Shown: positions 1 through 24,284 of the stretch, piece by piece
Layout of the letters: every line of letters starts with the position of its first letter
Position numbering within the stretch: position 1 is the first letter of the stretch
Virus record (IMG/VR): IMGVR_UViG_3300045116_000161
Coordinates: 1-24,284 of that record
Length of the DNA: 24,284 nucleotides
Direction: 5' to 3' (one strand)
Origin: a virus
Notes under the pieces: model-generated
What the model was told of the DNA's origin: nothing
What the model saw: the letters and a program-made list of their open reading frames with translations, nothing else
Databases searched by the model: none
Position numbers and translations under genes: made by a program

Positions 1-12
1 TCCTTTGTCCAT
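1..12 (-). CDS. 5' end of a leftward gene running off the window
   Basis: Only the first four codons (M-D-K-G) are visible. The ATG is preceded by AAAGG seven bases upstream, an SD like those of neighbouring leftward genes. The sequence just upstream (ATCAATTGTCT at 30-40) recurs upstream of the HNH gene at 2990-3000, which supports a real gene start. The product cannot be named. Confidence 0.3.
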
Positions 13-45
13 ATCAATCCTTTGTCGGTAGACAATTGATGATTA

Positions 46-131
46 GGGGTTTCTGACACCAGAAACCCCATTATGTTTATTCCATCCATTCTGAACATGC
101 ACTAGCCATCTTTCCTTGACTGGTGCATGTT
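46..131 (-). terminator. Two inverted repeats downstream of the RNase H-like gene
   Basis: GGGGTTTCT (46-54) pairs with AGAAACCCC (61-69) around a 6-base loop. AACATGCAC (94-102) pairs with GTGCATGTT (123-131), extendable to 12 bp with one G-U pair. They lie between the stop of the RNase H-like gene and the next leftward start. No T-run follows either, so a terminator role is inferred from position. The core of the first hairpin recurs at 3338-3355, so it could instead be a binding site. Confidence 0.45.
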
Positions 132-176
132 GGATCTTATGGCGTTTCTTTTCCCTTTTCAGGGATTTAGAGATTT

Positions 177-611
177 TCAATGACCGAGGACCTCCTTGAT
201 CTTCTCGCCATCCTCTTTGACGAAGGTAGCGCTAATTTGATTTACTGCCTCTATCGCAAGATTTGCGAGAGGTTGTAAGTTCTTGGCCTTGATCCGGCTT
301 TCTCCGGTCAGAAAGCCAATGACTAATTGGCTATCGCCGTGAAATGTAAATTGCAGCTTGCTCTTACTACGCTGTTGTATCTGGCAGGCGTATTGCAAGG
401 CTAAGACTGCTGTTGCCAATTCGCTCTCATTATTTGAGAAACTGCCATATTCCTGGCTGTAGTGATCGGTTATGATTTTCTCGCCACTCTCTTTTACGAT
501 ATTCATAGTGACCTTCTCACCGTTGTGGAAGGTCCTAAACGAACCATATCCTCGTCTCAGAGACTTGGATTGGTTGTTCTTGCTGCCACCGTCAAACCAA
601 ATATCAATCAT
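177..611 (-). CDS. RNase H-like (ribonuclease HI fold) protein
   Basis: 144 aa when started at the ATG at 611, which has AGAAAGGA six bases upstream; an in-frame ATG at 689 would run through the promoter region and is less likely. The RNase HI carboxylates are visible: D7 in IWFDGGS, E64 in NNESELATA and D93 in FHGDSQLVIG, followed by a KAKNLQPL segment seen in short phage RNase H proteins. The protein stops at VLGH, so the C-terminal region that supplies the fourth carboxylate in cellular RNase HI is absent. Such proteins cleave RNA in RNA-DNA hybrids, for example when replication primers are removed. Encoded just after ssb in the same direction but with its own promoter-like element (646-664), consistent with a replication role. 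The fold is fairly sure; activity is unproven. Confidence 0.8.
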   Translation of the reverse strand: MIDIWFDGGSKNNQSKSLRRGYGSFRTFHNGEKVTMNIVKESGEKIITDHYSQEYGSFSNNESELATAVLALQYACQIQQRSKSKLQFTFHGDSQLVIGFLTGESRIKAKNLQPLANLAIEAVNQISATFVKEDGEKIKEVLGH

Positions 612-645
612 TGCGTATCCTTTCTGAGATTGAATTATCCCAAAA

Positions 646-691
646 GAATTAGAAAATGTGTGTCGTTGCGATCTCATGTTCGATCGCAACG
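646..691 (-). promoter_or_regulatory. Leftward promoter-like element 1 with an upstream palindrome
   Basis: Read on the minus strand, GACACACATTTTCTAATTC (664-646) matches the element found ahead of five other leftward genes. It directly abuts a 10-bp inverted repeat, CGTTGCGATC (664-673) with GATCGCAACG (682-691). It lies 35 bases upstream of the RNase H-like start. The conserved TCTAAT is a plausible -10; no good -35 is visible. Confidence 0.5.
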
Positions 692-709
692 CCAGTATAT
701 TGCTCGTTA

Positions 710-818
710 CTGGAAATGGCGTGATCTATCGCCATTTCCAGGCTGTCAGGCCAGCCTTCGAAGAGATTTTCCTTTCTCAGATAAGTTCCGACCCTGGTAT
801 TCTCTATACCAGGGTCGG
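710..818 (-). terminator. Paired hairpins downstream of ssb
   Basis: CCGACCCTGGTA (788-799) pairs perfectly with TACCAGGGTCGG (807-818) around 7 bases, starting 22 bases past the ssb stop. A second perfect 12-bp hairpin has arms 710-721 and 730-741 (core GGAAATGGCG). Neither has a T-run, but position and stability suggest transcription ends or RNA is stabilised here. Confidence 0.55.
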
Positions 819-839
819 CGATAGGTCATGCTCTATGGT

Positions 840-1271
840 TTAGAACGGGATCGCCTCGCCGCTGCTCTCGGCAGCGGGCTGGCTTTTGCCCTGTTCGCCA
901 TTGTCGCCATTGTCGCTGCTGCCCTCTTCCCGGCTGGACAGGAAGCGAATGGCGTTGGCAGTGACCTCATACGAGGACCCTGGACCATTCTGACCCTGCC
1001 AGATCTTCGGGCCGCCGGTCTTGGGATCGGGAACCAGGCGACCTTCAACCAGCACTTTCGTGCCTTTCTTCAGGTACTGGTTGCAGCTCTCCGCCTGTTT
1101 CCCCCAAGCGGCAACCTTGAACCAGATCGTTTCTTTGACCAGCTGCCCGTCCGCGCCGATGTAAGCGCGGTTGGTAGCAACTGAAAAATTCGTCACTGCC
1201 TGGCCAGAAGGGGTATAACGCATCTCGGGGTCTCTGCCGAGATTTCCAACGATTATGACTGTGTGAAACAT
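840..1271 (-). CDS. ssb: Single-stranded DNA-binding protein
   Basis: 143 aa. The N-terminal OB-fold carries the family signatures NLGRDPEMRYTPSGQ, VTNFSVATNR, ETIWFKVAAWGKQAE and GTKVLVEGRL, in the usual order over residues 1-110. A Ser/Glu/Gly-rich linker follows and the end is EAIPF, the IPF tip that recruits partner proteins in bacterial SSBs (usually DDIPF; here less acidic). It coats single strands during replication and recombination. The ATG at 1271 has AAGAAAGG seven bases upstream. Single-gene unit: promoter-like element at 1337-1356 and hairpin at 788-818. The PDPKTGGPKIW segment recalls Chloroflexota SSBs from memory; this was not searched. Confidence 0.95.
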   Translation of the reverse strand: MFHTVIIVGNLGRDPEMRYTPSGQAVTNFSVATNRAYIGADGQLVKETIWFKVAAWGKQAESCNQYLKKGTKVLVEGRLVPDPKTGGPKIWQGQNGPGSSYEVTANAIRFLSSREEGSSDNGDNGEQGKSQPAAESSGEAIPF

Positions 1272-1285
1272 AGAACACCTTTCTT

Positions 1286-1304
1286 GCCCTGCCTCTAACA
1301 GGGC
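1286..1304 (-). promoter_or_regulatory. Hairpin in the ssb leader
   Basis: GCCCTG (1286-1291) and CAGGGC (1299-1304) form a 6-bp stem with a 7-base loop immediately upstream of the ssb SD (about 1278-1284). Its position would let it affect ribosome access, possibly in an autoregulatory way; that is inference. Confidence 0.35.
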
Positions 1305-1336
1305 TATTTAGTATATGGGACGATAAACATCCCAAA

Positions 1337-1375
1337 GGAATTAAATAATGTGTGTCTTACATAATACCATTCTAT
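1337..1375 (-). promoter_or_regulatory. Leftward promoter-like element 2 (ssb)
   Basis: Minus-strand GACACACATTATTTAATTCC (1356-1337) is a copy of the recurring element. Upstream is TGGTATTAT, an extended -10-like string that also precedes element 3 at the same distance. One of the two AT-rich boxes is probably the -10. Confidence 0.5.
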
Positions 1376-1391
1376 CCAAATGATATTATGC

Positions 1392-1432
1392 CATACCGCG
1401 ATAATTAGCCTAAAACCAATTATCGCGGTATG
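1392..1432 (-). terminator. 15-bp perfect hairpin after the 1446-2023 gene pair
   Basis: Arms 1392-1406 and 1418-1432 (CATACCGCGATAATT and its complement) pair without mismatch around 11 bases. It begins 14 bases beyond the stop of the downstream gene of the pair and precedes the ssb promoter element. No T-run, so the exact role is inferred. Confidence 0.55.
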
Positions 1433-1445
1433 TTTCTGGTATTGA

Positions 1446-1691
1446 CTATTCCAAGAATCCTACTCTATTTAGTTGCTTCTCGAATATCGCGAAGTTCTGA
1501 TTGGGAATGGAAAAGTCTCTGATCATGCACTCTACCATTCCGACCATTTTAGATAGTTCTCCTGCCATCTCTCCATTCTTATCGTATACTTTCAAAAATA
1601 TTCCCCCTTTAGTATACGTTGCGCTTTTGCCATTCCCCGAACTACTATGTAGGGAGTAGCCGTGTTGTTTCGCAAATTCCTCTCCCCTCAT
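1446..1691 (-). CDS. Hypothetical protein, 81 aa
   Basis: Not recognised. A small mixed-charge protein, no membrane segment and no cysteine pairs; residues 28-40 (TKGGIFLKVYDKN) look like a beta-hairpin and the C-terminal half is probably helical. Its ATG overlaps the stop of the upstream gene as ATGA (1688-1691), so translation is probably coupled and the two products may act together. Followed by the 1392-1432 hairpin. Confidence 0.6.
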   Translation of the reverse strand: MRGEEFAKQHGYSLHSSSGNGKSATYTKGGIFLKVYDKNGEMAGELSKMVGMVECMIRDFSIPNQNFAIFEKQLNRVGFLE

Positions 1692-2023
1692 AGTTCACCT
1701 CCCGGCCACACTTTACCGTGTGACCAGCATTCACTCTTCTCAGTCACTTCTGCCCCACATTCAGGGCAGAAGCGGTACTCGTTTGTCGAGGGATCGATGT
1801 TGATCTTTAACAGATCATCAATCTCTCTATGCCCATCAAGTGAGACCGCGAGCATGGTTTCCAATACTCCAGGTGACACGAATGCCACCTGGTAATATCG
1901 ACCAGTAATTCTCACCTGGTCAAGTTTGACCTTGTTCCCCCTCACGGGAACTAAGATCACAATATCATTCTCATCATTTTTGGGCGTAATGCCTGTTTCC
2001 ACGTCATAATAAATGTATGACAT
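1688..2023 (-). CDS. Zinc-ribbon-tailed hypothetical protein, 111 aa
   Basis: The N-terminal part (residues 1-80) is beta-rich and unrecognised. The C-terminus has a compact metal site: C86-x-x-C89 (FCPECGAE) and C99-x-x-H102 (CWSH). The ATG at 2023 follows a purine-rich SD (GAGAGGAAGAA). First gene of a two-gene unit under promoter-like element 3; the second starts inside its stop codon. The zinc site suggests nucleic acid or protein contacts, but no function is assigned. Confidence 0.65.
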   Translation of the reverse strand: MSYIYYDVETGITPKNDENDIVILVPVRGNKVKLDQVRITGRYYQVAFVSPGVLETMLAVSLDGHREIDDLLKINIDPSTNEYRFCPECGAEVTEKSECWSHGKVWPGGEL

Positions 2024-2072
2024 TTCTTCCTCTCTTCCTCCCGCCGACTAAGATAGATAACCTAAAGGTCAT

Positions 2073-2110
2073 CACCAGTATTAAAGAATGTGTCATTTAT
2101 AATACCATCT
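2073..2110 (-). promoter_or_regulatory. Leftward promoter-like element 3
   Basis: Minus strand: TGACACATTCT followed by TTAATACTGGTG (2095-2073), with TGGTATTAT just upstream. It sits 50 bases before the 2023 start. CACCAGTATTA on the plus strand is identical in elements 3, 4 and 5. Confidence 0.5.
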
Positions 2111-2138
2111 ATCTATCCATATATACCCCTTCAAGAAT

Positions 2139-2237
2139 ATAGCTTGTGATAATCTTGTGTATATACATTGGCTATACACGTATATACATCGTGGCTGCAC
2201 AATAGCTTGTGATAACCTAGTGTTTCAAAATGAAACA
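2139..2237. promoter_or_regulatory. Repeats and palindromes between a leftward and a rightward promoter
   Basis: Three nested patterns: (a) a 22-bp near-identical direct repeat beginning ATAGCTTGTGATAA at 2139 and 2202 (two differences); (b) GTATATAC, an 8-bp palindrome, at 2159 and 2180, 21 bp apart (two helical turns); (c) the perfect palindrome TGTTTCA-AAA-TGAAACA at 2221-2237, ending 20 bp before the -35 of the rightward promoter. This is the arrangement of an operator or a small replication-origin region. No protein in the window is an obvious binder. Confidence 0.55.
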
Positions 2238-2256
2238 TGATTGGCATCGAAAACAC

Positions 2257-2285
2257 TTGACTTTTTGTGAAAATATTGATATAAT
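2257..2285 (+). promoter_or_regulatory. Near-consensus sigma70-type promoter, rightward
   Basis: TTGACT (2257-2262), a 17-bp spacer, then TATAAT (2280-2285). This is the best housekeeping promoter seen by eye in the window, and it points rightward inside a leftward gene region. Expected start near 2292. No open frame with an SD follows; a structured RNA does. Confidence 0.75.
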
Positions 2286-2291
2286 CTGCGC

Positions 2292-2386
2292 CGATCAAGT
2301 ACTGCCGCACAGTAAGAAACCGCCCGTGAGCGGTTTGCACATCGAAAGAGAGCGCATCATTTACGGAATGCGCTCTTTCTTTCGAT
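2292..2386 (+). ncRNA. Candidate small structured RNA, about 95 nt
   Basis: Three consecutive hairpins follow the 2257-2285 promoter: TACTG/CAGTA (2300-2304, 2310-2314); AAACCGC/GCGGTTT (2317-2323, 2330-2336); and a 17-bp stem (2341-2357 with 2368-2386, one 2-base bulge, loop 2358-2367) whose distal 9 bp, AGAGCGCAT/ATGCGCTCT, is followed by TTCTTTC, so it may be the terminator. Every base from 2300 onward falls in or near a stem. No known RNA family is recognised. It could be a regulatory or antisense RNA; without a clear T-run it could also extend rightward, antisense to the HNH gene, to the terminator at 3006-3026. Confidence 0.55.
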
Positions 2387-2468
2387 AGATGTAGCAAAAG
2401 ACCGCAGCCTCTTATAGGTGCAATGTTTTTTGCGTTAGGCACAATTCTCCCGGAGTCGATATTGCAAT

Positions 2469-2966
2469 TTATGATAAAGGATGTCTACCCCAAGGCTCGG
2501 GCCAATCATCTTCAAAGTCTGATGGGACATAGCGTTCTGTATGAACTGCTTTATGGCAAGAATGGCACACAGTAACCAGGTTATCAAGGTCATTATGAGA
2601 ACGATCCCAATCTATATGATGGACATTGAGTTGTGCTTCCACGGCGTCTTTCCCGCATATTCGGCACATATAGGAATCACGCTCAAGGATTTGGGCGCGG
2701 ATCTTAGTCCAGCCTGGAATGTCGCTACTGCTGCCAGCTGTTTTATATCTTAGAGCTCTTGCTTGTATATGGCGTGATTTTTTGATTGGCTTTTCTTTTT
2801 TAACAGGTTGTTTTTCTGTTTCGATGGGTTGTTCTTCTATCTCGATAGGCTGTTCTTCAGTAAAGATCTCTTCATCATATCTAGGGTTCTTAATGTAGTC
2901 GCCACAAGACCCTTTTATCCATTTGTATTCCATGAATACCTTCCTTTTTTTATCGAAATATACCAT
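2469..2966 (-). CDS. HNH endonuclease
   Basis: 165 aa from the ATG at 2966 (AGGGGA upstream). An ATG at 2933 (residue 12) has the stronger SD, AAGGAAGG five bases upstream, and may be the true start. Residues 36-63 are a charged linker of imperfect EEQPIE/EKQPVK repeats. The HNH core spans 86-145: C101-x-x-C104, LNVHHIDW (H116, H117), ND-x-DNL (N129) and CHSCHKAVH (C134, C137, H142), all key residues present. HNH enzymes nick or cut DNA with one metal ion; in phages they act in packaging or as homing nucleases. Free-standing here, with non-coding DNA on both sides, so a mobile homing role is possible. Confidence 0.9.
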   Translation of the reverse strand: MVYFDKKRKVFMEYKWIKGSCGDYIKNPRYDEEIFTEEQPIEIEEQPIETEKQPVKKEKPIKKSRHIQARALRYKTAGSSSDIPGWTKIRAQILERDSYMCRICGKDAVEAQLNVHHIDWDRSHNDLDNLVTVCHSCHKAVHTERYVPSDFEDDWPEPWGRHPLS

Positions 2967-3005
2967 AATTTCCCCTACTCGCAGTCGTCAGACAATTGAT
3001 TACAG

Positions 3006-3026
3006 GGCGGCTAACGCCGCCTTTTT
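3006..3026 (+). terminator. Rho-independent terminator, rightward
   Basis: GGCGGC-TAAC-GCCGCC followed by TTTTT, a textbook terminator on the plus strand. No rightward gene precedes it, so it most likely ends antisense or small-RNA transcription starting at about 2292. Confidence 0.7.
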
Positions 3027-3370
3027 GTCTTATCGAATAGAGCCATTCTTACCAGCGTAGGTTATGGTTTGCGGGGGTTATGGGATTCTGGTAGGGAGCA
3101 GTGGGGTATTCTCACCGGCGGTGGTTCATACCCGATTAGATTGCAGGGGCTTGCCAGATTAGAGTGGGTGGGCGGGGGTAGTGGCGCCTTAATGGCTACA
3201 GCGTGGACATCAGGCGGGATGGGTGGGGGTAGGGGGTCACGTCTTTGACAGTACATCACCGACATCACGTTCCCGCCTGCAAATGGGGGTCACGCCTAGG
3301 CTAAAGCATCCCGATCACGCTTCCCACCAGAGTTCACGTTTCCGGTGTCAGAAACTCACGATCACGCCTT
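3027..3370. other. Non-coding G-rich region with TCACG repeats
   Basis: No credible gene. The plus strand is rich in G-runs: GGGATGGGTGGGGG then TAGGGGG (3216-3236) fits a four-run G-quadruplex with 1-2 base loops; looser runs lie at 3071-3103 and 3166-3178. TCACG occurs at 3237, 3265, 3290, 3315, 3334, 3356 and 3362, mostly 19-28 bp apart. TACATCACCGACATCACG (3252-3269) is repeated exactly at 4991-5008. An imperfect palindrome at 3338-3355 matches 49-66 on the opposite strand at 17 of 18 bases. Likely a cis-acting site (origin, partition or packaging); which one is unknown. Confidence 0.5.
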
Positions 3371-3405
3371 AAAAAAAACTCCTCCCTGGTGAAAACCAGG
3401 GAGGA
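3371..3405 (-). terminator. Rho-independent terminator of the 3417-4650 operon
   Basis: On the minus strand an 11-bp stem (3380-3390 with 3395-3405, GAAA-type tetraloop) is followed after one base by T8 (3378-3371). It starts 12 bases beyond the stop of the last gene of the operon. Confidence 0.85.
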
Positions 3406-3416
3406 ATCGGTGCGGG

Positions 3417-3698
3417 TCATGGGCAGTCAGCCAAATCGGCCCGATCCCAGGGGATCCATGCGGGCCAGCCTGCCGCCCGCTCAGCGCGCAAGCGAGCGCT
3501 TGCGCGCTCTAATTCGTCGAGCGCGCAAGCGAGCGCATCGGCGCGCGCATAGTAAAATCCGCTCGACCGCAGCGGCGCAAGGCCGCGGCTGTCGAGGTTG
3601 CCACATGGGTCTATGACCCATGCGCCATTCAGTTCTTCCCCTCTGATCGAGGGGTCGAATTTGACTTCAACTTTTAAACCACAGCGTGTTACCTTCAT
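3417..3698 (-). CDS. Hypothetical protein, 93 aa, with GC-rich repeat segment
   Basis: Not recognised. The ATG at 3698 has AGAGGA eight bases upstream. The N-terminal third (residues 1-35) is a likely beta-strand region; residues 52-75 are an Ala/Arg/Leu/Glu helix (ALDELERASARLRAER) encoded by GC-rich palindromic DNA (3483-3536) unlike its surroundings. The WVIDP..GNLD segment recurs in degraded form just beyond the next gene (3820-3858). Third gene of a leftward operon, preceded by hairpin CCCGGC/GCCGGG (3714-3730) right next to its SD. Confidence 0.55.
   Translation of the reverse strand: MKVTRCGLKVEVKFDPSIRGEELNGAWVIDPCGNLDSRGLAPLRSSGFYYARADALACALDELERASARLRAERAAGWPAWIPWDRADLADCP
3483..3536. 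repeat. Palindromic GC-rich repeat inside a gene
   Basis: AGCGCGCAAGC (3483-3493) pairs with GCTTGCGCGCT (3498-3508). AGCGCGCAAGCGAGCGC is then repeated directly at 3520-3536. The core CGCAAGCGAGCG also appears, inverted, in the palindrome at 4562-4595 inside a neighbouring gene. Confidence 0.7.
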
Positions 3699-3713
3699 TA
3701 TTTTATCCTCTAT

Positions 3714-3820
3714 CCCGGCGAGAAGCCGGGATCAAGCTCTAATTTCCACGCCCTCACATCTGAGGGCATGGATTATGGGGGCTAGGACTGCACAGTCCTA
3801 GCCCTACCTTGATTCTAATG
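3714..3820. repeat. Intergenic repeat, copy A (paired with 4277-4381)
   Basis: About 105 bp that matches 4277-4381 over nearly its whole length, and matches the 3' end of the gene at 4429-4650 over about 70 bp. On the minus strand it contains a perfect 12-bp hairpin (3779-3790 with 3793-3804), then codons reading IIHALRCEGVEIRA-stop, then the CCCGGC/GCCGGG hairpin next to the SD of the 3698 gene. Confidence 0.75.
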
Positions 3821-3833
3821 TCGAGGTTGCCTC

Positions 3834-3858
3834 CATTATGGGTCTACGACCCATAATG
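3834..3858 (-). terminator. Palindrome across the stop codon of the 3844-4263 gene
   Basis: CATTATGGGTC (3834-3844) pairs with GACCCATAATG (3848-3858) around TAC, covering the stop codon. A related palindrome, CATGGGTC-TAT-GACCCATG, lies inside the next gene at about 3604-3622, and both are preceded on the plus strand by GTCGAGGTTGCC. It may limit read-through within the operon; no T-run. Confidence 0.4.
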
Positions 3859-4263
3859 AAGGCAATGGCAATGGTAACAACGGCACTTATCCAGTGCCGC
3901 CTTCACTGCCTCCCTTAAAAACTCAGGGGGGGCAGTGAATGGAATTTGATTATTATTATGTTCGCTATAAATGAGAGTCATCTCTGCGTGACTCTCATAA
4001 ATAGTATCAATGCGCCAGACTTCCACCCTCTCGCCGGTCTGGCGTCCCCATTTCCCTACTACGACCAGCATTTTTTGCCTCAGTGCAAAAACGGCAGACT
4101 TCCCATTACACTCTGTCTTTCTACCAAACTGGTAGATTGGCCGGATCGCCTCCCCCATTGCTCCGGCAATTACCACAGAATGTCCAGAAGACGTATTCTT
4201 TCCCCCATGTTCCGTCAATGTTGGGAGACCGCTTTTACTACGGTCTATATTTATCGTCCCCAT
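3844..4263 (-). CDS. Hypothetical protein, 139 aa
   Basis: Not recognised. The ATG at 4263 has AAGGAG six bases upstream, a strong site. The first 30 residues are polar and Gly/Ser-rich, residues 30-90 are likely beta-rich (VVIAGAMGEA, MLVVVGKWGR), and the C-terminus has CRCYHCHC, a Cys/His cluster that could bind metal. Second gene of the leftward operon; intergenic repeats A and B flank it on both sides, a layout that suggests the gene was inserted into or duplicated with the repeat. Confidence 0.6.
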   Translation of the reverse strand: MGTINIDRSKSGLPTLTEHGGKNTSSGHSVVIAGAMGEAIRPIYQFGRKTECNGKSAVFALRQKMLVVVGKWGRQTGERVEVWRIDTIYESHAEMTLIYSEHNNNQIPFTAPPEFLREAVKAALDKCRCYHCHCLHYGS

Positions 4264-4276
4264 TCTATTCTCCTTT

Positions 4277-4381
4277 CCGGCGAGTAGCCGGGATTAAGCT
4301 CTAATTTCCACACCCTCCGAGCGGAGAGCATGGATTATTAAGGCTAGGACTGTATAGTCCTAGTCCTATCTTGATTCTAAT
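4277..4381. repeat. Intergenic repeat, copy B
   Basis: Near-copy of 3714-3820. On the minus strand: an imperfect hairpin (4341-4351 with 4356-4367, one G-U), codons reading IIHALRSEGVEIRA-stop, then CCGGC/GCCGG next to the SD of the 4263 gene. Several differences from copy A are synonymous (GCC/GCT, GGC/GGT, TGA/TAA), as if the peptide had been under selection. Confidence 0.75.
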
Positions 4382-4385
4382 CTGT

Positions 4386-4411
4386 CCTGAGGGATATGTA
4401 CATCCCTCAGG
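4386..4411. repeat. 10-bp palindrome between the first two operon genes
   Basis: CCTGAGGGAT (4386-4395) and ATCCCTCAGG (4402-4411) around ATGTAC, beginning 18 bases beyond the stop of the 4429-4650 gene on the minus strand. Probably an RNA hairpin that stabilises or attenuates the message. Confidence 0.5.
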
Positions 4412-4428
4412 GCAGCGTTTCGGCGGGA

Positions 4429-4650
4429 TTAGGCTCTAATCTCAATACCCTCTACTCGGAGGGCATGGATTATAATGGACAGGACTTGGACATCAAAACC
4501 CCATCGCCGATCCAACTCGTCCTCCCGGACGTATCTCCGGGAGTCGAGCGCTTTCCTGAGTACAAAAGCACTCGCTCGCTTGCGAGTGCTTTTGTCTTTG
4601 ATTTGTGAGAGAGAGCGTTCGCTCTCTCTCGTCAATAACTGAATAGCCAT
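4429..4650 (-). CDS. Hypothetical small basic protein, 73 aa
   Basis: The start at 4650 is chosen because AAAGGAG lies nine bases upstream and directly after promoter-like element 4; an upstream in-frame ATG (4689) lies inside that element. N-terminal residues 5-40 are Arg/Lys/Ser-rich and encoded by two perfect palindromes (4562-4595 and 4607-4630). The C-terminus (ELDRRWGFDVQVLSIII then HALRVEGIEIRA) looks like a short helix-turn-helix and is the part copied in repeats A and B. First gene of the three-gene leftward operon. A DNA-binding role is only a guess. Confidence 0.6.
   Translation of the reverse strand: MAIQLLTRESERSLSQIKDKSTRKRASAFVLRKALDSRRYVREDELDRRWGFDVQVLSIIIHALRVEGIEIRA
4562..4630. 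repeat. Two perfect palindromes inside the 4429-4650 gene
   Basis: ACAAAAGCACTCGC (4562-4575) pairs with its full complement at 4582-4595, a 14-bp arm with terminator-like A/T flanks on both strands. GAGAGAGAGCG (4607-4617) pairs with CGCTCTCTCTC (4620-4630). The first contains CGCTCGCTTGCG, shared with 3483-3536. Confidence 0.7.
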
Positions 4651-4665
4651 AGTCGTGTCTCCTTT

Positions 4666-4689
4666 CACCAGTATTAGAAAAGGTGTCAC
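4666..4689 (-). promoter_or_regulatory. Leftward promoter-like element 4 (operon 3417-4650)
   Basis: Minus strand GTGACACCTTTT, CTAATACTGGTG. It ends a few bases before the AAAGGAG SD of the first gene, so a TAAT-based -10 would give a very short leader. Confidence 0.55.
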
Positions 4690-4707
4690 TTAGAGATCAC
4701 GCCTATG

Positions 4708-4741
4708 AAAAAAAAGACCACACTGTAGTATCACAGTGTGG
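4708..4741 (-). terminator. Rho-independent terminator of the 4752-4856 gene
   Basis: On the minus strand CCACACTGT and its complement (4741-4733 with 4726-4718) form a 9-bp stem with a 6-base loop, followed after GTC-like bases by T8 (4715-4708). It sits 10 bases beyond the small gene's stop and upstream of element 4, isolating the two units. Confidence 0.85.
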
Positions 4742-4751
4742 GTATTACGCC

Positions 4752-4856
4752 TCAGTCAGTCCCGGTTACCATGTCTATTAGCATGGAATTGCGTGGGACT
4801 TCCGCCAGTGCGCTGCCAAATGCGGACTTATGCGCGGCGACCAGGTATGGAGGCAT
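4752..4856 (-). CDS. Small protein, 34 aa
   Basis: Sequence begins MPPYLVAAHKSAFGSALAEV and ends in MVTGTD. It fills the space between promoter-like element 5 (4905-4928) and a T8 terminator (4708-4741), which is why it is called despite its size. AGGTGG lies just before the ATG, spacing short. A 24-aa frame starting at 4902 (MAPLSIEQEH...) right after the promoter element is the alternative product of the same unit. Function unknown. Confidence 0.45.
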   Translation of the reverse strand: MPPYLVAAHKSAFGSALAEVPRNSMLIDMVTGTD

Positions 4857-4904
4857 TCCACCTGGATTTGAGATGCTCTTGCTCGATACTAAGCGGAGCC
4901 ATCT

Positions 4905-4928
4905 CACCAGTATTATAAAATGTGTGAC
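4905..4928 (-). promoter_or_regulatory. Leftward promoter-like element 5
   Basis: Minus strand GTCACACATTTTATAATAC, then TGGTGA. This copy contains a consensus TATAAT, which supports reading the conserved AT-box as the -10. A further CTATAAT lies 16 bases upstream. Confidence 0.55.
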
Positions 4929-4935
4929 TATTATA

Positions 4936-5147
4936 GTACAAGGCTATAAAAACACGCATAGGTAGGGGTAGGTGACTATCTCTTAAGTACTACATCACCG
5001 ACATCACGCTCACGCTCACGCAAGGCCCTGGCAGGCCAGTACCTATGCGTGTCATATAGGCTATGTCCCGAACGATTATCTATTACCAGAGTAACACTCT
5101 GATAATGTATTCGATAATCATATAAGCTGTGTCCAGGACATTACTCT
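4936..5147. other. Non-coding cis region with nested repeats
   Basis: No gene seen. It contains a perfect 13-bp inverted repeat, ACACGCATAGGTA (4952-4964) with TACCTATGCGTGT (5040-5052), enclosing the 18-bp copy of 3252-3269 (4991-5008) and TCACGC at 5004, 5010 and 5016. To the right are a 16-bp direct repeat with two differences (CATATAGGCTATGTCC 5053-5068; CATATAAGCTGTGTCC 5117-5132) and a nested palindrome centred on CAGAGT-AAC-ACTCTG (about 5089-5103). This density suggests a protein-binding site such as an origin or partition locus; unidentified. Confidence 0.5.
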
Positions 5148-5184
5148 AAAAAAAAGAGAGACACTCAGTTACGAGTGTCTCTCT
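5148..5184 (-). terminator. Rho-independent terminator of the 5197-5430 gene
   Basis: 12-bp perfect stem (AGAGAGACACTC 5155-5166 with 5173-5184, 6-base loop) followed on the minus strand by T8 (5155-5148). It begins 12 bases beyond the stop. Confidence 0.85.
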
Positions 5185-5196
5185 TCTCTGCTTGGT

Positions 5197-5430
5197 TCAG
5201 ATCGGCCAGAACCCAAGCAGAGAGATTTGATAGAGAGCGTATTCTCTACGCTCTCTATTTATCCCCATATGCTCGCGGAATTCTTCCGCGAGTTCGAGCT
5301 GCTTGATTTCGTCATCAACTGTGAGTTCGAGCTGCTTGATTTCGTCATCAACTGTGAGTTCGAGCTGCTTGATTTCGTCATCAATCCCTCCGTCTGTGTG
5401 GAGGGACTTCCAGTCAAATTCGGTGCTCAT
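5197..5430 (-). CDS. Hypothetical protein with three 11-aa repeats, 77 aa
   Basis: The ATG at 5430 has a consensus AGGAGGT seven bases upstream. Residues 17-47 are three near-perfect copies of DDEIKQLELTV, a heptad-like acidic amphipathic segment that probably forms a short coiled coil; the C-terminus is REHMGINRERREYALYQI. The repeat count comes from exact DNA duplication (5290-5384). Function unknown; oligomerisation or protein contact is the likely use of the repeat. Confidence 0.65.
   Translation of the reverse strand: MSTEFDWKSLHTDGGIDDEIKQLELTVDDEIKQLELTVDDEIKQLELAEEFREHMGINRERREYALYQISLLGFWPI
5290..5384. repeat. 33-bp tandem repeat, about 2.9 copies
   Basis: Units starting GAGTTCGAGCTGCTTG at 5290, 5323 and 5356 are identical at nearly every base. 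The unit length is a multiple of three, so copy number can vary without breaking the reading frame. Almost no divergence implies recent expansion. Confidence 0.9.
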
Positions 5431-5457
5431 GCGCCACCTCCTCTTTGCCCCGAAATA

Positions 5458-5490
5458 CCCCTGGTCAGATGGGGCAACTCTGACCAGGGG
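5458..5490 (-). terminator. 12-bp perfect hairpin after the membrane peptide gene
   Basis: CCCCTGGTCAGA (5458-5469) with TCTGACCAGGGG (5479-5490), loop 9. It begins 7 bases past the 5498 stop. No T-run; the downstream gene (start 5430) may rely on read-through or on its own promoter. Confidence 0.55.
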
Positions 5491-5497
5491 TTGATGC

Positions 5498-5596
5498 CTA
5501 GAACATGTGGGTGATCGCTATCCACAGCAAGATTGCCAGCCATAACCACCACTGACTAGCAAGCCACTTCGTCATGCCAAACAGCACAGTGATCAT
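5498..5596 (-). CDS. Single-pass membrane peptide, 32 aa
   Basis: MITVLFGMTKWLASQWWLWL continuing AILLWIAITHMF: a charged lysine at residue 10, then about 20 hydrophobic residues rich in Trp. Its ATG overlaps the stop of the upstream zinc-protein gene as ATGA (5593-5596), so translation is coupled, and a strong hairpin follows. Size and topology suit a membrane-anchored partner or toxin-like peptide; there is no evidence to choose. Below the length cut-offs of usual gene callers. Confidence 0.55.
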   Translation of the reverse strand: MITVLFGMTKWLASQWWLWLAILLWIAITHMF

Positions 5597-5964
5597 GCTT
5601 CACTCTCTGATGCAGTCGTTGGTATTGGGAACTCTTCACGCTCGATCTTGCCTGCCACAAGCGTGAAGATAACAAGCGCACCAGGCGCCAGCGCTTCCAT
5701 GCGCTGCGCCTGCACATTATGTCGCAGGCGCAACATCCCGTCCTTTAAGGACTGGATGTGGTCCCGCGACAGCTTCCAACTCCATATTTCCCCGGGGGAA
5801 ATATGGAGCTTGACAGGGTATGTTCGATATTCAATACCCCGCCGGGTGATAGCGTTCCGTTCTCCCTTGCCCCCGCAGGAGAAGCAGACACCATTATCCG
5901 GTCGATCGGCATACTCTGAAAGTACGCCAGCACCATTGCATCGTAGACAAGTTTCCCTATCCAC
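5593..5964 (-). CDS. DnaJ-type CXXCXGXG zinc protein, 123 aa
   Basis: Started at the GTG at 5964, with GGGAGG six bases upstream; the upstream in-frame GTG (5991) has no SD. Two CXXCXGXG motifs, CLRCNGAG and CFSCGGKG near residues 7-35, form one zinc module as in the DnaJ cysteine-rich domain. The rest (residues 45-123) has no J-domain and is unrecognised (YRTYPVKLHISPGEIW, beta-rich). Such modules bind zinc and unfolded or partner proteins. First gene of a two-gene unit with the 32-aa membrane peptide, under promoter-like element 6. Confidence 0.7.
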   Translation of the reverse strand: MDRETCLRCNGAGVLSEYADRPDNGVCFSCGGKGERNAITRRGIEYRTYPVKLHISPGEIWSWKLSRDHIQSLKDGMLRLRHNVQAQRMEALAPGALVIFTLVAGKIEREEFPIPTTASESEA

Positions 5965-6010
5965 GTTGCACCTCCCAAACTCAAGATACACCCTGCTTAG
6001 TGAGGGTGCT

Positions 6011-6034
6011 CATGAGTATTAAGAGACGTGTCGC
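6011..6034 (-). promoter_or_regulatory. Leftward promoter-like element 6
   Basis: Minus strand GCGACACGTCTCTTAATACT, then CATG. The most divergent member, but spacing and the TTAATACT box are kept. It lies about 47 bases upstream of the GTG at 5964. Confidence 0.45.
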
Positions 6035-6040
6035 AATCAC

Positions 6041-6310
6041 GGTATCATGTCAGCGAATTCACCGCTGCAATCACGACTTAGCTAGCCGCTGTCGGCAAGG
6101 CGGCGTTCTTTGCCGCAATGCCGCCAGCGGCGAGGGCCGGCCGGTAACATGGTCTCGATCTCACAATACGTTAGATACGGGAAGAACTGCGTGGATGACG
6201 TTCAACTTTGCGATCAGAAAATCAGGGGGGCGGGGGTAGGGGGCGTAACTCAATCAGATACGGCGGTGTGTATCTGAACACTGGCAGGGGGTGGGGTACT
6301 CCAATTATAT
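6041..6310. other. Non-coding GC-rich and G-run region
   Basis: No credible gene. A nested hairpin lies at 6085-6131: outer arms GCCGCTG/CAGCGGC, inner arms CGGCAA (6093-6098) and TTGCCG (6110-6115). GGGGGGCGGGGGTAGGGGG (about 6225-6243) is a strong G-quadruplex candidate resembling 3221-3236. Another run (GGGGGTGGGG) lies at about 6285-6294. Confidence 0.4.
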
Positions 6311-6410
6311 GATTTACAGTAGCGGACGGTACCTCTTTACAGAATGTTCCAAAAAGGGTACCATTTTACAGAATGCTTGAAAATACCTCTTTACAGAATA
6401 CTTTAAAAAC
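6311..6410. repeat. Iteron-like repeats with TTTACAG core
   Basis: TTTACAG occurs at 6313, 6336, 6365 and 6390 (spacing 23, 29, 25); the last three share a longer unit TACC-xx-TTTACAGAAT followed by A-rich DNA. They sit directly downstream of the stop of the leftward gene at 6411, in AT-rich DNA. Regular spacing suggests a bound protein (replication initiator or regulator). Confidence 0.55.
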
Positions 6411-6779
6411 CTAGATCTTTTTAGGAACAGTTTTTAGTTCTTCCCACTCATACATCAGGTTTTGGAATGATTTCTCTGATGATTTCGGCGGTGTATAACC
6501 TATAATAGTATGTATAGGTTTAGCTAGAGCAAAAGCCACGCCGAGGTCGAATAAACATCCCTGGGACTTTCCATCCCATATTATGTATACGATATCGGCA
6601 TTTTGGATGGCAAAGCAATTATCGTTACATATTTCGATAGATGAGTTTGACTGGTTGGTATCTCTGGTGGGGTAATACACCTGATGACCTTGAGATTCTA
6701 GGAAAGCTACTTGTGTTTCGATAGCTTGGCGAAATTCGTTTGTTATATTGCGCACTGGACATATTAGAAAGATTTTCAT
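6411..6779 (-). CDS. Nucleoside 2-deoxyribosyltransferase-like protein
   Basis: 122 aa. N-terminal beta strand MKIFLICPVRN, then GHQVYYPTRDT, ADIVYIIWDGKSQG and CLFDLGVAFALAKPI match the nucleoside 2-deoxyribosyltransferase / DUF4406-type fold in order. These enzymes exchange the base of deoxynucleosides or hydrolyse N-glycosidic bonds; in phages they may alter nucleotide pools. In the classical enzymes a Glu stands in the final helix motif (ELG); here it is Asp (FDLG), so activity may differ. The ATG is four bases after the stop of the upstream gene and has only a weak SD, suggesting coupling. Confidence 0.75.
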   Translation of the reverse strand: MKIFLICPVRNITNEFRQAIETQVAFLESQGHQVYYPTRDTNQSNSSIEICNDNCFAIQNADIVYIIWDGKSQGCLFDLGVAFALAKPIHTIIGYTPPKSSEKSFQNLMYEWEELKTVPKKI

Positions 6780-6783
6780 AGTT

Positions 6784-7059
6784 CTATATTCTTACAGAAA
6801 GTTCTCTACCAGAGGATTTTACACTCAAATAATAGGTATTTGTTTGGCAGTCGGTAGTGATGTACCACCAATAGTAGGGTTGAACTGGTTCCTGGAAGTA
6901 TGGCACGTAGATACGTTCAGTTTGGGGTGTACGCACGATTTCTTTAGTCCCAAAAGTATCGTTTAGGATATCTCGAAGCTCCTTGGCCTCATCGAGACCA
7001 AGGGTAATCTCTTTCTCCCCTATTCTTATGACCAGTTTTTGTATTTCGACAGATTTCAT
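6784..7059 (-). CDS. Hypothetical protein, 91 aa
   Basis: Begins MKSVEIQKLVIRIGEKEI and continues with LDEAKELRDILNDTFG, a beta-strand then helix pattern common in small phage proteins of unknown role. The middle is aromatic (PYYWWYITTD). The ATG at 7059 has AAAGGA six bases upstream and overlaps the stop of the 30-aa frame at 7056-7148. Coupled to the deoxyribosyltransferase-like gene downstream. Confidence 0.65.
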   Translation of the reverse strand: MKSVEIQKLVIRIGEKEITLGLDEAKELRDILNDTFGTKEIVRTPQTERIYVPYFQEPVQPYYWWYITTDCQTNTYYLSVKSSGRELSVRI

Positions 7060-7148
7060 GATAGATCCTTTCCGTCCATATAAAAATTAGACACCATTTT
7101 AGATAAGTAATAGATAGTGTTATCTACTGATTGGGGCCATTTAGACAT
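7056..7148 (-). CDS. Small protein, 30 aa
   Basis: MSKWPQSVDNTIYYLSKMVS continuing NFYMDGKDLS. GGGAAAGGAT directly precedes the ATG (spacing short), and the stop overlaps the next gene's ATG as ATGA, the same coupling used throughout this cluster. A 25-aa frame (MNGQIFLDIY...) starting at the previous gene's stop overlaps it and is the alternative. Function unknown. Confidence 0.45.
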   Translation of the reverse strand: MSKWPQSVDNTIYYLSKMVSNFYMDGKDLS

Positions 7149-7200
7149 ATCCTTTCCCAATATGAGAGCGAATAAATGTCTAAAAATATTTGCCCATTCA

Positions 7201-7563
7201 TTATGATTTGCCCATTTCATTTAGTTCACCTAACACCCAGGATGTTGGGACGGTGGCGGTCCATCTTGTTGGCTCAATGCAGACAATGATCATGCTATGA
7301 TTGACATATTCCACCAGCTTAGCACGCATAACTTCGTGAAATCCCGGTACCTGAATAATAAGTTGTTGGCCTTTTGAATACTTGTTGACAGGGATACAGG
7401 ATGGGGCAGATTCAAATGAGTTGAAATGGAAGTATGTCCAATCACCCCCTATAGTATTTACAGCGCCGCAAATTAGTTTGGCATCATCTTCTGTAAAGAC
7501 TGTGCCAACTATTTCCCACAAGTCATTGTTTTTATTGTAGAGAGCGTATTTAGGCAAGCTCAT
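7201..7563 (-). CDS. Hypothetical protein, 120 aa
   Basis: Not recognised. Begins MSLPKYALYNKNNDLWEIVG; beta-rich, with a KGQQLIIQVPGF turn and WTATVPTSWVLGEL near the end. No membrane or metal site. The ATG overlaps the upstream stop as ATGA (7560-7563). Part of the tightly overlapped leftward cluster 6411-8639. Confidence 0.65.
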   Translation of the reverse strand: MSLPKYALYNKNNDLWEIVGTVFTEDDAKLICGAVNTIGGDWTYFHFNSFESAPSCIPVNKYSKGQQLIIQVPGFHEVMRAKLVEYVNHSMIIVCIEPTRWTATVPTSWVLGELNEMGKS

Positions 7564-7745
7564 TGTTTTAACCTTATATCCAGACTGACGCCTATTAGTG
7601 TATTTCCTGAATAAGCTTTATCTCTATTCAGAGTAATACCCTCTACCAGCAGATCAGATTCTTCCTCAAACTTGTTGATCAGTTCAAGGAAGATCTTCTC
7701 CATGTCACTTGCTACGTGTTTAGCCTCGACGATAGTGTGGATCAT
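7560..7745 (-). CDS. Hypothetical protein, 61 aa
   Basis: Start set at the ATG at 7745 because GAGGA lies six bases upstream and this ATG shares a base with the upstream stop (TAATG); an ATG two codons earlier has no room for an SD. Helix (MEKIFLELINKFEEESD) followed by a strand region. Not recognised. Confidence 0.6.
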   Translation of the reverse strand: MIHTIVEAKHVASDMEKIFLELINKFEEESDLLVEGITLNRDKAYSGNTLIGVSLDIRLKQ

Positions 7746-7903
7746 TACCATTCCTCTATCTGTATGGATTGGTATTGTTCTATTGCTTCCTGGCGGATTT
7801 TGTTTGCGAGGGCGAACAGGCGTTTACGGTGGTCGCCGCTGAAGAACCAGCGGGTTTCCTTAGTGATGTCAATAATCTCTTTGAGAAATTCATCTGCATT
7901 CAT
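7745..7903 (-). CDS. Small basic helical protein, 52 aa
   Basis: MNADEFLKEIIDITKETRWF, then FSGDHRKRLFALANKIRQEA, ending IQIEEW. It fills exactly the space between two genes, overlapping the upstream stop as ATGA (7900-7903) and the downstream ATG as TAATG, which makes it near certain to be translated. Mostly alpha-helical by composition; function unknown. Confidence 0.7.
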   Translation of the reverse strand: MNADEFLKEIIDITKETRWFFSGDHRKRLFALANKIRQEAIEQYQSIQIEEW

Positions 7904-8091
7904 TTCTTATTCCATTCTGTCATTGCTGATGCTATTTTTTCCAACGCTACTACGGCGCGTTCCAGTAATTCTCTATCTTCGAAAGATAGTTCAGTATTTT
8001 CGGATGATTTTTTGCAAATATGGTATTCTCCAAAACGGTAATACATATTGCATATTGGACAGCGAGTCACTTGTTGTTGAAGATATTCCAT
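7900..8091 (-). CDS. Small zinc-finger protein, 63 aa
   Basis: Metal site C11-x-x-C14 ... H24-x-C26 (RCPICNMYYRFGEYHICKK) followed by an acidic helix (SFEDRELLERAVVALEKIA). AGGA six bases before the ATG at 8091; stop overlaps the next gene. Small one-finger proteins of this kind often modulate host proteins or bind nucleic acid; unassigned. Confidence 0.65.
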   Translation of the reverse strand: MEYLQQQVTRCPICNMYYRFGEYHICKKSSENTELSFEDRELLERAVVALEKIASAMTEWNKK

Positions 8092-8316
8092 TTATGTTCC
8101 TAATGAGACTTGAAATGAATATGTGGCGTATACCTGGTAGTAAGTTTTGTCGATATACCCTTGTTTGACAAATTGCCGTTCTTCGTCCAGTTCTTCTATT
8201 GAAGTGTTGATGGCCGCCCATTTTGATTCTGTGTCATCGAAATCTTTTATTTCTTCGTAAGTGTTGAGTGTTTTGCGTAAAAGAGAGTATAACTGCTCAT
8301 CGGTAAAGAGATACAT
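8092..8316 (-). CDS. Hypothetical protein, 74 aa
   Basis: Start at the ATG at 8316 (MYLFTDEQLYSLLRKTLNTY) because AAGGAG lies five bases upstream; earlier in-frame ATGs lack an SD. Acidic helical N-terminal half, then KQGYIDKTYYQVYATY. Overlaps the end of the upstream gene by 20 bp and abuts the next gene's ATG. Confidence 0.6.
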   Translation of the reverse strand: MYLFTDEQLYSLLRKTLNTYEEIKDFDDTESKWAAINTSIEELDEERQFVKQGYIDKTYYQVYATYSFQVSLGT

Positions 8317-8491
8317 CTTGCTCCTTGACATAATATGCCTCTGCACTGCCGTTTTTTCTCAATGCAAAGGCAAAGGTATCAGTTTGGAATATTTCGAGTT
8401 TATGAACAACGGCGTATGCCATCAACCTGGCCAGGCTGTCCATTCTAATAGCCCCTCTTCCACCTGTTTCAGGATATTCTTGCTTTTTCAT
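8297..8491 (-). CDS. Hypothetical protein, 64 aa
   Basis: An internal ATG at 8443 (MDSLARLMAYAVVHKLEIFQ) has AGAGGGG upstream and may be the start, giving 48 aa; the longer frame begins inside the upstream gene. The LxxLMxYAxxxxLEIFQ pattern resembles the next gene (LKAMIEFAKRKNLDFQ), so the two may be diverged copies. Function unknown. Confidence 0.5.
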   Translation of the reverse strand: MKKQEYPETGGRGAIRMDSLARLMAYAVVHKLEIFQTDTFAFALRKNGSAEAYYVKEQDVSLYR

Positions 8492-8639
8492 GTTTCGCTA
8501 CTACTTGATACCGATCTGATGCCTTGAGAAAATGTAGAATATACGTGTTACCCCAAAAGTCCTTTTGAAAATCCAGATTTTTCCTTTTGGCAAATTCAAT
8601 CATTGCTTTTAGATTTTCATATTTGATGGTTTCTGACAT
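8469..8639 (-). CDS. Hypothetical protein, 56 aa
   Basis: ATG at 8639 with GGAGG five bases upstream is preferred over the ATG at 8651. MSETIKYENLKAMIEFAKRK followed by NLDFQKDFWGNTYILHFLKA. First gene of the leftward cluster, transcribed away from the rightward holin gene. See the preceding entry for the possible paralogy. Confidence 0.6.
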   Translation of the reverse strand: MSETIKYENLKAMIEFAKRKNLDFQKDFWGNTYILHFLKASDRYQVVAKHEKARIS

Positions 8640-8720
8640 CGGAACCTCCATTCGTACACTAGATCATTTGTTTGAAATCTGATACAATTATAATCGAAAT
8701 CTATTTTACGGAGGTAAAAA
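8640..8720. promoter_or_regulatory. Divergent intergenic region, leftward cluster and rightward late genes
   Basis: A TATAAT (8689-8694) stands 26 bases before the GGAGGT of the holin gene (8710-8715) and could be its -10; no -35 at 17 bp is convincing. The ATTATAAT string is nearly symmetrical and could serve both directions. This is the switch point between the two transcription directions of the window. Confidence 0.4.
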
Positions 8721-9131
8721 ATGTCACTGGAACAAGCAACGAACGAATTGGTAAAAGCTGCATTGATGCTACTGTCCGTCTTGGCTGTTTATGGTGTAAA
8801 GCAGATGATCAACTACCTGAATGTTAAGATGGGCGAAGCAGAAGCAAATAAGGCGCTGTCGCTGGTTGGCTATATCAAGGAGCAGGTCAAATCTATGGTG
8901 CGTTTCCTGGAAATGACCGGCTATCTTCAGAAGCTAGATGGTGCCGCCAAGTTCGAGAAGGCCATGGCCTGGCTACAACAGTTCTTCGCCGATAAAGGTA
9001 TTGAGATTGATGCTGTTGAACTACGCCACTATATTGAGGAAGCAGTACAGGAGATGAACAATGAAATCAAAGATGAAAGTTGGTATGGGCTTCTGCAAGG
9101 GAACGCGGAAACCAAAGTTGAAAAAGGGTAA
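8721..9131 (+). CDS. Phage holin, LLH family
   Basis: 136 aa, strong GGAGGT SD. One membrane segment at residues 8-28 (LVKAALMLLSVLAVYGVKQM) followed by a long helical cytoplasmic part; LVGYIKEQVKSMVRFLEM, the AWLQQFFADKGIEID segment and the closing IEEAVQEMNN fit the LL-H holin family (phage_holin_6_1 type), which has one N-terminal membrane span and this helical tail. Holins form membrane holes that trigger lysis. It is the first rightward gene; no endolysin lies in the window. Confidence 0.75.
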   Translation: MSLEQATNELVKAALMLLSVLAVYGVKQMINYLNVKMGEAEANKALSLVGYIKEQVKSMVRFLEMTGYLQKLDGAAKFEKAMAWLQQFFADKGIEIDAVELRHYIEEAVQEMNNEIKDESWYGLLQGNAETKVEKG

Positions 9132-9155
9132 GTAGTTCCTTGTTGGGAGGCAGGA

Positions 9156-9602
9156 GTGAAAAAGTATGTGAAAAAGTATGTGCTGGTTGGCGTCTTGGTG
9201 TTCTCGCTGGTGGCGTTTGAGTTATTCAACTATGCCTCTACCGAGTATTCGTTTAGTACCCTGATTGGTGATTTACAGATCTTTGGCATTTCCTGGTCCG
9301 TGTTAATGGCGATTGCTTTTTGCGGATCAGACTTTGCCGGGATCGCCCGCGTTTTCACCGATAAGATGAACAAATACGAGACATATATGTTATTGGCCGT
9401 ATGGTTAATTGCCAGTATTATCAATATGACTACAACCTGGTGGGGAGTTACGTCTGCCTTAGTTGCTAATGGTGTACCGGGCAACGAGGTTATCAGTCAT
9501 GAAACACTGATAATGGCTGTTCCATCAATTATCGCCTTTACTGTATTCGCTGCTCGTATTTCGCTTATTGGGTCGTTTTCACTGATGTTCCCGAAAACCT
9601 GA
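9156..9602 (+). CDS. Multi-spanning membrane protein, 148 aa
   Basis: GTG start at 9156 with GGGAGG five bases upstream. About four hydrophobic segments: residues 8-25 (VLVGVLVFSLVAFELF), 40-58 (IFGISWSVLMAIAFCG), 76-95 (YMLLAVWLIASIINM) and 120-142 (AVPSIIAFTVFAARISLI). Basic N-terminus MKKYVKKY. Not recognised. Placed between the holin and another membrane protein, it may belong to lysis, superinfection exclusion or signalling at the membrane. Confidence 0.65.
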   Translation: MKKYVKKYVLVGVLVFSLVAFELFNYASTEYSFSTLIGDLQIFGISWSVLMAIAFCGSDFAGIARVFTDKMNKYETYMLLAVWLIASIINMTTTWWGVTSALVANGVPGNEVISHETLIMAVPSIIAFTVFAARISLIGSFSLMFPKT

Positions 9603-9730
9603 TTACGTTGTGTGTCAAGCATCATGGTCTTGCCGAGAAAAGAGAAATAGATCCAGAATGTTTTATAGAAGCACTGGAGTTTTTCTATGGGTACAAAACG
9701 AATAACACTGGAACAGAAGCAAGAAACTAA
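9524..9730 (+). CDS. Open zinc-finger frame with unresolved start
   Basis: The frame is open from 9503 to the TAA at 9728-9730 (75 codons), -1 relative to the membrane protein, overlapping its last 100 bases. It reads YRLYCIRCSYFAYWVVFTDV, then ENLITLCVKHHGLAEK: a C-x-x-C ... C-x-x-H-H metal site followed by a natural-looking acidic helix. There is no ATG or GTG; ATC at 9524 would give a complete finger, and TTG at 9608 only the second half, both without an SD. It might be made by frameshifting from the upstream gene or start on a rare codon, or its start may be lost. Confidence 0.4.
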   Translation: MNYRLYCIRCSYFAYWVVFTDVPENLITLCVKHHGLAEKREIDPECFIEALEFFYGYKTNNTGTEARN

Positions 9731-9845
9731 ATGTCCTGAATGCGAATGCAAGAATGTGTACATGGAATGCCAGAATAAGTTCTCTGGCGATGTTTCTGTA
9801 CTGAATTATTGCATGAGATGTGGGTGTTGTTGGAAGAGCGAATGA
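9687..9845 (+). CDS. Small zinc-ribbon protein, 52 aa
   Basis: MGTKRITLEQKQETKCPECE, with Cys residues in CPEC-x-C, ECQ and YCMRCGCCW: a compact cysteine-rich ribbon. GGAG lies seven bases before the ATG. Its stop overlaps the next gene's ATG as ATGA (9842-9845). Overlaps the preceding zinc-finger frame by 44 bp, so two zinc modules are encoded back to back. Confidence 0.65.
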   Translation: MGTKRITLEQKQETKCPECECKNVYMECQNKFSGDVSVLNYCMRCGCCWKSE

Positions 9846-10717
9846 ATTACGAAGAACTCTCTAGCGCAGAAATGGCAGCATTTGAAGGATACAAGGCTAA
9901 GTATCTGGCCTTCCATCCGGTGCTTGAAAAACCTAAACCAGAGGGGGTAGGCTGGCGTTTGTTCTTGATCGTGCTGGTGTCGGCAGCCAGCATCATTCTG
10001 GCATCCTTACGGACTGCACAACAATTCTATAAAGCTGCATCACTGGGGGGAAGTGATCTTTTGGGCTATGCTGAGGCCGTTGCTGTTATTTTTGCCGTCG
10101 AGGGTGGTTTGGTAGTTTACTCCACTATTCGGGCAATCAATGATAAGGAGAAAAAGAAAAGACTGCTCAAATGGGGTATTTGGATCATGCTATTGATCTC
10201 TATTATTGCTGGATTAGGGCAGAGTATAAATCTTATCAATGAGATCAACCGATCAATACTCAATGTCTTTGAGTATGTCCTTTCCTTTGTTATTGGCGTG
10301 TTCTCATCAGTGTTGGCCTGGATTAGTGGGGAAGTCCTGGGTGGTGAGATAGCCAGGTTGATTCTGGCGTCAGAAACTATCGAGGGGGAATACCAACAGT
10401 ATCTTGAGGAATATCAAAGTTCGATGCTTCAGTCGTGGAGTTCGTCTACCGAGCGAAAGATGGCTAGATCTGCATTTATAAGTTCGGAGAGTTCGTTCGG
10501 TTCGCCAGGTTCGTTTTCGACTAAAACGAACCGATTAAATCCACCTATTCGTCAACCCGTGAAAGAACAAGAAATTTTCGAGTTTATTACTGGTATTTTC
10601 AATGTCGAAGGCCGTATTCCAGGCCCAAAAGAGATAGCTGACACTATTTCGTGTGCCAAAGGTTATGCCAGTGATGTGCGCAAGAAGTGGATTGAACAAA
10701 ACAGTGAGGCAATATAA
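9842..10717 (+). CDS. Membrane protein with C-terminal helix-turn-helix, 291 aa
   Basis: ATG at 9842 is preferred (ATGA overlap with upstream stop, GGAAGAG upstream). Four membrane spans at about 40-56, 75-97, 110-128 and 144-165; helical segment 170-200; a Ser/Gly/Thr linker at 200-238 (SSFGSPGSFSTKTN); then residues 240-287 (KEQEIFEFITGIFN, PGPKEIADTISCAKGYASDV) resemble a winged-helix DNA-binding domain. A four-span protein with a flexible tether to a DNA-binding head is unusual among phage late genes; it could link DNA or transcription to the membrane. Not recognised. Confidence 0.65.
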   Translation: MNYEELSSAEMAAFEGYKAKYLAFHPVLEKPKPEGVGWRLFLIVLVSAASIILASLRTAQQFYKAASLGGSDLLGYAEAVAVIFAVEGGLVVYSTIRAINDKEKKKRLLKWGIWIMLLISIIAGLGQSINLINEINRSILNVFEYVLSFVIGVFSSVLAWISGEVLGGEIARLILASETIEGEYQQYLEEYQSSMLQSWSSSTERKMARSAFISSESSFGSPGSFSTKTNRLNPPIRQPVKEQEIFEFITGIFNVEGRIPGPKEIADTISCAKGYASDVRKKWIEQNSEAI

Positions 10718-10726
10718 GGAGTTATC

Positions 10727-10996
10727 ATGCGAATCAATTACACTGTAACGAATTTGACGATCGGGACTGTTGCTTTATAGAAGTTTGTCCCAACAACCAC
10801 AACTGCTGTGGATTACCTTGTTGCTGATGAGGATGATCTATGGCTGGATAGCTCAAATATCTTATGGGCAAAAGTCACCGATACTGGTGGTGAGGTTGAG
10901 GATATGTTCCCGACTGTGCCAGCAGAAGCCGATGAATTGAAATTATTCAGTGCCATTTATCATGGTACTAATTGGTATGTGAGGGTTGGCGCATGA
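10727..10996 (+). pseudogene. Small gene interrupted by an in-frame TAG
   Basis: An SD (AAGGAG) and ATG at 10727 start MRINYTVTNLTIGTVAL, then TAG (10778-10780), then the same frame continues KFVPTTTTAVDYLVADEDDL to a TGA at 10994-10996 that overlaps the next ATG. The halves join as one natural 90-aa sequence, so this is either a nonsense mutation, read-through, or re-initiation at the GTG at 10808 (no SD there). Other genes here use TAG as a normal stop, so genome-wide recoding is unlikely. Intact family function unknown. Confidence 0.6.
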
Positions 10997-11481
10997 ACGA
11001 TGATTACTATATGCGACTTGCCATACAGGTTGCTACTGGTAGCAAGTGCAAACGTGCTAAATATGGCACTGTGATTGTTGCTAAGGATGGGCGAATCATC
11101 TCTACCGGAGTAAATGGTAAGCCTCGTGGATCTAAAAATGATGATGTGTGCTATCGAGAATCTCTTGCAGATAATGCTGCGAGACCGAATTGTTGTCTCC
11201 ATAGTGAAATGAATGCTTTGTTATTCTCTGATCCTATCGCTAGAGAGGGTAGCACCATATACGTGAGTGGAATACCATGCACGGATTGCGCTTTGGCTAT
11301 TGCTCAGAGTGGAGTTGCGAGATTGGTTTACCTGGATGATGCTTTTCTCAATAAGCATCATGGTAATTTCGATATGGATTTTTATAACAAGTATGGAATG
11401 AAATTTGAAGTTGTTCCTTACATTATACCTACAGGATACTACCCTATTGGAGTTTTGCATGAGTACTATAGACCATCCTGA
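10993..11481 (+). CDS. Deoxycytidylate (dCMP) deaminase family
   Basis: 162 aa. The zinc-dependent deaminase signature is complete: H70-S-E72 (LHSEMNAL) and PCTDC (P95, C96, C99), spaced as in dCMP deaminases; Cys residues at 19, 53, 67 and 68 may form the extra structural zinc site. The enzyme converts dCMP to dUMP, feeding dTMP synthesis. ATG at 10993 overlaps the upstream stop (ATGA); the next gene starts 23 bp before its end. The C-terminal 45 residues (FNKYGM..., PTGYYPIGVLHEY) are longer than the minimal fold. Confidence 0.88.
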   Translation: MNDDYYMRLAIQVATGSKCKRAKYGTVIVAKDGRIISTGVNGKPRGSKNDDVCYRESLADNAARPNCCLHSEMNALLFSDPIAREGSTIYVSGIPCTDCALAIAQSGVARLVYLDDAFLNKHHGNFDMDFYNKYGMKFEVVPYIIPTGYYPIGVLHEYYRPS

Positions 11482-11737
11482 ACACTACAACCAGATTTCA
11501 GGAATTGAATGTATTGATGTTATTGAATATTTCAATTTCAATATGGGAAATGCTATCAAATACCTTTGGCGTGCCGGACTGAAAACGGAAGATCCGATTG
11601 ATGATCTGAAGAAAGCTAAATGGTATTGTGAACGAGAAATAAGTCGGTTAGAGAAAGCCTGGAAACCTGAAGATCCGAAAATAACTACTGGTGAACCATC
11701 TTTCTATATGTACGCGCATACTTTCAGAGTTGGATGA
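11459..11737 (+). CDS. DUF3310 family protein
   Basis: 92 aa from ATG 11459 (GGAG seven bases upstream). Signatures HPEHYNQ, GIECIDVIEYFNFNMGNAI, KYLWRAGLKTEDP and DLKKAKWYCEREI are those of DUF3310, a small helical phage protein often encoded near nucleotide-metabolism genes; its role is not established. Overlaps the deaminase end and, as ATGA, the TerL start. Confidence 0.85.
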   Translation: MSTIDHPEHYNQISGIECIDVIEYFNFNMGNAIKYLWRAGLKTEDPIDDLKKAKWYCEREISRLEKAWKPEDPKITTGEPSFYMYAHTFRVG

Positions 11738-13695
11738 GTTATCTTACTGATGCAGATAAAAGAATACTTCCGCTTGCCCTGAGACAAAATGGCAACTGGT
11801 ATATTGCTACTCAATGGTATCTGAGAAATTGGGAACCTTTGCCCTATCAGTACGCCTATCATCAAATAAATTTGATGAACAGCGTATGGCTGGCTGGCGT
11901 GGCGTGTGTAAGTGGTGATACGCCAATCCTTGATCCGATTGATGGAACTAATCTTAATATCGCTGATCGTGTTGGCAAGCCCTTACATGTTTTGTCTTGG
12001 GATGATGGAAAGTTTGTTGTAACAAAAACGAATCCGCCTTTCCTAAAAGGTCGGGCGGATTTGTATCAAGTCTTGTTATCTACTGGACAATCAATCAATA
12101 CAACACTCGCTCACCGTTTTCTAACTCCATCTGGTTATGTTTCTCTTTCAAATCTTTACGTCGGATCTTTGATTGGTGTTCTTTCCAGTCAGGATTCGAC
12201 CAATCCTTATGTTTTGCCATATATACTCCTAAAGAACAGATTTTCTAATTATTATAATGCGAACACCACTTTTGTGGATGTCGTAGATATAAAATATATT
12301 GGAACTGGAGATTTTTACGATCTAAATGTACCTATAACTAATAACTATGTTGCCAATGGGATTATTAATCACAATAGCGGGAAAACCGTTACATCTGCTG
12401 CCTCATGTGTTATTGATTGTCTTTCTATTCCCTATTTCAAATGTCTGAATACGAGTGTTACTGCGAAACAGGCTGAATTACCTTTTGATAAGTTCATGTC
12501 CTGGTATGAGGGTAATTCCAGACTAGAACATCTGGTAGAGCATATCAAATTACGCCCTTGGCCTGTTATATATTTCAAGAATTTCTCAGAGTGGGAGTTC
12601 CGTACTGCCGGTGTAGATGCTCGTTTTATTCGGGGTAATGAGTATGATCGTATTGTGTTTGACGAATGTGGTCTTGATTATAATGGGGAGATTGTAAAGG
12701 TATTACGTTCTCGCTTGAGAGGCGTTAGACCAGATGGCGCCACGCGTACAGCCAGGCTGGATACAATCACTTCTCCAACTGATGCACCCTGGTTGAGAGA
12801 GAGGTTTGATAAAGGCTGGAAAACCTCGGATACGTTTGATCCTGTACAGTATATCTCTCACCGTGCCAGGACCAGGGATAACACAAAACTCACCGAAGAG
12901 CAAATCGTAGCCATGGAGTCAGAATATACCGACGAAATGGTCGATGTGGAAATGAATGCCATGTTCCCCGATTATGGACTGGCTACGTTTCCTAAACGTC
13001 ATATCATCGCGTGTACCAGCCAGGCGTTGAATGATGTCTTAGAAATGGCAGTAAATCCTGAGGATGGCAAGATAAAACGTGGATATAGCATGGAGGAACA
13101 TCCCAGGCATGGGATTACAAAGTTCGAGTTCGCTATCAATCCTGGTGGAACTTATATCATGGCTGGCGATCCTGGTACAGATGATCCGCCTAAACGTAAT
13201 GCCGGGTGTGTAATAGTGGTCGATATCAGTAAACATCCGGCTACGATGGTGTATTTTGATTGGGTATCCGGCAAGGGTAGCTATATGCCGTTTTTGAATA
13301 GCTATAAGTATGCCATGAATAAGTATCGGCCAGAAGTAAAGCTGATAGACACTACCAGCACCCAAAAAGCCATGCAGGAGTTGGCCTTCTCGGAAGTGGG
13401 AATAGAAACAGATGGCTTCAATTTTTCCAGTGATAAACAAGGCGCTCTTAATGCTCTTTCACTCACTCTTTCCAATCACGACATCTGTTTTCCTATTGTA
13501 AAAGGTATAGATCGTCAATTATCAAACTACATGCGTGATAAGGATGATAAGATTGCTCAGGACATTGTAATGACTTTAGCAATGGCCGCTTATGGAATGA
13601 GACTACGAATTTCCGAGACAAATAATCAAACTTCTTATTCCTACATCCCAAATCGCCGTAGCAGAGCGCACGGTAGACCACGCAGGAGACGCTGA
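11734..13695 (+). CDS. terL: Terminase large subunit, intein-containing precursor
   Basis: 653 aa as translated; 496 aa after removal of the intein at residues 58-214, a normal TerL length. ATPase domain: Walker A formed only after splicing (LAGVA joined to SGKT, with K217), Walker B RIVFDE (306-311). Nuclease domain with RNase H-like acidic residues D479 (MAGDPGTDD), D539 (KLIDTT) and D610 (AQDIVMTLAMA). TerL pumps DNA into the prohead and cuts the concatemer. No small terminase gene is recognised nearby. The stop overlaps the next start (TGATG). Confidence 0.93.
   Translation: MSYLTDADKRILPLALRQNGNWYIATQWYLRNWEPLPYQYAYHQINLMNSVWLAGVACVSGDTPILDPIDGTNLNIADRVGKPLHVLSWDDGKFVVTKTNPPFLKGRADLYQVLLSTGQSINTTLAHRFLTPSGYVSLSNLYVGSLIGVLSSQDSTNPYVLPYILLKNRFSNYYNANTTFVDVVDIKYIGTGDFYDLNVPITNNYVANGIINHNSGKTVTSAASCVIDCLSIPYFKCLNTSVTAKQAELPFDKFMSWYEGNSRLEHLVEHIKLRPWPVIYFKNFSEWEFRTAGVDARFIRGNEYDRIVFDECGLDYNGEIVKVLRSRLRGVRPDGATRTARLDTITSPTDAPWLRERFDKGWKTSDTFDPVQYISHRARTRDNTKLTEEQIVAMESEYTDEMVDVEMNAMFPDYGLATFPKRHIIACTSQALNDVLEMAVNPEDGKIKRGYSMEEHPRHGITKFEFAINPGGTYIMAGDPGTDDPPKRNAGCVIVVDISKHPATMVYFDWVSGKGSYMPFLNSYKYAMNKYRPEVKLIDTTSTQKAMQELAFSEVGIETDGFNFSSDKQGALNALSLTLSNHDICFPIVKGIDRQLSNYMRDKDDKIAQDIVMTLAMAAYGMRLRISETNNQTSYSYIPNRRSRAHGRPRRRR
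11905..12375 (+). mobile_element. Mini-intein in TerL Walker A motif
   Basis: 157 aa. Starts with catalytic Cys (CVSGDTPIL, block A), has NTTLAHRFL with the block B His, FYDLNVPITNNYVANG (block F) and ends INHN followed by the +1 Ser (block G). All splicing residues are present. There is no room for, and no trace of, a LAGLIDADG or HNH homing domain between blocks B and F, so it cannot move on its own. It interrupts the P-loop between A57 and S215; unspliced TerL cannot bind ATP. Confidence 0.92.
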
Positions 13696-14146
13696 TGCCC
13701 AATGAACGAGAACACACAATCGCCACAATAGGATCGTATGCATCCATCGCTACCTTAATGGCTGTCAATCACCAACCAGTAGACTATATTGCTGCCTGTG
13801 CTGCTGGTTTCATAACCAGTTTTTGGATCAATCCAGACCTGGACCTTTCCAAGAAGCTTCCAAAAGACATCAAGAAATTCCCCTGGTGGGTATTGTGGTT
13901 GCTCTACGGTAAGTTTTTCAAACACAGGTCATTCTGGACACATACTCCACTGATCGGAACAACTTTGCGTATTGCTTATGCTCTTGGCGTTATCCTAATT
14001 GTTCTTAACCTGATGGGGATACATTACAATATATATAACCTATACCTGGGTGGTTTTTATTCGGTATTGTTGTGTCGGATATCATTCATATATCCTTGGA
14101 TATCCTTACGACAACATTAAAAAGGGTGATAAAATCGTTTGAATAA
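13695..14146 (+). CDS. DUF2227-type putative metal-binding membrane protein, frame-shifted
   Basis: Frame 1 (from ATG 13695) carries the family motifs: REHTIATIGSYASIA, INPDLDLSKKLP, then KFFKHRSFWTHTPLIGTTLR, and a membrane segment (ALGVILIVLNLMGI). It stops at 14120 after a doubtful tail. The -1 frame from about 14039 to a TAA at 14146 reads WFLFGIVVSDIIHISLDIL, the expected family C-terminus. The crossover lies in 14039-14062, which includes T5 (14054-14058). Sequencing error, mutation or programmed frameshift are all possible. The family is membrane-associated and probably metal-dependent; role in phages unknown. Confidence 0.7.
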
Positions 14147-14185
14147 ACGAATATTTGTTCGTAATCTTGACAAGGAGATTTATCC

Positions 14186-14464
14186 ATGTTACTCTTCGAT
14201 GTAATGGTAAATACTGCGCAGAAAGCACTGTTAGATGCTCTGAAAGATGTGCAATTCGGTGAAATTTTGGATGTAGAACTTTCTTCCGATGATGGAAAGC
14301 TGCCGACAAAGGTATCTCGGCAGACAAAGGACTTGATCGAGTTAGTGAAAGACGGTAATAGTTTCTTTCGTAAGATCAAGATTCATCAGGGAGAACCAAC
14401 ACTGGCCGAGGTACCCTACGCAGTCGGGGGCTTCAAATGTATAAAACAATACAGGTTTAATTAA
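14186..14464 (+). CDS. Hypothetical protein, 92 aa
   Basis: AAGGAG eight bases before the ATG. MLLFDVMVNTAQKALLDALK, then an acidic strand region (GEILDVELSSDDGKLPTKVS) and a basic C-terminus. No recognised domain. It sits between TerL/DUF2227 and portal and is followed by a strong terminator, so it closes the first late transcription block. Position would suit a small terminase or DNA-binding protein, but no motif supports this. Confidence 0.6.
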   Translation: MLLFDVMVNTAQKALLDALKDVQFGEILDVELSSDDGKLPTKVSRQTKDLIELVKDGNSFFRKIKIHQGEPTLAEVPYAVGGFKCIKQYRFN

Positions 14465-14488
14465 AAGCCTATTCATCTCCTTCCACTG

Positions 14489-14518
14489 AAAAAAGCAGGG
14501 TTACAACCCTGCTTTTTT
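14489..14518. terminator. Bidirectional intrinsic terminator before the portal gene
   Basis: Perfect 13-bp stem (AAAAAAGCAGGGT 14489-14501 with 14506-14518) with TACA loop and T6 at the 3' side on both strands. It ends 3 bases before the portal ATG, which leaves no room for an SD. Confidence 0.9.
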
Positions 14519-14521
14519 CTT

Positions 14522-16024
14522 ATGATACTAAGTGACTTTTCTGATCTTTCTAAAGTAAGTCCTGAAACACGGAACTCGTGGATTGGCGAGATTGCAATCC
14601 GTGAGAAATATCGTTCCTATTATTCGGGGGATATTTTCAAAGATACCGTTCCAGCGGAGGAACCTGTTGGCGAAGAAGAACCAGAACTCTATCCGGTTGG
14701 AATTAATCTTGTCAAGATGCTTACCACCGCCCAGGCAGATGCCTTATTTGGCGAATGGGAAGAAGATATTGTTAAATTTGAACCAGGACAGAACGCAGAG
14801 GTTTCTCAACCGGAGAAAGATGCGTCGGATTTAGCCAGAAAGATCCTCAGAAACAGTAATGCCAATTCTATGTTATGGGAAATGGCATTAGAACGTGAGG
14901 TGTATGGTGGGTCGCCAATAAAGATTACACCAGCGTTGAAGTTATCAAGTGGAGTAAAGTGGGATCGAATTGCGTTGGGCAGTTTCTTCCCAATTTGGGA
15001 CCCTGACGATATAGATAGTCTGCTAGAGGTTTATATTGTCACTGAAATGACCAGGGATCAAGCCAAGGCCAAGTGGGGCATTGTAACTGGTGATGATACA
15101 GTCAGACGTGTCGAACATTGGACGAATACAGTCTATGAAAATACAGTTGGTAATGTGCGTATTGATGCTTATTCAGGTATTAATCCTTGGGGTTTCGTAC
15201 CGTTTGTTTACTTTCCCCGTTTTCGTTCAGACCATTGGTGGGGAGATAGTCTTACTGAAGATCTCATCCGTGTTCAAGATGAACTAAATATGCGCATTGC
15301 CGACCTGGGTGATGCAGTCAATTACAATACCCATCCCATTAAATGGGCCTACAATCTGCCTAAATCATTTGATACAAAAAACTATCCGATTGGGTCCAAC
15401 ATCCTTTGGGATGCGGGTAAAGTGTTGGGGAGCAGCCCGGAACCACACATTGAAATCCTGGAAGCTAAAAATCCAATACCATCTGGCACGTTTGACTATA
15501 TCAACTTTCTCTATGATTGGGGAATGACATCTTCTTTCATTCCGCCTGTTGTTTTAGGACGAAGTGAAAGTGCATCGCAGAGGGCTGGAATTACTGTAGA
15601 ACTAAAGATGCAATCTTTAGTTCGTGCAACACGTCGCAGCCGGTCGTATATGTCTACCGGGCTACTACGTGCTATGCGTATGAGTGCCCTGATACTCTCA
15701 CAGAAGGACCTCCCTGGAATATCCAAACGAGCATTGTCCGTTCTGATCGAGGGATCATTATTACCTTTTTATGCCCCTGTATTGCCAAGAGATCAGGAAA
15801 AAGTTGTAGACGAGATCACCAAACGATTATCTACTACTCCGCCGACAATCTCCCTCGAAACATCGGTAAAGAAATTAGGTGATGGGACTTCAGAGGTTGA
15901 GCGTATTCGTACCATGCTCAAGGAAGATGATTTATATAAGCGTGATCAGCCTCCGAAAGAGATCGGGATGAATTCCGGCGCCGGAAACGCTCCAAAGAAG
16001 AAAACGGAGACAAATGGTGAATGA
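14522..16024 (+). CDS. Phage portal protein
   Basis: 500 aa, near the usual length. Recognised by position after TerL and by portal-like features: MLTTAQADALFGEW, the wing and stem region (LGSFFPIWDPDDIDSLLEVY; GFVPFVYFPRF), RVQDELNMRIADLGDAVNY and IPPVVLGRSESASQRAG followed by the long-helix segment. The portal is the dodecameric ring through which DNA enters the head. Unusually the ATG lies 3 bases after a terminator hairpin and has no SD; no better in-frame start is seen nearby. Stop overlaps the next ATG (ATGA). Confidence 0.85.
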   Translation: MILSDFSDLSKVSPETRNSWIGEIAIREKYRSYYSGDIFKDTVPAEEPVGEEEPELYPVGINLVKMLTTAQADALFGEWEEDIVKFEPGQNAEVSQPEKDASDLARKILRNSNANSMLWEMALEREVYGGSPIKITPALKLSSGVKWDRIALGSFFPIWDPDDIDSLLEVYIVTEMTRDQAKAKWGIVTGDDTVRRVEHWTNTVYENTVGNVRIDAYSGINPWGFVPFVYFPRFRSDHWWGDSLTEDLIRVQDELNMRIADLGDAVNYNTHPIKWAYNLPKSFDTKNYPIGSNILWDAGKVLGSSPEPHIEILEAKNPIPSGTFDYINFLYDWGMTSSFIPPVVLGRSESASQRAGITVELKMQSLVRATRRSRSYMSTGLLRAMRMSALILSQKDLPGISKRALSVLIEGSLLPFYAPVLPRDQEKVVDEITKRLSTTPPTISLETSVKKLGDGTSEVERIRTMLKEDDLYKRDQPPKEIGMNSGAGNAPKKKTETNGE

Positions 16025-16773
16025 CATTTACCGGAATGGATTTACTGAGAGTATGGGATGTTGGACGAGAGAATGGTCTTTCACAACGTCGTTTGGCAAA
16101 GTATCTTGGTATGCCATTCAATTCTCTGCATGGAAAGATATTCCGGCAACAAAAGAAAATTGCAAACAGCTTGGAGATGACTTTGAGTACTTATAAACCT
16201 GTCTTACTGAAAGGTGCGGTATTCGACATCGAAACAATGAGTTTTGCTACTGGCGGTATTCGTAATCACATTGTGTGTACGTGCATTTTGTCGTTGGATA
16301 GTGATGAGATAAAGACAATGAAACTGTCTTTCAAAGATCATCATGATGATCGGAGGGTATTGGAGGAGATTATTGGTGAACTGAGTGAATATGACATCCT
16401 GATTGGGCATAACATTGCTGAATTTGACTTCAACTGGCTGAATAGTCGCCTGATCTATCACGGGATGAACCAACCTGATAAACGCTGGCTATATTATGAC
16501 ACTTACCAGCGTGCGAGGGCAATGGCGATCAAGGCTGATCGAAAATCATTAGGCTTTCTGGCTGATTTCTTTCGTATTGAGGGATCGAAAACGTCAGTTA
16601 TGCCGGTTTCGTGGAGCATGATTGACAGTCCAAAAGAGGATGAGTTTGAAAAGTCTTTAGCTGACATTATTTATCACTGCGAGTGTGATGTTCGGCTAAA
16701 TCGAGAACTATTCTTTGCTTTATGGGCAAGAGATAGATTACCAAATGGACTTCCTGTTACAAAAAAGTGGTGA
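16021..16773 (+). CDS. DnaQ-like 3'-5' exonuclease (DEDD type)
   Basis: 250 aa. Exonuclease motifs: FDIETMSF (D69, E71), ILIGHNIAEFDFNWLNSRL (D136) and YHCECDVRLN (D223; a His stands at the spacing where a Tyr is usual in PolB-like exonucleases). Residues 1-58 form a likely helix-turn-helix (NGLSQRRLAKYLGMPFNSL). The fold removes nucleotides from DNA 3' ends. It is encoded inside the head module, overlapping portal, not near a polymerase; its job may be in end processing. Exonuclease fold good, role unknown. Confidence 0.8.
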   Translation: MTFTGMDLLRVWDVGRENGLSQRRLAKYLGMPFNSLHGKIFRQQKKIANSLEMTLSTYKPVLLKGAVFDIETMSFATGGIRNHIVCTCILSLDSDEIKTMKLSFKDHHDDRRVLEEIIGELSEYDILIGHNIAEFDFNWLNSRLIYHGMNQPDKRWLYYDTYQRARAMAIKADRKSLGFLADFFRIEGSKTSVMPVSWSMIDSPKEDEFEKSLADIIYHCECDVRLNRELFFALWARDRLPNGLPVTKKW

Positions 16774-16776
16774 GAT

Positions 16777-17217
16777 ATGGATACTGAATCAATTCTTCGT
16801 GAAATTCGTTTTACTTCTGTCAAAAAGTGCTTTCGCTCGGTTTTAGATGCGGTGGGCGAGCGCATTGCAAAGGGGAGTATCGAGGTTGGTGATACTTCGG
16901 TAGATATTGTTACCGTACCTGCTAATTCCATCGTCACCGATGTTTTTTATCGGAACACTACGAATTGGAATGGATCGCCAACGATCAAGTTTGGTGATGC
17001 TGCCGATGACGATGGTTTCTTCACTTCTGCTTCCGCCAGCGGATCTGCTATGCAATTTACCTCTGGTAGCTCGCGTGGCGCCTACTTGTGGAATTCGTCT
17101 GGCTCTACCGCCAACAGAAAATTCTATCCAGAAGAAACTGATCTAACCGCCACGATTACCAGCGGTAGTACCACTGGCGCAGCGGATATTTTTGTCAAAT
17201 TCTTTGAACTTCCGTAG
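16777..17217 (+). CDS. Probable head decoration or minor structural protein
   Basis: 146 aa. After a helical start (residues 1-35), a beta-sandwich-like pattern: VTVPANSIVTDVFYRNTTNW, PTIKFGDAADDDGFF, RGAYLWNSSG, LTATITSGSTTGAADIFVKF. This Gly/Ser/Thr-rich strand pattern is typical of proteins on phage heads. The site between portal and scaffold supports a virion role. No family name is certain. Confidence 0.55.
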   Translation: MDTESILREIRFTSVKKCFRSVLDAVGERIAKGSIEVGDTSVDIVTVPANSIVTDVFYRNTTNWNGSPTIKFGDAADDDGFFTSASASGSAMQFTSGSSRGAYLWNSSGSTANRKFYPEETDLTATITSGSTTGAADIFVKFFELP

Positions 17218-17227
17218 GAGATAAATC

Positions 17228-17872
17228 ATGACTATCCAGGTTGATCCCCCTGTTGAGCCGGATTTGATCCCTCAGCAGCAGGGTACGAATAGCTCTGTTG
17301 ATGGTACAGAGGAATGGAAAAAACGATACACGGGTTCCGTAAAAAAAATCGAGGAACTTACGCTTGCTAATCGTGCTTTACAGCAGCAGCTTGATGGTTT
17401 TACTTCTCAGATCGAGCAAGTAAAGTCTCAACTGTCTATTAAAGATGTTGAAAAGGACGCAGCCATCGGTGAGCGAGATAAAAGACTTCAAGAAATCATT
17501 CAGGCTAAATCTCAAGCCGAACAAGAGCTTGATGGCCTTCGATCTCTGAAACTGAAGATTGAGGTCGCGCGTGAAATTGGACGCCCCGAATTGATCGAGA
17601 TCATTGATCACATTCCGTCAATGTCTGACAAGGAGACATTAAAGAGTGTGATGAGTGATTTCGCTAAATGGGGCGAAGGCATTGCTAAAAAGAGAGAAAC
17701 ACAACTACTTGCTGGCGTTACACCGCCAACAGGCAATATCCAACAGTCGCCTGCCACTCCCAACTCGTCAAACGAGTGGCAATCTATCATAAATAAATTA
17801 CCTTTAGGTAGTCCGGAGAGAGCGAAGGCCATGAACGATTGGTGGGCTTGGGAGGACGCCAAGCACAAATAG
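17228..17872 (+). CDS. Probable capsid scaffolding protein
   Basis: 214 aa. Pro/Gln-rich disordered start (VDPPVEPDLIPQQQG), coiled coil at residues 28-105 (heptads of Leu/Ile with many Gln and Lys), a compact part (AREIGRPELIEIIDHIPSMS) and a short charged tail (NDWWAWEDAKHK), as in phage scaffolds whose basic tail touches capsid. Directly upstream of the major capsid gene. SD GGAG overlaps the previous stop. Confidence 0.75.
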   Translation: MTIQVDPPVEPDLIPQQQGTNSSVDGTEEWKKRYTGSVKKIEELTLANRALQQQLDGFTSQIEQVKSQLSIKDVEKDAAIGERDKRLQEIIQAKSQAEQELDGLRSLKLKIEVAREIGRPELIEIIDHIPSMSDKETLKSVMSDFAKWGEGIAKKRETQLLAGVTPPTGNIQQSPATPNSSNEWQSIINKLPLGSPERAKAMNDWWAWEDAKHK

Positions 17873-17883
17873 GAGATTAAACC

Positions 17884-19140
17884 ATGGCCGACGCCTATGA
17901 GACTGGCGCAATTTTTACGACCGCTGTCCCTTCCTGGCAGCGTACCTGGTACGAGCAAGAATTGCTCGATACCATTCGGATGAAATCAATTCTGGTCCCC
18001 TACACGGTTGTGAAAGAGGACTTCAATGCAGTAAAGACTAAAACTATCGTATACAGTGAGGTGTACGATGCTGAGCCAAATTGGAATAGCACCTCTGAAA
18101 GCACGATCTGGTTCAAGGGTGGGTCGCTGGATAGTCGGACAATTTCGATAACTGTCAATTTACATCACGACATTATGAAATTCTCGGACTACCATTCTTT
18201 ATGGGACTACATTCAGAATGGTCAGATCCCGGCGATTATCCGCGAGAAGCTAGGGCAGTCTTTAGTGGACACCATGGATATCCTGGCACGCAACGCGTTC
18301 TTGACCCATCCTGATCCTACATACGCTGGCAGTGCTACTTCTCGTGCTACCCTGGGCGCCACTGATCTGTTCGATGTAGAGCTGGCTGAATCTACTCGTA
18401 CTCACCTGGAAGAGGCTGATGTACCTGGCGTTGTGTCTACCGAGGATGGTGGCGGGCAGACCATTCTGTGCATCACTACTCCTCGTGTTATTCACGATAT
18501 CCGTACGTCCACCTTCTCTACCTGGTTGGATGCGCAGAACTATAACCAGACTGGCAAGAAATTTACGAGTGAGGTAGGGACCTGGAACGGTATTCGTTTC
18601 ATCAAGACCAATCGTCTGGTGCTGCGAAACATGGGCGAAACTCTCAATCAGACTACTCTGAATGGTGATACCGTTGAGGGTCAAGGCGCTGCTGCCACTG
18701 TAGACACGATCTACAGTCCTGGTCAGAGTGGTTGCACTCGTACTGTTACGGTTGCTTCCTCGAGTGGTTTTACTGTTGGTGATGTTGTTACTATTCATGC
18801 CAGTGGACTTGGTACGACTATTTTGGAAACTGACGGTACTCAGGAAACTCGTCGGATTGTCTCCAAGCCGAGTGGTACGACTGTTTCTTTCGACAAACCC
18901 CTGTTGAAAGCTCACACTAGCGGTGATTATATGACCCTGGGCCGCAATGTTCATGCTTCCCTGTTTGTAGCGGGACCGTCTATTGTTCAGGCGATTGCAG
19001 AACGGCCTCACTTCTATATTCCTCCTAAGATCGACGATGCGATGATGATCAATCGTATTGGCTGGCGTGGAGTATTGAAGTTCCAGTTGTTCCGCCCTGA
19101 ATACTACAAGCTTCACTATTCCGCAGGATCGACTGACTGA
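17884..19140 (+). CDS. Major capsid protein, N4-gp56 family
   Basis: 418 aa. N-terminal WYEQELLDTIRMKSILVPY; the family hallmark TSEVGTWNGIRFIKTNRLVL near residue 230; and the C-terminal GWRGVLKFQLFRPEYYKLHY. An insertion at about residues 278-352 (TVTVASSSGFTVGDVVTIHA to AHTSGDYMTL) looks like an added beta-barrel between the two halves of the fold, probably a surface domain. Forms the icosahedral shell with the scaffold encoded upstream. One-base overlap with the next gene (TGATG). Confidence 0.85.
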   Translation: MADAYETGAIFTTAVPSWQRTWYEQELLDTIRMKSILVPYTVVKEDFNAVKTKTIVYSEVYDAEPNWNSTSESTIWFKGGSLDSRTISITVNLHHDIMKFSDYHSLWDYIQNGQIPAIIREKLGQSLVDTMDILARNAFLTHPDPTYAGSATSRATLGATDLFDVELAESTRTHLEEADVPGVVSTEDGGGQTILCITTPRVIHDIRTSTFSTWLDAQNYNQTGKKFTSEVGTWNGIRFIKTNRLVLRNMGETLNQTTLNGDTVEGQGAAATVDTIYSPGQSGCTRTVTVASSSGFTVGDVVTIHASGLGTTILETDGTQETRRIVSKPSGTTVSFDKPLLKAHTSGDYMTLGRNVHASLFVAGPSIVQAIAERPHFYIPPKIDDAMMINRIGWRGVLKFQLFRPEYYKLHYSAGSTD

Positions 19141-19775
19141 TGACTACTCTAAACGCTCTACTAACTGATCTGAGAAATGATCTTCAGGATACTTCTACAA
19201 CTTCTCCGCGTTGGACGAATGCGACGTTGACGATGTACATCAAGGATGCGATTCGTGACTATTCGATGTGGTTTCCGCGCAGGATAGATCGTTTTGAGTT
19301 GGTAGAAGCAAACGGGCATTATGCGCTGCCCTCTGATTTTGTACGCGAGATAGATGTAGAAAGTCCTGAAGATACCTATTGGATCAAGAAAGTAGAGCGT
19401 CCTGGGGTACGTTTTACGACGGGCAAGTTCTACTTCATCGACGGTGGGAACTTGTATTTAGGTGAAGATACCGACGATGAAGTAGAACTGTCGTATTTGG
19501 CGGTACATGACGTTCCGACATCGGAAACTGATCTTACGTTTGAATTGTCCATCCCTGACAGGGATATTGAGCTAATTCGTATCTATGTCAGAGCGCAGGT
19601 GCATATTCAGATGCGGTCAAAGCAGGCCAGGCTTGACAGGTTTGAGGCTGGATCGGGTCGTCGGGATGACAATCCACTTCTACCAGAAACCACCAACTTG
19701 ATGGATGAATACTACAAAAAGATTGCCGAGCGGGTAACTGGTGGACCTGTAGTTTTATACAGGAGCCGCCCATGA
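19140..19775 (+). CDS. Head-tail connector (adaptor) protein
   Basis: 211 aa. N-terminal helical segment (LNALLTDLRNDLQD, WTNATLTMYIKDAIRDYSMW) is the pattern of adaptor proteins of the gp6/gp15 type that bind under the portal. The beta part (GHYALPSDFVREIDVE) and the helical C-terminus fit too. Position after the capsid gene supports this. Stop overlaps the next start (ATGA). Confidence 0.65.
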   Translation: MTTLNALLTDLRNDLQDTSTTSPRWTNATLTMYIKDAIRDYSMWFPRRIDRFELVEANGHYALPSDFVREIDVESPEDTYWIKKVERPGVRFTTGKFYFIDGGNLYLGEDTDDEVELSYLAVHDVPTSETDLTFELSIPDRDIELIRIYVRAQVHIQMRSKQARLDRFEAGSGRRDDNPLLPETTNLMDEYYKKIAERVTGGPVVLYRSRP

Positions 19776-20320
19776 CCATTCACTATGAGATTATCAACAA
19801 GGTATATGATGATCTCGAAAAAGCCTTGATTACAGACATTCCTGAGAGTGATGATACTCGTGCAGGTGTAATCAAGCTTGGTGACTTGCAGGGCGAGCCT
19901 GATCCTGACGTTGCTCGTATTTCAGTAACAGTTCACGAGAATGATCCCGATCATTTTGCCAAGGGCCAGCCGACAGAGACACTATCCAGGTGGATGGATG
20001 AGATAGAAGAGATCGAGATAGGTGGGGCGGTTACCTGGCGCAGATGTTTCACAGTCAAAGCTCGTTGTTTGTTTGAGACAACGAAAGAAAGCCTTGATGA
20101 TGCCAGAAGGATAGCTTCTACTGTCAGGTCGAGGATAGAACATACCTTGCCAACGATTGACTTTTCAAGCGTCAGTTATGATGGTGAAACTGTTACTCGC
20201 AGGATCATCACACCAGATATAGAAAGTGAAATGTATCAGTCCGGTGGGCCGCCAGATAGTTACGACTTCTTTATCAAAGTGCGTTTTGATGTCTTGACAA
20301 CGAGCATTTATCAACCATAG
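19772..20320 (+). CDS. Probable head-closure or tail-terminator protein
   Basis: 182 aa. Mixed fold: YEIINKVYDDLEKALI helix, VARISVTVHENDPDHF, TWRRCFTVKARCLFETTKES, DDARRIASTVRSRIEHTLP and a final YDFFIKVRFDVLTTSIY strand, the alpha-beta order common in neck proteins that cap the tail tube. Identification is from order and strand pattern only. Confidence 0.5.
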   Translation: MTIHYEIINKVYDDLEKALITDIPESDDTRAGVIKLGDLQGEPDPDVARISVTVHENDPDHFAKGQPTETLSRWMDEIEEIEIGGAVTWRRCFTVKARCLFETTKESLDDARRIASTVRSRIEHTLPTIDFSSVSYDGETVTRRIITPDIESEMYQSGGPPDSYDFFIKVRFDVLTTSIYQP

Positions 20321-20328
20321 GGAGCATA

Positions 20329-20703
20329 ATGAACTGGACTGATTTATTTATCGCAATACTTGGTTCAACGGTGCTTTCTTCGATTATCACCTGGTTTTTA
20401 GGACGAAAAAAGAATCAGGCAGAAACAGATAATTATATTGTCGAGAGTACCACTAAATTAATTCAGCCGTTGAATGATCGTATCGACCAGCTTGAGAAGG
20501 ATAACTGCGAGAAAGTTACGCAGATCAACAAGCTATATGTGCGTATATGTGATTTGGAGGCTGCATTGGCGTTGAAGGATCAACGGATCAGGGAATTAGA
20601 GCAAGCTGAGGAAAAGAAAGAGAAGCGGATCGCAGAGCTTGAAGCTGAAATTATCACCCTACGGCATCAGATCGAGGTATTGGAAAACAAAAAAGGAAGG
20701 TAA
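20329..20703 (+). CDS. Membrane-anchored coiled-coil protein, 124 aa
   Basis: One N-terminal membrane span (residues 5-24, LFIAILGSTVLSSIITWFLG), then a long uninterrupted coiled coil (residues 35-120) of Leu/Ile heptads with Glu/Lys/Arg flanks. Compare BhlA/UviB-like holin helpers and spanins, which also combine one span with a coil; no closer match is claimed. The location among neck and tail genes is unexpected for a membrane protein. SD GGAG present. Confidence 0.6.
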   Translation: MNWTDLFIAILGSTVLSSIITWFLGRKKNQAETDNYIVESTTKLIQPLNDRIDQLEKDNCEKVTQINKLYVRICDLEAALALKDQRIRELEQAEEKKEKRIAELEAEIITLRHQIEVLENKKGR

Positions 20704-20705
20704 AT

Positions 20706-22400
20706 ATGACTGCTGCCGAGGGATCTTATTTAGGATTTGCAAAACAAACTCTACAGGGATCGAAGGCTTTAGCGCCATCCCTGTTTAAATATCTGTTATT
20801 TCGTCAAGGTCAGGTGGGGCCTCAAGGGGCTGTGTTACCCCTTGATGCCGAGATTGGTGATGGAGCATTACTGCGGTCGCTGGTAAAGGCTGGTGTGACT
20901 GTAAATGGTGCCATTGATTTTATCCCCCGACCTGAGACGTTGGGTTTCTTCTTGTATGGTGTAACTGGAAATGTTACAACAACTAAATCTACAACGATAA
21001 ATGCAAGTCATTCAGCTTTAAAAATCACTGGTTCTAGTGGAATTGCTACTGGTTCCTTTTCAGTTACCATGACCGATTCGATGCAACCATCTACAATGGA
21101 CTATGTAGTTGCCTATGCTACTGCTGGCGTTACCGGAACTCTAACGATTACCGGTACTGCTGATGGACGTGTTGGTGATACAGAAGATATTGTTTTGAGT
21201 GGTACAACAAAGAAATTTTCTACTAAGACATGGACGTATATTAGTGGTGTTACTTATGCTCATTCCGGGAGTACTGGAACTGTCTATGTCGGTTATCCAT
21301 CTTATTACAAGCATGAATTTGAACTGAATATTGATCAGTTTGATGCGCCATATTGGACTACTCGTTTTGCACCTGGCGGATTATGGGGTGAGGAGTATGC
21401 CGATTGCCGTTTCAATGCTCTTGGGTTGGAGTTCAGGGCTGCTAATTTCTTGAATGGCACTGTGGGATTTATCGGGATTACTCCAACCAAAGTGAGTACA
21501 GACAGTACTGCATACTACACGTCAATTGCTAACGATCACGTGTTTGGTACATCCATTACTTCTTTTACCAATAAACAGCCAACTGATATTCTTGGTGCTG
21601 GTGAAGGTGCATTTGTTCGTCTTGCACCGAGTTTAGCCACCAGTGTAAATGTCACTGTGACTGGTACTGTGAATGGTGTGGCCGGAGTTACTGAGACGGT
21701 TGATTTTTCTATTGACAGTTCTACACCTTTACTAACTACCAACGTGTTTACTGCCCTATCAAATATAACCATACCTGCTGATAGTGGTAAGACAATGGAT
21801 GTTGGTTATGTACCGGCCAATGATTATGGGGAATGGGATCCGGTAGCTAAGATTGATGGTGGCCCTCAATTCTTGTCGTCTACTTCTGGAAGTGAAGTAA
21901 CGATCAATCCTGGAACCGAAACTGCTCTAAAAGTTCTATCTGGCGCAGTAGTGGCGACAGCCAATATTCCGCTGGATGAGCAAATGTATGTTGGGTCTTA
22001 CTTCCCTGCCGCTTTGGATATTGTGTCCAAGTCTTTCATGGTCAATCTGACTGTAAAAGTTGAGGATGAAGAGCTATACACACAGATGATGTATAACAAG
22101 GGTTATGTCGGATCTACAAATTTGGCGCAGGCATGGGTAGCAAATATTCTAAAGGCAGGCTTCAATCTTGTTTTAAGTAGTGATCAGTATATTAGCGCTA
22201 CTGTTCCAACTCAGTTTTATTCATTAGCTGTTCAGGCGGATGGTAATACAGGTGATAGCTCCAATGTTTATTGGACAGCATCACCGATAGGTTTACGGGC
22301 GCAGCGGCAAGTCATTATGAACTTGACTGGTGTTGTGACTGCCAGCTCTACCAGCCCGATCAAGTTTACTTTATACAACAATCGTGCATCTTATTCATAG
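20706..22400 (+). CDS. Major tail tube protein with two Ig-like insertions
   Basis: 564 aa. Flanking parts match the next gene almost throughout (MTAAEGSYLGFA, KYLLFRQGQ, PLDAEIG, FIPRPE-x-LGFFLYG). Extra segments at about residues 92-200 and 266-373 resemble each other: an Ig-like strand set (VTGTLTITGTADGRVGDTED; VNVTVTGTVNGVAGVTETVD) ending in VYVGY and MDVGY. Tail tube subunits polymerise into the DNA conduit; inserted Ig-like domains project outward. SD AAGGAAGG. Confidence 0.75.
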   Translation: MTAAEGSYLGFAKQTLQGSKALAPSLFKYLLFRQGQVGPQGAVLPLDAEIGDGALLRSLVKAGVTVNGAIDFIPRPETLGFFLYGVTGNVTTTKSTTINASHSALKITGSSGIATGSFSVTMTDSMQPSTMDYVVAYATAGVTGTLTITGTADGRVGDTEDIVLSGTTKKFSTKTWTYISGVTYAHSGSTGTVYVGYPSYYKHEFELNIDQFDAPYWTTRFAPGGLWGEEYADCRFNALGLEFRAANFLNGTVGFIGITPTKVSTDSTAYYTSIANDHVFGTSITSFTNKQPTDILGAGEGAFVRLAPSLATSVNVTVTGTVNGVAGVTETVDFSIDSSTPLLTTNVFTALSNITIPADSGKTMDVGYVPANDYGEWDPVAKIDGGPQFLSSTSGSEVTINPGTETALKVLSGAVVATANIPLDEQMYVGSYFPAALDIVSKSFMVNLTVKVEDEELYTQMMYNKGYVGSTNLAQAWVANILKAGFNLVLSSDQYISATVPTQFYSLAVQADGNTGDSSNVYWTASPIGLRAQRQVIMNLTGVVTASSTSPIKFTLYNNRASYS

Positions 22401-22411
22401 GAGAGTGAAAT

Positions 22412-23515
22412 ATGACTGCTGCTGAAGGATCTTATTTGGGATTTGCTCGTCAGACTGGTGGTAAAGGATCCGGTATTCTTACTGACGCAAATTTTAAGTA
22501 CTTATTGTTTCGCCAAGGGCAGCTTGCTCCTGCACCAATGACGATTCCATTGGATGCGGAGATTGGCGGTGGCGCCATGATCCGTTCGATGGTGAAGGCA
22601 GGTGTTTCTGTTAGCGGTGCTGTTAACTTTATCCCTAGACCAGAATCGTTAGGATTTTTCTTATATGGTATGACTGGTAGTGTTTCTAAAGCTGGTCCTT
22701 CCGATTCCGCGTATACTCATACATTCAAAATGGCCGCTAATCAATTCTCTGCTCCATATTACACTGTGCGTTATTCTCCTGGTGGAATGTGGGGTGAAGA
22801 ATATATTGATTGTCGTTTCAGCGCCCTTGCTTTAGAGTTTCGTGCTGCCAATTATGTGTCTGGAACTATTGGTTTTTCAGGAATTACTCCTGAAAAACAG
22901 CCCGCTACTGGATCGCAGAATAGTGGCGCTTTAGATCAATGGGGTGCAACTGCAAGAGTAGATAGTGGTCCGCAGTTTGTTACTGCTGTTTCTGCCAGCG
23001 GGTTTTCCTTTGATGGTGGTAGTATTTCTGAATATTCTATTCTTGGCGGATCTTTAGTGTGCGCGTCTAACATGCCAATGGATGAACAATACTCTATTGG
23101 ATCTTATTACCCGGCGGATATGGACATTGTTTCTCGTTCGTTCATGATCAGTTTGCTAATGAAGGTTACTGATGAGGAACTTTATACCAAGCTAATGTAC
23201 AGCAAGATTTATAACGGTACTAGCAACCCTGTTCAGGCGTGGGTAGCAAACATCCTGAAGGGAAATTTCTCGCTTACTCTAAAATCTGATCAGAATATTG
23301 GTGCTGGTAGTACGCCATATTCTTTGACTGTTGCTACTGATACTGGAACTGGCGATAATTCAAATGTCTATTGGAGTGCTACTCCTATTGCATTACGCGC
23401 TCAGCGCCAGGTGGTTATGAATTTGACTGGTTTAGTTACTGCTACTCATGCTAATAGTGTTGGTTCTGATCCAATTACATTCACATTAGTAAATGGACGA
23501 TCCAGCGATTACTAA
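22412..23515 (+). CDS. Tail tube protein paralog without insertions
   Basis: 367 aa; conserved with the upstream protein at both ends and in the middle (SPGGMWGEEYIDCRFSALAL; PMDEQYSIGSYYPADMDIV; IALRAQRQVVMNLTGLVTA), but lacking both about 105-aa insertions. The pair is a tandem duplication or a deliberate two-subunit tube (decorated and bare). SD GGAG. Most late tail genes follow directly. Confidence 0.75.
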   Translation: MTAAEGSYLGFARQTGGKGSGILTDANFKYLLFRQGQLAPAPMTIPLDAEIGGGAMIRSMVKAGVSVSGAVNFIPRPESLGFFLYGMTGSVSKAGPSDSAYTHTFKMAANQFSAPYYTVRYSPGGMWGEEYIDCRFSALALEFRAANYVSGTIGFSGITPEKQPATGSQNSGALDQWGATARVDSGPQFVTAVSASGFSFDGGSISEYSILGGSLVCASNMPMDEQYSIGSYYPADMDIVSRSFMISLLMKVTDEELYTKLMYSKIYNGTSNPVQAWVANILKGNFSLTLKSDQNIGAGSTPYSLTVATDTGTGDNSNVYWSATPIALRAQRQVVMNLTGLVTATHANSVGSDPITFTLVNGRSSDY

Positions 23516-23529
23516 AAAGGAGGCTCTAA

Positions 23530-23955
23530 ATGTACTTTGGAAAATATTCTGTAATTACTCCTGTCGAGCATCGTTTCGAGAAGGAGCCTGACTGGTACTG
23601 GCGTTTCAAACCTACCACGTCTGCCGATGAAATCAAGATGTCTCAATTTATGATGATGCCGCGTTATATTACGTTGCCAGATGGGACAAAGCGAGAATCT
23701 TCCCCTACCTGGGTAGAGATTGCTTATCGTGAGATTGCCCTTTCATTTGGCGGAACGAACATTCCGGTGTCGGAAAAGGATAATACCCCTGTTCTTGACG
23801 ATGATGCTGGCATCAATGAGGTTGAGGTTATTCTGAAAGAAATGTCCACTGATTTGATCGCCGAGATCTGGAAAGCGTTAGGTGAAGCAAACCCTCTTTG
23901 GGGACCACGCCTCCCCCGGCAGGAGAAGATCGAGAAAGAATCCTCGGAGAGTTAG
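23530..23955 (+). CDS. Tail assembly chaperone (gpG-like)
   Basis: 141 aa by normal termination. Located between tail tube and tape measure as in lambda G, with moderate acidic/helical content (EVEVILKEMSTDLIAEIWKA). A -1 frameshift at A AAC CCT (23889-23895, N121-P122) would fuse its first 122 residues to the following frame and give about 211 aa. Chaperones of this type hold the tape measure during tube growth. Confidence 0.75.
   Translation: MYFGKYSVITPVEHRFEKEPDWYWRFKPTTSADEIKMSQFMMMPRYITLPDGTKRESSPTWVEIAYREIALSFGGTNIPVSEKDNTPVLDDDAGINEVEVILKEMSTDLIAEIWKALGEANPLWGPRLPRQEKIEKESSES
23889..23895 (+). promoter_or_regulatory. Candidate -1 ribosomal frameshift site
   Basis: A AAC CCT in frame fits the X-XXY-YYZ slippery rule; the -1 frame has a TGA just upstream (ggT GAa) and is open afterwards. 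C CCC CGG at about 23907-23914 is a weaker alternative. Confidence 0.6.
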
Positions 23956-24164
23956 AGGATTATGTCAAAGATGCACTTTTGGTGGGGACTGACGATTATG
24001 TACTGAATATCGTCATTGATCTTGTAATGGCTGAACGGGATGGCAAGCCATTATTCAATCCGATTGATGAGCCTTTCTTCTTTCGACGATTTGTGCGCCC
24101 CTGGATACTTACGGGTATAAAAGAACGAGACACCATTGAGAACATAAAGAAAAAGGCTATCTGA
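23895..24164 (+). CDS. Tail assembly chaperone frameshift extension (gpT-like)
   Basis: 89 codons after the shift, beginning SLGTTPPPAGEDRERILGEL and ending KERDTIENIKKKAI. It lacks an SD of its own (a TTG at 23898 exists but is unlikely). Overlaps the chaperone end as lambda G/T does, so most is made as a G-T fusion. Followed by a 12-bp hairpin. Confidence 0.7.
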   Translation, partial: SLGTTPPPAGEDRERILGELEDYVKDALLVGTDDYVLNIVIDLVMAERDGKPLFNPIDEPFFFRRFVRPWILTGIKERDTIENIKKKAI

Positions 24165-24166
24165 CA

Positions 24167-24200
24167 GACAGGAGCGGGTTGCCTCCCACCCGCTCCTGTC
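24167..24200 (+). terminator. 12-bp hairpin before the next gene
   Basis: GACAGGAGCGGG (24167-24178) with CCCGCTCCTGTC (24189-24200), loop 10. No T-run follows; it may attenuate or mark RNA processing between chaperone and tape-measure genes. Confidence 0.5.
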
Positions 24201-24218
24201 TCATTCTATAGGTGAAGT

Positions 24219-24284
24219 ATGTCTCAGAACGGGATTGGACCATCAGCATTTTCTGAATATTTAATATCTTTGTTATTAGTACTC
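24219..24284 (+). CDS. 5' end of a gene, probably tape measure
   Basis: MSQNGIGPSAFSEYLISLLL continues to the window end; GGTGA lies a few bases upstream. Position after the G/T pair is that of the tape measure gene, but the visible 22 residues do not prove it. Confidence 0.5.
   Translation, partial: MSQNGIGPSAFSEYLISLLLVL

Follow-up and report, generated by a model that had tools for sequence, protein, structure and literature searches.

A mini-intein in the Walker A motif of a phage terminase large subunit, very probably an internal-deletion remnant of a mobile intein with an antisense HNH endonuclease gene

The window, which is the whole stretch of 24,284 nucleotides analyzed here (IMG/VR virus record IMGVR_UViG_3300045116_000161), encodes a terminase large subunit (TerL) precursor, followed downstream by portal, major capsid, and tail genes. 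The C-extein of this protein matched the phrog_2 terminase large subunit (E = 4.6e-18). TerL is interrupted within its Walker A motif by an insert comprising residues 58 to 214, which begins with CVSGDTPIL, runs from C1 to H156-N157, and is located at the insertion point AGVA/SGKT (the slash marks the junction; Table 1). Immediately 3' of TerL, a DUF2227 protein is encoded (positions 13695 to 14120, plus strand), which is annotated as metal-binding and uncharacterised. A 3'-5' exonuclease-like protein (RNase_H_2, DNA_pol_B_exo1; 16021 to 16773, plus strand) is located in the head module between the portal and capsid genes. Two adjacent paralogous tail proteins (20706 to 22400 and 22412 to 23515, plus strand) both possess the N-terminus MTAAEGSYLGFA, and the first of them is enlarged by an additional domain of approximately 200 residues. 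On the minus strand, a small protein (ORF 5197 to 5430) harbors three perfect 33-bp tandem repeats (5290 to 5384) that encode the 11-residue repeat DDEIKQLELTV. A free-standing HNH endonuclease (PF01844; 2469 to 2966, minus strand) belongs to another sequence family than the HNH relic inside the intein described below, with a weak motif match only.

Table 1. Positions of the TerL gene, its mini-intein, and the antisense relic in the window
Feature	Position	Strand	Basis
TerL precursor	11734..13695	+	ORF list; 653 aa, 496 aa once the intein is removed
Walker A, N-terminal half, A54-G55-V56-A57 (last N-extein residues)	11893..11904	+	Sequence; contiguous in intein-free relatives, AGIA/[STAC]GKT
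Mini-intein, 157 aa, class-1 type	11905..12375	+	PF14890, TIGR01445, TIGR01443, AlphaFold2, Foldseek
Block A, C1-V-S-G-D-T	11905..11922	+	Sequence; no variation at C1 and D5 among 20 related inteins
Block B, T67-L-A-H70 (TxxH)	12103..12114	+	Sequence; in 20 relatives H70 invariant, T67 nearly so
C-terminal block NYVANGIINHN	12343..12375	+	N151, G152, I153, H156, and N157 invariant in 20 inteins
+1 Ser and remaining Walker A, S215-G-K-T	12376..12387	+	Sequence; TIGR01443 covers the junction
Putative relic of an HNH homing-endonuclease gene, 41 codons plus stop, MAKHKDWS joined to NPDWKEHQSKIRRKDLKEKHNQMELENGERVLY	12095..12220	-	Profile match, phase, start alignment
Shine-Dalgarno AGGAG, 5 nt ahead of the relic ATG	12226..12230	-	Sequence
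-10-like TATAAT of the presumed promoter of the relic	12251..12256	-	Aligns with TATAAT of L030 and L005
Weak -35-like TCCACA, 16 nt ahead of the -10 box	12273..12278	-	L030 here: TTGGCA-18-TATAAT

The insert is a mini-intein that splits the Walker A motif of TerL. The initial annotation had proposed this from the letters alone; its coordinates and residues were exact, and Pfam, NCBIfam, AlphaFold2, and Foldseek agreed with it. Pfam assigned Intein_splicing (PF14890, E = 3.9e-14) and no other domain to the insert, and the NCBIfam models TIGR01445 (27.6 bits, cut-off 24.5) and TIGR01443 both exceeded their curated cut-offs. The best PDB sequence match was the Ssp DnaB mini-intein 1mi8 (E = 1.3e-7). 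An AlphaFold2 model computed from a 20-row alignment had a mean pLDDT of 88.9, with low values only around residues 91 to 120, and the top Foldseek matches of this model were DnaB and RecA mini-inteins, among them the Ssp DnaB mini-intein with E = 1.7e-12 and NpuDnaB with an rmsd of 1.3 Å. The N-terminal Cys, the TxxH motif, the HN dipeptide followed by Ser+1, the HINT fold, and the existence of insert-free homologs are all those of a class-1 intein. The mini-inteins of Ssp DnaB, Npu DnaB, and Mtu RecA share with that of the window the class-1 fold, C1, TxxH, HN/S, and a loop that replaces the endonuclease. The window intein differs from them in host gene and site, which is TerL at x/SGKT, and in a scar in which an opposite-strand gene appears to be partly preserved.

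In intein splicing, the exteins are generally joined via C1, the terminal Asn, and the +1 residue. The intein of the window should be excised after translation in this way, joining A57 to S215 and restoring AGVASGKT. Before splicing, the packaging ATPase would be unable to bind ATP, and it is a sound expectation that the packaging ATPase activity of TerL requires splicing. Alternatively, the element might be a dead, non-splicing intein in a defective phage, an explanation for which nothing specific speaks, other than that the contig is a fragment. This is very improbable since every catalytic residue is preserved, the C-extein is free of stop codons and frameshifts, and a packaging phage would not be expected to survive with an unspliced TerL.

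Relatives of the window were obtained by capsid, portal, and TerL-alignment scans of IMG/VR, and a single-protein TerL scan of viral contigs gave no match. The TerL relatives in IMG/VR were 54 to 69% identical to the window over the C-extein; in INPHARED, neither a close relative of the window TerL nor a match to the intein of the relative L005 was found. Intein-free homologs aligned across A57/S215, for which the initial annotation had suggested a search, were present in at least 18 homologous phage contigs, in which [AG]GIA/[STAC]GKT was unbroken across the exact site. Because these homologs are uninterrupted there, the insertion point can be assigned precisely to a single codon boundary within the Walker A motif. 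Homologs that keep the segment as a folded domain lacking the splice motifs, which would have contradicted the intein assignment, were looked for among the TerL relatives, and none was found. A survey of mycobacteriophage inteins describes in its sections on TerL the inteins TerL1-a to -e in the ATPase domain, with two sites in the P-loop, and judges splicing to be essential for an active motor (PMC5050341). According to the same sections, TerL1-a is located between K and T of GKT and TerL1-b one residue off, whereas the window intein is located before S-G-K-T, three residues upstream of the T that flanks TerL1-a (PMC5050341).

Two relatives, L005 and L030, contained an intein of 351 aa at the site of the window, and in each of them a complete ORF for an HNH endonuclease of 233 aa was positioned antisense to the intein. 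A third antisense-HNH intein was found in a distant TerL (L018). The extra approximately 190 residues of the L005 insert contained no Pfam domain above the threshold in frame; a candidate in-frame endonuclease was rejected, its sole Pfam match being sub-threshold (E = 0.1). The initial annotation had stated that no endonuclease is present in the 157 residues of the window intein. This holds for the reading frame of the intein, in which PF14890 alone was found in the window as well as in L005, but the minus strand had been overlooked. There, a putative HNH relic (Table 1) is translated as MAKHKDWSNPDWKEHQSKIRRKDLKEKHNQMELENGERVLY followed by a stop codon. Its codons 1 to 8 match the N-terminus of the HNH protein and the remaining approximately 33 codons the C-terminal tail. 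In a hmmsearch with the profile of the L005 and L030 HNH proteins, the relic scored best among the 717 peptides from six-frame translation of the window (E = 3.9e-5, 18.7 bits). The relic occupied the position of the intact antisense genes in L005 and L030 and shared the antisense phase of all intact genes, its start ATGGCAAAACATAAGGATTGGTCG aligned with ATGGCACCCCACAAGGACTGGTCG of L030, the start region could be aligned to L030 and L005 at the nucleotide level, and the relic overlapped the codons of block B. Because the relic is short, its E-value is moderate when taken alone, and position, phase, start codon, and Shine-Dalgarno sequence carry the rest.

An ordinary mini-intein that was never associated with an antisense gene, and whose minus-strand ORF resembles HNH proteins by chance, is decidedly improbable. 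A relic of only 41 codons and an HMM score of 18.7 bits would be compatible with such a coincidence; its first rank among the window peptides, its place and phase, the joining of both HNH ends, and the ATG, AGGAG, and TATAAT at aligned positions are not, and a like deletion exists in another pair of inteins. Because both HNH ends are retained in antisense and the sense frame is kept, the window intein reads as an internal-deletion remnant. With the 41-codon relic in place of a complete antisense HNH ORF, it is, as judged from its sequence, derived by deletion from an intein that had an antisense endonuclease gene, and not an intact member of this kind.

The second pair consisted of L104 and L110, with L104 corresponding to L110 minus 486 nt (162 codons), flanks that were 97.9% and 94.4% identical, and the HNH tail remaining in L104. 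The HNH tail was also retained in the mini-intein of L082, and mini-inteins occurred in several lineages, namely, the window, L082, L104, and L118. The existence of mini-inteins in several lineages may also be read as the mini form being ancestral and the antisense HNH gene being gained later by the relatives. This is most unlikely, since the window, L104, and L082 retain pieces of HNH, which are unexpected in an ancestor that never contained the gene.

To survey such inteins, the degenerate DNA pattern NGI-x-HN/[ST]GK[ST] was searched over IMG/VR, which yielded at least 119 matching stretches, and the antisense-HNH profile was run on these stretches. Antisense HNH was found at no fewer than 39 loci, all of them in antisense phase 2, counted from the end of the intein; among the matches listed, neither of the remaining antisense phases was represented, and in-frame HNH matches were weaker and in other inteins. 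The requirement for an open sense frame was subsequently dropped to remove ascertainment bias from the stop-codon test, and this repeat gave at least 38 full-length antisense HNH_3 loci with one sense stop overall, 29 of which remained after removal of near-duplicates. The single stop was that of L120, an otherwise intact antisense-HNH intein, and may be a sequencing error or indicate a dead copy. HNH_3 (PF13392) was present in 23 of the 23 antisense ORFs examined, with a best E of 2.6e-13, and Intein_splicing (PF14890) in all 20 inteins examined. The arrangement was also found in three metagenome-assembled genomes (L167, L169, L170). Nine of the 10 C-exteins examined were terminases from several PHROG families, and the tenth was a DNA helicase. 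This helicase (phrog_62; L134, positions 1851 to 3506, minus strand) contains an intein whose HNH gene is likewise antisense and in the identical phase, and the antisense-HNH kind is therefore not confined to terminases. Among the other P-loop inteins of the sample (n = 71), 6 matched the phrog_2 terminase, and most were helicases and other ATPases.

The antisense phase places the third position of the HNH codons opposite the second position of the sense codons. Shuffling of synonymous codons in 28 non-redundant HNH genes predicted 186 sense stops, and none was observed (each P ≤ 0.006). The identity of the HNH frame was higher than that of the sense linker in 406 of 406 pairs. In pairs with 60 to 80% HNH identity, the mean values were 0.66 for HNH and 0.34 for the sense linker, and the differences at HNH codon positions 1, 2, and 3 were 1677, 1315, and 3276, respectively. 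Since HNH identity exceeds that of the linker and the changes are concentrated at the third HNH position, the HNH frame is under purifying selection, and the sense linker is selected chiefly for the absence of stop codons. Alternatively, the long antisense ORFs of the related inteins may be functionless by-products of codon bias, as antisense ORFs arise readily in GC-rich genes. This is extremely improbable: the ORFs occur at 34 to 55% GC, the catalytic motif of HNH_3 is conserved in each of the 23, Shine-Dalgarno sites are present, changes fall on the third position of the HNH frame, and the sense linker is the unconserved partner.

Expression signals preceded many of these genes. At the first antisense ATG, a Shine-Dalgarno match of at least 4 was found for 24 of 29 genes compared to 17.5% of control positions, and six-base matches for 8 of 29 compared to 0.9% of the controls. 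A sigma-70-like promoter score of 10 or higher within 110 nt upstream occurred in 6 of 26 genes versus 1.4 expected, which is a modest enrichment, most members being without such a site; over 200 nt upstream, the promoter search gave no general enrichment. A perfect TTGACA-18-TATAAT preceded the antisense gene of L055. The divergence of the HNH protein correlated with that of the intein (r = 0.84), and the correlations of these two with the divergence of the extein were lower (0.59 and 0.64), and some pairs with approximately 60% HNH identity were only 25% identical in their exteins. By these correlations, intein and antisense HNH gene evidently move as one unit.

The element was also present in cultured phages. 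Phage Ymer and its relatives, together eight Pectobacterium and Dickeya phages, shared the whole TerL-with-insert at 95.8 to 100% identity, and those records with an annotation label the product "hypothetical protein". For Ymer, the antisense HNH sequence was read out, and the other seven phages gave a match at the equivalent position. In Pseudoalteromonas phage PHS3 (L174, KX912252), the TerL frame is continuous through the intein; the record annotates the antisense ORF as "HNH endonuclease" (APC46236) and places the TerL start after it. Pseudoalteromonas phage AL (L176, MT002875), a phage of the same host species, possesses the exact empty site in a TerL whose exteins are 98.3% identical to those of PHS3. 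The junction DNA of both phages was identical at 200 of 200 positions on one side and at 197 of 200 on the other, and the difference there was exactly 900 bp. A linked endonuclease and allelic presence or absence were found in relatives of the window, as antisense HNH loci and as the PHS3/AL pair, and not in the window itself. Beside TerL, PHS3 has a further insert of approximately 950 bp, which corresponds to a gene annotated as DNA methylase and is missing in AL.

Regulated splicing has been proposed for some other inteins, and the initial annotation had suggested that splicing could time packaging. With the intein residing in Walker A, packaging would have to await splicing, and the intein may have been kept because delayed splicing benefits the phage. 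Such a regulated packaging timer is improbable, and the proposal found no support: at least 18 homologous phages are without an intein at this site; the intein is sporadic and allele-like, tracks with a selfish endonuclease, and varies between near-identical phages; and no regulatory feature pointing to conditional splicing was identified in the sequence. Because the distribution is sporadic and allele-like, the evidence points instead to a selfish-element origin as a homing intein, with the antisense endonuclease gene largely deleted in the window.

The window contains a class-1 mini-intein in the Walker A motif of TerL that very probably arose by internal deletion from a mobile intein with an antisense HNH gene. 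From the gene arrangement, we infer the following course of splicing, antisense expression, cleavage, and homing. In the ancestor, the homing endonuclease would have been a separate HNH gene on the opposite strand at the position conventional for the endonuclease, equipped with a separate ribosome-binding site and, in a subset of members, also with a promoter of its own. Where the gene is intact, translation of the antisense transcript would supply an HNH protein that cleaves TerL genes lacking the intein at the conserved P-loop codons, and the intein would be copied into the cut gene during repair, leading to its spread. The sense strand of the HNH gene would be kept stop-free only for read-through of TerL, with the linker leaving together with the intein. 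In the window, approximately 190 HNH codons would have been deleted with the sense frame preserved, leaving the 41-codon relic; homing would have been lost, and splicing kept, presumably because TerL is essential.

In descriptions of inteins, the homing endonuclease forms a domain within the protein that is spliced. The in-frame LAGLIDADG or HNH homing inteins resemble the antisense kind in the location of the endonuclease coding region between blocks B and F, but in the latter the endonuclease is a separate antisense gene outside the spliced protein. I-HmuI, an HNH endonuclease of phage SPO1 (PDB 1u3e), is encoded in a group I intron. It shares the HNH_3 core with the antisense HNH protein, differs in the DNA-binding part, and was the only clear PDB match; the structural match was weak overall (Foldseek E = 0.07, probability 0.98), no Foldseek match of the HNH model being below 1e-3. 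Opposite-strand homing genes in group I introns and an out-of-frame HNH gene in a phage methylase are already known. The Porphyra nuclear group I introns are likewise self-splicing mobile elements with an opposite-strand homing gene that is often degenerating; their splicing is that of RNA, so that no translatable sense strand is needed, and their His-Cys box endonuclease belongs to a different nuclease family (PMC2585584). The ShiLan element in a phage methylase, as portrayed in the available text of its report, is similar in that an HNH gene is hidden in an insertion that leaves the host frame open, but it has no splicing domain, and its HNH gene uses an alternate frame and a GTG start (PMC11855218). 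The elements described here combine an intein, with Intein_splicing in 20 of 20 cases, with an antisense HNH gene preceded by a Shine-Dalgarno sequence. Searches of the open-access PMC literature found no intein described as containing an antisense endonuclease, and the available text of the mycobacteriophage survey makes no mention of an antisense or HNH endonuclease in terminase inteins (PMC5050341).

Because the endonuclease is a gene on the other strand and not a domain of the spliced protein, several hundred bases of these inteins would be coding on both strands, for a folded nuclease on one and on the other merely for the absence of stop codons, which makes them an exceptionally clear example from nature of overlapping antisense genes. 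The antisense HNH gene accounts for domain-less inserts in annotated phage terminases and for split or mis-started gene annotations. With the spread over several distinct TerL families, the occurrence in cultured phages, and the PHS3/AL pair, homing, expression timing, and selfish-gene decay become directly testable. As a tentative extension, which is possible and on balance somewhat doubtful, the TerL P-loop inteins may form a widespread unreported mobile class in which the opposite-strand promoter separates the endonuclease from late TerL expression, enabling early action on co-infecting genomes; the antisense transcript may restrain TerL, and the relic in the window may still be transcribed. 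In a terminase-like P-loop intein (L108, positions 376 to 1242, plus strand), the linker holds an HNH ORF of 213 codons that shares the strand of the intein but not its frame; seen once, this indicates that antisense is not the sole hidden arrangement.
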